Assembly (NCBI GenBank): GCA_019748095.1
Contig: JAIEQA010000017.1
Span: 1-64,000 of the forward strand
Source of the DNA: Caulobacteraceae bacterium
Lineage (GTDB): Bacteria > Pseudomonadota > Alphaproteobacteria > Caulobacterales > Caulobacteraceae
Reading direction: 5' to 3'
Length of the DNA stretch: 64,000 nt
Position 1 is the stretch's first letter. The number at the start of each line of letters is the position of its first letter. A model generated the notes under the pieces. The model had not been told where the DNA came from. It did no database searches and saw only the letters and a list, made by a program, of their open reading frames with translations. Shown piece after piece: positions 1 through 64,000 of the stretch. A program made the position numbers and the translations under genes.

Positions 1-120
1 GCCGAGGGCACCAACATCCTGGACGCGCGCCAGGCGGTCTATTTCGGCAACGAGAACCGCCCGTTCCAGATCCACGAATACGGCCCCAGCTACAACGTCG
101 GCCTCCGCGCCACGTTCTAG
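1..120 (+). CDS. TonB-dependent receptor, C-terminal fragment (starts before window)
   Basis: Frame 1 reads AEGTNILDARQAVYFGNENRPFQIHEYGPSYNVGLRATF*; typical outer-membrane beta-barrel end with terminal Phe. Confidence 0.75.
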   Translation, partial: AEGTNILDARQAVYFGNENRPFQIHEYGPSYNVGLRATF

Positions 121-183
121 CCCCTACGCCCCGAGGCGGACCCGCATCCCGGGTCCGCCGAAGGCCGGCCGTATGGCCCTCGA

Positions 184-238
184 CCCGGCCCATACGGCCT
201 GTGCCCCCTGCCTGATCTCGCGCCGCTCTGCCGTCTGG
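184..238 (-). pseudogene. Truncated N-terminal remnant similar to the adjacent 251-aa hypothetical protein
   Basis: Minus strand reads TAERREIRQGAQAVWAG, matching MTERREIRQRSQAVWDRV of the gene at 486..1241; no start codon, homology ends quickly. Confidence 0.6.
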
Positions 239-462
239 TCATCCCGGCAACAGCGCAGCGAAGATCACCTTGTCATCCCCAACGAAGCGAAGCGGAGATC
301 GGGGACGACTCTCGCCACACCCCCCCGCCCCGGAGCCCATCCGGGGCGATGGTCGGGGTGGCAACCCGTCTCCCGGTCCAGCCCTCCGGGCCGCCCGGGA
401 GCAACGGGGAAAAAGTCCCCTTCCGTCCCGGCTCTCCGCTTCGCTGCGGCCGGGATGACAAC
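237..462. repeat. REP-like short interspersed palindromic repeats (partial copy plus an inverted pair)
   Basis: gtcatcccggcaacagcgcagcgaagat (~239), gtcatccccaacgaagcgaagcggagatcggggacgac (~272) and inverted cgtcccggctctccgcttcgctgcggccgggatgac (~424). Confidence 0.75.
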
Positions 463-485
463 CACTGACCACTCGCCAGCGCGGG

Positions 486-1241
486 TCACCCATCGGCCAA
501 AGAAGATCCACCCTTCCCCGCCCACCAAATCGGCCGGATGAACGGCCCCTCCAGCGGCTTCAGCGTCCCGTCCGGTTCCCAATAGTCTCTCGCCCAGCCG
601 CCCCGGGTGCCTTGTTCGAAATCATGCCGGGCGATCTCCGGCCCCAGGTTCGCGGCGCGCCAGTGATAGGCGGCGTGGCCGAAGGCGCTGGTGATGCCGT
701 AGCCGGTGTCGCCCAGCATGGCCTCCGCGTTCTTGACCGCCATTTCCAGCGACACCCGCTCCAGCGCCCGGAAATCGAACTCATCCCCATATCGCCCGGC
801 CCCGTTGTCCTCCACCAGATCAATGTGCGCCTCGTCCCACGGCCGGGCCTGGGCCTCCAGAAACTGCGCCAGCCCCTGAACGGCCTTCAGCAGGCTCAGG
901 GCCTCCGACCCGCGTCCGGCGGCGATCAGGGCGGCGGCATGCCGAATGCCCGCCTCCCCCGCCGTCTCCGGATCGATCCCGGCCGGTCCCTCGGCCGCCG
1001 TCGCCAGCGCGGTGTCCGCCCGCCCGTCCAGCCGCGCCGCCTCGGCCTGCGCCTCGGCGTCCGCCCCGGCCATCGCCGCCTTGCGGGTCCAGCCCTCGGC
1101 ATTGGCCCGATAGCGCAGGTTGCCGTAACCGACGTCGAACCGGCGGGCCACCGACCGCGCCGGCTCGCCCGCCAGATAGGCCGCCTTGACCCTGTCCCAT
1201 ACGGCCTGCGACCGCTGCCTGATCTCGCGTCTCTCTGTCAT
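486..1241 (-). CDS. Hypothetical protein with N-terminal helix-turn-helix-like segment
   Basis: 251-aa ORF, MTERREIRQRSQAVWDRVKAAYLAGEPARSVARRFDVGYGNLRYRANAEGWTRK; resembles small-terminase/HTH N-termini. Confidence 0.6.
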   Translation of the reverse strand: MTERREIRQRSQAVWDRVKAAYLAGEPARSVARRFDVGYGNLRYRANAEGWTRKAAMAGADAEAQAEAARLDGRADTALATAAEGPAGIDPETAGEAGIRHAAALIAAGRGSEALSLLKAVQGLAQFLEAQARPWDEAHIDLVEDNGAGRYGDEFDFRALERVSLEMAVKNAEAMLGDTGYGITSAFGHAAYHWRAANLGPEIARHDFEQGTRGGWARDYWEPDGTLKPLEGPFIRPIWWAGKGGSSLADG

Positions 1242-1339
1242 CCGCGCACGATAGAGCGCCGATACGTCAGAATCGGTCGTGTGGGTTGGCGCGATTGGTC
1301 AGGTTGGTGATCGGGACTGACCGGTTTGGTCACGCCTCC

Positions 1340-1504
1340 CCCTCTCCCGGCGGGAGAGGGCTTGAGGCTCGCAGAGCGCAGCGATGCGCCAGCCGAAAGG
1401 GTGAGGGGCACCCCGCCACCCGTTACGCACCGCCCCCTCACCCTTTCGCACAAGGACGATCACTGCGTGACCGTGTGCTCAAGCCCTCTCCCGCCGGGAG
1501 AGGG
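1340..1504. repeat. Interspersed repeat family B, inverted pair (locus 1)
   Basis: Unit ccctctcccggcgggagagggcttgag...gaaagggtgagggg at 1340-1408, its reverse complement at 1434-1504. Confidence 0.85.
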
Positions 1505-1507
1505 AAT

Positions 1508-1540
1508 GAAAAAGGGCCGCTCCCTTCCGGAAGCGGCCCC
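1508..1540 (-). terminator. Rho-independent terminator of rpoD
   Basis: On minus strand GGGCCGCTTCC-GGAA-GGGAGCGGCCC followed by TTTTT, just after the rpoD stop. Confidence 0.8.
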
Positions 1541-1571
1541 AATCACTAACCACTAACCACCAACCACCGCC

Positions 1572-3533
<1,962 letters not shown>

Positions 3534-3624
3534 GAAGTCTATGTCTCCGGCCGGAAGGACAAGCCGGCCCCTCGGCAAAAATGCAACATCCGTTCCAAAA
3601 CAGAACGCATACGAAGCCGGTTCG

Positions 3625-5493
3625 TTACGAAACCGCCTCGTCGTCCCAGATCGTCCCGGTCCTGATGGCTCGCCGCAATGCGTCGCGCTCCGCCTTCAGA
3701 CGACTGAAGGCGGATGCGTCGAAAGCGTGATTCGCTCCCGACTTCGCTGACGCCAGCGCCGCGTCCAGACCCGCCACGCGGGTCAGGGCATCGAAGCCTT
3801 GCGACCACCGGACCCTTGCTTCGGCGAGGGGCGCATTCGCGGCCAGGAAAGGCGCGCCGGACTTCGCCGCCGCCTTCTCGACCTCGCGCACTAAAGCATC
3901 GTGTCCGGAGGTGGCGAAATGGCGACGCAGGGCCGCGCTGTCAAGCGTCTGGCCTGCAAAGCGCAGGCGCACCAGCTCCTGTGCCAGTCCATCCAGCGCC
4001 GGATCGCCAAACCCATGGGACGAGATCGCCTCCAGATGATCGTCCATCCGTTCAGGGTCTTCGATGGCCCCATGGGCCAAGGCTGCCGCGATCGGCTCGA
4101 TTGATCGGCTCAGGGCCTGCATCGCCTCGGCACCTTCGGCGGTCTGGCCCAGTTTGGGCGGAGGGCCCGGCTTCCAGCGCCCGCCGGCTGGCCGCCTCGC
4201 CGCTGCGGGGCGCACAGAGGGGAACAGGGCATCAAACCGTTCGAACATCTCGCGGCGATATTGTTCGGCCAGGTCCTTGTCCTGGATGGCCGCCGCCGCC
4301 TGCCGGAGCCGTCCTTTCAATCCCGCCTTGCGCTCGGGCGTATCCAGCGGCTCGACCTCGACCTCACGCCGGAACAACATTTCGGCAAAGGGGCGGGTCT
4401 CCGCCATCGCCTGCCTCAGCGCCGGCGCGCCGCGCTCCCTCAGGATATCATCCGGATCCTGCCCACCCTCCAGCAGGGCAAACCGGAAGGAGCGGCCGGG
4501 CTTCAACAGCGGCAGCGCCCGCTCGATGGCGCGCCACGCCGCTCTCTGGCCGGCACCATCCCCATCGAAACATAGCAGCGGCTCGGACGACACCCGCCAC
4601 AGCAGCGCCATCTGATCCTCGGTCAGGGCCGTCCCCATCGGTGCCACGGCGGGAAGGCCCGCACGCTGGCAGGCGATGACATCCATATAGCCCTCGACCA
4701 CGATCACACTCTGGGTCGATTTCGACTCGGCCCCGAGGATGCGTCGCGCCTCGGGCAGGCCGTAGAGCGTTGCGCCCTTGTGAAAGAGCGGGCTCTCGGG
4801 GCCGTTCAGATACTTGGCCCGGTCATCCGGATTCATCGCCCGGCCGCCGAAGCTGACCAGACGCCCGCGGGCATCGAGGATCGGGAACATCAGCCGGTCG
4901 CGGAACCGGTCATAAGGATTGCCCCCGCCCTCCGGCGCGATCAGCAGACCGGCTTCGACCAGATCGCCCGGCCGCGCGCCCCGCTGCACCAGCGCCGCCT
5001 TCAGCCCCTCACGATCATTGGGTGCGTAGCCGAGGCCGAACCGGTCCCACTGATCCTCCGGCACGCCGCGCTTCTCCAGATAATCCCGCGCCGCCTTGCC
5101 GGCGGACCGGCGCAGGTTGGCGGCGAACCATTTCTGGGCCAGGTCCATCCAGTCCGACAGGCCTTGCTTGCGGGCCTCGCGCTCGGCCGCCTGGGGGTCC
5201 TCGGCCGGCATCTGCATGCCGGCCTCGGCCGCCAGCCGCTCGACCGCCTCGGGAAAGGACAGCCGCTCCGTCTCCTGCAGGAACGAGATCACATCGCCGT
5301 GCTTCCCGGACGAGAAGTCGTGAAAGAACCCCTTGTCGTCGTTGACGAAAAACGACGGGGATTTCTCCTTGGTGAAGGGACTGAGGCCAACCCACTCGCG
5401 CCCCTGGCGCTTGAGTTTCACCGACCGCCCGATCACGTCGGACGGCCGAAGGCGAGCCTTCAATTCCTCAAGGAAGCGATCATCAAAACGCAC
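3625..5493 (-). CDS. dnaG: DNA primase DnaG
   Basis: Toprim/primase core ([58 protein letters not shown]); adjacent to rpoD. Confidence 0.97.
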
Positions 5494-5528
5494 CCGGCCT
5501 TATAGCCCGCGTCGGCGCAGGAGGGACG

Positions 5529-5545
5529 TTAACGCTTGCTTAACC
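5529..5545. promoter_or_regulatory. Putative CtrA binding box (TTAA-N7-TTAACC)
   Basis: ttaacgcttgcttaacc matches TTAA-N7-TTAA, 36 bp upstream of dnaG start. Confidence 0.55.
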
Positions 5546-5609
5546 AAGATGGCGACGAAAAGTCTATAACTTAATGATTTAAATGACATTATTTCGGCAG
5601 ATCGCGGAA

Positions 5610-5618
5610 CTATCCACA
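5610..5618. promoter_or_regulatory. Near-consensus DnaA box
   Basis: ctatccaca vs TTATCCACA (8/9). Confidence 0.35.
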
Positions 5619-5688
5619 ACAGACGTGGTTAATCCACCGTTCCCTTGGGCGCAGAAGCGCCAACCGTTCTGCACCCGGAGAGGCGCTC

Positions 5689-5955
5689 ATGTTCATCGCA
5701 ATCGTCCGTCCTGCGGTCGAACCGGCTGGGCTAGACCCTATCGCTGTCCCCTACGGCCCTGTGATCCCAGCCCTCAAGCCCCGCGCCCTGCATGCCCGCC
5801 TGCTGGAGAATGCCGCCCAACGCCGACTGCGCGGCCTCGAGCGAAAGCGCGCCGACCGGCCGGAGGACGCGGACTATTGGCTGCGTGCCGCACCCGTTGC
5901 CGTCCGCAAGGCCTGCGCCCTGCGCGAAGATCGGAACTTTGCGCCGCTGCCGTGA
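5689..5955 (+). CDS. Small hypothetical protein (88 aa)
   Basis: ATG ORF preceded by purine-rich ggagaggcg; divergent from dnaG; fills the gap. Confidence 0.5.
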   Translation: MFIAIVRPAVEPAGLDPIAVPYGPVIPALKPRALHARLLENAAQRRLRGLERKRADRPEDADYWLRAAPVAVRKACALREDRNFAPLP

Positions 5956-5974
5956 CAGAGGGCGGTCCTGCGGC

Positions 5975-7111
5975 TCAGCGCCAGACATCACCGGTCATCG
6001 CCCCCTTGCGCCCCACCTCATAGACGGCGGTCATCGACTCCACGCTGAAATCGAGCGCCGAAGCCTCTGAGTCGTCGGGAAGGGCGGCGTATCGAAAGAA
6101 CATGTCGTTCCGGTCGGCGAAGGCACGGTTGCCCTGCAGCGTCGTGATCAGGGACGCTCGCAGCAGGATGTCGATACTTCGTCCCAGTACGCTCTGGGGC
6201 GTGTCGCGGGTGATGTCGAACACCGGGTTCGTGCGCCCGTTGATGACGATGTAGAAGCGGGCATTGCGCAGCGTCCCGGACGGTTCCCGGAATGCCCAGA
6301 GGGTTTCCGGCACCGCGAGGAAAGGGGTCGTCACGCCCCCGTCGACGTGCATCTCCTCGAAGGCGAGACCGGCATTGTCCGACGGAATCAGCACGGGCGG
6401 GAAGGCTCCGGGAATGCTGGCCGAGGCGACGAGGACGCTGCGGAACAGGGCGAGGGCCTCGGGCGTGCCCTGGGTCGCGATGGCCCCCATGTCCCAGCTG
6501 ACGCCGCGCTGGGAATCGAGATCCGTCGTGGCGACGAGAAGCACGCGGCCCTTCGCATACTCCGCCGCCACAGCCGCCAGGATCCCGGCATCGACATAGC
6601 GTTCGACGAGATCACGCAGTGGTTCGGGCCTGTAGATGCCAGACCCTATGAGAGCGCCCAGCCCCTGAGGCTGCAAAAGGCCGGCGGCGGCACCGCCCGT
6701 ATAGGCCTCGGCCAGTTCGTCGTCGTAGTCGGGTCCCAGAAACACAAAGGGGGCAGCCAGGGCACCCGTAGACACGCCGGTGACAACCTCAAAGTCCGGC
6801 CGCTCACCTGACTCACTCCAGCCCTTCATCAGCCCGGCCGTAAAGGCCCCGTTTGAGCCGCCCCCCGACAGGGCGATGAAATCCAGCCGCCCGTCCGGTC
6901 CGACCGGAACCCCCTCGCGAAACCCTTGCTGGAACAGGGCTGCACGGTCCTCTGCGTCCAGATAGACGCGGAGGGGATGACCGGGAGCCGACACCAGCCC
7001 CATGGGTCTGGCCGTCTCCCGATCCTGTATGTCGAAGGTGGAGCGCGCGCCGCTGGCGCAGGCCCCGAGAGCCAAGACGAGCAGGAGAAGGGTGAAGGCT
7101 CTGACGGTCAC
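5975..7111 (-). CDS. Patatin-like phospholipase, predicted lipoprotein
   Basis: Lipobox LALGAC; ALSGGGSNGAFTAGL oxyanion motif; GVSTGAL nucleophile; DGG near MHVDGGVT. Confidence 0.88.
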   Translation of the reverse strand: MTVRAFTLLLLVLALGACASGARSTFDIQDRETARPMGLVSAPGHPLRVYLDAEDRAALFQQGFREGVPVGPDGRLDFIALSGGGSNGAFTAGLMKGWSESGERPDFEVVTGVSTGALAAPFVFLGPDYDDELAEAYTGGAAAGLLQPQGLGALIGSGIYRPEPLRDLVERYVDAGILAAVAAEYAKGRVLLVATTDLDSQRGVSWDMGAIATQGTPEALALFRSVLVASASIPGAFPPVLIPSDNAGLAFEEMHVDGGVTTPFLAVPETLWAFREPSGTLRNARFYIVINGRTNPVFDITRDTPQSVLGRSIDILLRASLITTLQGNRAFADRNDMFFRYAALPDDSEASALDFSVESMTAVYEVGRKGAMTGDVWR

Positions 7112-7152
7112 CCTATCCGTCTAGCATGGACTGGTGACAGTCCGATGCAATC

Positions 7153-8310
7153 CTAGCGGTCCAGCATCTCCGCGAACCGATCGAACAGATACAGGCTGTC
7201 GGTCGGCCCCGGGGAAGCCTCCGGGTGGTGCTGGACGCTGAACACCGGCCGGTCCTTCAGCTGGATACCGCAGTTGGTGCCGTCGAACAGCGACACATGT
7301 GTCTCCATGACGGAGTCCGGCAGGCTCTCGCGATCCACGGTGAAGCCGTGGTTCATCGACACGATCTCGACCTTGCCGGTCGTCAGGTCCTTCACAGGAT
7401 GGTTCGCCCCGTGGTGACCCTGATCCATCTTTACGGTCCGGGCCCCGAGCGCAAGGGCCAACATCTGGTGTCCAAGGCAGATGCCGAAGACGGGCTTGCC
7501 GCTGCCCACCAGCTTGCGGATCTCCGGGACGGCATATTCGCCCGTCGCCGCCGGATCGCCGGGGCCGTTCGAGAGCACGACGCCATCGGGCGACCGGGCG
7601 AGGATCTCTTCCGCGGTCGTTGTCGCCGGAACCACGGTAATCTTCGCTCCGGTAGAGGCGAGCGCGCGCAGAATGTTGCGCTTCACGCCGTAGTCGACGA
7701 CGACAACGCTCTTGCGACCGGTGGTCTTCGGATGGCCCTCCGGCCATGCCCAAAGCCCTTCGTCCCACTCAAAGGCCTGAAGTGTCGAGGCGGGCTTCGC
7801 CAGATCAAGACCGACCAGACCGGTCCAGCCCCTCGCCTCGGCAACCAGGGCCGGAAGATCGAACCGTCCGTCCGGATTGTGGGCGATGACGGCGTGCGGA
7901 GCGCCGTGATCGCGGATGCGCTGGGTCAGGGCCCGGGTGTCGATGCCGGCAAGGCCCACCACACCGCGTCGCTTCATCCAGCCGGCCAGATCGGCATCGC
8001 TGCGCCAGTTGGCCGGATCGGTCGGCAGGTCCCGGAAGATCGCGCCACGGGCCGAGGTGTCCGAGCCTCCTCCCATCTGCTCGAGATCCTCCAAATTCGT
8101 GCCCGTGTTTCCGACATGCGGAAAGGTGAAGGCCAGGATCTGGCTCATGTAGCTGGGGTCGGTCAGGATCTCCTGATAGCCGGTCATGGCGGTGTTGAAG
8201 ACCACCTCACCCAGGGCCGCCCCGGTGGCACCGACACCGATCCCCTGAAAGATGGTGCCATCGGAAAGGGCCAGCACACCAGTGCAGCCGGGGAGGAGCG
8301 TTTCGATCAT
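7153..8310 (-). CDS. carA: Carbamoyl-phosphate synthase small subunit
   Basis: [31 protein letters not shown]; class I GATase [16 protein letters not shown]; start at MIETLL. Confidence 0.97.
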
Positions 8311-8355
8311 GGCCGTTCCCTTACACCGAATCCCGGCGAACAAACGGCGGCGTTG

Positions 8356-8760
8356 CTAGATGGATGCCTCGTCGCCGTCAAACGCGGCGCTGCCCGACGG
8401 GGCAGCGCCATAGGCGTTCAACCCGGGCTGACCCTTCTGGATGAACCAGATCAACAGCATCAGCCAGCCGAAGATCGGGATCAGCCACAGCAGGGCCCAC
8501 CAGCCAGACCGCCCGGTGTCGTGAAGTCGCCGGACGCTGACGGAGATGTTGGGCACGAGTGAGCCGATGGCGAAGATCGAGGTGAGCGGCTGGAGCAGAT
8601 CGCCATCGACGTCGAGAGCCGATGGAAAGACGGCGCGATCCAGCACCGAAAGCATGGCACTGACGATCAGGTAGAAGAGGAAATAGTACCAGAACTCCTT
8701 CCGGTCCGACCGGCCGCCGAAGTCGACGTAGCGCTTGTACGGGATGATGAAGCTGTTCAC
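8356..8760 (-). CDS. DUF805 family membrane protein
   Basis: YKRYVDFGGRSDRKEFWYYFLF...VRRLHDTGRSGWWALLWLIP; GTG start. Confidence 0.88.
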   Translation of the reverse strand: MNSFIIPYKRYVDFGGRSDRKEFWYYFLFYLIVSAMLSVLDRAVFPSALDVDGDLLQPLTSIFAIGSLVPNISVSVRRLHDTGRSGWWALLWLIPIFGWLMLLIWFIQKGQPGLNAYGAAPSGSAAFDGDEASI

Positions 8761-8827
8761 TGGAGCCCCCTGCGATCGCGCTTCACTTTCCGTTGCCCGG
8801 GCCCCCGTGGCAAGCCCGTCCGGTCCT

Positions 8828-9520
8828 TCAGGCTGGCACCCGCGCGCCGTCCCAGGCGAAGACCCCTCCGCTGTCGGCAGGCGCAAGCCCGTCCAGCACG
8901 GCCAGCAAGCAGGCGGCCGAGTAATCGGGTGTGAACAGTTTGTCCGTCGCCACCCCACGCTGGAACGGCTGGCTCAGGCCGGTGTCGACCGTGCCCGGAT
9001 GAAGCCCCGCCACGATCGCCTGCGGATGGGACCGTTGCAGTTCGATCGCCAGATTACGCAGGATCATGTTCAGTGCGGCCTTGGAGGCCCGGTAGCTGTG
9101 CCAGCCGCCCAGCCGGTTGTCACCGATGGAACCCACCCGGGCTGACAGGGCCGCGAAAACGCTCCGCCGATCGCGCGGCAACAGGGGCAGGAAATGCTTC
9201 GCCACCAGCGCGGGCCCGACGGTGTTGATCCGGTAGTCGCGCAGCAGGTGCTCGGCCGACAGTGCGCGCCAGCTGCGCTCGGGCTCATGACCCGAATGGA
9301 GGACGCCAGTCGCGACAAAGACGAGCGACGGCGCGGGCCCGGCAGAGACGCGCGCGGCGGCCGCCGCGACCGAGGCTTCAACCTCAAGATCCAATCCACC
9401 GGCACCCGATCGCGACAGGGCATGGACGACGGCATATCGACCGGAGGCGCGCAGCGCCTGCTCGACAGCGGCACCGACACCGCCCGACGCTCCAATCACC
9501 ACGGCAGAAGTCTCGGTCAT
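8828..9520 (-). CDS. SDR family oxidoreductase
   Basis: GASGGVGAAV Rossmann, YRASKAALNM catalytic motif, AGLHPGTVDTGLS. Confidence 0.9.
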   Translation of the reverse strand: MTETSAVVIGASGGVGAAVEQALRASGRYAVVHALSRSGAGGLDLEVEASVAAAAARVSAGPAPSLVFVATGVLHSGHEPERSWRALSAEHLLRDYRINTVGPALVAKHFLPLLPRDRRSVFAALSARVGSIGDNRLGGWHSYRASKAALNMILRNLAIELQRSHPQAIVAGLHPGTVDTGLSQPFQRGVATDKLFTPDYSAACLLAVLDGLAPADSGGVFAWDGARVPA

Positions 9521-9642
9521 CTTTCCTCTTCGCGCCCCGGGACCCGGCCTGTCCAGTTCGATCCCCCGCTCGCACTGTCGCACCCGTCTTGACCTTCGAA
9601 TAACTTTGTAGTTTAAAGTACTCTGCAATCAGAGAAGGCGAT

Positions 9643-10656
9643 ATGTCTGCCCACCTGCCCAAACGCCCCATCCTCACCGCGTCCGCCTCCCTGGCGGCAA
9701 TCCTGTCCGCCGCTGTCACCCTGACGGGCACAGTTGCCGTCGCCCGTGCGCCTGCAGCCCCCCCGGTCCAGGCCGAGGCCACTGTGCCCGCTGCCAGGTC
9801 TGCGACCGTGACCATCCGGGAGGACGGCCTGGTCGCCGACTATTTCGCCGTGCCCACGACAGCGGCTACCCGGGCCTCCGCAGGGGCGGTGATTGTCCTG
9901 GGCGGTTCGGAGGGCGGACTTGGCGGATCGCGCGCCCTGGCCCGACGTCTTGCCGACGAGGGATTCGCGGCCATCGCAGTGTCCTATTTCGGCGAACCGG
10001 GCCAGTCGCCGAAGCTGGATCAGGTTCCGATCGAGCCGGTCGGTCGGGCCGTGGACTGGCTGCAGGCCCGGCCCGAAATCAGCGGCCCGATCGCCGTCAT
10101 GGGGATCTCGAAGGGGGCCGAACTCGCCCTGCTGACGGCCAGCCGCGACCCGGAGATCCGGGCCGTCGTCCTCGGCGTGCCCTCCAGCGTCGTATGGGCC
10201 GGAATCGACCCGACCGGAGGCCCGGTCGGGTCGTCCTGGACCTCCGGCGGCCAGCCCCTGCCCTATGTCCCGTATGATATGTCCAAGGGCTTCACCGGCA
10301 TCCTCAACCTTTACAACGACAGTCTGGATGTCGCCCCGGCGGACGCGCGGATCGCCGTCGAGACCATCAATGGTCCGGTCCTGATGATCTCCGGACAGGT
10401 CGATGGGCTGTGGCCCTCCGCACGGATGGCGAACGAGATCGAGCAGAGGTTGAAGGACCACCGGTTCGCCTATCCGGTCATCAACATCATCTACCCCGAC
10501 GCGGGCCACGCCGCCTTCGGCGCCATCCTGCCCGCAGACTCACCGGCTCTGGGACAGGCCACCTATTTCGGAGGCACGGTTCCGGGGCTCCTCGCTGCCC
10601 GTGCCGACGGCTGGCCCCGGGTTCTGGACTTCCTGCGGACCGCGCTGAAGCCCTGA
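9643..10656 (+). CDS. Acyl-CoA thioester hydrolase/BAAT C-terminal domain protein (alpha/beta hydrolase), exported
   Basis: Signal-like N-terminus; VLGGSEGGLGG, GISKGAELALL nucleophile elbow, DAGHAAFG His. Confidence 0.78.
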   Translation: MSAHLPKRPILTASASLAAILSAAVTLTGTVAVARAPAAPPVQAEATVPAARSATVTIREDGLVADYFAVPTTAATRASAGAVIVLGGSEGGLGGSRALARRLADEGFAAIAVSYFGEPGQSPKLDQVPIEPVGRAVDWLQARPEISGPIAVMGISKGAELALLTASRDPEIRAVVLGVPSSVVWAGIDPTGGPVGSSWTSGGQPLPYVPYDMSKGFTGILNLYNDSLDVAPADARIAVETINGPVLMISGQVDGLWPSARMANEIEQRLKDHRFAYPVINIIYPDAGHAAFGAILPADSPALGQATYFGGTVPGLLAARADGWPRVLDFLRTALKP

Positions 10657-10744
10657 TACCCTTGACCTCGGCCGTGAATATCTAGACCGGCATCCGGGTC
10701 GGGATTGATCCAGTCCCGACCCGGTATTGGTCAAGGATCCGCCG

Positions 10745-11455
10745 ATGACTGCCAGGACGGCCATCACCACAATCGGTCTCGATGCCGACGACACGCTCTG
10801 GCACAACGAGACCATCTTCCGCCTGACCCAGGCGCGGTTCCTCGACCTGCTGGGCGAGCATGACAATGCGCTGATCGAGGCGCGCCTTGCCGAAATCGAG
10901 GGGCGGAACCTGCGGCTCTACGGCTACGGCATCAAGGGCTTCACGCTGTCGATGATCGAGACGGCGATGGAGCTGTGTGAAGGCGATCCCCCCCCTGGGG
11001 TGGTGCGGGAAATCCTCGCTGCCGGCCGGGAGATGATCGCCCATCCCGTCGAGACCCTGCCTGGCGTCAACGAGGCGCTGCATGCCCTGGCCGAGCAGTA
11101 CCGGCTGGTACTGATCACCAAGGGCGACCTGCTGGACCAGGAGCGAAAGCTGGCGGCCTCAGGTCTGGGCGACCTGTTCTGCGCCGTTGAGATCGTCTCG
11201 GAAAAGGACCGCAGCACCTATGACCGCGTGTTCGCCCGGCACGGCACGGGTGCGCAGGAAGCCGTCATGGCGGGCAATTCGGTCAAGTCCGACGTCCTGC
11301 CGGCCATCGCGGCCGGAGCCTTCGCCGTCCACATCCCCTATCACGTCACCTGGGCCCACGAACTGGCGGACGTGCCGGTGGGCGAGCCCCGGTTCGGCAG
11401 CCTCGGCTCAATCACCGAGCTTGAGTATTGGCTCAGAGAAAAAACCAGAATTTAA
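10745..11455 (+). CDS. HAD family hydrolase (YjjG-like)
   Basis: GLDADDTLWHNE motif I, LVLITKGD motif II, MAGNSVKSDVLPAIAAGA motif IV. Confidence 0.9.
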   Translation: MTARTAITTIGLDADDTLWHNETIFRLTQARFLDLLGEHDNALIEARLAEIEGRNLRLYGYGIKGFTLSMIETAMELCEGDPPPGVVREILAAGREMIAHPVETLPGVNEALHALAEQYRLVLITKGDLLDQERKLAASGLGDLFCAVEIVSEKDRSTYDRVFARHGTGAQEAVMAGNSVKSDVLPAIAAGAFAVHIPYHVTWAHELADVPVGEPRFGSLGSITELEYWLREKTRI

Positions 11456-11481
11456 CGCCCCCCACCCAGACCGGTTCCCAT

Positions 11482-11494
11482 ATTACAGTGTAAT
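11482..11494. promoter_or_regulatory. Perfect 13-bp palindrome upstream of TonB-dependent receptor
   Basis: ATTACAGTGTAAT; related copy ATTACAGCGTTAT at 11532-11544. Confidence 0.4.
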
Positions 11495-11657
11495 AAATCC
11501 GATTGTTGCCGCACTGAGACATGACGTCAGCATTACAGCGTTATTCTGGCTATTCTGAAACAGCAACGCTTGACCCTCTATAAGCCGGGAGGTCTCTGGC
11601 TCTCGAAGCGCGCGCCCTTCTGGCCGCCGAAGCGCTCCGTCAATCGAGAGTTTTTCT

Positions 11658-14600
11658 ATGTCTTTGTTGCGTACCCGTCTTCTTGCCACCTCTGTTCTGA
11701 CCGGCGCACTCATGCTGGCCGGGCCGTCTTTCGCCCAGACACCGCCGGCCGACACACCGTCGACCCCGTCAACTGTCCAGGGGCCGCTCGTCACCGCTCC
11801 CGTCTCCGCACAGGATGAGGAAGCCCAGCTGGATGAGATCGTCGTCACAGGATCGCGTATCCGGCGCGACGCGACCAACGCGCCAACCCCGCTGATCCAG
11901 ATCGACCGGCAGACCCTGCTGTCGACCGGCCAGGCCACGGTCATCGACTATCTGGCGACGATCCCCGCACTGGCGAACTCGGTGGTGCCTTCGGACACGA
12001 CGGGCACCGGTCTGGGAGACGGCGGCCTGTCGCTGCCCAACCTGCGCTCGCTCGGGTCCAACCGCACCCTGACGCTCGTGGATGGTCGCCGGCACATCGG
12101 TTCCTCGGGCGGCCAGCTGTCGGTTGACGTTGACACCATCCCGCGTCTTCTCATCGAGAACATCGAGATCGTCACCGGCGGTGCGTCCTCGGTCTACGGG
12201 GCAGACGCCGTCTCCGGCGTACTCAACTTCATTCTGCGCAAGGATTTCGAGGGCCTCGAGGTCGACGCCAACTACGGCATGATCAATCAGAACGGCGAGG
12301 CCAATCAGCGCGTCTCCGCCCTGATCGGACAGAACTTTTTCGACGACCGCCTGAACGTCTACGCCCACGCTGAGTATGAGCAGGTCGACGAGGTCACCTC
12401 GCTCGATATCGACTGGCTGCGCGACGCACCCGTTCGTATCGGTGTCGATAATGATCCCACGACCGCCCAGTTCGACGGTATCGTCGACGCGCGCCTGTTC
12501 ACCGGCGTGCGTCGCCTCGACCGTCCGCGGTGGGGTCAGACCACCCTGGTCAACGCCCAGCAGCCCAGCCCGACCTCGGACCCGGATGTGCCGTTCCAGA
12601 ACTGCAGGTTCACCGACCCCGCCTCGTTCGGCTACAGCGCGAACTGCTACGCCGTGACCCCCGGCAAGACCTTCTGGTATGACGGAACGACCGCGCGCCC
12701 GGCCAACTTCGGCACGCGCGTCGGCACCGCCGGGATCAGCCGTCCTTATAATCTCGGAGACGGCGACGGCGAAAACCCGGCCGAGTTCTCCACCGGTTCG
12801 CGTGTTCCGCGCTCGGAATCGCAACGCTACCAGGTCGGATCGACCTTCCAGGTCACCGACGACATCGAGCTCTACGGTGAGGCCAAATACATCACCGAAA
12901 AGACCTTCGACGTCTCGCAGCCGACCTTCTTCGACATTGACCTCGTCGACTCCTATGGGCCGGGCTCGGCCAACCCTGTCTATGCCGTCAACAATTTCGA
13001 CCTGCGCTGGTCCGACAATGCCTTCCTGCCGCAGAATGTGAAGGATGCGATCCGCACCAATCAGCTGATTGCCTATTCCGCACCCACAGCTTCTGCACCC
13101 GGTGCCCCCCTGGCGGCCATGAACGCTCCGTTGGCCCGCCACAGCATGTTTGGTCCCGACCGGACCCAGGACAACACCCGCGAGCTTCAGCGCTACGTCG
13201 TGGGCCTGCGCGGCTCGCGCGACAGCCTGTGGTTCGTGAACAATCTCGACTGGGACATTGGCTACACCTACGGCGAGATCGACGTCGAGAACCGTGAGCG
13301 GGGTGTCGATTCCCAGCGCTTCGCGCTGGCGGCAGACGCCGTCGTCGACACGGCCGGGATTGTGAATGGCCGTCCGGGTGAGGTGGTCTGTCGCGTCCAG
13401 GTCCTCAATGCCCAGGGCGTGCCCAGCGGTAATCTGGACCAGGGTCCCGGCGGACCGGGTGATCTGCGCGACACCCAGTATGGCCGCGACTCCATCAGCG
13501 AGTGCGTACCGCTCAACGTCTTCGGCAAGGGCAACCAGTCTGCCGAGGCGCTCAGCTACATCGACGCCGTGGTTGGCGTTCAGGAGCGCAACGAACAGGA
13601 GCAGGCGATCGCCTCGGTCGCTGGCCAGCTCTGGGACTTCTGGGGTGCCGGCCCGCTCGGCGTCGCCATCGGTGCCGAGTACCGTCGCGAGGCGACCTCG
13701 GCCGTCGGTCGCGACCGGGACACTGCCGGTCGCCCGCTGCTGTTCCTGAACACGGGCCCGGACTTCCCGGAGGCCGAATACACCTCCGAGGAAGTCTTCG
13801 CCGAACTGTCAGTGCCGCTGTTCCGCGACAGCCCTCTGGGTGAATACGCCGAGCTCAGTGGATCCTACCGCTATGCGGACTACTCCACGGTCGGCAATGT
13901 GGACGTCTATGGCGTCAACCTGGTTTATCGCCCGATCCAGGACATCGCCTTCAAGACCAGCTTCAACGCCTCGGTTCGGGTGCCGGACCTCGCCGAGAAT
14001 TTCGCCCCGAACACCCAGACCTTCCTGAACGACGTCGCTGACCCCTGCACCACGACCGCGATTGCGGCGGTCAATGAAGCGGACGTCCGGGCCAACCGGG
14101 TCGCCAACTGCACCGCCCTGGCGCAGCAGGCCGGCCTGACCTTCGATTTCGCCGGCCTGACCGCAACCAACACGGACGACTTCCGGCCCGACTACACGTC
14201 TGGCATCGCGGGGGTGTCGGGCGGGAACCCCAACCTGCAGCCTGAGGAGTCGGAGAGCTTCACCTTCTCCACGGTGCTGCGTCCGCGCTTCATCCCCAAC
14301 TTCTCGCTGGTGCTCGACTACTACGAGATCCGGATCGATCAGGTCATCGCCTCGGTCTCGGCGGCGACCGCAGCGGCGAATTGCGTCAGCGGCGCAACGT
14401 TGAACCAGGCGGCCTGCTCGACCGTGTTCCGGAACAATCCGGACATTCCGTTCGGCATTGGCGCACCGGTCAACGACCCCATCGGCGGGTTCATCGAGGG
14501 CTCGATCAACTATGCGGCGCTCGAGACGCGGGGTCTGGACTTCACCGGCCGGTACATGATGGACCTCGAAGAGGTGACGGGCCGCGCCTGGGGTCGACTG

Positions 14601-15035
14601 GACTACTCCCTCGCCGGTTCCTGGCTGATTGAACAGAATCAGTTCCTGAACGCCGACGACCCGTCGGACTTTGATGACCTTGCGTCAGGCCTGTCCTATC
14701 CACGCGTCCGGTTCAGCTCCTCGCTCACCTACACGCCCAACGACGTCTGGAGCGTGAACTGGACGGCCGACTGGCAGGCTGCCCAGGACATCGTCGAACG
14801 CCGGGACTTCGTGAACAATGCCGACCAGCGTCTGGTGTCGGAGCTGGATACGGGCTCGTTTACCCGCCACGACTTCACCGTGCGGTACAATGTCCGCGAG
14901 GACCTTTCGCTGCGGGCCGGCGTGGTCAATGCGTTCGACGAGGAACAGGCCCCCTATCTGGGAACGACCCTCTACTCGAACTTCGACCCCTACGGCCGGC
15001 GCTTCTTCTTCGGCCTGAACTACCGCCCGTTCTGA
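11658..15035 (+). CDS. TonB-dependent receptor
   Basis: Signal peptide, DEIVVTGSRIRR plug, GGASSVYGADAVSGVLNFILR, C-terminal FFFGLNYRPF. Confidence 0.95.
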   Translation: MSLLRTRLLATSVLTGALMLAGPSFAQTPPADTPSTPSTVQGPLVTAPVSAQDEEAQLDEIVVTGSRIRRDATNAPTPLIQIDRQTLLSTGQATVIDYLATIPALANSVVPSDTTGTGLGDGGLSLPNLRSLGSNRTLTLVDGRRHIGSSGGQLSVDVDTIPRLLIENIEIVTGGASSVYGADAVSGVLNFILRKDFEGLEVDANYGMINQNGEANQRVSALIGQNFFDDRLNVYAHAEYEQVDEVTSLDIDWLRDAPVRIGVDNDPTTAQFDGIVDARLFTGVRRLDRPRWGQTTLVNAQQPSPTSDPDVPFQNCRFTDPASFGYSANCYAVTPGKTFWYDGTTARPANFGTRVGTAGISRPYNLGDGDGENPAEFSTGSRVPRSESQRYQVGSTFQVTDDIELYGEAKYITEKTFDVSQPTFFDIDLVDSYGPGSANPVYAVNNFDLRWSDNAFLPQNVKDAIRTNQLIAYSAPTASAPGAPLAAMNAPLARHSMFGPDRTQDNTRELQRYVVGLRGSRDSLWFVNNLDWDIGYTYGEIDVENRERGVDSQRFALAADAVVDTAGIVNGRPGEVVCRVQVLNAQGVPSGNLDQGPGGPGDLRDTQYGRDSISECVPLNVFGKGNQSAEALSYIDAVVGVQERNEQEQAIASVAGQLWDFWGAGPLGVAIGAEYRREATSAVGRDRDTAGRPLLFLNTGPDFPEAEYTSEEVFAELSVPLFRDSPLGEYAELSGSYRYADYSTVGNVDVYGVNLVYRPIQDIAFKTSFNASVRVPDLAENFAPNTQTFLNDVADPCTTTAIAAVNEADVRANRVANCTALAQQAGLTFDFAGLTATNTDDFRPDYTSGIAGVSGGNPNLQPEESESFTFSTVLRPRFIPNFSLVLDYYEIRIDQVIASVSAATAAANCVSGATLNQAACSTVFRNNPDIPFGIGAPVNDPIGGFIEGSINYAALETRGLDFTGRYMMDLEEVTGRAWGRLDYSLAGSWLIEQNQFLNADDPSDFDDLASGLSYPRVRFSSSLTYTPNDVWSVNWTADWQAAQDIVERRDFVNNADQRLVSELDTGSFTRHDFTVRYNVREDLSLRAGVVNAFDEEQAPYLGTTLYSNFDPYGRRFFFGLNYRPF

Positions 15036-15060
15036 TTGTCCGAACAGCCGGCGAGAAACG

Positions 15061-15088
15061 AGGGCGGTCCGCAAGGGCCGCCCTTTTT
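15061..15088 (+). terminator. Rho-independent terminator after TonB-dependent receptor
   Basis: agggcggtcc-gcaa-gggccgccctttttc. Confidence 0.8.
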
Positions 15089-15247
15089 CGTGCCCTTGGT
15101 CGCGGGCTGGCAGGCTCAACATTTGTGGCTTTAGGATGACAAGGACGTGTCATAATCAGGCTGCACGATCAGGGTTACTTGACCTCATTGCGCTGCAGCA
15201 AAAAACTGGCTCTCTTTGGCCTCTGCGGCCAGTCGAGGGGACAAATC

Positions 15248-18200
15248 ATGCACCGGATCTTCCGCCTTCAGACCCTGCTGCTTACAAGCACCGCCGCTGC
15301 CCTGTTCGTGCTGCCGGCCCAGGCGCAGGAGGCGGGTCAGGACGAGACGCAGGTCGACGACATCGTCGTGACGGGGTCGCGCCTCGGTGGCTCATCCATC
15401 CTTGAGGCCCCCCAGCCGGTCCAGGTGATCTCGGCCGAAGCCATCGAGGCCCAGGGCACGACCGCCATCTCGGACCTGCTCGACACCCTGCCCGCCCTGC
15501 TGAGTTCGACCAGTTCCGCCCAGGCCGACGGTGATGCGGCGACCCTGAGCCTGCGCGCGCTCGGCGCGAACCGGACCCTGGTCCTCGTCAATGGCCGCCG
15601 CCACGTCGCGGGCGTCCCTGGTTCGGCGGCCGTGGACGTGTCGTCCATCCCCGCTGGCCTGATCGAGCGGGTCGACGTCCTGACCGGCGGCGCCTCGGCT
15701 GTCTATGGCTCCGACGCGGTCTCCGGCGTCGTGAACTTCATCCTGAAGGACGATTTCGAGGGTCAGGAGTTCACGATGCAGGCCGGGATGTCCGGCGAAG
15801 GCGACGCCAACGAGGTCTATGGCTCGCTGCTGCTGGGCCGCAACTTCGATAACGATCGCGGCAACATCACTCTGGCGGTCGAGGGTTATGACCGTCAGGC
15901 CATCTTCTATGGTGACCGCTCGTTCACCCGCGACAACTTCGTGGCGGATAACTATCCGAACCCCGAGCTATTCTTCCAGGCGGGCGATCCGATCCCCCCC
16001 GGCCAGACCCGGGTCCTGGGCCGCACCATCCTGTCGGGCGGCAATCCCCGCTTTGCCGGGACCGATCCGGCACTGATCGCCCGCGCGCGCAATGCCAGGG
16101 CGCAGGCCTTCATCAACCGCCCGACGTTCGACGTTTCCAGCACCAGCGGTCTGATCGGCTTCGACACGGACGGCAGCGGCTTCTCGGCCCCGGCCCGTTT
16201 CCTGTCGACCTTCCAGGACATCGACCGCGACGGAATCAATGACTGTCAGGAAAGCCGCGCCGGCCGTGAGGGCTATGGCTGTTATGTGGTCGACCCGGTC
16301 ACCGGTCAGGTGCGGCCGTTCGTCGACGGTATCTATGCCGGCGGCATCAACCAGTCGGGCGGCGACGGCGCAGGCCAGACCTTCAACGGCACGTCCCTGA
16401 CGCCGGACGAGGTCCAGCTCTCGGCCAACCTGTTCGTCAACTATGAGGTCAGCGAGGCCTTCCATCCCTATGCCGAACTGAAGGCCGTCACGACGAAGTC
16501 GACGACCTACAACGTCTACAATACCTTCGACGACTCGATCCCGATCCAGCTGGACAACCCCTTCATTCCCACCGAGATTCGCAGGATCATCAACGCAGAG
16601 ATCGCGGCGGACCCCTCCATTGCCGGAGTCGCCAAGGTCCTGCTGGGCCGCGACAATATCGATCTGTTCGATCCCGCCGCCACGAACGAGCGTGAAACCT
16701 ATCGCGCCGTCATCGGTGCCCGGGGCGATCTGGGCTGGAATCTGTCGTACGATGTCTCGCTGAACTTCGGCCGCTCACAAGGCGAAACGCGCAGCGCCGT
16801 CCGTCTGGAAGACCGCTACTTCTCGGCGATCGACGCGGTGCGGGCCCCGAACGGCGACATCGTGTGCCGCTCCACGCTCAATCCGACCGCCCTGCCGCGC
16901 AAGGGACAGCTGGGGCCCAACCCCGGCGGGACCATTCCGTTCAACACCTTCACGCCCGGCACCGGATCGGCCTGCCGCCCGCTGAACCTGTTCGGCCTGA
17001 ACCGGGCCAGCCAGGAGGCGCTGGACTTCATCGCCTACACCGCAGTCGATCAGTTCACGATCGAACAGACGGTGTTCAACGCCGTGCTGACGGGCGACTC
17101 CAGCCCCCTGTTCACCCTGCCCGGCGGCCCGGTCGGGTTCGTCGTGGGTGGCGAGTACCGTGAGGAAAAGAGCGACTTCGACGGCGACAATTTCGTCAAC
17201 CAGGGCTTCAACTTCGAAAGCCGGATCACCGCCGACGTCCGCGGTGAGTTCGACGTGCAGGAGGCCTTCGCCGAACTTCGGGTGCCGCTGCTGGCCGACA
17301 TGCCGTTCTTCCACGAGCTGACGCTCACCGGGGCCATCCGCGTCGGCGAGTATTCGACCGTGGGCTCCACCACGACGCACAAGTACGACGCCGTCTGGGC
17401 TCCGATTCCCGACATCCGCTTCCGCGGCGGTCAGGCCACGACCGTGCGGGCACCGAACATCTCCGAGCTGTTCTCGCCGATCACCTCATTCAACGCCCGC
17501 CCCATCGATCCGTGCGACCAGAACAACATCGCTCTGGGCAACAACCCGGCCAACCGTCTGGCCAACTGCCGGGCCGACGGCATTCCCGTCGGCTTCACCG
17601 ACCCCCTGACCAGCCAGTTTGCCGGCCGGACCGGGGGCAATCCCAACCTTCAGGAAGAAGAGTCCAACAGCTTCACCTACGGTGTGGTCCTGCAACCGCG
17701 CTTCATTCCGGGCCTGGCCATCACGGTCGACTACTACAATGTCGAGATCGAGAACGCCGTTCAGGCTGTCACGACCCAGGACATTGTCGACAGCTGCTAT
17801 GACGGTCCCGACCTGACCAACGTCTTCTGCGGTCAGTTCACGCGGAACCGGAATACCACCTCGCCCACCTTCCTGGGCTTCAACTCCATCACCACGACCC
17901 AGCTGAATTTCGCCGGGCTGGAGGCGTCGGGCATCGACTTCAACGTCTCGTACAATTTCGACTTCGACAGCCTGGGTCGTCCGTCCTGGGGCGATGTGGG
18001 CCTGTCGGTCGGGGGAACCCATGTCGAGGACCGGAACAACTATCCCTTCGCCACACGCCCCACCCAGGCCAACCCGGTTGAACTGGAGCTCAACAATCCG
18101 GAGCTGGCGCTCAACGCCGGTATCCGCTGGTCGATCGGTGACTTCACCTTCAACACAGCGCACCAGTATATGGGTGAGCAGGCGCTGCCGGGTGTCGAGA

Positions 18201-18406
18201 TCGAGAACGCAGCGAACTTCACGACCCCCTTCGCCGACGAGATCTGGATCCACGACATGTCGGTTCGCTGGCAGGCCACGGACGACTACGCCGTCACCTT
18301 CGGCGTCAACAACCTGACGAACGAGCAGCCGTTCGTCGCCTCGGTCGTCACCCCGGTGTCCAGCGTGGGCCGCTACTTCTTCCTGCGGTTCGCCACGACC
18401 TACTGA
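15248..18406 (+). CDS. TonB-dependent receptor
   Basis: Signal peptide MHRIFRLQTLLLTSTAAALFVLPAQAQ, DDIVVTGSRL, GGASAVYGSDAVSGVVNFIL, C-terminal GRYFFLRFATTY. Confidence 0.95.
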   Translation: MHRIFRLQTLLLTSTAAALFVLPAQAQEAGQDETQVDDIVVTGSRLGGSSILEAPQPVQVISAEAIEAQGTTAISDLLDTLPALLSSTSSAQADGDAATLSLRALGANRTLVLVNGRRHVAGVPGSAAVDVSSIPAGLIERVDVLTGGASAVYGSDAVSGVVNFILKDDFEGQEFTMQAGMSGEGDANEVYGSLLLGRNFDNDRGNITLAVEGYDRQAIFYGDRSFTRDNFVADNYPNPELFFQAGDPIPPGQTRVLGRTILSGGNPRFAGTDPALIARARNARAQAFINRPTFDVSSTSGLIGFDTDGSGFSAPARFLSTFQDIDRDGINDCQESRAGREGYGCYVVDPVTGQVRPFVDGIYAGGINQSGGDGAGQTFNGTSLTPDEVQLSANLFVNYEVSEAFHPYAELKAVTTKSTTYNVYNTFDDSIPIQLDNPFIPTEIRRIINAEIAADPSIAGVAKVLLGRDNIDLFDPAATNERETYRAVIGARGDLGWNLSYDVSLNFGRSQGETRSAVRLEDRYFSAIDAVRAPNGDIVCRSTLNPTALPRKGQLGPNPGGTIPFNTFTPGTGSACRPLNLFGLNRASQEALDFIAYTAVDQFTIEQTVFNAVLTGDSSPLFTLPGGPVGFVVGGEYREEKSDFDGDNFVNQGFNFESRITADVRGEFDVQEAFAELRVPLLADMPFFHELTLTGAIRVGEYSTVGSTTTHKYDAVWAPIPDIRFRGGQATTVRAPNISELFSPITSFNARPIDPCDQNNIALGNNPANRLANCRADGIPVGFTDPLTSQFAGRTGGNPNLQEEESNSFTYGVVLQPRFIPGLAITVDYYNVEIENAVQAVTTQDIVDSCYDGPDLTNVFCGQFTRNRNTTSPTFLGFNSITTTQLNFAGLEASGIDFNVSYNFDFDSLGRPSWGDVGLSVGGTHVEDRNNYPFATRPTQANPVELELNNPELALNAGIRWSIGDFTFNTAHQYMGEQALPGVEIENAANFTTPFADEIWIHDMSVRWQATDDYAVTFGVNNLTNEQPFVASVVTPVSSVGRYFFLRFATTY

Positions 18407-18428
18407 ACCGGCCAGAGGTCAGACGTGC

Positions 18429-18459
18429 GGGGGGCGGTCCAGTCATGGGCCGCCCCTTT
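18429..18459 (+). terminator. Rho-independent terminator
   Basis: ggggggcggtcc-agtcat-gggccgcccctttc. Confidence 0.7.
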
Positions 18460-18634
18460 CACGTTGGAAGCCCGTTCACCGTGCCGCCTGCTTGCGCCCA
18501 CGCCAACGTCTCTCTAAACGGGCCGCCTAACCGACAACCCGAACGTATCCGGCCCGCATCACGCGTCGCCGGCCTTTCGCGCGAGAGAGACGACCCTGCA
18601 CGACGACGCCATCAGCCACGAGGACCGGGACGCG

Positions 18635-18910
18635 ATGGTGCGCGCATCCTTGCTGACGCATGGGGACAGCGGGATCACGCCGCGTCACACCCTGTTCTAT
18701 TTTCATGGTGACGGCGACCACGACGACCTGAACGAGGTCGCGCGGCGCGCCGGCTTCCTGACCCGCGGTCAGGACGAGACCACCATTCTTGAAACGACCA
18801 TGGCGGTCGACGAGGGGTCCTTCGCCCCGGTCAGCGCCATGATGCAATCCTGGGCCGCGGCCTTCCAGCTCGATTACGACGGCTGGGAGTGCGCGGTCGT
18901 GACCAACTAG
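18635..18910 (+). CDS. RraB-like protein (regulator of ribonuclease activity B family)
   Basis: HTLFYFHGDGDHDDLNEVARRAGF...FQLDYDGWECAVV pattern; start uncertain, reading frame is open upstream; 12 bp before carB. Confidence 0.62.
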   Translation: MVRASLLTHGDSGITPRHTLFYFHGDGDHDDLNEVARRAGFLTRGQDETTILETTMAVDEGSFAPVSAMMQSWAAAFQLDYDGWECAVVTN

Positions 18911-18922
18911 AGGGAGGCTGAG

Positions 18923-22225
<3,303 letters not shown>

Positions 22226-22375
22226 AGGGGCGGGCTGCGCTGACAACCTTGTGAAGCCAAACGCCTCACCTGCGGCGTTGATGCGGCGTCCCTGTCCCGC
22301 TAGCTGGAATGGCAATCCTGTCAGCGCAGCGCGGCAGGGCGCGGCCGTCGCCGCCGACGAGACGCAAGGACCGCG

Positions 22376-23986
22376 ATGACCGACACGACCCGCCCCGGAC
22401 CGGACGGCCCGACCCCGCCTCCTGCGAAACGCGGGGCCTTCACCCGGTTTCTGGACACGGTGGAGTGGCTGGGCAATCTGCTGCCTCATCCGGTGACCCT
22501 GTTTGCCATCCTCGCGCTGCTGATGGTGCTGCTGTCGGGCCTGTTCGGCTGGATGGGGGTTACGGTCGAAGACCCGCGCCCCGTCGGCGCGGCGGGACGG
22601 GCGGAAGACGGCATGATCAGCGCGGTCAGCCTGATGACCGGTGACGGCCTGCGCCGCATCTTCACCGGCATGATCGGCAATTTCACCGGCTTTGCCCCGC
22701 TAGGGGTGGTGCTGGTGGCCATGCTGGGTATCGGCGTGGCCGAGCGTTCGGGCCTGCTCTCGGCCGCTGTCCGGGCGCTGGTGCTCAGCGCCTCGCCCAA
22801 GGTCGTCACCGTGGCCATCGTCTTCGCCGGAGTAATCTCCAATACGGCGGCGGAGGTCGGCTATGTCGTCCTGATCCCGCTGGCGGGCGCGGTCTACTAT
22901 TCGCTGGGCCGGCATCCGCTGGCCGGTATGGCGGCAGCCTTCGCCGGCGTCTCGGGCGGCTATTCCGCCAATCTGTTTATCGGCACGATCGACCCGCTGC
23001 TGGCCGGCATCACCGAGGAAGCGGCCCAGCTGATCGATCCGACCTATCAGGTGACGGCGACGGCCAGCTATTATTTCATGGCGGTCTCGACCTTCCTGGT
23101 GACGATCATCGGCTCGCTGGTCAGCATCTTCATCGTCGAGCCCAAGCTCGGCCGCTATGACTCGTCGCGCGCCGATCCCGAAGTCCTGAACACTGACGGC
23201 GCCGCCCCCCTGTCGGGCACGGAGCGCAAGGGCCTGTGGATGGCGGGGCTGGCCCTGCTGGCCGTGCTGGGGCTGATGGCCCTGACCCTGCTGCCCGAAT
23301 GGGGCGTGCTGCGCGATCCGGAGACCGGTGACCAGATGCGGTCGCCCTTCTTCACCGGTTTCGCCGTCTGGATTCTGCTGTTCTTCCTCGCCGTCGGCGT
23401 CGCCTACGGCAGGGTCGTCGGCACGGTCAGGAACGACCGCGATGTCATAGACGGAATGGCTTCCGGCCTGTCGACCCTGGGACTCTATCTGGTCATCGTC
23501 TTCTTCGCCGCCCAGTTCGTGGCCTTCTTCAACTGGTCCAATCTCGGGGCGATCACGGCCGTCAATGGCGCGGACTTCCTTCAGAACACCGGCATGACCG
23601 GTCCGGGCGTGTTCATCGGCTTCATCCTCATCTGCGCTCTCGTCAATCTGATGATCGGCTCGGCCTCCGCCCAGTGGGCCCTGACGGCGCCGATCTTCGT
23701 GCCCATGCTGATGCTGATCGGCTATTCGCCGGAGATCATCCAGACCGCCTACCGGATCGGTGATTCCACGACCAACATCATCACCCCGATGATGAGCTAT
23801 TTCGGCCTGATCCTGGCCTGGGCCACGCGCTACGACAAGAACGTCGGCATCGGCACCATGATCGCGATGATGCTGCCCTATTCGATCTTTTTCACGATCG
23901 GCTGGAGCCTGCTGTTCTTCCTCTGGGTCTTCGGGATCGGCCTGCCCGTCGGCCCCGGGTCCCCGACCTACTATTCAGCCGGCTGA
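22376..23986 (+). CDS. AbgT family transporter (p-aminobenzoyl-glutamate type)
   Basis: FLDTVEWLGNLLPHPVTLFAIL, GVAERSGLLSAAVRALVLSASPKVVT, YRIGDSTTNIITPMMSYFGLIL. Confidence 0.93.
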   Translation: MTDTTRPGPDGPTPPPAKRGAFTRFLDTVEWLGNLLPHPVTLFAILALLMVLLSGLFGWMGVTVEDPRPVGAAGRAEDGMISAVSLMTGDGLRRIFTGMIGNFTGFAPLGVVLVAMLGIGVAERSGLLSAAVRALVLSASPKVVTVAIVFAGVISNTAAEVGYVVLIPLAGAVYYSLGRHPLAGMAAAFAGVSGGYSANLFIGTIDPLLAGITEEAAQLIDPTYQVTATASYYFMAVSTFLVTIIGSLVSIFIVEPKLGRYDSSRADPEVLNTDGAAPLSGTERKGLWMAGLALLAVLGLMALTLLPEWGVLRDPETGDQMRSPFFTGFAVWILLFFLAVGVAYGRVVGTVRNDRDVIDGMASGLSTLGLYLVIVFFAAQFVAFFNWSNLGAITAVNGADFLQNTGMTGPGVFIGFILICALVNLMIGSASAQWALTAPIFVPMLMLIGYSPEIIQTAYRIGDSTTNIITPMMSYFGLILAWATRYDKNVGIGTMIAMMLPYSIFFTIGWSLLFFLWVFGIGLPVGPGSPTYYSAG

Positions 23987-25273
23987 CGGGGCCGGGTCGA
24001 CCGGGGCGTCCCCACCCTCGACGATCCGGACGGCGGCCAGATCGGCGGTGACATTGCCGACGGTGCGGAAGATGTCGGGCACGACCTCGACCGCCAGCAG
24101 AAGGGGCAGGACTTCGAGCGGCACGCCCATGGCCAGACAGATGGGGGCGATGGAGGCGAAGAAGCTGATCTGGCCGGGCAGGCCGACCGTGCCGACGCTG
24201 ATGGCCAGGGCCGCGAGACCGCCGGCCAGCATGGTCGTCATCGTGATCTCGGTCCCTGTCAGCCGGGCGACATAGATCACCACAGCCAGATTGGCGACGG
24301 TGGAGGTGATGCGGAACACTGCCACCGCCAGAGGCAGGACCAGACCGGCCGTGGCAGTCGAGACCCCCAGAGACCCGACCGCACGGTCGACCATCACCGG
24401 CAGACAGGCCAGGGACGACTGGGTCGAGAAGGCCACGACCTGGGCCGGGGCGGCCCCGGCGATGAACCGGCCCGGACCGATCCGGCCCCAGATCACGGCC
24501 ACGACATAGGTCAGGAGGATCAGGCCGATCAGGGCGAGGCAGACCAGGGCGATGTAGTGCCCCAGCACGCCCGCCGCCCCCACACCCGCCCGCAGGCCGA
24601 CGCCCAGCGCCAGGGCGAATACCCCCAGAGGCGCGACCGCCAGCACCCAGTGGACGATGACGATCATCGTTTGCGCCACCCCTTCGAAGAACAGGGCCAC
24701 CGGCTGGCGGAGCCGGGCCTCCAGCCGGGTGGTGGCGAAGCCGAACACAATGGCGAAGATCACAATGGCCAGGATGGCGTCGTCCGCCGCGGCCCGGATC
24801 GGGTTGGACGGGGCGAGACTGGACAGGAAGGCGCTGAACCCGCCGCCACCGACGTTCTCCGCCACGGCCGCCGCGGCCCCCGGAGGCGCGCCGGCCAGAA
24901 GGGTGGCGGCACCGTCCGGACTGATCGGCCAGAGCTCATGCAGCCCCAGCGAGGCAGCGAAGGCATAGACCGTCGCCCCGACCAGCAGGACGGCGAACAC
25001 CCCCATGGCCTTCAGCGCCACCCGCCCGGTCGCCGCCGCATCGGCGATCGAGGCGATGCCGGTGACCAGCAGGCTGAACACCAGCGGGATGATGGTCATG
25101 CGCAGGGCGTTCAACCACAGCTGGCCGAGGGCGTCGATCAGGGCGATCGTCCCGGTCCCGCCCGGGATCCCGTAAGCCTGGGCCGCGGCCCCGGCCGCCA
25201 GCCCTCCCGCAAGGGCCAGCAGCACCCACAGGCTGAGCGAGGTGAGGATGGAACGGGGGCGGGTACGGGTCAT
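23975..25273 (-). CDS. Dicarboxylate/amino acid:cation symporter (DAACS family)
   Basis: FIAGAAPAQVVAFSTQSSLACLPVMVDRAVG; LRMTIIPLVFSLLVTGIASI. Confidence 0.92.
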   Translation of the reverse strand: MTRTRPRSILTSLSLWVLLALAGGLAAGAAAQAYGIPGGTGTIALIDALGQLWLNALRMTIIPLVFSLLVTGIASIADAAATGRVALKAMGVFAVLLVGATVYAFAASLGLHELWPISPDGAATLLAGAPPGAAAAVAENVGGGGFSAFLSSLAPSNPIRAAADDAILAIVIFAIVFGFATTRLEARLRQPVALFFEGVAQTMIVIVHWVLAVAPLGVFALALGVGLRAGVGAAGVLGHYIALVCLALIGLILLTYVVAVIWGRIGPGRFIAGAAPAQVVAFSTQSSLACLPVMVDRAVGSLGVSTATAGLVLPLAVAVFRITSTVANLAVVIYVARLTGTEITMTTMLAGGLAALAISVGTVGLPGQISFFASIAPICLAMGVPLEVLPLLLAVEVVPDIFRTVGNVTADLAAVRIVEGGDAPVDPAPSAG

Positions 25274-25350
25274 GGGGCCGAGGCTAGCAGGGGTTCGGCA
25301 CGATTGAACACTGTTCCTGCGGGACAGCGTGATGCGTATAAGCCCGTCTC

Positions 25351-26652
25351 ATGTCTCCCCGCATCGTCCTCGCCGCCGGAGGTTCACTGGGCGACCTGCA
25401 CCCGTTTATCGCCCTGGGTCTGGCCTTGCAGGCACGGGGGTGTCAGGCCGAAGTCGCCTCGTCGGTCGAGTATCAGGCCCGGATCGAGGCCGCCGGTCTG
25501 ATCTTTCACGAGGCCGGCCCCAGTCTGGCGGGGCTGGAAGCCGATCTGGACCTGAGCCTCGCGGAAATCACCGAGGCCATCATCGCCGACGACATGTTCC
25601 TGTTCCGCCGGATCCTGATCCCGTGGCTGGAGCCGAGCGTCCGGCAGATGGTCGCCCTGGCCGCGGACGCCGATGTGATCGTCGGCGGCACCCTGACCGT
25701 GGGCGCGGCGATGGCGGCGGAGTTGCTGGCAAAGCCCTTCGTCTCGGTTCTGTTACAGCCCGCCCTCGCCGTGTCGGCCTATGATCCCCCGGCCACGCCC
25801 AGGGCCCCCTGGCTTGCCCCGGCCGAGGGAGGGTTCGGTCTCTGGCTCAACCGCCTGACGCTGCGTCTCGCACGCGGCACGACCCTCGGCCTGAAGCGGC
25901 CTCTGAACGCGGCGCGCGCCCGGCTGGGCCTGCCACCGACCGATCGCAACCTGGTCTTTGATGCCAATGCCGGGGCCGACCTGTCGCTGGGCCTCTACTC
26001 CCCCCTGCTGGGCCGGCCCCAGCCGGACTCACCGCCCGGCTTCACCGTCACCGGCTATGCGCCCTTTGACAGCGAGACGGGCGGGCCCGCCGTCATGCCG
26101 CCCGGGCTGGAGGCCTTCCTCGCGGCCGGGCCTGCGCCCCTCGTCTTCACCCTCGGCAGTGCGGCGGTGAATATCCCGGGCGGCTTCTATGGCGAGAGCC
26201 TGAAGGCCGCGCGTCGGCTGGGTCGCCGGGCCGTGCTGCTGGTCGGCCCCGACGGCGACCTGTCGGTCGGCGACGGGCCCGATGTGCTGGCCCTGGCCTA
26301 TGCGCCGTTCTCGAGCCTGTTCCCGCGCGCGGCGGCGATCGTTCATCAGGGCGGGGTCGGCACGACGCAACAGGCCCTGCGCGCCGGCCGGCCGCAGCTC
26401 GTGGTGCCGCATCTGGGAGACCAGTTCGACAATGCCGCCCGGGTCGTCCGGCTGGGCTGCGGGGCGACCCTGGGCCGGGGCCGCTACCGGGCGGACCGGG
26501 TCGAGGCGGTGCTGGAGCGGCTGCTGGCGGACTCCGGGGTCGAGGCGACCGCGACGCGGCTGGGCGTCGTGGCGGCGCAGGAGGACGGGGCGGCGGTGGC
26601 GGCGGAGCGGATCATCGCCTTGCTGACCCTTGCCGGGCGGGAGAGCGCCTGA
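25351..26652 (+). CDS. Glycosyltransferase family 1 (UGT-like)
   Basis: AAGGSLGDLHPFIALGLALQARG; YAPFSSLFPRAAAIVHQGGVGTTQQALRAGRPQLVVPHLGDQFDNAARV. Confidence 0.92.
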   Translation: MSPRIVLAAGGSLGDLHPFIALGLALQARGCQAEVASSVEYQARIEAAGLIFHEAGPSLAGLEADLDLSLAEITEAIIADDMFLFRRILIPWLEPSVRQMVALAADADVIVGGTLTVGAAMAAELLAKPFVSVLLQPALAVSAYDPPATPRAPWLAPAEGGFGLWLNRLTLRLARGTTLGLKRPLNAARARLGLPPTDRNLVFDANAGADLSLGLYSPLLGRPQPDSPPGFTVTGYAPFDSETGGPAVMPPGLEAFLAAGPAPLVFTLGSAAVNIPGGFYGESLKAARRLGRRAVLLVGPDGDLSVGDGPDVLALAYAPFSSLFPRAAAIVHQGGVGTTQQALRAGRPQLVVPHLGDQFDNAARVVRLGCGATLGRGRYRADRVEAVLERLLADSGVEATATRLGVVAAQEDGAAVAAERIIALLTLAGRESA

Positions 26653-26950
26653 GGTCTGGAGATTGGACTCCAAAAAACAGGGTGCAAAGAGTCCAATTCC
26701 TCCGATCCTGCCTCTGTATTGTCCGCGATCGCTTTGATCTGGCGAAAGATTGCTGGCGAGGCGCTTCGTCCGGCCGTTCAGCCTTCCGGCCGCGAGTCCA
26801 CGCGTGGCCGTCGAGGTCTTGCAGACAGATCCGGGCGTTCATGCGCATTCCCGGAGCCTGCCATGCGGGTACGTCAGAATCGGACGTACGGACGATCCGG
26901 AGACGACCGGACGACCGGAGTCCTCTGCAGACGGTTTGCAAACGTCTCCG

Positions 26951-27142
26951 CCCTCTCCCGGCGGGAGAGGGCTTGAGCGCCCGCGAGCGAAGCGCGTGGA
27001 CTTGCGCGAAAGGGTGAGGGGTCATGGTGCCAACCGATGAGAGTAAACCCCCTCACCCTTTGGCTGTTACGCGCCGCCCTTCGGGTCGGCTGGCGCATCG
27101 CTCCGCTCTGCGAGCCTCAAGCCCTCGCCCCCTGGGAGAGGG
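26951..27142. repeat. Interspersed repeat family B, inverted pair (locus 2)
   Basis: ccctctcccggcgggagagggcttgag...gaaagggtgagggg at 26951-27021; inverted copy cccctcaccctttgg...ctcaagccctcgccccctgggagaggg at 27048-27142. Confidence 0.85.
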
Positions 27143-28181
27143 TATCGGCAATCTCCCCCGCCGCCCGGTCCAGCTCCGCCTCCGAAACCTCGACCATCTC
27201 CACCCGGCCCAAGACCGGCCGGTCGCGGCGGGCGGTCATGCGGCGATAGGCGGGGTCGTAGTGGTCGGCAATCAGGGCGGCGGCGAGGGCTGTCGTGTCG
27301 CCCACCTGTGCGAGCGCCTTCCAGCCCGTGATCGTCTCTTTCGAGTGGTGTTTCGGCAGGCGGGACAGGGCGGCCTCCAGTCCGGCCGGGTCCGCGGCGA
27401 TGTCGGCATAGACCCGGGCGGAGAAGGCCGCGCGGGCGGCGACGGGGGCCGACAGTTCGATGACCCCGGCCCGGCCCATGGCGGCCCACAGGGCGGGCGG
27501 GACGGTGCGGGCGCCGATGCGGCTGGACTCGGCCTCGATCACCACGGGCCGGGTGGGGTCAAGCGCCTCCAGCGCCACGAACAGCCGGCTCTCGAACAGT
27601 TTCTGCGCCGGCTGGGGTTGGTCCTTCAGCGCCCCGAACAGGGAGCCGCGGTGAGCCGCCAGCCCCTCCAGATCGATAGTCTGCACGCCCCGGGCCGCCA
27701 GCCGCTCCAGCAGGGCCGTCTTGCCCGAGCCCGTGCCGCCGTCCAGCAGCACCACCTGCCAGGGGCCGTCCGGGGCATAGAGGGCCGACTGCACCGTGCG
27801 CCGCCACGTCATATAGCCGCCCTCCAGCACGGTCACCGGCCAGCCGATCTGGTCCATCACCGAGACCATGGCCCCCGACCTCTGCCCGCCGCGCCAGCAG
27901 TGGACCAGCGGCCGGAAGCTGCCGTCGCGGTGCTTCAGGGGCCCGTCCAGATGGGCGGCGATGTTGCGCGCCACCTTCGCCGCGCCGATCCGTCGGGCGA
28001 GGAATTTGGATTGCTGGACATAGAGGGTCCCGACCTCGGCCCGTTCGGCATCGTCAAGCACCGGCAGGTTGATGGCACCGGGGACATGATCCTGGGCGAA
28101 CTCCGCCGGGCTACGCACGTCGATGAGGGCGTCGAACCCGGCCCGCGCGGTCGCCGACAGGTCTGTGGTGCGGCGGATCAA
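27117..28181 (-). CDS. mnmH: tRNA 2-selenouridine(34) synthase MnmH (SelU)
   Basis: Rhodanese [22 protein letters not shown]...[13 protein letters not shown] and P-loop [18 protein letters not shown] start overlapping selD stop. Confidence 0.95.
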
Positions 28182-29218
28182 ACGACCCTCACGCCCGCGC
28201 CCGCCACGACCCGGCCGATGACGGCGGCCCGGCCGAAGCCGGCGGCGCGGATCTGGGCGAGGACCGCCTCCGCTCCCTCGGCCGCCACCGCGACCAGCAG
28301 CCCGCCGGAGGTCTGGGGATCGGTCAGCAGATCGCGCTGCCAGTCGGCGAACCCGTCTGGCAGGGTCACCCCATCGCCATAACTGGCCCAGTTGCGGCCC
28401 GAGGCCCCGGTGCGCAGGCCGCCCTGCGCCAGCCCCTCGACCCCGTCCAGCAGGGGCACGGCTCCCGCCTCGATCTCGACCGACAGGCCCGAACCGCGCG
28501 CCAGCTCCAGAGCATGGCCCAGCAGGCCGAAGCCGGTCACATCCGTCATCGCATGGACATCGTCCCGGTCCGCCAGATCGGCTCCGACGGCATTCAGCTG
28601 CGTCGTCGAGGCGATCAGGGTGGCATAACCCGCCGGCTCCAGCCGCTCCTGTTTCAGCGCCGCGCTGAGGATGCCGACGCCCAGCCCCTTGGTCAGGATC
28701 AGGATGTCGCCGTCCCGCGCCGCGCGGTTGGTCAGGACCCGGTCCGGATGGACCAGCCCCAGGGCCACCAGCCCATAGATGGGCTCAACGCTGTCGATGG
28801 AATGTCCACCCGCCACGGGGATGCCAGCGGCGGCGCAGACGCTGGCACCTCCGGCCAGGATCCGGCCGATCGTCTCCACCGACAGCACGTTCACCGGCAT
28901 GCCGACAAGGGCCAGGGCGAAGATCGGCCGCCCGCCCATGGCATACACGTCGGACAGGGCATTGGTCGCGGCGATCCGGCCGAAGTCGAACGGATCGTCC
29001 ACCACCGGCATGAAAAAGTCGGTGGTCGCCACCAGGGCCTGACTGTCATTGAGCCGCCAGACGGCCGCATCGTCCGAGGTCTCGTTGCCGACCATCAGAT
29101 CGGCGAACATCGCAGCCCGGGGCGTGCCGGCGAGGATGTCGCGCAGGACACCGGGCGAGAGTTTGCAGCCGCATCCGCCGCCGTGGGCCAGAGACGTGAG
29201 GCGAGGTTCAGTGATCAT
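28178..29218 (-). CDS. selD: Selenide, water dikinase SelD
   Basis: [73 protein letters not shown]. Confidence 0.97.
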
Positions 29219-29631
29219 GGAAACAGGTCCGGCAACATGACGATCCGGGATGCCAGATCGGATTTCTCCTCGACGACCCGCCGGAACTTGTCGTCCGAGG
29301 TCAGCATCCGGCAATCACGGTCGATCGCCAGAGCGAGGAACAGGCAGTCATAGACCGGGTGGCCCAGCGCGATGGCGAGGTCGAGCCCCTGTCTGAGAAC
29401 GCTCGTCGTGGCGACGTCCTGCACAGGGGCGTCGTCGAGGATCGAAAGCCATTCTCGCGCCTCGGCTTGCGTCCCCACGCCTTCACGAACCGCCCGACGG
29501 ATACCGTTCGCAGCTTCAACCCGCCAGACGTCGGGGGCGATCAGCGCCAGCTGCAGCGCGTCCTTCGCCAGCTCGGCGCCCGGCTCTGGCAACACCCATT
29601 TGAGCGCGACCGAGGTATCGATGACGATCAA
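29215..29631 (-). CDS. PIN domain toxin, FitB/VapC-like
   Basis: [20 protein letters not shown]...[26 protein letters not shown]. Confidence 0.93.
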
Positions 29632-29873
29632 TTTTCGTCGCGCATCTCGCGGACCACGACTTCCGACGGCGTGAAGGTGCGACCCTTCATCGTCTCATGC
29701 AGGGCGTCGATGCGGGCGCGAAACCGCTCAACCTGCTTCAACCGCTCCGTCTCGAGGGCTTCCTCAAGGAGGGCGCGATGCTCGGCCTCGACGCTACGCT
29801 GATTGGCGATCGCGCGACGCTTCAGCGCCTCAACCGTGTCGTCGCTGACGTTTCTGACGAGGAGTTGAGCCAT
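29628..29873 (-). CDS. FitA-like ribbon-helix-helix antitoxin
   Basis: MAQLLVRNVSDDTVEALKRRAIANQRSVEAEHRALLEEAL; 4-bp overlap with PIN gene. Confidence 0.92.
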   Translation of the reverse strand: MAQLLVRNVSDDTVEALKRRAIANQRSVEAEHRALLEEALETERLKQVERFRARIDALHETMKGRTFTPSEVVVREMRDEN

Positions 29874-29880
29874 GCGCAGT

Positions 29881-29898
29881 TGATAGCACATGCTATCG
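29881..29898. promoter_or_regulatory. Putative antitoxin operator palindrome
   Basis: tGATAGCA-CA-TGCTATCg, 7-bp perfect arms immediately upstream of the antitoxin start. Confidence 0.6.
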
Positions 29899-29966
29899 TT
29901 CGTCTCAATGCGAGTGAACTTCGGCGGTGTCCGGCCGTTTAACCTGTGAACTTGAGGAGAACACCC

Positions 29967-30185
29967 ATGGCCCTGTCCCGCATCGTCACCGCCCTGGGCG
30001 GCCTTCTGCTTTCAAAGGGCGGTCGCCGCTTTGCCGGACGACACGCCGGGAAGCTGGCGCTCGCCACCCTGGCCTATGAGCTGTGGCAGAGCCGCCGGGC
30101 GGGTGTGACGCGCAACAGGCCCCCCGGTGGAGCGAAGCCGACGCGACAGGCTCCCCGCCCGCGCTGGAGCGGCCGGGCGCGCTGA
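29967..30185 (+). CDS. Small hypothetical protein (72 aa)
   Basis: ATG preceded by gaggagaac; MALSRIVTALGGLLLSKGGRRFAGRHAGKLALATLAYELWQSRR. Confidence 0.6.
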   Translation: MALSRIVTALGGLLLSKGGRRFAGRHAGKLALATLAYELWQSRRAGVTRNRPPGGAKPTRQAPRPRWSGRAR

Positions 30186-30249
30186 GGCGGACTTGCCCTC
30201 CCCCGCGTCAACACCTGTAGGGTGACGGCATAGCCAGCGGAGCCTCGCC

Positions 30250-30915
30250 ATGATCATCGTCCATCATCTGAACAACTCGCGCTCGCAGCGCGTGCTGTGG
30301 CTGCTGGAGGAGATGGGCCTGCCCTATGAGGTCAAACGCTATGAGCGGGACGCGGCGACCATGCTGGCCCCGGCCGAACTGCGGGCCATCCATCCACTCG
30401 GCAAGTCGCCGGTGATCCAGGACGGCGATATCGTCGTGGCCGAGACCGGGGCCATCGTCGAATATCTGCTGGAGACCTGGCCGGCCGCCGGGCTGCGTCC
30501 GACTGCGGGCACCCCCGAAGGCCGGCGCTTCACCTACTGGCTGCACTATGCGGAGGGCTCGGCCATGACGCCCCTGCTGCTGAAACTGATCTTCGGGGCC
30601 CTGCCGGACCGGACCCCCGGTCTGCTGAAGCCGCTCGTGAAGGCGATCTCGAAAAAGGCCGGGACCAGTTTCATCGATCCCCAGATCGCGGCCCACACGG
30701 CCTGGTGGGAAGCGGAGTTGAGCAAGACCGGCTGGTTCGCCGGTGACACCTTCTCGGCGGCCGACATCATGATGAGCTTCCCGCTGGAGGCCGGGGCCAG
30801 CCGCGTGCCCTATGGGCCGGACAAGCCCCGACTGAAGGCCTTCCTGGCCGCCATCCATGCCCGCCCGGCCTATCAAAGGGCCCTGGAGCGGGGCGGTCCC
30901 TACGCCTATGCCTGA
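30250..30915 (+). CDS. Glutathione S-transferase family protein
   Basis: MIIVHHLNNSRSQRVLWLLEEMGLPYEVKRYERD...SPVIQDGDIVVAETGAIVEYLLE. Confidence 0.95.
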   Translation: MIIVHHLNNSRSQRVLWLLEEMGLPYEVKRYERDAATMLAPAELRAIHPLGKSPVIQDGDIVVAETGAIVEYLLETWPAAGLRPTAGTPEGRRFTYWLHYAEGSAMTPLLLKLIFGALPDRTPGLLKPLVKAISKKAGTSFIDPQIAAHTAWWEAELSKTGWFAGDTFSAADIMMSFPLEAGASRVPYGPDKPRLKAFLAAIHARPAYQRALERGGPYAYA

Positions 30916-30967
30916 CTGAGCCTTGCCCCGGGCGCAACCGCAGGGGGCCGGACGCGTTCCGGTCCCC

Positions 30968-31198
30968 ATGCGCTTGAAAACAATCCAGATCGTCGCCGGC
31001 CTCGGGTCGGCCATTGCCTTCGTCCTTGCCTTCATGGCGGCCGGGGCCCTGATGGCCTCCCTGGTCTTCGCCCTGATCGGGGCGGGCCTGCTGGCCTGGG
31101 TTCTGTACGGGGTATCGCGCGTTGTTTTTGCGCGGCAGCGGGCGAACGAGGCCCTGCCGGACGACGGTCGCCGTCCCCTGCCACCCACAACGACCTGA
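30968..31198 (+). CDS. Small two-TM hypothetical membrane protein
   Basis: [48 protein letters not shown]. Confidence 0.55.
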
Positions 31199-31352
31199 AC
31201 GGGCACCGGGCCGGGGGACCTTGAGTTTTTCAGCCACCCGCCCTATCGTCTTCGGCCGGTCGCGCGCGCCCAGCGACCACTGCATTCACCAGAGTTTCTC
31301 TTCGTTCCCCTCTCCGGTTTACCGGGCGACAACCCAGAAAAATCACGACCAC

Positions 31353-31826
31353 ATGGAAAAAGTGCCGATGACGGGCGAGGGTTACCGCACCCTCGACGAT
31401 CAGCTTAAGCAATTGAAGTCGGTGGAACGGCCCAGCGTGATCGCGGCCATCTCGGAGGCCCGTGAACACGGCGACCTCAGCGAGAACGCGGAATACCACG
31501 CCGCCAAGGAGCGTCAGGGCTGGATCGAGGGTCAGATCGCCGAGATCGAGGACAAGATCAGCCGTGCCCAGGTCATCGACGTCTCCAAACTGAGCGGCGA
31601 TCAGGTCAAATTCGGCGCGACCGTCACCGTGGTCGATGAGGACACCGAGGAAGAGGGCCGCTACCAGATCGTCGGCGAGCACGAAGCCGATGTGAAACTG
31701 GGCAAGATCTCGATCTCCTCGCCCATCGCCCGCGCCATGATCTCCAAGGAGGTCGGGGACGTCGTCGAGGTCAACACGCCCGGTGGCGTGAAGGCCTATG
31801 AGATCCTCAAGGTCGAGTGGAAATAG
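31353..31826 (+). CDS. greA: Transcription elongation factor GreA
   Basis: [55 protein letters not shown]. Confidence 0.97.
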
Positions 31827-32803
31827 GCTCCGGCCCTCTTCGTATCCGGGTCGTCTCCGACGGCCGTGCCGGCATGGAAAATCAGGCGCTCGGCCTCGCC
31901 GAGGCCGTCGCGCGCCTGACTCCGTCCGCCATCGATATCAGGCGCGTGAAGTGGCAGCCGGCTTTTGACTGGCTTCCGGTCGGGCTGAAGGCACCCTGGA
32001 TGCTGGCGTCAGAGACGCCCCTTCCCGCCGACGGTGAGACTTGGCCCGATCTGTGGATCGCGACGGGTCGGGCGAGCCTGCCTCTATCCCTGGCCGCGAG
32101 ACGCCTGAGCGGAGGCCGGACCTTCGTGGTCCAGACCCAGGATCCGCGCCTCGACCCCGCCCTGTTCGATCTCATCGTCGCTCCGGCCCATGACGGTCTG
32201 ACCGGGGCCAATGTGGTGGCCATCACAGGCTCGCCCCACCGGATCACGCCGCAGGTCCTCGCAGAGGCCGCGCCTGCCTTCGCGGACCGGCTGGAGCCCC
32301 TGCCCCGTCCCCGCGTCGCCGTGATGATCGGGGGGCGGTCCGGAGCCTTCGACCTGACGCCGACACATGCCCGGGCCCTGGCCGAACAGATCTCGAAGGC
32401 CGTCAGGGCTGTGGGCGGTTCGGTGATGCTGACCTTCTCGCGCCGCACACCCGAGGCAGCCCGGTCAGCGATGACGGAAGGACTGGCCGGGGTGCCGGGC
32501 TGGATCTGGGACGGCACGGGCCCCAACCCCCTGTTCGCCTTCCTGTCGGTCGCCGACCATGTGCTGGTGACCGAGGACAGCGCGAATATGGCCGCCGAGG
32601 CCGCCGCCACCGGCAAGCCTGTTCATGTCCTGCCGATGATCGCCCGCAAGGCCCCGGGCAAGTTCGCACGCCTTCAGGCCGATCTGACGGCGCGGGGGGT
32701 GACGCGGCCCTTCGACGGGACCCTGCCGGACTGGCACTATACGCCCCTGACCGAGACCGGCCGGGCGGCGCAGGCGGTGCTGGCGGCGATGGGGCGGGGC
32801 TGA
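31817..32803 (+). CDS. Mitochondrial fission ELM1-like family protein
   Basis: [76 protein letters not shown] start overlapping greA. Confidence 0.85.
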
Positions 32804-32812
32804 CGCAGGCGA

Positions 32813-33130
32813 TCAGTCGCCGCCACCGCCGCCGTCTCCGCCATCCGAGCCGCTGTCATTGTCGTCTCTGGCGTCCTTGGTGCCCTTCGAGCGCCCGCCA
32901 CTGTCACCGGCCACCAGGACAGCGCCCCCGTCGCCGTTGCGGTCCCGGGCCTTGTCCGTCCGCTTGTTGTTGACGTCCATGGCCGCACCGATGGCCAGGC
33001 CCACGATGAGACCGAGGGCGATCCCGATGGGCAGGTTGCCGACCAGCAGCCCGATCCCCGACCCAAAGGCGACGCCGAGCGCAAGGCCGATCCCCAGATA
33101 GCTGGTGGCGGGTTGTTTCGATCCGGCCAT
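32813..33130 (-). CDS. Small glycine-zipper-like membrane protein
   Basis: YLGIGLALGVAFGSGIGLLVGNLPIGIALGLIVGLAIGAAMD then Asp/Gly-rich tail. Confidence 0.7.
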   Translation of the reverse strand: MAGSKQPATSYLGIGLALGVAFGSGIGLLVGNLPIGIALGLIVGLAIGAAMDVNNKRTDKARDRNGDGGAVLVAGDSGGRSKGTKDARDDNDSGSDGGDGGGGGD

Positions 33131-33200
33131 TTGGTGTCTCTCCCGGTTTCCGTCATCGCCCGGCATCGCGCCGGACGGAATCACACACTAGATAGCACTC

Positions 33201-34208
33201 ATGAGCACTCCGAGAACGATCCGCGTCGCCATTATCGGTTCCGGCCCCGCCGGCTGGACCGCCGCCATCTATGCCGCCCGCGCCCTGCTGAACCCCGTGG
33301 TCATCACCGGGATCCAGCCCGGCGGCCAGCTGACCATCACCACGGAAGTCGAGAACTATCCGGGGTTTGCCGAGGCCATCCAGGGTCCGTGGCTGATGGA
33401 GCAGATGAAGGCCCAGGCCGAGCATGTCGGGACCGAGGTCATCAACGACATCGTGGTCTCCTGCGACCTTTCGCAGCGCCCCTTCCGGCTGAAGCTGGAC
33501 AGCGGCACGGAGCTGCTGGCCGAGACCGTCATCATCTCGACCGGGGCCCAGGCCAAATGGCTGGGGCTGGAGTCCGAGGCGAAATACCAGGGCTTCGGCG
33601 TCTCCGCCTGCGCCACCTGCGACGGTTTCTTCTACCGGGGCAAACAGGTGGTCGTCGTCGGCGGGGGCAATACGGCGGTCGAGGAGGCGCTGTTCCTGAC
33701 CAACTTTGCCGAAAAGGTCACCGTCGTGCACCGCAAGGACGAGTTCCGGGCCGAGAAGATCCTGCAGGACCGGCTGTTCGCCAACCCCAAGGTCGAGGTG
33801 ATCTGGAACCACACGGTCGAGGAGATCCTGGGTCAGGTCGACGGCGTGGCCTCCAACGTGACCGGTGTCCGGCTGAAGCACGCCCTGACCGGCGTGACGC
33901 AGGAGATCGCCGCCGACGGCGTCTTCATCGCCATCGGCCACGAGCCGTCATCCTCGCTGTTCAAGGGCCAGTTGGAGACCAAACAGGGTGGCTATCTGGT
34001 GGTCAAACCGGGCACCACCTCGACCAGTATCGAGGGCTGCTATGCGGCGGGTGACGTCACCGACGACGTCTATCGTCAGGCAGTGACGGCGGCGGGTATG
34101 GGCTGTATGGCCGCGCTTGAGGCCGTGCGTTTCCTCGCCGAGGAAGACCACGCCCGGGCCAACCACCCGATCAGCCACCGCGAGGCGGAGAAGATCGGGG
34201 TCTGGTAG
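33201..34208 (+). CDS. trxB: Thioredoxin-disulfide reductase
   Basis: GSGPAGWTAAIYAARA; SACATCDGFFYRGKQVVVVGGGNTAVEEALFLTN. Confidence 0.97.
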   Translation: MSTPRTIRVAIIGSGPAGWTAAIYAARALLNPVVITGIQPGGQLTITTEVENYPGFAEAIQGPWLMEQMKAQAEHVGTEVINDIVVSCDLSQRPFRLKLDSGTELLAETVIISTGAQAKWLGLESEAKYQGFGVSACATCDGFFYRGKQVVVVGGGNTAVEEALFLTNFAEKVTVVHRKDEFRAEKILQDRLFANPKVEVIWNHTVEEILGQVDGVASNVTGVRLKHALTGVTQEIAADGVFIAIGHEPSSSLFKGQLETKQGGYLVVKPGTTSTSIEGCYAAGDVTDDVYRQAVTAAGMGCMAALEAVRFLAEEDHARANHPISHREAEKIGVW

Positions 34209-34229
34209 GCAGGCCAACGCCGGCTGCGC

Positions 34230-34643
34230 TCACCCGAACAGCTGCAGCTCCGGGGGGGCATAGTCGACCGGCTGGCCCTCACGGCGGCGCAGGGCGTAGT
34301 CCACAGTGGTTTGCACAGCCCGTTCATCCGTGGGCTTGGACAGGACACCGAGCGTCCCGGCCACGCCGCTCCTGACCATGCCCGGGTTGGCGGTCATGAA
34401 CACGACCGAGATACCCAGATCCTGTCCGAGCTCGCGGCCGACCTCGATCCCCGTCGGCCCGTCCGACAGGTGAATATCGACCAGCGCGAGATCGATGTCG
34501 GTCTCGGCCGCAAGCATCCGCGCGGAGCGCGCGTCCGAGACGGTTCCGACGACCTCATGGCCGAGGTCCTCCAGAACGAAGCGAAGCTCCATGGCCACGA
34601 GGGCCTCGTCTTCAATGATCAGGATACGCGCAGTCATCGCCAT
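34230..34643 (-). CDS. Single-domain response regulator (CheY-like)
   Basis: ILIIEDEALVAMELRFVLEDLGHEVVG...DLALVDIHLSDGPTGIEV...VLSKP. Confidence 0.92.
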   Translation of the reverse strand: MAMTARILIIEDEALVAMELRFVLEDLGHEVVGTVSDARSARMLAAETDIDLALVDIHLSDGPTGIEVGRELGQDLGISVVFMTANPGMVRSGVAGTLGVLSKPTDERAVQTTVDYALRRREGQPVDYAPPELQLFG

Positions 34644-34692
34644 GGGGGCCCATCTTGTGTCCGCTAACGAACGCTTCCCGGCGGATCGGGTT

Positions 34693-36240
34693 TCATCCCG
34701 CCCTGAGGGCCGCCCTGCGGCGAGACAGCGCGGTGGCCGGAAGATCGGCCTCGACTACCAAACCCTCCGGCAACCAGCTTCGCTCCAGCCGCCCCCCCAA
34801 CTGCCCCTCGACCGAAAGCGTCGCGAGCGAGGATCCGAACCCCTCCCGGGTGGGGGCCGCGGCCAGGATGGGGCCCCCGATCTCCCGCCATGTCAGGATG
34901 AATCGGTCCTCCATGGACCGGGTCAGAAGCTGGACATGCCCCCCCGGCACCGAAAGCGCCCCGTACTTGGCCGCGTTGGTCGCCAGCTCGTGGAACAGCA
35001 GGGCCACCGACGTGGCGGCCTGGTCGTCGAACACGGCATCCTCGCCCTCGACAAGGACGCGCGGTTGGCCCGTGTTATCGCAATAGGCCTTGAACAGGGC
35101 CCCCAGAAAGCTGTGCAGGGTCGTGCCCCCGAGTGTGGGGCGTGAGACCTCCGAGTGGGGCCGGACGAACTCATGCGCCCTTGCAAGCGCCGCGATGCGG
35201 TTGCGGACCGCGAGAGCAAAGGCCTTGGCCTGCGGATGCTCACGGGCCGACAGGGCGATGAGGGCGGAAACGACAGCGAAGATGTTCTTGATCCGGTGGC
35301 TGAGCTCCTGACTCAGAAGGTCCTTGCCCTGCTCCATCCGCTTCAGGTCGTCGATGTCGGTGCAGGTGCCGAACCAGCGAACGACCTGCCCCGCCTCGTC
35401 GCGGATCGGGGTCGCTCGACCCAGCGTCCAGCGAAACACCCCGTCGGCCCGCCGCAGCCGGTACTCGATCTCATACAGCTCCCCCGTCTCGAGGGCGCGG
35501 GTCCAGGCGTCACGGGCGCGGGCCTGATCCTCGGCGTGGAACATGCCGTTCCACGCCTCCCCGTCGGTCGACCCCGGGGGAACCCCGGTGAACTCATACC
35601 AGCGCGCATTGTAGTAGTCGTGAAAGCCGTCCGGGCGTGTCGACCACACCATCTGGGGCATGGAGTCCGCGATCGCGCGGAACTTCGCTTCGCTGTCGGA
35701 CAGGGCCTTCACCCCGGCCTCGCGTTCGCGGATGACCCGGCGCAACTCCATCTGGGCCATGACCTGACCTGCGAGGACCTCGAGCGTCTCGGCCTGTAGC
35801 GGCGTCAACCCCTCCGGGCGCGGCCGGGTGTCCAGAACGCAAAGCGTGCCCAGGGGCAGTCCATCCCGGCTTTTCAGCAGGCGGCCGGCGTAGAATCTCA
35901 GTCCGCCGGCCGCCGTGACCAGAGGATTGCCCTCGAACCGGAGGTCACGGGTGGCGTCGGGCACCACCAGACCCTCCTCTTGCAGCAGGGCGTGTGCGCA
36001 GAAAGAGGTTTCCAGCGGCGTCTCACGCACACCCAGACCGGTTTCTGCCTTGAACCACTGGCGTTCCGCGTCGATCAGATTGACCACGGCGATCGGGGCT
36101 TCGCAGATCCGGGCCGCGAGATGCACGATGTCGTCGAAGGCCTGTTCTGCGGGGGTGTCGAGCACGCCATAGGCGTGCAGGGCCGAAAGTCGCTCGGCTT
36201 CGGTCCATGCGGAGGCGGGCTGGGGGAAAATCGGTGTCAC
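34693..36240 (-). CDS. GAF-PAS HWE/HisKA_2 sensor histidine kinase
   Basis: N-terminal GAF (LHAYGVLDTPAEQAFDDIVHLAARICEAPIAVVNLID), PAS (FRAIADSMPQMVWSTRPDG), LSQELSHRIKNIFAVVSALIALSAREH. Confidence 0.92.
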   Translation of the reverse strand: MTPIFPQPASAWTEAERLSALHAYGVLDTPAEQAFDDIVHLAARICEAPIAVVNLIDAERQWFKAETGLGVRETPLETSFCAHALLQEEGLVVPDATRDLRFEGNPLVTAAGGLRFYAGRLLKSRDGLPLGTLCVLDTRPRPEGLTPLQAETLEVLAGQVMAQMELRRVIREREAGVKALSDSEAKFRAIADSMPQMVWSTRPDGFHDYYNARWYEFTGVPPGSTDGEAWNGMFHAEDQARARDAWTRALETGELYEIEYRLRRADGVFRWTLGRATPIRDEAGQVVRWFGTCTDIDDLKRMEQGKDLLSQELSHRIKNIFAVVSALIALSAREHPQAKAFALAVRNRIAALARAHEFVRPHSEVSRPTLGGTTLHSFLGALFKAYCDNTGQPRVLVEGEDAVFDDQAATSVALLFHELATNAAKYGALSVPGGHVQLLTRSMEDRFILTWREIGGPILAAAPTREGFGSSLATLSVEGQLGGRLERSWLPEGLVVEADLPATALSRRRAALRAG

Positions 36241-36334
36241 ACGCGGTCCCGGAGTGCGCCGCGAACGGCCGAGCGGGATAAATGCGTGAACAGGCGGAGC
36301 GGTTTCAAGCGGGACGGCAGGACATGATCGCGCG

Positions 36335-37528
36335 TCACGAGGCCGGGCGACCGACCTCCTCGACATCCATGGTCACCACGCCCGCAACGGGAGCGGGAGC
36401 CTGGGCGGGCGTGATGAGGGCCTCCAGGCGAGCATTGATCGTGGCGATGTCCTCGGCCGTGGGCTGGCGGCGCCCGCCGAGGCTGGAGATACCGACGACG
36501 CGGGTCTGGCCGTCGATCTCGACGGTCCGCATCGCCGTGCCGCCCTGTGCGAGAACAAGCGCGTCCGCTGCGGCCGCCTCGGCCGGGGTCGCCGCCACGA
36601 TCAGGCGAGGGCGCGAGAACCGGGCCTCGTCGATCACCGGCTCACGCCCGGCGTACGCTTGCCGGAACGACCCTGTTTCACCCGCCAGACCCTTCCAGCG
36701 ATAGAAGATGTGCGCCCCGATCTGGGTGATCTTGGCCAGGGTCGGTGACCACCACGGATGGACATAGTCCGCGTGGTAGTGGGTGGCTGTCCCGACTTCT
36801 GTCGCCACATGGCCCGACAGCGCCCGCTCCGCGACGGCTGCGGCCCGCGTCCAGGCCCAGGCCACCGGGGCCCGGGACAGGGCACCGTCGCAGGTGAAGC
36901 TGAACTGGCACCCGGTCGTCCGCTCGGCCCCCTCGAACACCACGCCGCAGATCGTATTGGGGTAGTTGGGATCCCGGACGCGGTTCAGGATGACCTGGGC
37001 CACCGCCGCCTGCCCCTCGGCGCTCTCAAGCGCGGCCTCGTAATAGACGCCCTGGGTCAGACAGCGCAGGGCCCGGGCCCGGTCGGCCGGGGTGGCAGAC
37101 GTCAGGACGAAGGGTCGGGCCGGACGCAGCGAGCCGATCTGGACCGGCATGGCGGCGTTGCGACGGTGGGCATCGAGGCCGCTGGTGCCGGACTCCAGGG
37201 TCGGGCGGCCGGCGAGGGTGAGGCTTTCCCAGCCGGGTGTCAGGCCCAGTCCGGCAAAACCGGGACTGCCCGCATCGAACCGCACCGCCAGCGCCAGCTG
37301 GGCCGGGTCCATGCGCGCGCTCAGCGCCTGCAGACCCCGGCTCGACAGATCCCCCTCGGTCACCCGGGCGACCGCCTCTGCGGTCCGGTCGGCGGGCGAC
37401 CGGGCCGTGGACCCGGCCGCCATGGCCACGCCGAGGGCCGCCAGCGCGGCGGGCGCAGCGGCAGCGTACCGCCGGATGACGGTTTTCGTCCGGGACGAGG
37501 TCAGGGAGCGGAACAGGGTTCGATACAT
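36335..37528 (-). CDS. SleB-like cell wall hydrolase, membrane anchored
   Basis: LRCLTQGVYYEAALESAEGQAAVAQVILNRVRDPNYPNTICGVVFEGAERTTGCQFSFTCDG. Confidence 0.92.
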   Translation of the reverse strand: MYRTLFRSLTSSRTKTVIRRYAAAAPAALAALGVAMAAGSTARSPADRTAEAVARVTEGDLSSRGLQALSARMDPAQLALAVRFDAGSPGFAGLGLTPGWESLTLAGRPTLESGTSGLDAHRRNAAMPVQIGSLRPARPFVLTSATPADRARALRCLTQGVYYEAALESAEGQAAVAQVILNRVRDPNYPNTICGVVFEGAERTTGCQFSFTCDGALSRAPVAWAWTRAAAVAERALSGHVATEVGTATHYHADYVHPWWSPTLAKITQIGAHIFYRWKGLAGETGSFRQAYAGREPVIDEARFSRPRLIVAATPAEAAAADALVLAQGGTAMRTVEIDGQTRVVGISSLGGRRQPTAEDIATINARLEALITPAQAPAPVAGVVTMDVEEVGRPAS

Positions 37529-37612
37529 GCGGCTCGCGGGTCGACGACGGGATGCCGTGTCGAAGCCCTGTGAGGCCCCAACACGGCACTTTTCAGGCCG
37601 GATGACCGCGGG

Positions 37613-38092
37613 TCAGCGACCGCCCAGGGTGGAGCGAAGCATCCAGGCGAACTTCTCGTGGGCCGACAGCCGCTGGGTCAGAAGATCGACGGACACGTCG
37701 TCGCCCTCGTCATCGGCCACGGTCAGGGCCGCGCGGGCCGTCGCGATGAGGGTCTCGTGGTCCTGCATCAGCTCCTTGAGCATGGCCGGCGCATCCTTGT
37801 CCGGGTCGCCGTCCTGGATCGAGGTCAGATTGGCGAAGGTCGAATGCGCCTGGGGCGCAAATTCGCCCAGCGCACGGATGCGTTCGGCGATTTCGTCCAG
37901 GGCCGCCCAGATGTCGCGGTACTGCTGCTCAAGCAGGGTGTGCAGGGTAAAGAACTCCGGCCCGCGAACATTCCAGTGGTAGCCGTGGGTCTTCATGTAG
38001 ACGGCAAAGCTGTCGGCCAGAACCTTGCTGAGCTCCTGCGCAACAGTGCTGCGTTCGGACCTGGTCAAACCCGTGTGGATGGTTGCAGTCAT
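37613..38092 (-). CDS. Dps family ferritin-like protein
   Basis: KVLADSFAVYMKTHGYHWNVRGPEFFTLHTLLEQQYRDIWAALDEIAERIRALG; start at MTATIHTG, the longer ORF upstream is antisense to the kinase. Confidence 0.95.
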   Translation of the reverse strand: MTATIHTGLTRSERSTVAQELSKVLADSFAVYMKTHGYHWNVRGPEFFTLHTLLEQQYRDIWAALDEIAERIRALGEFAPQAHSTFANLTSIQDGDPDKDAPAMLKELMQDHETLIATARAALTVADDEGDDVSVDLLTQRLSAHEKFAWMLRSTLGGR

Positions 38093-38218
38093 GATGGCTC
38101 CGGTATCGGTTGATCGAAAAGTTCTGGAAGAAAGATAGGAAGCCGACGTCCCCCGGCCAAGGTCTGTCTCCGGCCCGAGGGCTGGAGGCAGCCATGGAAC
38201 GCGAGACCCGCAAGGGCG

Positions 38219-41200
38219 TTGCATGGTCTCGCGCACGCGCGGACGGGGGGTGTGTTGGGTTTCACGGCGGTCTTGGGTCGGGCTCTGGAGCCGGAAGCGG
38301 TGCTCGCCGGGCTGGCCAGGACCCCGGCGCGTCCATGGTGGCGCAATGTCCTGACCGGCCTGGCGTTCGCCGCCGGCGGGCTGGCGGTCCGCTGGGCGGG
38401 TTCGGCCTTCTATGGCGAGATCACAGGGTTCATCATCCTGCTGCCCGCCGTCGTGCTGGCGGCCCTGGCGGGTGGCCGGACAGCGGGGCTTGTCACGACT
38501 GTGGCCAGTCTGCTGGGCGGGTGGATCATCGCCGGCCCCGAGGCCGTGGGATCGGGGGTCGGCACGGCCATGGGGCGGGTGGCGACCTTCAACTTCATTG
38601 TCGTCGGGGTGTTCTGCACCCTCGTTGCGGCCTCGTTGCGCAAGACCGTCGCCCGCCTGGATGGCACGATCGTGGACCTCGAACGCTCCCGCGCGCAGGT
38701 CGACGAGACCGAAACCCGGCTGCATGACATCGCGGACATCGCGCCCGTCATGCTGTGGACCGCCGATCCGGACGGCCGGATCCATGCCAATGCCGCCCTG
38801 AGGGCCTTCCGGGGCGACCGTCCGCTGTCCTTCGTCGACCCCGCCCCCTGGATCGACGCCATTCATCCCGAGGACCGGGAACGGGTCGCGGCCGCCGGCC
38901 TTGAGGCCTGGACGTCCGGCGCGCGGCTGGAGATCGAGGGGCGCTATCGCCGTGCCGATGGTGTGTGGCGCACGCTCGCCACCACGGCCGAACCTCGCAG
39001 GGATTCCGCCGGTCATTTCATCGGCATGATCGGGGCCACGGCCGATGTCACCGAGGCCCGGAACGCCGACCGGGCCCTCAAGGACAGCGAGGCGCGTTTC
39101 CGGCTCATGGCCGACACTGCGCCCTCCCCGGTCTGGCTGACCAATGCGGAGGGGGAGGTCGAGTTCGTGAACACCGCCCTGACGGTCTTCTTCGCCCGCC
39201 CGGGCGAGGCGCTGATGGGCCACGTCTGGAAGGAGTCGATCCACCCGGATGACCGGAGGGAGGTTCAGGCGACCCAGACCGAGGCGCGGGAGCGCCGGGT
39301 GCCCTACGGGTTCGAGTGCCGCTTCCTGCGCCATGACGGGCTCTGGCGCTGGATGCGGGTGTCGGTCAATCCGCGCTTTGCGACCGACGGGACCTTCCAC
39401 GGCTATGTCGGCCTGTCGTTCGACATCACCGAGACCCGGGAGGCCCTGGACGCCCTGGCCCGGCAGGAACGCCGCCAGCGGTTCCTGCTTGAGCTCTCGG
39501 ACGGGATCCGCGACCTCAACGATCCCGAGGCCATCATGGATCATGTCCACAGCGTTCTGGGCCGGATGCTGGGGGCCTCGCGCGTCGGATGCGGCGAAAT
39601 GAGACCTGCCGAGGCCCGGTTCGAGATGAAGCGTGACTGGACCGAGGGCGTGCCCAGCCTGGCGGGCCGATATGCCATCACGGACGAATGCGGTCCGGTG
39701 GACGACGCCCTGGCGGCCGGCCGGACCGTCGTGGTCGCGGACGTGACCGAAGATCCGCGCACCGCCGCGTCGGTCACCCTGCTCGGCCAGCGCCAGATCG
39801 GGGCCTTCATCGCCGCCCCCGTCGTTCGCAGCGGCCTGCTCCGTGCCTTCCTGCATGTCAGCACGATCGCCCCCCGGACGTGGACTGCGGCGGAAATCAA
39901 TCTGATCGAGGATGTCGCCGACCGGGCCTGGACGGAGGTCGAACGGACACGGGCCGAGGCCGAGCGCGCCGAAAGCGAAGCCCGCTTCCGCGCCATCGCC
40001 GACACGGCCCCGGTGCTGGTCTGGGTGACCCATCAGGATCGTAGCCGCGCCTTCGTGAACCAGGCCTATGTCGACTTCATGGGCGGCGACTACGAGAGCG
40101 TCCGGACCGCCGACTGGCGCACCTTCATCCACCCCGACGACCAGGACAGGCTGGTTCAGGAATCCTCAGCCGGAGAAGCGTCAGGCCAACCCTTCTCCCT
40201 TGAGGCCCGCTACCGGCACCACAGCGGCGAATACCGCTGGCTGAGGTCTGTCTCCCGTCCCCGGTTTGGCCCGGGTGGCGACGTGATCGGCTTCGTGGGC
40301 GTCGCCTTCGATGTCACCGACGCCCGCCGGGTGGAGCACGACCTGAAGCGCATCAATGAATTGCTGGCGGAGCGGGTGGGCGAGGCCCTGGCCGAAAAGG
40401 CACGCGCCGAGGCTGACCTGATGCACGCCCAGCGGATGGAGGCGGTCGGCCGCCTGACGGGCGGGGTCGCCCACGACTTCAACAATCTGCTGACGGTGGT
40501 CATGGGGGCGCTCGAACTGATCCTGAAGTCGCCCGAGGACGCCGGCCGCCGCCAGAAGCTGGGCGAGGCGGCCCTGTCGGCGGCCCGGCGCGGCGAGCGT
40601 CTGACGCACCAGTTGCTGGCCTTCTCGCGTCGCCAGGCCCTGCGGCCCGAGACCGTCGACCTCAACGCCCTGATCCGCGAGAGCGACCCCCTGTTGTGCC
40701 GCGCCGTCGGGGAAGCTGTGGCCTACCGGCTGAAACTGCGCCGTAGCGGGGCGCGGGTCATCGTCGATCCGGCCCAGTTCGAGGCCGCCCTGCTGAACCT
40801 GATCGTCAATGCGCGCGACGCCGTGGCCGAACGCGGCCGCGCCGAAGGTGCGGCCATCACCGTCCAGACGCGCGCGTGCAAGGTCGAGGCCGGGGAGATC
40901 CTGGATCTCGAGCCCGGAAACTATGTGTGCGTGACCGTGTCGGACACCGGCGTGGGCATGGACGAAGAGGTCCTGCGTCGCGTCTTTGAACCCTTCTTCA
41001 CCACCAAGACGGTGGGCAAGGGCACCGGGCTGGGACTCAGTCAGGTCTATGGCTTCGCGCGCCAGAGTGGTGGCGGGATCCGGATCACCTCGACGGTCGG
41101 CGTGGGCTCGGAGATCCAGCTCTACCTCCCGCCGGCACCTGCCGAGATCAAGCAGGAGCGATCGGATGCGGCCTCGCCCGCTGCGACGATCGAAGGGGGA

Positions 41201-41560
41201 CAACGCCTTCTGCTGGTTGAGGATGACATCGGGGTCGCCACGATCGCGGTCGATCTGCTGGTCGGTCTTGGCTTCAAGGTCGAGACGGCCGAGACGGGGG
41301 CGGAGGCCCTGCTCGCCCTGCGCCGATCCAGCTTCGAAATCATGCTCTCGGATGTGGTCATGCCGGGCGGAATGACCGGTATCGAGCTCGCGCGACAGGC
41401 CGCAGACCTCTATCCGGCTTTGAGGATTGTCCTGACCTCCGGCTATGCCGGCGACGACGTCGACAAGGCGCTGTCGGACGCGCCATGGCCATTTCTGCGC
41501 AAGCCCTACTCGGGCGAAGAGCTGGCCCGCGTCCTGGGGCGGATCCCCGGCGTGGGCTAA
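38219..41560 (+). CDS. Hybrid sensor histidine kinase (TM, multiple PAS, GAF, HisKA, HATPase, receiver)
   Basis: PAS blocks, GGVAHDFNNLLTVVMGALELI, TKTVGKGTGLGLSQVYGFARQSGG, receiver LLVEDDIGVA...MLSDVVMPGGMTG; start codon uncertain. Confidence 0.93.
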   Translation: MHGLAHARTGGVLGFTAVLGRALEPEAVLAGLARTPARPWWRNVLTGLAFAAGGLAVRWAGSAFYGEITGFIILLPAVVLAALAGGRTAGLVTTVASLLGGWIIAGPEAVGSGVGTAMGRVATFNFIVVGVFCTLVAASLRKTVARLDGTIVDLERSRAQVDETETRLHDIADIAPVMLWTADPDGRIHANAALRAFRGDRPLSFVDPAPWIDAIHPEDRERVAAAGLEAWTSGARLEIEGRYRRADGVWRTLATTAEPRRDSAGHFIGMIGATADVTEARNADRALKDSEARFRLMADTAPSPVWLTNAEGEVEFVNTALTVFFARPGEALMGHVWKESIHPDDRREVQATQTEARERRVPYGFECRFLRHDGLWRWMRVSVNPRFATDGTFHGYVGLSFDITETREALDALARQERRQRFLLELSDGIRDLNDPEAIMDHVHSVLGRMLGASRVGCGEMRPAEARFEMKRDWTEGVPSLAGRYAITDECGPVDDALAAGRTVVVADVTEDPRTAASVTLLGQRQIGAFIAAPVVRSGLLRAFLHVSTIAPRTWTAAEINLIEDVADRAWTEVERTRAEAERAESEARFRAIADTAPVLVWVTHQDRSRAFVNQAYVDFMGGDYESVRTADWRTFIHPDDQDRLVQESSAGEASGQPFSLEARYRHHSGEYRWLRSVSRPRFGPGGDVIGFVGVAFDVTDARRVEHDLKRINELLAERVGEALAEKARAEADLMHAQRMEAVGRLTGGVAHDFNNLLTVVMGALELILKSPEDAGRRQKLGEAALSAARRGERLTHQLLAFSRRQALRPETVDLNALIRESDPLLCRAVGEAVAYRLKLRRSGARVIVDPAQFEAALLNLIVNARDAVAERGRAEGAAITVQTRACKVEAGEILDLEPGNYVCVTVSDTGVGMDEEVLRRVFEPFFTTKTVGKGTGLGLSQVYGFARQSGGGIRITSTVGVGSEIQLYLPPAPAEIKQERSDAASPAATIEGGQRLLLVEDDIGVATIAVDLLVGLGFKVETAETGAEALLALRRSSFEIMLSDVVMPGGMTGIELARQAADLYPALRIVLTSGYAGDDVDKALSDAPWPFLRKPYSGEELARVLGRIPGVG

Positions 41561-41627
41561 GCCGGGATGCCGGCACCGGCCGCCCACACGCAGGGTGGGA
41601 TCGGCGCGGTTCCTGGCCTTTGCCCGG

Positions 41628-41990
41628 TTAGCGCGTCCGTGCCTTGCGGGCGGCGTAGCGGGCGTCGCGGGCGGCCTTCTGTTCTTCCTTGGTCAGTTGC
41701 TTGCGCTCCTTGCGGGCAGCGCGCTTCTCGGCCTCCACCGCTTCTTCGGACTCGCGCTCGGCCGCCTGGCGGGCTTCCTCACGTTCGGCCTTGATACGAC
41801 GCTCCTCGGCCTTGGCGGCCTCGTGCTGGAGACGCAGGGCCTCCTTTTCGGCGGCGCGCTTCTCGGCCAGTCGGTCGAATTCGGGATCGGGCGCGGCCAC
41901 CTTGGGCTTGAACTTGGCCAGCAAGGCCTTCTTGGCCTCCTGTTGCGTGGTCAGGCGATCGGTGAAGCCGGTTTGTTTCAGGTCTCTCAT
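41628..41990 (-). CDS. DUF6481-like charged coiled-coil protein
   Basis: MRDLKQTGFTDRLTTQQEAKKALLAKFKPK...ERKQLTKEEQKAARDARYAARKAR. Confidence 0.8.
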   Translation of the reverse strand: MRDLKQTGFTDRLTTQQEAKKALLAKFKPKVAAPDPEFDRLAEKRAAEKEALRLQHEAAKAEERRIKAEREEARQAAERESEEAVEAEKRAARKERKQLTKEEQKAARDARYAARKARTR

Positions 41991-42191
41991 GCGGTCGGTC
42001 GGTCGTCCTTCGGAAGGTTGGCCCGGCACCGGTAGGGCACAGGCAAGGGTCGCTGCAGCGCCCGGCCGTCGGCAAAGCCGAAACCGGCCGGGAAATCAAG
42101 CACGGATGTCGTCCACCCCCGGATCGGCACCGATCCTGCGCGGACCGTCATCGCAAGGACGCAGTGTGGCGCGTCGGCGTTGCGACAGGGC

Positions 42192-42377
42192 TCAGTCGGG
42201 CTTGTCCGCCTGTCCGACGGCCGCGCCGGCGGCCCCGCCGACGGCCGCCCCGATCGGTCCAGCCACCACGGCCCCGGCCACGGCACCGGTCGCGGCGCGC
42301 TGTTCGATCGTCTGACCGCAGCCGGCAAGCGCCAGCGCCAACGTTGTGACGGCGAGCGGGACAAGGGTGCGGCGCAT
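42192..42377 (-). CDS. Small lipoprotein with glycine zipper
   Basis: MRRTLVPLAVTTLALALAGCGQTIEQRAATGAVAGAVVAGPIGAAVGGAAGAAVG. Confidence 0.75.
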   Translation of the reverse strand: MRRTLVPLAVTTLALALAGCGQTIEQRAATGAVAGAVVAGPIGAAVGGAAGAAVGQADKPD

Positions 42378-42643
42378 GGGGTCATCCGGGTTGCAGGGCA
42401 AGACTGGTCCTGAAAACGCAGGCCCGTCCGTCGGGTTCCGCCCCTGCTCCCGGCGGCCGACCGATCAGATATATCCAGCATCACCAATACAATAGATCGC
42501 AGGCGCGAAAGCAGGACTTTTTTAACCTGAGGCTTACCAATTCAAAATTCATGCAACCCGATACGATAATCGCGCCACAATCAAATCAGCTTAACCAAGA
42601 TAAGCTTGCACTAATCTTATAATCAAATCCGGACGTGCGACAA

Positions 42644-43945
42644 ATGCTGCCCGCAACGCGGGACTTGCGAATCAAACACATTGAGGCCATAAATGGGTGG
42701 CTTAAGGCCCATTCTTCGGATGTCGCGTGTTCACCGACTTCCGATAGGCAAACCGGCTGGCGACGACCTTCTCGCCCGGTTCTGCAGACGACCCTGGGGC
42801 AGCTTCCCGCCCTGCTGAATAGGACGACGCCCTTGTTCCATCCCTCGCCTGAGCGCGCATCTTCGCGCGCCGATCGTGCGGCCAGGATTCGGCCCGTGAC
42901 GGCAGCGGCGGTGTTTGGCGCAGTGGTGGGGCTGGGAATCGGGTGTGCCTATCTGGGTGGGACGGCCGCGCGCGCGACTACCGTGCGCGCCCAGGCCGAA
43001 CGGATTGAGGGTGCGACATCTGCCGGATTCACCGATGAGGCCCTGGCGGCCGCTGCCGGGGGACTGGATGCCAGCGCCCTTTCCATCGCCCGCCGTCACG
43101 ATCCCTACACTGTCGCCGGTTCGGCGCGGCGGGACCGGCAGGCCGAGCTCCTGACCGCCCGCCTCGAACAGCTCCGTCCCGACGCCCGTCGCAACGATCT
43201 GCGCCGCATCAATCTGACGAACCTGCCGACCGCCGCCCGTCCGTTCCGCATCGACAATGCACTGGACGCCTCCCGCGACCTGGAATGCCTGACCCAGGCC
43301 GCATACTACGAGGCCCGTGGAGAAGGCACGGATGGCATGCGCGCTGTCGTCCAGGTCGTCCTCAACCGCGCCCGCCATTCCGCCTTCCCCAACAGCGTCT
43401 GCGGGGTTGTTTTCCAGGGATCCGGCCGTCGCGTCGGTTGCCAGTTCAGCTTCACCTGTGATGGCTCGATGCGGGGACCGGTCAACCGGACCGCGTGGAA
43501 CACGGCCAGGAACGTCGCGTCCTCCGCCCTGTCCGGTGCGGTTCATTCCGGAGTCGGCAACGCCACCCACTTCCACACCACCGGGGTTTCGCCGAGGTGG
43601 AGCAACACGTTGATCCGGGTCAGCCAGGTGGGCGACCACGTCTTCTACCGCTTCGGCGGACGCGCCGGTTCTTCCAACGCCTTCAGCTATGCCGCGCGGC
43701 CCTCGTCAGACAGTGATGTCCAGCGGACCGTGCTTGCCGGGATCGATCCGACCGAACCGCTGCGTCAGGCGGGCCAGGCGATCGCCTACACCGCTCTCCT
43801 CGCTCAGGAAGGCACAGGAGCATCCGCCGCTTCTGCCGCGCCTGAGCCTTCGCCATCCCCCCACGCCGCGCCTGTCGCGGCCTCGAAAGTCGAACCCGCC
43901 GCGGCGTCGGCGGACTCGGCATCGGTCGCTACGCCCCAGGCCTGA
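42644..43945 (+). CDS. SleB-like cell wall hydrolase (second paralog)
   Basis: LECLTQAAYYEARGEGTDGMRAVVQVVLNRARHSAFPNSVCGVVFQGSGRRVGCQFSFTCDG; start uncertain. Confidence 0.9.
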   Translation: MLPATRDLRIKHIEAINGWLKAHSSDVACSPTSDRQTGWRRPSRPVLQTTLGQLPALLNRTTPLFHPSPERASSRADRAARIRPVTAAAVFGAVVGLGIGCAYLGGTAARATTVRAQAERIEGATSAGFTDEALAAAAGGLDASALSIARRHDPYTVAGSARRDRQAELLTARLEQLRPDARRNDLRRINLTNLPTAARPFRIDNALDASRDLECLTQAAYYEARGEGTDGMRAVVQVVLNRARHSAFPNSVCGVVFQGSGRRVGCQFSFTCDGSMRGPVNRTAWNTARNVASSALSGAVHSGVGNATHFHTTGVSPRWSNTLIRVSQVGDHVFYRFGGRAGSSNAFSYAARPSSDSDVQRTVLAGIDPTEPLRQAGQAIAYTALLAQEGTGASAASAAPEPSPSPHAAPVAASKVEPAAASADSASVATPQA

Positions 43946-44217
43946 GCCCCGTAGTGGGGTCGCTCCCGTACCTGGGGGTGTGTGGTCCGGTTATCGACGA
44001 TAGGCCCGAAGGGTGGGCCATGGCGGAAATCTGACGCGCCGCCGTCTTCATTCGCCCACTGGACAGGCCCCCACTGAACAGCAGCGGCATCCCCGGGCGT
44101 CTCGTCAGGATCGGCTTCCTCCGGGACGGGCAGGTTCTGAACTACCCTCAGGCGCGGGATCACAGGCTGTTCCTTCTGGCTTCTGAAGGAAAACCCGCCG
44201 GACCCGGCCCTGTTCCG

Positions 44218-45087
44218 TCAGATGGCGTCGAGCCCGATATCGAGGACCTGGGCCGAATGGGTCAGGGCCCCGACGGAGATCACGTCTACCCCCGTATGGG
44301 CGATGGCCCCTACCGTCTCCAGCGCAACGCCGCCGGACGCTTCCAGCACGACGCCGTGCCCACCCGCCCGCTTGCGCCGAACCGCTTCGGCCAGCTCGGC
44401 GAGGTCGAAATTGTCCAGCATGATGACGTCCGGACCGATGCCCGTCGCCACAAGGGCGAGGGCCTGATCCAGCTGATCCAGTCCATCGACCTCGACCTCG
44501 ACCTTCATCAGATGGCCGACGTGGGCCCGGGCGGCCCTCACCGCCGCCTCGACACTGCCGCAGACGGCGATGTGGTTGTCCTTGATCAGGATGGCGTCAT
44601 CCAGTCCAAAGCGGTGATTGACCCCGCCGCCACAACGCACGGCATGTTTTTCCAGCGCGCGAAGGCCCGGCGTGGTCTTGCGCGTGTCGGCGATCCGGGC
44701 CCCCGTGCCCGCCACCGCCTCGACATAGCGCCGGGTCAGGGTGGCGATCCCGCACAGCCGACCCAGCAGGTTCAGGGCCGTCCGCTCGGCCGACAGGAAG
44801 GCCCGGGCATCGGCTTCCGCCTCGACCAGCACGGCCCGGGCCTCGAACGCGTCGCCGTCCACCATCCGGGTCTCGATGCGGGCGAGGGGATCCATTTCCA
44901 GCAGGCTCAGGCGGACACAGTCGACGCCCGCCAGCACGCCCGGCTTGCGGGCCACAAAGACCGCCCGCATCCGCGCTCCTGCCGGGATACAAGCCGCCGC
45001 CGTCACATCGCCCGCCCGACCCAGATCCTCTGCCAGGGCGGCCACGACGATCGGCCGGATCAGGATGTCGGGCAGGCGCAGGGTCAT
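44218..45087 (-). CDS. nadC: Nicotinate-nucleotide pyrophosphorylase (carboxylating)
   Basis: IADTRKTTPGLRALEKHAVRCGGGVNHRFGLDDAILIKDNHI. Confidence 0.97.
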   Translation of the reverse strand: MTLRLPDILIRPIVVAALAEDLGRAGDVTAAACIPAGARMRAVFVARKPGVLAGVDCVRLSLLEMDPLARIETRMVDGDAFEARAVLVEAEADARAFLSAERTALNLLGRLCGIATLTRRYVEAVAGTGARIADTRKTTPGLRALEKHAVRCGGGVNHRFGLDDAILIKDNHIAVCGSVEAAVRAARAHVGHLMKVEVEVDGLDQLDQALALVATGIGPDVIMLDNFDLAELAEAVRRKRAGGHGVVLEASGGVALETVGAIAHTGVDVISVGALTHSAQVLDIGLDAI

Positions 45088-45683
45088 GCGCTGCGGAAGA
45101 TGTCAGAGAGCGCGATCCGGATCCCGGGCGCGAAAAGGGGGCTCACGATCCCGTCTGTCACAGTCGTCTCTCTGGCCCATGTGCCGTCAGGCCTCGGCTC
45201 CCGATAAAGCCGGACCACGCACGTTTCCGGTTCCACAATCCAGAACTCGGGAATGGCCGCACGGGCATACAGGGGAAACTTGACCGAACGATCGGTGTCG
45301 CGGGTGGACACCGACACCTCGACGACCAGAAGGGCGTCCATCGCCAGATAGTATCTTCCATCGGCGGGCGGCCGCGCGACAAAGACATCCGGCTCCGGCG
45401 CATTGAGCGCGTCAATTCTGAGGGTGCCGTTGGTGATTACGTCGATGCCCGCAAGCCCCTCGTTGGCCACCGCGGCATGCAGGCGGGCCAGCAGATCGCT
45501 ATTGACCCGGGCGTGATCCATTCCCGCTGGGGCCCTGTCGACAACGACTCCCTCGATCAGCTCGACCCGGCCACGCCTGTCCCCGAAAATGCCGGCGTCC
45601 GACATGCGCTCATAGGCCTCAAAGTCGAACAGGAAGCGTCGCGCCCCCTCTTCCACGCCATGGCTACCGGACAGGCTGGTCAT
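45084..45683 (-). CDS. Uma2 family (DUF820) putative restriction-like endonuclease
   Basis: YERMSDAGIFGDRRGRVELIEGVVVDRAPAGMDHARVNSDLLARL...PDVFVARP...VVEVSVSTRDTDRSVKFPLYARAAIPEFWIVE. Confidence 0.92.
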   Translation of the reverse strand: MTSLSGSHGVEEGARRFLFDFEAYERMSDAGIFGDRRGRVELIEGVVVDRAPAGMDHARVNSDLLARLHAAVANEGLAGIDVITNGTLRIDALNAPEPDVFVARPPADGRYYLAMDALLVVEVSVSTRDTDRSVKFPLYARAAIPEFWIVEPETCVVRLYREPRPDGTWARETTVTDGIVSPLFAPGIRIALSDIFRSA

Positions 45684-45690
45684 CACCACA

Positions 45691-47214
45691 CTATGCGGGA
45701 ACAGCGATAGAACGAAAAGTCGATTCAACCGGAAGCTTCAACAGCCGCGTGTGGGCGGCGACCGCTTCGGTCCCCGGATAGTCCGAGCGATAGTGCCCGC
45801 CCCGGCTCTCGCGCCGGGCCAACGCCGCCTCGGCCACCAGTCGGGCTGCAACCAGGGCGGGCGGCGCCCCATGGGCCGTCTCCAGCCGGTCGATCAGGGC
45901 GATCAGTCGCGTCAGGCCCGCGGCATCGCGCACCACGCCGCAGTCCGCACTCATGGCCGCGCGCAGGTCGGCGAGTGCAGCCTGGGGCAGGTCCTCGACC
46001 ACCGACCCGACGATCACCGGCCCCTTGACCAGGGCGGTCGCCGCTGCGGCCCGGCCGGTCCGCCGCCCGAAGGCTGCCGCCTCAAGCAGGGAGTTGGACG
46101 CCAGCCGGTTGGCCCCGTGCACCCCCGTCGCCGCGCATTCGCCCACGGCGAACAGGCCTTCGAGCCCCGTGCGCCCGTCCGGATCGGCCGCGATCCCGCC
46201 CATGTGATAGTGCGCCGCCGCCGCCACCGGGATCGGAGTCTCGCGCGGATCCAGTCCGGCCCGCAGACAGGCCGCGAACACGGCCGGAAACTCGCTCGGA
46301 AAATGGGCGCCGATCGCCGTCCGCGCATCGAGGAAGGCCCCCCGCCCGCTCGCCCGCGCGGCATGCACCGCCCGCGCCACCACGTCGCGCGACTTCAGAT
46401 CGGCATCAGCCGCCTCACCCAGCAGGAAGGCCCCGTCCCGGTCGATCAGCCGTGCCCCCTCGCCGCGCAGGGCCTCGGTCGCCAGCGGCATGGGGTCCAG
46501 CCCCACATCCATGGCGGTGGGGTGGAACTGCACGAACTCCGGATCCAGGATCTCCGCCCCGGCCGCCCAGGCCAGGGCCAGGCCCTCGCCTTTCAGCGCC
46601 ACAGGCGTCGTCGTCTCGCCGAACAGACCGCCGGCCCCGCCGGTGGCCAGCACCGTGGCCGGGGCCAGCACCTCGACCAGCCGGCCCTCGTGCTCGATCA
46701 CGGCACCCCGCACCCGGCCGCTCGCGTCCTGGATCAGGGCCCGCAGTCGGGCGTCCTCCCAGACCGTTACATGGCCCGAAGCCCGCACCGAGGTGACGAG
46801 AGCCGACAGGATGGCCCGGCCCGCGCCGTCGCCCCCGACCCGGGCCACCCGGGCGCGGGAATGGGCCGCTTCCAGACTGACCGCGAACTGGCCCCCGGCG
46901 TCCCGGTCGAACGGCGCGCCCAGCGACGCCAGCCATTCAACGGTCGCCCGTCCCTCATCGGTCAGGGCGACGGCGGCCGCGTGATCGACCAGCCCGGCCC
47001 CGGCGTCTTCCGTATCCTTCAGATGCAGGGCCGGCGCGTCGTCCTTCGTCAGGGCTGCGGCGACCCCGCCCTGGGCCCAGGCGCTTGAGGCGGCCTCGAG
47101 CAGGGGCGCCGGACTGATCACCAGCGTCGGGGCCGGCGCGGCCGCCAGCGCCGCCGACAGGCCCGCCAGCCCGCCGCCGATGATCAGCGGCCCCTGCAGA
47201 TAGAGCCGGCTCAC
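45691..47214 (-). CDS. nadB: L-aspartate oxidase
   Basis: PLIIGGGLAGLSAALAA; SSAWAQGGVAAAL; GECAATGVHGANRLASNSLLEAAAFGRRTG; GTG start overlapping upstream stop. Confidence 0.96.
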   Translation of the reverse strand: MSRLYLQGPLIIGGGLAGLSAALAAAPAPTLVISPAPLLEAASSAWAQGGVAAALTKDDAPALHLKDTEDAGAGLVDHAAAVALTDEGRATVEWLASLGAPFDRDAGGQFAVSLEAAHSRARVARVGGDGAGRAILSALVTSVRASGHVTVWEDARLRALIQDASGRVRGAVIEHEGRLVEVLAPATVLATGGAGGLFGETTTPVALKGEGLALAWAAGAEILDPEFVQFHPTAMDVGLDPMPLATEALRGEGARLIDRDGAFLLGEAADADLKSRDVVARAVHAARASGRGAFLDARTAIGAHFPSEFPAVFAACLRAGLDPRETPIPVAAAAHYHMGGIAADPDGRTGLEGLFAVGECAATGVHGANRLASNSLLEAAAFGRRTGRAAAATALVKGPVIVGSVVEDLPQAALADLRAAMSADCGVVRDAAGLTRLIALIDRLETAHGAPPALVAARLVAEAALARRESRGGHYRSDYPGTEAVAAHTRLLKLPVESTFRSIAVPA

Positions 47215-48068
47215 CGGTCGAAGCCGATGAAACGGGCGGCGATGTCGAGTGAACCGGTGATGCGCTCCAGCGCTGACCCTTCCGCCAGCGGCATCAGCAC
47301 CCCCAACGCCGCCGCCGCACAGGCCGCGGCGGTCACCAGGAACAGGATCAGCGACCGCCCCGCCTCGGGCCAGCTCAACGTCTTCTCGCCCGGACGCCAC
47401 GCCCCGCGACGCAGGGAGCCCAGGATCGCGATGCCCAGAAACACCGCCAGGATCCACCGCCCGGTCGACACGCCCCACCACACGGCCAGACCGCCGATGG
47501 CGATCAGGGCGGCCTTCTCGACCATGGGGTCAATCCGGGCCAGCACGGGCCCGAGCGCCTTGGACCCGTCCAGCGGCGGAGCGGGGGCCAGGTTGACCAG
47601 ATTGATCATGGCGATGAAGAAGGCCCCCATCATCCAGGCGTCATCGCCGGTCGCCAGCCACAGACCGACGGCCGGCAGGATGGCCAGCAGACCAAACGCC
47701 GGCCCCGCTAGCGCCACCAGCACACCGTGCCATTCGCTGACCGGGTTGCGCTGACCCCGTGCCATCCCGCCGAGGAAGGGGATGATGTAGACCTTGGCCG
47801 GCCCCATACCGAGCCGGTTCATCGCCAGCACATGGCCGTATTCATGCACAAACAGGCCGAAGATGGCGGCCACGGCCACCACCCAGCTTCCGGTCATCAA
47901 CCACAGGAAGCCGGCCAGCAGCAGGGTCGAGGCGATCGCCCACGGCAGGCTCTGGCCCTTGTCGATCGGGGGCGCGCCGGGGCTGGAGGCCGGGATGGCG
48001 GTCTCGATGCTCACGCTCGGCGTCGCCACGCGCCCGTCGCGCGATCCCCAGGGTCCGATGTCGCTCAT
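47211..48068 (-). CDS. M50 family/site-2-protease-like membrane metalloprotease
   Basis: FGLFVHEYGHVLAMNRLG (HEXXH) and NLAPAPPLDGSKAL; multiple TM segments. Confidence 0.88.
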   Translation of the reverse strand: MSDIGPWGSRDGRVATPSVSIETAIPASSPGAPPIDKGQSLPWAIASTLLLAGFLWLMTGSWVVAVAAIFGLFVHEYGHVLAMNRLGMGPAKVYIIPFLGGMARGQRNPVSEWHGVLVALAGPAFGLLAILPAVGLWLATGDDAWMMGAFFIAMINLVNLAPAPPLDGSKALGPVLARIDPMVEKAALIAIGGLAVWWGVSTGRWILAVFLGIAILGSLRRGAWRPGEKTLSWPEAGRSLILFLVTAAACAAAALGVLMPLAEGSALERITGSLDIAARFIGFDR

Positions 48069-48105
48069 GACCCTTCTCCTGCCTGGATCGTGCCGGAATT
48101 CGCGA

Positions 48106-48549
48106 TCAGTTCACCAGGACGAACTCTACCTCCGCAGACCCATTTGAAGTGACCTGGCCTTGCCAGAGCCCCTGATCCCCCGAAGGCCTCAGAAGAAAGT
48201 TGTCGGGCCGGTAATTGGTCGTGCTCGTGGTCATGGAGACTTCGCAGGTGATGGCGATGTCTCGCCCCGACGGGCGGCCGACACAATCCTGCACGGCATA
48301 GACCCGACGACTGCTCTGCTCTGTCTGCTGATACTCGGTGGCCACCAGAACGATCAGATAGGTTCCGTCCCCCACGGCCTCTGAGTCCGCATAGCCGCTG
48401 ATCAGGTTGAAGCGGGGCCCCGGATCCAGATCCCCGGACTGGAACGAGAACGTTCCGCTGAAGTCGGTCTGCTGGGCCACGGCCGGCCCGGCCATGGCCG
48501 TGCAGGCCAGCAATGCCACTGCGGCCACCCGCCTGGTCCATCCTTGCAT
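48106..48549 (-). CDS. Hypothetical exported protein
   Basis: MQGWTRRVAAVALLACTAMAGPAVAQ signal peptide, then ~120 aa without recognised family. Confidence 0.65.
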   Translation of the reverse strand: MQGWTRRVAAVALLACTAMAGPAVAQQTDFSGTFSFQSGDLDPGPRFNLISGYADSEAVGDGTYLIVLVATEYQQTEQSSRRVYAVQDCVGRPSGRDIAITCEVSMTTSTTNYRPDNFLLRPSGDQGLWQGQVTSNGSAEVEFVLVN

Positions 48550-48618
48550 CGTCGCTGTTCCCCGTGTGAATCGTGCGATCGTGATCCAACACCGGCGGAG
48601 CAAGGTTCGGCAAGCCGG

Positions 48619-49692
48619 TCATATCAACTCCACCGCGACATGATGCCGGGCCTTCACGAGGTCATAGCGCGCCGGCACCGCCGGCGGCGGCAGGTCGATC
48701 ATCCGCTGCACGGCCAGGGCCGCCCGGGCGATCATCGCTTCCGGCACCGTCACCTCGAACTTCATGTCGCGCAGGCAGTCGCGGATGTTCGTCAGGGTGA
48801 TCCGCTTCATATAGGGGCACAGGTTGCAGGGGCCGATGAAGTTCACCTCCGGCACGTCGCCCTTGATGTTGTCGGCCATCGAGCATTCGGTGAGCAGGAT
48901 CACCTGTTTCGGCTTTTTCGCCATCACATAGTCGGTGATCGCCGCCGTCGATCCGGCGAAGTCCGACGCCGCCAGCACCTCCTCGGGACATTCGGGGTGT
49001 GCCAGGATTTCGGCTCCCGGGTACGCCTCGCGCATCTCGGCGATGTCGGCGGCGTTGAACCGCTCATGCACGATGCAGCGGCCCTTCCAGGCGATGATGC
49101 CGATATTGGTCTGGGCCGCGACGTTCCGCGCCAGGAACTCGTCGGGGATCAGGATGACCCGGTCGACGCCCCATTCCTTCGCCGCCCATTCCACCACCTG
49201 CACGGCGTTGGCGCTGGTGCAGCAGATATCGGTCTCGGCCTTCACATCGGCCGTGGTGTTCACGTAGGTGACGACCGGCAGGCCCGGATAGCGCTGCTTG
49301 ATCAGCCGCACGTCCGCCCCCGTGATCGCCTCGGCCAGCGAACAGCCGGCCTTCAGATCGGGGATCAGCACGGTCTTGTCCGGCGACAGGATCTTCGACG
49401 TCTCGGCCATGAAATGCACGCCGGCCTGGACGATCACGCTCGCGCTCGACTTCGCCGCCTCCTTGGCCAGCCCGAGGCTGTCGCCGACATAGTCGCCGAC
49501 CCCGTGGAAGATGTCGGGCGTCATATAGTTGTGGGCCAGGATGACGGCGTCGCGCTCCTTTTTCAGGGCGTTGATTTCATGGATCAGTTGCGCCTGCGCC
49601 GGCCATTCCATCGGCGTGACGAAATCCTTGACCTTGGCCCAGACGGGCGCGGTCTCGGCGGCCAGTTCCGGCGACAGGGCGGCATGCGCCAT
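48619..49692 (-). CDS. nadA: Quinolinate synthase
   Basis: [31 protein letters not shown]; Fe-S Cys in [26 protein letters not shown]. Confidence 0.97.
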
Positions 49693-49727
49693 CGGTCTCG
49701 TCTCCCCGGCGGTATCCTCCGCCCACC

Positions 49728-49750
49728 CTTATGCTCAACATTAGCATAAG
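49728..49750. promoter_or_regulatory. 23-bp palindrome upstream of nadA, candidate operator
   Basis: CTTATGCT-CAACATT-AGCATAAG, 8-bp perfect arms, 35 bp upstream of the nadA start. Confidence 0.6.
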
Positions 49751-49911
49751 TGCTGACAAGATAGTGGTGTGAGGCCGGGATGCAAGAGGCGGCGTCAGAC
49801 TGCGGATCAACACTTCCGGCAGCGCGGGGCGCGATTGATGAGGACTTTTCGCCCGTAAACGCTATGGATGCGGTCAGAACGTTTAGCTGACTGCCCAAAG
49901 ATACCCCGCCT

Positions 49912-51450
49912 ATGCAAGAAACTCTCCGTCGCATCCTGACGGCCCGCGTCTATGATGTCGCGGTCCAGACCCCGCTGGATCCCCTGCCCCGGCTCAGCGC
50001 CCGCCTCGGCCGCCCCGTGCTGCAGAAGCGCGAGGACCTGCAGCCGATCTTCTCGTTCAAGATCCGCGGGGCCTACAACAGGATCGCCACCCTGGATGCC
50101 GAACAGCTGGCGCGCGGCGTCATCTGCGCCTCGGCCGGCAACCATGCGCAAGGGGTCGCCTTCGCGGCCCGCAAGCGCGGGACGACGGCCACCATCGTCA
50201 TGCCGGTGACCACACCGCCCATCAAGGTCGCCGCCGTCCGGGCCCTGGGCGGAACCGTCATCCTGCACGGTGACGCCTTTGACGAAGCCTTCGCCGAGGC
50301 CAGCCGTCGGGCCGAGACCGACGGTGCCGTCTTCATCCATCCGTTTGACGACCCGTATGTCATCGCCGGTCAGGGCACGGTCGGGCTGGAGATCACCCGC
50401 CAGCATTCCGAACCCATCGCCGCCATCTTCGTTCCCATCGGCGGCGGGGGACTGGCCGCCGGCATCGCCACCATCGTCAAATTCCTGCGGCCGGAGACGA
50501 AGGTGATCGGGGTCGAACCGGTCGATGCCGCCTGTATGCAGGCGGCCATCGCGGCGGGCGAGGTCGTGACCCTGAACCAGGTCGGCCTGTTCTGCGACGG
50601 GGTCGCCGTGCGCCGCGCGGGCAGTGAGACCTTCCGCCTGTGCAGGGACCTGCTGGACGACATCGTCACCGTCGACAACGATTCCATCTGCGCCGCCATC
50701 AAGGACATCTTCGACGACAGCCGCGCCGTGGCCGAACCGTCCGGGGCGCTTGCGCTGGCGGGCCTCAAGGCCTGGGCCGCCGCCCATCCCGGTACGGCAG
50801 AGGACGGGGCCCTGATCGCCATCAACTCGGGGGCCAACGTCAATTTCGACCGGCTGCGCCACATCGCCGAACGGGCCGAGATCGGCGAAGGCACCGAGGC
50901 GTTGCTGGCCGTGGCCATGGCCGACGACCGCGCCGTCTACAGTCGTTTCCTGAATGCGCTGGACGGCCGCTCGGTGACCGAGTTCAACTACCGCTGGTCC
51001 GGCGAGGGGCACTCTGGACAGGCTAGGGCCCACATCTTCGTCGGCGTGGCCATCAAACAGGGCCCGCACGAAAAGGACGATCTCATCTCGACGCTGATCG
51101 CTGACGGCTATGAGGTCGAGGACATGAGCGACAACGAGACCGCCAAGCTGCATGTCCGCCACATGGTCGGGGGCCGCGCCGCCGGCCTGCCGCACGAGCG
51201 CATCCTGCGGTTCGAATTCCCCGAACGGCCGGGAGCCTTCCTGAAGTTCCTGAACAGCCTACGCCCCGCCTGGGCCCTGACCCTGTTCCACTACCGCAAC
51301 CACGGCGACGACGTCGGCCGGGTGCTGGCGGGCATCTCCGTGCCCCCCGCCGAACAGCCGGCCCTGACCGCCGCCCTGGCCGAACTCGGCTACCCCTATG
51401 TCGACGAGACCGACAACCCGGCCAGCCGCCTGTTCCTTGAAGCGGTTTAG
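49912..51450 (+). CDS. ilvA: Threonine ammonia-lyase, biosynthetic
   Basis: KREDLQPIFSFKIRGAYNRIATL, ASAGNHAQGVAFAARKRG, two C-terminal Thr_dehydrat_C regions. Confidence 0.95.
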   Translation: MQETLRRILTARVYDVAVQTPLDPLPRLSARLGRPVLQKREDLQPIFSFKIRGAYNRIATLDAEQLARGVICASAGNHAQGVAFAARKRGTTATIVMPVTTPPIKVAAVRALGGTVILHGDAFDEAFAEASRRAETDGAVFIHPFDDPYVIAGQGTVGLEITRQHSEPIAAIFVPIGGGGLAAGIATIVKFLRPETKVIGVEPVDAACMQAAIAAGEVVTLNQVGLFCDGVAVRRAGSETFRLCRDLLDDIVTVDNDSICAAIKDIFDDSRAVAEPSGALALAGLKAWAAAHPGTAEDGALIAINSGANVNFDRLRHIAERAEIGEGTEALLAVAMADDRAVYSRFLNALDGRSVTEFNYRWSGEGHSGQARAHIFVGVAIKQGPHEKDDLISTLIADGYEVEDMSDNETAKLHVRHMVGGRAAGLPHERILRFEFPERPGAFLKFLNSLRPAWALTLFHYRNHGDDVGRVLAGISVPPAEQPALTAALAELGYPYVDETDNPASRLFLEAV

Positions 51451-51454
51451 ATTT

Positions 51455-51665
51455 CGAGCATCGTCATCCTCCGGCAAGCCGCGCCTTCGCGGCGCAGACC
51501 GGGGGACGCAGCGGCCTGCGAGAGCAGGACCCTGTCGCGGACTCCGACGTCTGACAGCCTGCCTGAACAGATCGCCTTCGGCGCCTCCCCCGACCCGATC
51601 TTCGATCGGCCGGAGGATGACGAAGCGTCCCCCGGTCTCGCTGCGCTCGCCGGAGGATCACGAAG
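51455..51665. repeat. Interspersed inverted repeats between ilvA and ogt
   Basis: gtcatcctccggcaagccgcgc near 51463 and inverted gccggaggatgacgaagcgtcccccggtctcgctgcgctcgccggaggatcacgaaggtc near 51607-51669. Confidence 0.6.
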
Positions 51666-51666
51666 G

Positions 51667-52173
51667 TCACACCCCCGCCCCCTCATGGGCCAGCAGCCAG
51701 CGCTTGCGCTCCAGCCCGCCCGCATAGCCGGTCAGGCTACCATTGGCTCCGATCACCCGGTGGCAGGGCACGATCAGGGCGACCGGGTTCTGACCATTGG
51801 CCAGCCCCGCAGCCCGCACGGCCTTGGGCGACCCGACCGCCGCCGCCAGCTGGCCATAGCTGCGAGTCTCCCCCGCCGGAATGGCCCTCAGCGCCGCCCA
51901 GACCGCCGTCTGAAAGGCCGTCCCGCCGGTCTTCACGACCAGCCCGTCCAGCGCGCCGAGGTCCCCCGCAAACCAGGCCTCAACCGCCCCCCGCGCAGGC
52001 TCATTACGCCCCCCGACCAGCACAGCCCCCGGCGCATGGCGCTTCAGCAACCGCAGCATCCGCGCCTCATAGTCGGCAAAGTCCAGCGCCCGTACAGCAC
52101 CGTCCGCATCGGTGACCAGCAGCACCTCGCCCACCGGCGTCGCGAGCCGGTCCAGCGTCAGAACATCATCCAT
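51667..52173 (-). CDS. ogt: Methylated-DNA--[protein]-cysteine S-methyltransferase
   Basis: NPVALIVPCHRVIGANGSLTGYAGGLERKRWLLAHEG. Confidence 0.95.
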   Translation of the reverse strand: MDDVLTLDRLATPVGEVLLVTDADGAVRALDFADYEARMLRLLKRHAPGAVLVGGRNEPARGAVEAWFAGDLGALDGLVVKTGGTAFQTAVWAALRAIPAGETRSYGQLAAAVGSPKAVRAAGLANGQNPVALIVPCHRVIGANGSLTGYAGGLERKRWLLAHEGAGV

Positions 52174-52189
52174 CGTCTCGCTCCTGTTC

Positions 52190-52351
52190 TGTTGTCTCCT
52201 CCCCGTCCGAAGGATGGGGAGGGGGACCGCCCGCCGCTTGGCGGGGGGTGGAGGGGTTCTTGACGCCCCACCGACTGTGCTCGCTTCAAGACCCCCTCCG
52301 TCACGCCGCGCAGGCGCGGCGTGACACCTCCCCACACCCTTCTGGCGCGGA
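52190..52351. repeat. Interspersed repeat family C (composite palindromic)
   Basis: cccgtccgaaggatggggagggggaccgcccgccgcttggcggggggtggagggg...gaccccctccgtcacgccgcgcaggcgcggcgtgacacctccccacacc. Confidence 0.6.
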
Positions 52352-53413
52352 GAGGAGACCGTTGATCTCCAGATACAGCGCCCCATAGGCCCGCCACGGC
52401 CGCCAGTGTTCGGCCCGCTCCACAAGCGCTTCATCGTCCAACCGATCGCTCGGCGCATCCTCGCCGGCATCGACCCAGTGTCCCGGCAACCTCAGCCCCG
52501 GCCGCGCCTCGACCAGCGGCCGCAGCCCCGGATCGGCCGACAGATCCCGGGCGATCGCCTCGGGATCGGCCGACAGGTCGAATATCCGCCGCACCCGTGC
52601 CAGCACGCCGGGCAGGGCCTTCAGATCGTCGACCTCGACACAGACCGACAGCCGGCCGGCATCGCCCGGGGTCGCCGTCACGAACCCTGTGGCCCCGTCC
52701 CCGGCCCGGTCCAGATCCCGGGACCACACCCGGCCCTCGACCCGGTCGCCACGCGCCGCCAGGGCAGCCAACATCACCGGCCAGTCATAGGGCGGGCGAT
52801 AGGACAGGGTCAGCCGCACGCCGCGCCCGGCCGGCCGCTCGGCCCGCCGCCGCAGGGCTGACGGGGCCCGGCCATACAGGGCCTGAAAGGTCTCGTTGAA
52901 ACGCCGCACGCTGCCGAACCCCGCCGCCAGTGCGACCTGGGCCATCGACAGGTCCGTCTCATGGATCAGGGCCTTGGCCAGCAGCACCCGCCGCGTCTGG
53001 GCCACACTGACCGGGGCCGCGCCCAGATGCTGGCGAAACAGCCGCCGCAGCTGCCGCTCCCCGACCCCCAGCCGGCCGGCCAGGGCGTCCACGTCGCCGT
53101 CATCCAGCGCCCCCGCCTCAATCAGGCTGAGCGCGCGGCTGACGGTGTTCGAGGTCCCCCGCCAGGCCCCCAGATCGGGAGCCGTCTCGGGCCGGCAGCG
53201 CAGACAGGCGCGGAACCCCGCCGCCTCCGCCGCGGCTGCAGAGACCACGAAGCGCATATTCTCCCGCCTGGGCGTCCGCGCCGGACAGACGGGCCGGCAG
53301 TAGATCCCGGTGGTCTTCACACAACCGAAGAACCGCCCGTCGAACCGGGCGTCACGGGTCAGGACGGCCCGGTAGCAGGCCTCCTGATCCAGTCTGTCCG
53401 CCGCCGTTTCCAT
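52301..53413 (-). CDS. Ada/AlkA-type fusion (Ada Zn-binding, AraC HTH, AlkA N-terminal domain) apparently lacking the HhH-GPD glycosylase core
   Basis: FFGCVKTTGIYCRPVCPARTPRRENMRF...CLRCRPE; AraC HTH VALAAGFGSVRRFNETFQALYG; AlkA_N VRLTLSYRPPYDW; jumps from PGLRLPGHW to ALVERAEHWRPWRAYGALYL. Confidence 0.85.
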   Translation of the reverse strand: METAADRLDQEACYRAVLTRDARFDGRFFGCVKTTGIYCRPVCPARTPRRENMRFVVSAAAAEAAGFRACLRCRPETAPDLGAWRGTSNTVSRALSLIEAGALDDGDVDALAGRLGVGERQLRRLFRQHLGAAPVSVAQTRRVLLAKALIHETDLSMAQVALAAGFGSVRRFNETFQALYGRAPSALRRRAERPAGRGVRLTLSYRPPYDWPVMLAALAARGDRVEGRVWSRDLDRAGDGATGFVTATPGDAGRLSVCVEVDDLKALPGVLARVRRIFDLSADPEAIARDLSADPGLRPLVEARPGLRLPGHWVDAGEDAPSDRLDDEALVERAEHWRPWRAYGALYLEINGLLSAPEGCGEVSRRACAA

Positions 53414-53464
53414 GCCGGAACAATGGACGCGGCAGCGGATGGAGTCTCGCGGTTTTCGGACACC

Positions 53465-54613
53465 TCAGCCCCGAAGGGCCCGCCAGACGTTGCCCAGACC
53501 GTTGAACACCAGGCCGATCGCCGTGAAGGCCAGTCCCCAGGTCATGATCAGCGACAGGGTCGAGGCCACCCCGACCAGATCACGTTCCTGCGCCCGCAGG
53601 TCATGCAGCCGGTCGAAATCCAGCAGCACCCAGTCACCGGCGATCCGGGCCTGTTCGGCCCCGACCGACAGGGTGAACCAGTGCTCGGCCCCCACGATCG
53701 CCCACACCAGCCACAGGCCGCCCATGGCGAGGAACACAGACACCAGCGCCCGCAGCCGTGCCGCCTCCGGCCGGATCAGGGTGAACAGATCCCGCCCAAG
53801 CTGCCCCAGCGTGTAGAGCAGGATCGGCACGAAAAGGGCGGCCCAGATGGGTCCCGGAGTCACATCGACCAGCGCGCCGTCCACCCGGATGACGCCCAGA
53901 CCCGGGAAATGCACCGCCCCAACCCACCACAGCAGGAAGATCGTCAGGGCGAGGGCCGAAAAGGCGGCCTCTCCGCTCACCGACCGGTGGATCCGCGGTC
54001 GCGGGGTCCACAGCGGCCGGGCGGCGTCGCCGGCACCCGCCGCCGTCCGGGCCCGCTCGCCCGCGTTCCGCGCCGCCACGCCCCAGGTCACCGGATCTGA
54101 CAGGCCGAAGGCCCCCAGATCCTTGACGCGCCAGTCGGTCAGCCATTTCGGCCGGATGCCGTTGTGCTCCATGACCGCTCCGGTCAGGGTCAGCGCACCG
54201 ATCAGGGTCAGGGCCGAGCTGAACCAGCCCCCGAAGGCCTGCGAGATGTCCTGGCCGAAGTTCGCCGGCTCGCTGACCAGCCGGACCGCCAGTCCAATGC
54301 CGGCGATGGCCAGCAGCACCAGCAAACCCGCCTTGACCCCGTACAGCCAGTAGGGAAACAGCTCGGGCCCGATCAGACTGTCAGGCCCCTTGCGATAGCG
54401 GGCCGCCACGACCAGCGGATGGCCGATCTCCTTCAGGATCGCCTCGCGTTCATCATCGGTCAGGGCGCGGCCCAGCGTCTCTTCCTTCGCCTCGACCCGG
54501 CTCAGGATCAGGTCGCGCAGTTCGGCGATGATGTCCTCGCGCTCGTCCGGTGGCAGCTGTGCGGCCACCGCCTCCAGATAGCGGTCCACCATGTCTTCAG
54601 TCTTGGCACTCAT
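53465..54613 (-). CDS. HAAS/DUF1700-type signalling-domain membrane protein
   Basis: MSAKTEDMVDRYLEAVAAQLPPDEREDIIAELRDLILSRVEAKEETLGRALTDDEREAILKEIGHPLVVAARYR; multiple TM; next to PadR. Confidence 0.85.
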   Translation of the reverse strand: MSAKTEDMVDRYLEAVAAQLPPDEREDIIAELRDLILSRVEAKEETLGRALTDDEREAILKEIGHPLVVAARYRKGPDSLIGPELFPYWLYGVKAGLLVLLAIAGIGLAVRLVSEPANFGQDISQAFGGWFSSALTLIGALTLTGAVMEHNGIRPKWLTDWRVKDLGAFGLSDPVTWGVAARNAGERARTAAGAGDAARPLWTPRPRIHRSVSGEAAFSALALTIFLLWWVGAVHFPGLGVIRVDGALVDVTPGPIWAALFVPILLYTLGQLGRDLFTLIRPEAARLRALVSVFLAMGGLWLVWAIVGAEHWFTLSVGAEQARIAGDWVLLDFDRLHDLRAQERDLVGVASTLSLIMTWGLAFTAIGLVFNGLGNVWRALRG

Positions 54614-54638
54614 ACCCGGTCCCCTCAGTCCAGAAATG

Positions 54639-54968
54639 TCAGAGAATCTTGTCGAGCGAGGCATTGATGCCCCGCCACTCGTCGGTCAGGGCGGCCAGCA
54701 TCGACACGCCCACGGGCGACAGGACGTAGAAGCGCTTCTTGCGCTTCTCCTCCTCGCGCCACTCGCTGTTCAGAAGGCCTTGGCTCTCCAGCCGGCGCAG
54801 CAGCGGATAGAGGGTCGATTCCTCCATCTCCAGACCGTCGGCGGCCAGGGCCTGACGCAGGGTGTAGCCGTACCGCTCGGTCCGCAGACAGGCCAGCACC
54901 GCCAGCACCAGCGACCCGCGCCGCAGCTCCAGCCGCATCGTTTCAAACAGGTCGGCGTCGATCGTCAC
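54639..54968 (-). CDS. PadR family transcriptional regulator
   Basis: LRRGSLVLAVLACLRTERYGYTLRQALAADGLEMEESTLYPLLRRLESQGLL. Confidence 0.95.
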   Translation of the reverse strand: MTIDADLFETMRLELRRGSLVLAVLACLRTERYGYTLRQALAADGLEMEESTLYPLLRRLESQGLLNSEWREEEKRKKRFYVLSPVGVSMLAALTDEWRGINASLDKIL

Positions 54969-54993
54969 GCAAGCTTGCCCTTCGCGTCACATA

Positions 54994-55028
54994 GTGTGTG
55001 ACACACAGTGTATGCGACATACTGTATG
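54994..55028. promoter_or_regulatory. Two perfect short palindromes upstream of padR, candidate autoregulatory operators
   Basis: GTGTGTGACACAC (54994-55006) and CATACTGTATG (55018-55028). Confidence 0.55.
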
Positions 55029-55055
55029 AGGGAGTCAAGCAGGGCTGCAGACAAC

Positions 55056-55090
55056 AAAAAGGGGCGGCCGACCTGCGTCGACCGCCCCCC
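55056..55090 (-). terminator. Rho-independent terminator of TonB-dependent receptor
   Basis: Minus strand GGGGGGCGGTCGAC-GCAG-GTCGGCCGCCCCTTTTTG. Confidence 0.75.
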
Positions 55091-55118
55091 TTGTTCAGTC
55101 CCGGTCGCCCGGGTTGGC

Positions 55119-58100
55119 TCAGAAGGCCTTGAAGTTGAAGCTGACGTAGAAGCGCCGGCCGAACAGGTCGAAATTGTCGGCTGTGGTGTTGCCCAGCCAC
55201 GGGGCCGGATCAGCATCGAACGCATTGACCACGCCGGCACGGACGATCAGGTCCTCACGGGCCTGCCAGCGCACCGAGAAGTCGTGCTGCGAATAGTGAC
55301 CGGTCTCGAGATACTTGAAGTTGTCGTAGCGATCCCAGTTGCTGATGATGTTGTCGATGTCCTCGATCTCCTGGCTGGCCTGCCAGTCCCAGTCCCAGAC
55401 GAAGGCCAGGTCCTGGATCGGAGACCAGCTCAGGGTCGACAGGAAGCGAACGCGCGGCAGACCCACGGTGTCCTCAAAGTCGGTCGAATCGGTCGGATCG
55501 ACGATGTTGACGAAGTCATGCTGTTCGATCAGCCAGTTGCCGCGGATCGAGTGGCTGAACGTGCCCCAGTCACGACCGGCAAAGCGGAAGACATCCCCGC
55601 CCCAGCGGGTGGTGAAGTCCACGCCCTTGGCCGTCAGCGCCGCATAGTTGAGCGAGCCCTGGATGAAGCTGGTCACCTGGAAGCTGGTCGCGTCCCGGGT
55701 CTGGGTGGCGCAGGCCCCGACGTTCAGCTGGTCGCCGCTGACGCACTGGTTGGCGGCATTCTGGGCCGAGACCGAGTCGATCGCGTCCTGAATCTCGATG
55801 TCATAGTAGTCCATGACGATCGACAGGTTCGGCAGCAGATAGTCGGGCGTCCAGACGAAGCCGTAGGTGAAGCTCTCCGAGGTCTCCGGCTGCAGGAACG
55901 GGTTGCCGCCCGCCAGACCCGACACCGCTCCCGACCCGTAGTTGGGCAGGTAGGAGTTGGCTGCGGTGGGGGTGTTGAAGGTGAAGCTCAGGCCTGACTG
56001 CTGGGCCAGGGTGGCGCAGTTGGTGATCCGGTTGCTGCGGATCGTCTGGTCGGCGAGGTTGTTCAGCACCGTGGCGCTGCAGGGATCGCTGAACGCGTTG
56101 GCGAAGGTCTGGCCCAGGGGCTCATTGGTCTCGCCCAGGTTCGGCACCCGGATGGCCGTGGCCGTCGTCGCGCGGAACAGCAGCTGGTCCACCGGACGAT
56201 ACTGGAACATCACGCTGTAGGTCTCCTGCTCCCCGACGTTGGAATAGTCGGAGTAGCGGTAGGCCCCGCTGATCTCGGCCGACCGGCCCAGCCAGCTGTC
56301 CCGCAGCAAGGGGAGGCTCACCTCGGCGAAGACGTCGTTCGTGTCATAGCTGGCCTCGGCGAAGTCCGGGCCGGCGTTGAGGAACAGGTAGCGGCCGGCC
56401 CTGTCCCGATCCCGCCCGGTCCCGCTGGTGATCTCCTTGCGATACTCATAGCCGACCGAGGCTCCGATCGGACCGGCACCCCAGAAGTCCCACAGCTCGC
56501 CCGAGGCGAAGCTCAGGAAGTCGTGCTGCTTGTTCTGGTCGGTGACGGTGACCGAGGCCTGGATGTAGTCCAGGGCGTCCTGCGAGAAGCCGCCTTCGCC
56601 GAACACCCGGACGGGCACGCATTGCGAAATGACGTCGCCCTGGCGCGAATAGGTCGTGCCACCCACCACCGCGTTGGGCACGGCGATCCCCTGGGCCGCC
56701 AGCAGCTGGACCCGGCAGACCACTTCACCCGGACGCCCGTTGACCCGGCCGGCCGTGTCGACCACCGCATCCACCGCGGCCTGGTAACGCACGACGTCGA
56801 CACCCAGCTCCCGGTTGGAGTTGTTCATCTCGCCGTAGGTGTAGCCCATCTCCCAGTTGACGTTGCGCACGAAGCCGACGTCGCCGGCGTCGCCGCGCAG
56901 GCCGATGACATAGCGCTGCAGGTCGCGGTTGTTCAGTTGGTTGCGGGCGGGCCCGTAGAGTTTGTGCTGGGCGCGGGGATCGGCAACCGTGCCGGTCAGC
57001 ACGCCGGCCGAATTATAGACTTGGCGGCGGTTGTTCAGGATGGCGGTGCGCACATCGGCCGGCAGATAGGCGTTGTCCAGACCGATCTCGAACGCGCTGG
57101 TCGCGGTGATCGCGCCCACCTCGGTCGCGCCGAGCGCCCGGATGTTGAAGTCGTGGAAGACGCGCTGGCCGGCGTCATAGGTCTCTTCCTCGACATACTT
57201 GGCCTCGGCGAACAGCGAGATGTCCTCGGTGACCGCGAAATTCAGGCCGGTCTGGAAGCGGTAGTTGGTCGATTCTGGCAGCCGGCTGGCCTGGCCCTGT
57301 TCGGTGTTCGACACTTGGCCAAGGCCGCCATTGGAGACCGTGCGGCTGAAGCCGGTCTGGCTGCGGATCGGTCCGAACACCACCGGCTGGGACGCACCCG
57401 AGCCGTTGTAGAGATAGGAGTTGTTCAGGTTGTTGCTGGGGGCCAGCGAGAAGCAGTTGGCCGAGAAGCTGGTGGTCGGGCAGGTCGCGAAGGTGACGTC
57501 CGGATCGCTGGCCGGGCTGGGCTGAACGCCCGTGGCCAGGATGGTCACGCCACCAAGGTCGGTGCCGCGAATGTAGGTGCGCAGGCCGCGCACAAGGATC
57601 AGGTCCGTGACGCCATCGGCCGGGGCCGCGGCCGGGTCCGCATCATTGCCGACGAAACCCCAGCTCTCACGGCGCCAGTCGACGTCGGAATCCAGGACCT
57701 CTTCGCTGCCCTGATACTCACCCGACACATAGACGTTCAGCCGATCGTCCAGAAAATTCTTGCCCCACAGGACCGACAGGCGTTGGCTCAACTGGTGGTC
57801 CTGGTTGACCTCGGCGATCGAGCCGTCGATCTCCAGCCCGTCGAAATCCTTGCGCAGGATGAAGTTGACCACGCCCGACACGGCATCGGCACCGTAAACG
57901 GCCGCGGCCCCGCCGGTGATCACTTCGGTGCTCTCGACCAGCAGGCGCGGAATGGTGTCGACATCGACCGCCAGGGTGCCGGGCTGGGATCCGACATGGC
58001 GACGTCCGTCGACCAGCGTCAGCGTCCGGCCGGAGCCGAGGTTGCGCAGGCTCAGCAGCGACAGACCGCCGTCATTCAGGTTGGAGCCCGTGGTGTCCTC

Positions 58101-58376
58101 GGGCACCTGCGAGCCGGACAGGGCCGGGATGTCGGCGAGGAAGTCGACGACGTTGGCCTCACCCGACTGCAGCAGATCTTCCTGGGTGATCTGGATCAGG
58201 GGGGTGGGCGAATTGGTCGGGCTGCGGCGGATGCGCGAGCCGGTGACCACGATCTCGTCGACGTCGGACGCCTGCTCTGCGTCCTGGGCCAGAACGACGG
58301 TGGGAGCCGCCATCAGGGTAAGCGCGAAGGTGGTCAGCAGCGTGGTGCCCAACAGGCTTGAACGTCGGATCGTCAT
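55119..58376 (-). CDS. TonB-dependent receptor
   Basis: DEIVVTGSRIRRSPTNSPTPLIQI plug, GGAAAVYGADAVSGVVNFILRKDF, C-terminal FYVSFNFKAF. Confidence 0.95.
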   Translation of the reverse strand: MTIRRSSLLGTTLLTTFALTLMAAPTVVLAQDAEQASDVDEIVVTGSRIRRSPTNSPTPLIQITQEDLLQSGEANVVDFLADIPALSGSQVPEDTTGSNLNDGGLSLLSLRNLGSGRTLTLVDGRRHVGSQPGTLAVDVDTIPRLLVESTEVITGGAAAVYGADAVSGVVNFILRKDFDGLEIDGSIAEVNQDHQLSQRLSVLWGKNFLDDRLNVYVSGEYQGSEEVLDSDVDWRRESWGFVGNDADPAAAPADGVTDLILVRGLRTYIRGTDLGGVTILATGVQPSPASDPDVTFATCPTTSFSANCFSLAPSNNLNNSYLYNGSGASQPVVFGPIRSQTGFSRTVSNGGLGQVSNTEQGQASRLPESTNYRFQTGLNFAVTEDISLFAEAKYVEEETYDAGQRVFHDFNIRALGATEVGAITATSAFEIGLDNAYLPADVRTAILNNRRQVYNSAGVLTGTVADPRAQHKLYGPARNQLNNRDLQRYVIGLRGDAGDVGFVRNVNWEMGYTYGEMNNSNRELGVDVVRYQAAVDAVVDTAGRVNGRPGEVVCRVQLLAAQGIAVPNAVVGGTTYSRQGDVISQCVPVRVFGEGGFSQDALDYIQASVTVTDQNKQHDFLSFASGELWDFWGAGPIGASVGYEYRKEITSGTGRDRDRAGRYLFLNAGPDFAEASYDTNDVFAEVSLPLLRDSWLGRSAEISGAYRYSDYSNVGEQETYSVMFQYRPVDQLLFRATTATAIRVPNLGETNEPLGQTFANAFSDPCSATVLNNLADQTIRSNRITNCATLAQQSGLSFTFNTPTAANSYLPNYGSGAVSGLAGGNPFLQPETSESFTYGFVWTPDYLLPNLSIVMDYYDIEIQDAIDSVSAQNAANQCVSGDQLNVGACATQTRDATSFQVTSFIQGSLNYAALTAKGVDFTTRWGGDVFRFAGRDWGTFSHSIRGNWLIEQHDFVNIVDPTDSTDFEDTVGLPRVRFLSTLSWSPIQDLAFVWDWDWQASQEIEDIDNIISNWDRYDNFKYLETGHYSQHDFSVRWQAREDLIVRAGVVNAFDADPAPWLGNTTADNFDLFGRRFYVSFNFKAF

Positions 58377-58512
58377 CGATATCCCCGTGAATGAACTCGG
58401 CTCGCCCGCCGAACGGACAAACCGGGCGCGTCATCACGCCACGGCCACGCTTGCGCAACAGGATTGACGCAGCATCGTCACACTTTGTGAGAACTGGTAT
58501 AATTTCGCCACA

Positions 58513-58526
58513 GAAACTGCAGTTTC
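58513..58526. promoter_or_regulatory. Perfect 14-bp palindrome upstream of TonB-dependent receptor
   Basis: GAAACTGCAGTTTC; also TCACA-CTT-TGTGA at 58478-58490. Confidence 0.45.
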
Positions 58527-58557
58527 AGCCACATTTGCGACCAGATATTACAAAATA

Positions 58558-58770
58558 TTAGTGTTCGACGAGATAAAATAGCTCTTCAACCGACGTCCCG
58601 AGCACGCTGGCGAGAGACAGCGCCAGCAGTGTTGAAGGAACGAAAACGCCGTTCTCGACAGTATTGATGGTCTTGCGTGACACCCCGGCCCGCTCGGCCA
58701 GTTCGGCCTGGGTCAGGCCGGCCGCCATGCGGACTTCCTTCAGCCGCGACCCCAGCCGGGAATCACCCAT
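58558..58770 (-). CDS. XRE/Cro-C1 family HTH regulator
   Basis: [60 protein letters not shown]. Confidence 0.95.
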
Positions 58771-59443
58771 CCTTGCCAGCCTCGCGGTCCAGCCAGGCGA
58801 AGCGGATGCCCGCCGTGGCTGCAGCGGCCGCGAGCACGAATGGCAAGGCCACGATGCCCAGCAAGGGCCGCACCAGCCCGAGGACCAGGGCGATCGTCAC
58901 ACCCGTCATCAGGACGGTGAACGCCGGGGTCAGGGCCCGCATCCGCAGGGCCCGCGTCAGTTCATCGTCAAGGAACCGACGATTCTTTCGGGAATACACA
59001 TCCCAGCCCATCGTGGTCGCGGTAATGAACCACGCATACAAAACGGGCATGCTGAGCCAGAAATAGCCCCGTCCCACGGTCTCTCCGGCGAGGACATCCC
59101 CCGCCGGTTCCAGCGCCAGACCCAGCATCAAGACCGTGACGATCGGCATGGCCCACAGCATCGACGCCCGCTGCGCCTGCATACGTTCGCGCTTTCTCGC
59201 CCCGCCGCCCTCGATACCGGCCAGATCGATCTGGTGCTCGATCCACAGCTTGACCAGGCCAACAAAGAACCCGGTCACCCCGAACCCGGCCAGAAAGCCC
59301 CATCCGTTCCCGACATCGCTGCCGGCATTCCGGTCCCCCAGAACGCCGGCGGCGAAGGTCGCAACGCCAGCAAGCATCAGGGCGATCGCCACCTGGTAAG
59401 CCGGCCTCTCCCACCACCTCGCCTGCAGCCCCCGATCCGTCAT
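58763..59443 (-). CDS. Membrane protein of unknown function (paralog 2)
   Basis: Four predicted TM segments; [25 protein letters not shown]; ends [16 protein letters not shown]; 8-bp overlap with XRE gene. Confidence 0.8.
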
Positions 59444-59507
59444 GTCCGTCTCCCGTTTTCGTTGCAGGACCGCCCCGGCTGCCGCAGGGACGAGATCTCT
59501 CCGGTCA

Positions 59508-60185
59508 TCACCCGGCCTTGCCCGCCTCACGGTCCAGCCAGGCGAAGCGGATTCCCGCCGTGACTCCCCCGGCCGTCAAAGCGAACAGCAGCGCCATGAC
59601 CCCGATCTCGATTCGCCACAGGGCCAGGCCGAAGGCGATCGTCAGCCCCGCCATCAACACCACCGCAGCGGCGGTCATCGCCCGCGCCCGGATCACCAGC
59701 GTCAACTCATCCTCCAGCCAGCGCCGGTTTTTCCTCGTGTGGCCGTCCCAGCCCAGGGTGATTGCGACGACCAGCCAGGCGTAGAGGACCGGCAGCAGGG
59801 CTTGCAGATAATCACTGAGCCGGCCCGTTCCCTCGAGGATGTCTCCGATCGCAAACGCCCCCTGGACGAGGAAGGCGACCGCCAGAAGCGGATAGATCCA
59901 GAGCTGCCGTGACCGGTCGACATGCAGCCTTTCGCGCTGGAGCGCCCCGCCCGGATCATTGGCATCCTGGTCGATCCGCTGATCGCGCCAGACCCTGACC
60001 GCACCGACAACAGCCGTAGCGAAACCGACCCCGGCCAGCACGCCCCAGGCCGTGGCGATGTCACCTTCGGTGCCGCGGCCGCCGATCCAGCCTGCGACCG
60101 CCGCTGCGACCCCGGCTCCGGCCAGAACCAGGGCGAAGCGCGACCCTCGCCGGGAACGCTTTTCATCCATTTCCATGGCCGCCAT
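59508..60185 (-). CDS. Membrane protein of unknown function (paralog 1)
   Basis: GWDGHTRKNRRWLEDELTLVIRARA; ends [16 protein letters not shown]; paralogous to the next gene. Confidence 0.8.
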   Translation of the reverse strand: MAAMEMDEKRSRRGSRFALVLAGAGVAAAVAGWIGGRGTEGDIATAWGVLAGVGFATAVVGAVRVWRDQRIDQDANDPGGALQRERLHVDRSRQLWIYPLLAVAFLVQGAFAIGDILEGTGRLSDYLQALLPVLYAWLVVAITLGWDGHTRKNRRWLEDELTLVIRARAMTAAAVVLMAGLTIAFGLALWRIEIGVMALLFALTAGGVTAGIRFAWLDREAGKAG

Positions 60186-60203
60186 CTCCGCCTCCACGCC
60201 TTG

Positions 60204-60237
60204 TCACCTTGGGGTTACATATCACCTCAGGGTTACA
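60204..60237. promoter_or_regulatory. Tandem 16-bp operator-like repeats
   Basis: TCACCTTGGGGTTACA and TCACCTCAGGGTTACA, 18 bp periodicity, in the divergent intergenic region. Confidence 0.5.
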
Positions 60238-60306
60238 CGGTGTCAAGCCAAGGTTTTCTTTTCGCCCGGCATGGCTAGGGTGAGAGCTCTTCCCCGGGGG
60301 TTCTCC

Positions 60307-62961
60307 ATGTCGTCCATCCTGCGTCGTCTCGCCGGTCCGTGCCTCGCACTCCTTGTCGGCCTCTCAGGTCCGCTGGCCGCGAGCGCCCAGACCGCGCCCG
60401 GCCCCCTGATCACCGGCGCGACCTTTGATCCCGCTGTGCCCTCGGTCCGCGCCGTCCTCGGTTATGACAGCGGGCAGCAGATCACCCGGCCCGCCGATGT
60501 ACGTCGCTATTTCGACGCCCTCGCCGCCCATGCCCCCGACCGGGTCGTGATCGGCGAGTATGGCCGCACCCATGAGGGGCGCCCCCTGTGGTGGGCCGCC
60601 ATCGGCTCGGCCCGCAACATCGCCCGCCTCGACGCCATCAAGGCCGCCTCGCGCGCCCTCGCCGATCCGCGTCGCACGACGACGGCCCAAGCCCAGGCCA
60701 TCATCGCCGATCAGCCCGCGGTCGTCTGGATGGCCTATTCCGTCCACGGCGACGAGATCAGCCCCGCCGACGCCGCCATGGCCGCCGCCCACCACCTGCT
60801 GGCCTCGCGCGATCCGGCGGTGCAGGACTGGCTGGCAAAGACCCTCGTCATCATGGTCCCGACCCAGAATCCCGACGGGCGCGACCGCTTCACCGACAGC
60901 TTCTATGCCGGCTTCAGTGGCCGCCCGAACCCCGACCGCCTGTCGGCCGAGCGGGACCAGCCTTGGCCCGGCGGCCGGTTCAACCACGACCTGTTCGACC
61001 TGAACCGCGACTGGTTCATCCAGACCCAGCCGGAGACGCAGGGCCATGCGGCCCTGGTGCTGGACTGGCGGCCGCAGGTGCTGGTCGACAGCCATGAGAT
61101 GGGCACCGACCAGAGCTTCTTCTTCCCGCCCGAGGCTGAGCCGCTCAATCCGCTGCTGACGCCCGAAACGCTGGAAAGCCGCGAGATCATCGGCCGCAAC
61201 ACCGCCCGCCGCTTCGATCAGGCCGGGGTCGAGTATTTCAATCGCCAGACCTATGACGCCTTCTATCCCGGCTATGGCGACGGCTGGCCCGCCTATCTCG
61301 GCGCGGTCTCCATGACCTATGAACAGGGCAGCGCCCGGGGCCTCGCCGCCCGCCGCACCTCGGGCGAGGTCATCACCTACCGCGACACCGTCCGGAACCA
61401 TCTGATCGCCACCCTCTCGACGATCGAGGCGTCCGCCGCCAACCGCGAGCGGCTGCTGCGCAACGCCTTTGCCTATGCCCAGGATGGCGTCTCCGGCGGC
61501 CGGGGGGCCTTCATCCTCGCGCCTAACCCCGCCGATCCCGGAACCGTCGACAAACTGGCCGGTCTGCTGACCCGGTCCGGCGTGGAGGTCGGCCGGGCGT
61601 CGGCTGCCTTCTCCGCCTGCGGCCAGAGTTGGCCGGCGGGATCCTATGTCGTCGCCCTCGCCCAGCCCCAGCGTCGCATGGCCGAGGTGCTGCTGAGCCA
61701 GAACGTCCCGCTGGATCCCGACTTCCTCGCCGAACAGGAACGCCGCCGGACCCGGGGTCTGGGCGACCAGATCTATGACGTCACCGCCTGGTCCCTGCCG
61801 GTCATGTTCAATGTGCCCTTCACCCGCTGCGGGGCCCTGCCCTCCGTCGCCCTGACGCCGGCCGGGTCCGATCTGGTCCAGCCGGGCCGGATCACCGACG
61901 CCGGGGCCGCCTTCGGCTATCTGGTCCAGCCGGGCGTGGCCGGGCTGAAGCTGATGACGGCGGCGCTCGATCAGGGTCTTGCCCTGCGCTCACTGGCCCG
62001 CCCCTTCGTCAAGGACGGCCGCACCTGGCCCTCGGGCACCCTGCTGATCCCCCGCACCGGCAACCCCGCCGACCTGACCACCCAGGTCCAGACGCTCGCG
62101 GCCCGGACCGGGGCCCAGGTGACCGGTATCGGCGACAGCTGGGTCTCGGACGGCCCCAGCTTCGGCTCCGATGGCGCGGTCCCGCTCCGCGCGCCCCGGG
62201 TCGCCCTCGCCTGGGACGAACCGACCAGCCCCTCGGCCGCCGGGGCCACCCGCTACATTCTGGAGCGGGAGTTCGGCTATCCGGTCACCGTCGTCCGCAC
62301 CGCCAACCTCGCCTCGGCAAACCTCGCGGACTTTCAGGTCCTGATCCTGCCGGACGGCGGCAACTATGAATCCACCCTGGGGGCCGGCGGCCTGACCGCC
62401 CTGAGGGCCTGGGTCCGCAGCGGCGGCACACTCATCACCCTCGGTCGCGCCAGCCGCCTGATGGCCGATGTGGACGCCGAACTGCTGGCCTCGCGCCGTC
62501 AGGATCCGTCCACGGACGAAGAGGAAAAGGCCGCCGATCTGATCGCCGATGAAGCCCACTATCACGCCCTGATCGGTGTCGCCGAGCCCGGTCCGGCCTC
62601 GGTCGCCGGGGCCCTGGCCCGCGCCGAGGTCGACACGGAACACTGGCTGGCCGCCGGCATCGCGCCCTCGGTCAATGTGCTGGTCCAGGGGGCCGACATC
62701 TATGCGCCGCTGGGCCGGGGCGAGGGCGTCAATGTCGTCCGCTTCGCCGGTCCCGACGCCCTGCTGGTCTCGGGCCAGCTGTGGCGCGAAAACCGCCTGC
62801 GCCTCGCCTTCAAGCCGGCGGTGATGGTCAACAGCCTCGGCTCGGGCCAACTCATCGCCTTCACCCAGGACCCCACGGTCCGCGGCTATCTGGAAGGACT
62901 GAAACCCCTTCTCATCAACGCCGTCTTCCTCGGCCCGGCCAACAGTTCCCCGAACTGGTAG
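60307..62961 (+). CDS. M14 family zinc carboxypeptidase, exported
   Basis: Signal peptide MSSILRRLAGPCLALLVGLSGPLAASAQ; YSVHGDEISPADA, LFDLNRDWF, VDSHEMGTDQSFFFPP. Confidence 0.92.
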   Translation: MSSILRRLAGPCLALLVGLSGPLAASAQTAPGPLITGATFDPAVPSVRAVLGYDSGQQITRPADVRRYFDALAAHAPDRVVIGEYGRTHEGRPLWWAAIGSARNIARLDAIKAASRALADPRRTTTAQAQAIIADQPAVVWMAYSVHGDEISPADAAMAAAHHLLASRDPAVQDWLAKTLVIMVPTQNPDGRDRFTDSFYAGFSGRPNPDRLSAERDQPWPGGRFNHDLFDLNRDWFIQTQPETQGHAALVLDWRPQVLVDSHEMGTDQSFFFPPEAEPLNPLLTPETLESREIIGRNTARRFDQAGVEYFNRQTYDAFYPGYGDGWPAYLGAVSMTYEQGSARGLAARRTSGEVITYRDTVRNHLIATLSTIEASAANRERLLRNAFAYAQDGVSGGRGAFILAPNPADPGTVDKLAGLLTRSGVEVGRASAAFSACGQSWPAGSYVVALAQPQRRMAEVLLSQNVPLDPDFLAEQERRRTRGLGDQIYDVTAWSLPVMFNVPFTRCGALPSVALTPAGSDLVQPGRITDAGAAFGYLVQPGVAGLKLMTAALDQGLALRSLARPFVKDGRTWPSGTLLIPRTGNPADLTTQVQTLAARTGAQVTGIGDSWVSDGPSFGSDGAVPLRAPRVALAWDEPTSPSAAGATRYILEREFGYPVTVVRTANLASANLADFQVLILPDGGNYESTLGAGGLTALRAWVRSGGTLITLGRASRLMADVDAELLASRRQDPSTDEEEKAADLIADEAHYHALIGVAEPGPASVAGALARAEVDTEHWLAAGIAPSVNVLVQGADIYAPLGRGEGVNVVRFAGPDALLVSGQLWRENRLRLAFKPAVMVNSLGSGQLIAFTQDPTVRGYLEGLKPLLINAVFLGPANSSPNW

Positions 62962-62994
62962 GGGCCCTGTCGCCCTTGACCGGCGCGGCAGGCT

Positions 62995-63585
62995 CTATCG
63001 TCCTGCCACAGAGAGCGCTGGCAGCGCCGGATCCCCGTCAGCGCTCGCCCCGATCCGGCGAGCCGTGGCGGACTGACGCATGTGGCCGGCCAGAACCCGG
63101 GCGGGACAGGCCACCTCCCCCGCCAGCCACGGACGGAGCAGCCCGAACTGTGACGCCGCAGCCCCCGCGGCCACCAGCGACACGGGCGGGCCGCCACCCG
63201 GGTCGTCGCCGATCCGCGCTTCGATCATCGCCGCGAGTTTGCGCTGCAACCGCGCCTGAAGACCTGGCTCGAACAGCAGGCGGGCAAAGCTCCGCTGCTC
63301 CCAGATGTGGTCGAGCATGACGATCAGGGACGCCGTGCTGCCGCGCCCGGTGACGGCATCCGCCAGCGGCACGAATATTGGATCGATCACGGCCAGCAGG
63401 ACGTCGTCCTTGCTGCGGAAATGTTCATAGAAGGTCGACCGTCCGATCCCGGCCGCCGTGATCAGATCGGCCGTCCGGATGGCACCGTAGCGCCGTGAAA
63501 AGATCAGCGGGAGCAGGGCGTCCAGCACCGCCTTTCGTGTCCGCCGGATACGGCGATCCGGATCGCAGGGTTTGGCCATCTCCAT
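62995..63585 (-). CDS. TetR/AcrR family transcriptional regulator
   Basis: RRTRKAVLDALLPLIFSRRYGAIRTADLITAAGIGRSTFYEHFRSKDDVLLAV. Confidence 0.95.
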   Translation of the reverse strand: MEMAKPCDPDRRIRRTRKAVLDALLPLIFSRRYGAIRTADLITAAGIGRSTFYEHFRSKDDVLLAVIDPIFVPLADAVTGRGSTASLIVMLDHIWEQRSFARLLFEPGLQARLQRKLAAMIEARIGDDPGGGPPVSLVAAGAAASQFGLLRPWLAGEVACPARVLAGHMRQSATARRIGASADGDPALPALSVAGR

Positions 63586-63749
63586 TCTTGCAGCCTAGCC
63601 GCTCCGCGCCTTGAAATCATGGATCATGGCAGGGCTGTTTCCGGACTTCCGCCCGCCCTTGTCCGGAAGCGGACAGCCCCGGGGGCGCGTCCCTCGCCCG
63701 CACCGCGTCCGCCGGTCACCCTGGGCTGAACCCTCACAGGACACCCACC

Positions 63750-64000
63750 ATGCAAACCATACCCCGCAGCCGGATCGCCGGCGGACTGATTCTTCTTGCG
63801 ACCGTCGCGGCCGTCTTCCTGATGCTGCACCACCCGACCTCGCAGACCGGCACCGAGGATGGCCATTTCCTCGCCGACTGGAGCAACGCCCCGGTTCATG
63901 GCGGGATGATCGGTGGCCTTTTCGTGCTGATGCTGGGCTTTTCGTTCCTGCCGGATTTCCTCGGCCGGGGCCTTGTTTCGGTCCGGGCCGGGCAGATCGC
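63750..64000 (+). CDS. Membrane protein, 5' part only (runs off window)
   Basis: MQTIPRSRIAGGLILLATVAAVFLMLHHPTSQTGTEDGHFLADWSNAPVHGGMIGGLFVLMLGFSFLPDFLG; divergent from the TetR gene. Confidence 0.7.
   Translation, partial: MQTIPRSRIAGGLILLATVAAVFLMLHHPTSQTGTEDGHFLADWSNAPVHGGMIGGLFVLMLGFSFLPDFLGRGLVSVRAGQI

Follow-up and report, generated by a model that had tools for sequence, protein, structure and literature searches.

The ada gene analysed here has lost the glycosylase core of an Ada-AlkA fusion and probably specifies a functional alkylation-responsive regulator, derived from such a fusion, that drives the ada-ogt operon. The short gene is probably a working switch and not a broken one, since selection on it persists and its promoter site is kept. 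The N-terminal domain of AlkA (AlkA_N) and the last AlkA helix survive in it as one constrained unit, which the preliminary description of the locus had missed. The protein probably functions as an AdaA-type sensor does, with AlkA_N and the helix as an additional module.

Gene Organisation and Domain Composition

The window is the whole 64,000-nucleotide stretch of Caulobacteraceae bacterium contig JAIEQA010000017.1 (assembly GCA_019748095.1) that was analysed. The features of the ada locus are as follows:

51667–52173, minus strand: ogt, O6-methylguanine-DNA methyltransferase (PF01035, E = 6.2e-36, and NCBIfam ogt), with the start at 52173
52175–52360, minus strand: interspersed repeat, 75–88% identical to six further partial copies elsewhere in the genome
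52301–53413, minus strand: short ada gene (370 aa) with Ada zinc domain, AraC HTH, AlkA_N and C-terminal AlkA helix; glycosylase core absent
52364–52432, minus strand: C-terminal AlkA helices with WRPWRAY, residues 328–350, matching 3oh6 258–278
52475–52813, minus strand: AlkA_N, residues 201–313 (Pfam E = 9.5e-26; AlphaFold pLDDT > 90; superposes on AlkA)
52844–53083, minus strand: AraC-type HTH (HTH_18), residues 111–190 (Pfam E = 3.8e-22)
53186–53380, minus strand: Ada zinc-binding domain (Ada_Zn_binding), residues 12–76 (Pfam E = 1.5e-30)
53444–53461, minus strand: candidate Ada operator GTCCGAAAACCGCGAGAC, conserved, 30 bp upstream of the ada start codon

The coordinates of the reading frame in the preliminary description are correct, and the strand, which it left unstated, is minus. 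The intact four-Cys zinc domain, AraC HTH and AlkA_N that it reported are all found by Pfam, and ogt does lie directly downstream, beginning 127 bp after ada. The zinc cysteines C39, C43, C70 and C73 are invariant among the aligned relatives, as are W337, P339, W340 and Y343 in the retained C-terminal helix. A short linker joins AlkA_N to the last AlkA helix. In several relatives (L035, L045, L052) this linker carries an in-frame insertion of the palindromic repeat GTCCCGGATCAAGTCCGGGATGAC, which fits a loosely constrained tether. In the window genome, the interspersed repeat accounts for ~20 codons at the end of ada and for almost the whole ada-ogt gap; the proteins of relatives end in ...DDAKRAA, where the window protein has the repeat-encoded tail. 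The product of the gene upstream of ada (53465–54664, minus strand) has 399 aa and a HAAS domain, and the stop codon of this gene ends 3 bp short of the 18-bp candidate operator.

Loss of the Glycosylase Core

A profile of the C-terminal part of the short proteins matched E. coli AlkA (3oh6) at chain positions 10–117 and 258–278, roughly AlkA 3–110 and 251–271 in native numbering, with nothing between. The tail thus resembles the extreme C-terminus of AlkA, as had been proposed, and the missing part is the counterpart of E. coli AlkA ~111–250, with the HhH hairpin and the catalytic Asp region. The full-length relative L101 aligns with E. coli AlkA continuously; statements about AlkA positions rest on this alignment and on the C-terminal profile against 3oh6. 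An HhH-GPD match, named beforehand as evidence against a loss of the core, was not found by Pfam at E ≤ 0.1 in the window protein or in 43 aligned relatives (44 proteins). The Pfam HhH-GPD model detects even the full-length L101 weakly (24.4 bits, under the model's cut-off), and the alignment is therefore the decisive evidence for the loss.

Trp272 lines the base pocket of AlkA. Its position is occupied by W in 32 of 33 full-length sequences and in 1 of 115 short forms, the exceptions being L179, with an eroded core, on the full-length side and the short form L012, which keeps the W. The window protein has E at this position. All 115 short sequences whose tail could be read retain the last helix (W.PW.AY). 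AlphaFold predicts AlkA_N and this helix as a single unit with a mean pLDDT of 93, and the model superposes on AlkA over ~120 columns at 1.7–2.3 Å (Foldseek, the output being silent on the placement of the helix). Short Ada proteins should not carry a glycosylase annotation.

Distribution and Origin of the Short Form

AlkA_N was found in 123 of 132 Brevundimonas genomes, with one gene in each (split across two contigs in G012), and is absent from the other 9. Every Brevundimonas ada copy examined, a subset of these 123 genomes, is of the short form; copies with an unusually long frame can all be read as short forms except one broken by Ns. The frame is open in nearly all species examined. The best Brevundimonas matches align end to end with the window protein, with an identical junction. 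This junction is shared by about 90 distinct Brevundimonas sequences, and this excludes an assembly deletion of the core, the other objection anticipated in the preliminary description. Judged from these comparisons, the short form is old in Brevundimonas.

Among 387 surveyed genomes of the class (Alphaproteobacteria), two other lineages proved to have this short architecture. One is family f55, with L135, whose sequence is identical to the Niveispirillum lacus locus L103; the other is genus g76 of family f70, and matches of the same kind were obtained from about 40 additional f70/g76 genomes. Other f70 genera have full-length proteins (L175–L177). One protein of this family, L179, has lost the hairpin and has a changed Trp272 position, and the Asp motif is still there; its partly eroded core may represent a loss in progress.

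In the tree of the shared region, which was built without L100 (its open frame extends far upstream), Brevundimonas groups near full-length proteins of Caulobacter and Phenylobacterium, apart from f70/g76 and Niveispirillum. This topology requires at least two losses of the glycosylase core. A single origin of all short forms is disfavoured by the AU test, marginally (p = 0.0435), and the starred branches also force two losses; Niveispirillum and f70/g76 may or may not share one loss (support 75/31). What had been seen as a feature of one genome is thus an old loss that happened at least twice. A repair enzyme was apparently turned into a pure regulator on each occasion through loss of its catalytic core.

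Selection on the Short Protein

Pooled dN/dS values (Nei-Gojobori) are 0.15 for the zinc domain, 0.16 for the HTH, 0.41 for AlkA_N, 0.39 for the linker and 0.19 for the helix; since synonymous sites are near-saturated, the values are rough and can be trusted for their ranking alone. In full-length proteins, too, AlkA_N changes more rapidly than the regulator half. In comparisons matched by how far the regulator half had diverged, the identity of AlkA_N in short Brevundimonas proteins was about that in full-length ones, and in f70/g76 it was higher. At the level of sequence conservation, the loss of the glycosylase did not relax the constraint on AlkA_N. The domain has been regarded as part of an enzyme and is still under selection here, which offers a direct route to asking what it does.

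The Conserved Promoter Site

The 18-bp site CCGAAAACCGCGAG is present in all 82 distinct Brevundimonas ada upstream regions. With at most one mismatch, it was found in 117 of the 132 genomes, namely in 117 of the 123 with AlkA_N and in none of the 9 without it, and the reversed control pattern gave one match in the 132. The short ada gene thus has a conserved site upstream of itself, as would be expected of an alkylation-responsive activator. The site also lies upstream of ada in full-length relatives, and several of these with a divergent ogt have a second copy, inverted and less exact. It is GC-rich and does not resemble the A and B boxes of E. coli. A search of the literature, covering open-access papers, yielded no earlier report of the 18-bp site or of the short architecture. 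The conservation of the site provides a testable adaptive-response regulon in Brevundimonas.

The ogt Gene and Separate Glycosylases

The ogt gene lies directly 3′ of ada in all 87 Brevundimonas sequences examined, a count made without L128, which has no ogt downstream and is a cut locus with a full-length gene of another family (G026). It is the only PF01035 gene found in the window genome. A separate AlkA-type glycosylase (226 aa, L003), which has no AlkA_N and whose best solved match is the Deinococcus-type 2yg8, is present in 24 of 25 genomes of the genus, and Tag in 22 of 25. Genomes that encode a full-length fusion can have homologues of the separate glycosylase as well. The few alkA-like and Tag loci that were read showed no good copy of the 18-bp site, and for this reason base excision appears, from the sequences, to be uncoupled from the ada switch. 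One genus member without AlkA_N (G006:C69) has a 356-aa frame matching the N-terminal half of Ada together with PF01035, like E. coli Ada.

Comparison with Known Systems

The closest architecture is that of the full-length Ada-AlkA fusions of Caulobacter sp. SLTY (L101) and Phenylobacterium (L099, L102), which share the zinc domain, HTH, AlkA_N, C-terminal helix and promoter site with the short ada and have ogt as a neighbour in most cases. These fusions keep the HhH-GPD core, the catalytic Asp and the Trp at the Trp272 position, whereas the short ada is without them; of the parts of a bifunctional fusion it has the zinc domain, HTH and AlkA_N and lacks the core. E. coli AlkA (1mpg, 3oh6) has in common with it the AlkA_N fold and the last helix, but the catalytic region (residues ~111–250) has no counterpart and the Trp272 position is replaced. 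The zinc and AraC parts are also those of the N-terminal half of E. coli Ada. In contrast to the latter, the short protein has an added AlkA_N, the site preceding its gene does not match the A and B boxes, and the methyltransferase is not on the same chain, PF01035 being found in the separate ogt gene.

Cada2 of Caulobacter is likewise an adaptive-response regulator, from the same bacterial family. It has no four-Cys domain, uses its own methyltransferase domain as the sensor and recognises a GCAA plus CGG motif (PMC10957082); the short ada protein has the four-Cys domain and lacks a C-terminal methyltransferase domain. AdaA-type proteins resemble it in combining sensor and DNA-binding parts with a separate methyltransferase, but consist of the zinc domain and HTH only, without AlkA_N and the helix; zinc-HTH proteins of ~210 aa are present in the class survey. 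The adaptive response of Brevundimonas fits neither the E. coli model nor that of Caulobacter.

Proposed Mechanism and Alternative Readings

The proposed history begins in a Brevundimonas ancestor, from whose fusion gene the glycosylase core (E. coli AlkA ~111–250) would have been excised, with AlkA_N and the last AlkA helix staying together as one folded unit. A methylphosphotriester in DNA would methylate Cys39, and the methylated protein would bind GTCCGAAAACCGCGAGAC upstream of its own gene and activate the ada-ogt operon and, in some species, a few unlinked genes. Ogt would then repair O6-methylguanine. The short protein itself is predicted to have no glycosylase activity, and the removal of 3-methyladenine would be left to the separate AlkA-type glycosylase and Tag. 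AlkA_N and the terminal helix could be a regulatory module in themselves, contacting DNA or the polymerase or mediating dimerisation, and could serve the Ada switch both with and without an attached glycosylase. This suggestion is tentative, with chances somewhat below even; it would account for the loss of the core in at least two lineages that nevertheless kept both the AlkA_N-helix unit and the same site.

The preliminary description had offered a methylation-sensing regulator or a decaying gene. The former is borne out by the low dN/dS of the sensor and HTH (0.15–0.16), the retention of ogt and a site that tracks the gene. The latter, with the core deleted and the remainder drifting to loss, could be suggested by the absence of the catalytic core, the greater variability of the linker and AlkA_N than of the regulator half and the 9 of 132 genus genomes from which AlkA_N is gone altogether. 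However, the loss is genus-wide with an open frame, purifying selection is strong on the sensor, HTH and helix, AlkA_N is as constrained as in full-length proteins and the promoter site is conserved. Neither a broken frame nor relaxed selection, the marks of a pseudogene, was found, and recent decay was rejected on the purifying selection and on the undiminished constraint on AlkA_N; drift towards loss is very improbable. A split glycosylase, in which AlkA_N of the short protein acts in trans with the separate AlkA-like protein, is harder still to credit: the parts of AlkA in the two proteins complement each other, and the proteins occur together in the genus, but the separate protein resembles Deinococcus 2yg8 and has homologues beside full-length fusions, and P. 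putida AlkA shows activity without the N-terminal domain (PMC4437013).

It is also unlikely that another regulator binds the 18-bp site and that the main function of short Ada is the repair of methylphosphotriesters. Recognition of the site by short Ada is our inference, and the GC-rich sequence does not look like the E. coli boxes; against this, the site follows the gene among the genomes with and without ada (117/123 and 0/9) and precedes ada in distant full-length relatives as well. Slightly less probable again is a non-catalytic damage reader, in which AlkA_N and the helix would recognise alkylated bases and tether the regulator or Ogt without excision. The unit is predicted to be still folded and is constrained, but the base-binding pocket and the Trp272 position are lost. 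The evidence as a whole favours the alkylation-responsive regulator.

Additional Copies of the Promoter Site

In the window genome, the sole good copy of the site is the one at ada. A search for the operator allowing three mismatches gave 8 matches there versus 10 in the control, and since this is no excess, no wider regulon is claimed for this genome. Extra copies were observed in about 20 Brevundimonas genomes (L235–L254). Twenty extra sites were read; 18 of them stand upstream of genes that fall into four classes, with PEP_mutase accounting for 8, a second ogt for 4, and DUF1203 and SRPBCC for 3 each. One gene of each class was scanned with Pfam, and the others were assigned by eye. The PEP_mutase-family, DUF1203 and SRPBCC proteins are possible alkylation-response genes. 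In Niveispirillum, the end of the short ada is overlapped by a gene whose start, judged by eye, resembles the site-preceded PEP_mutase protein.
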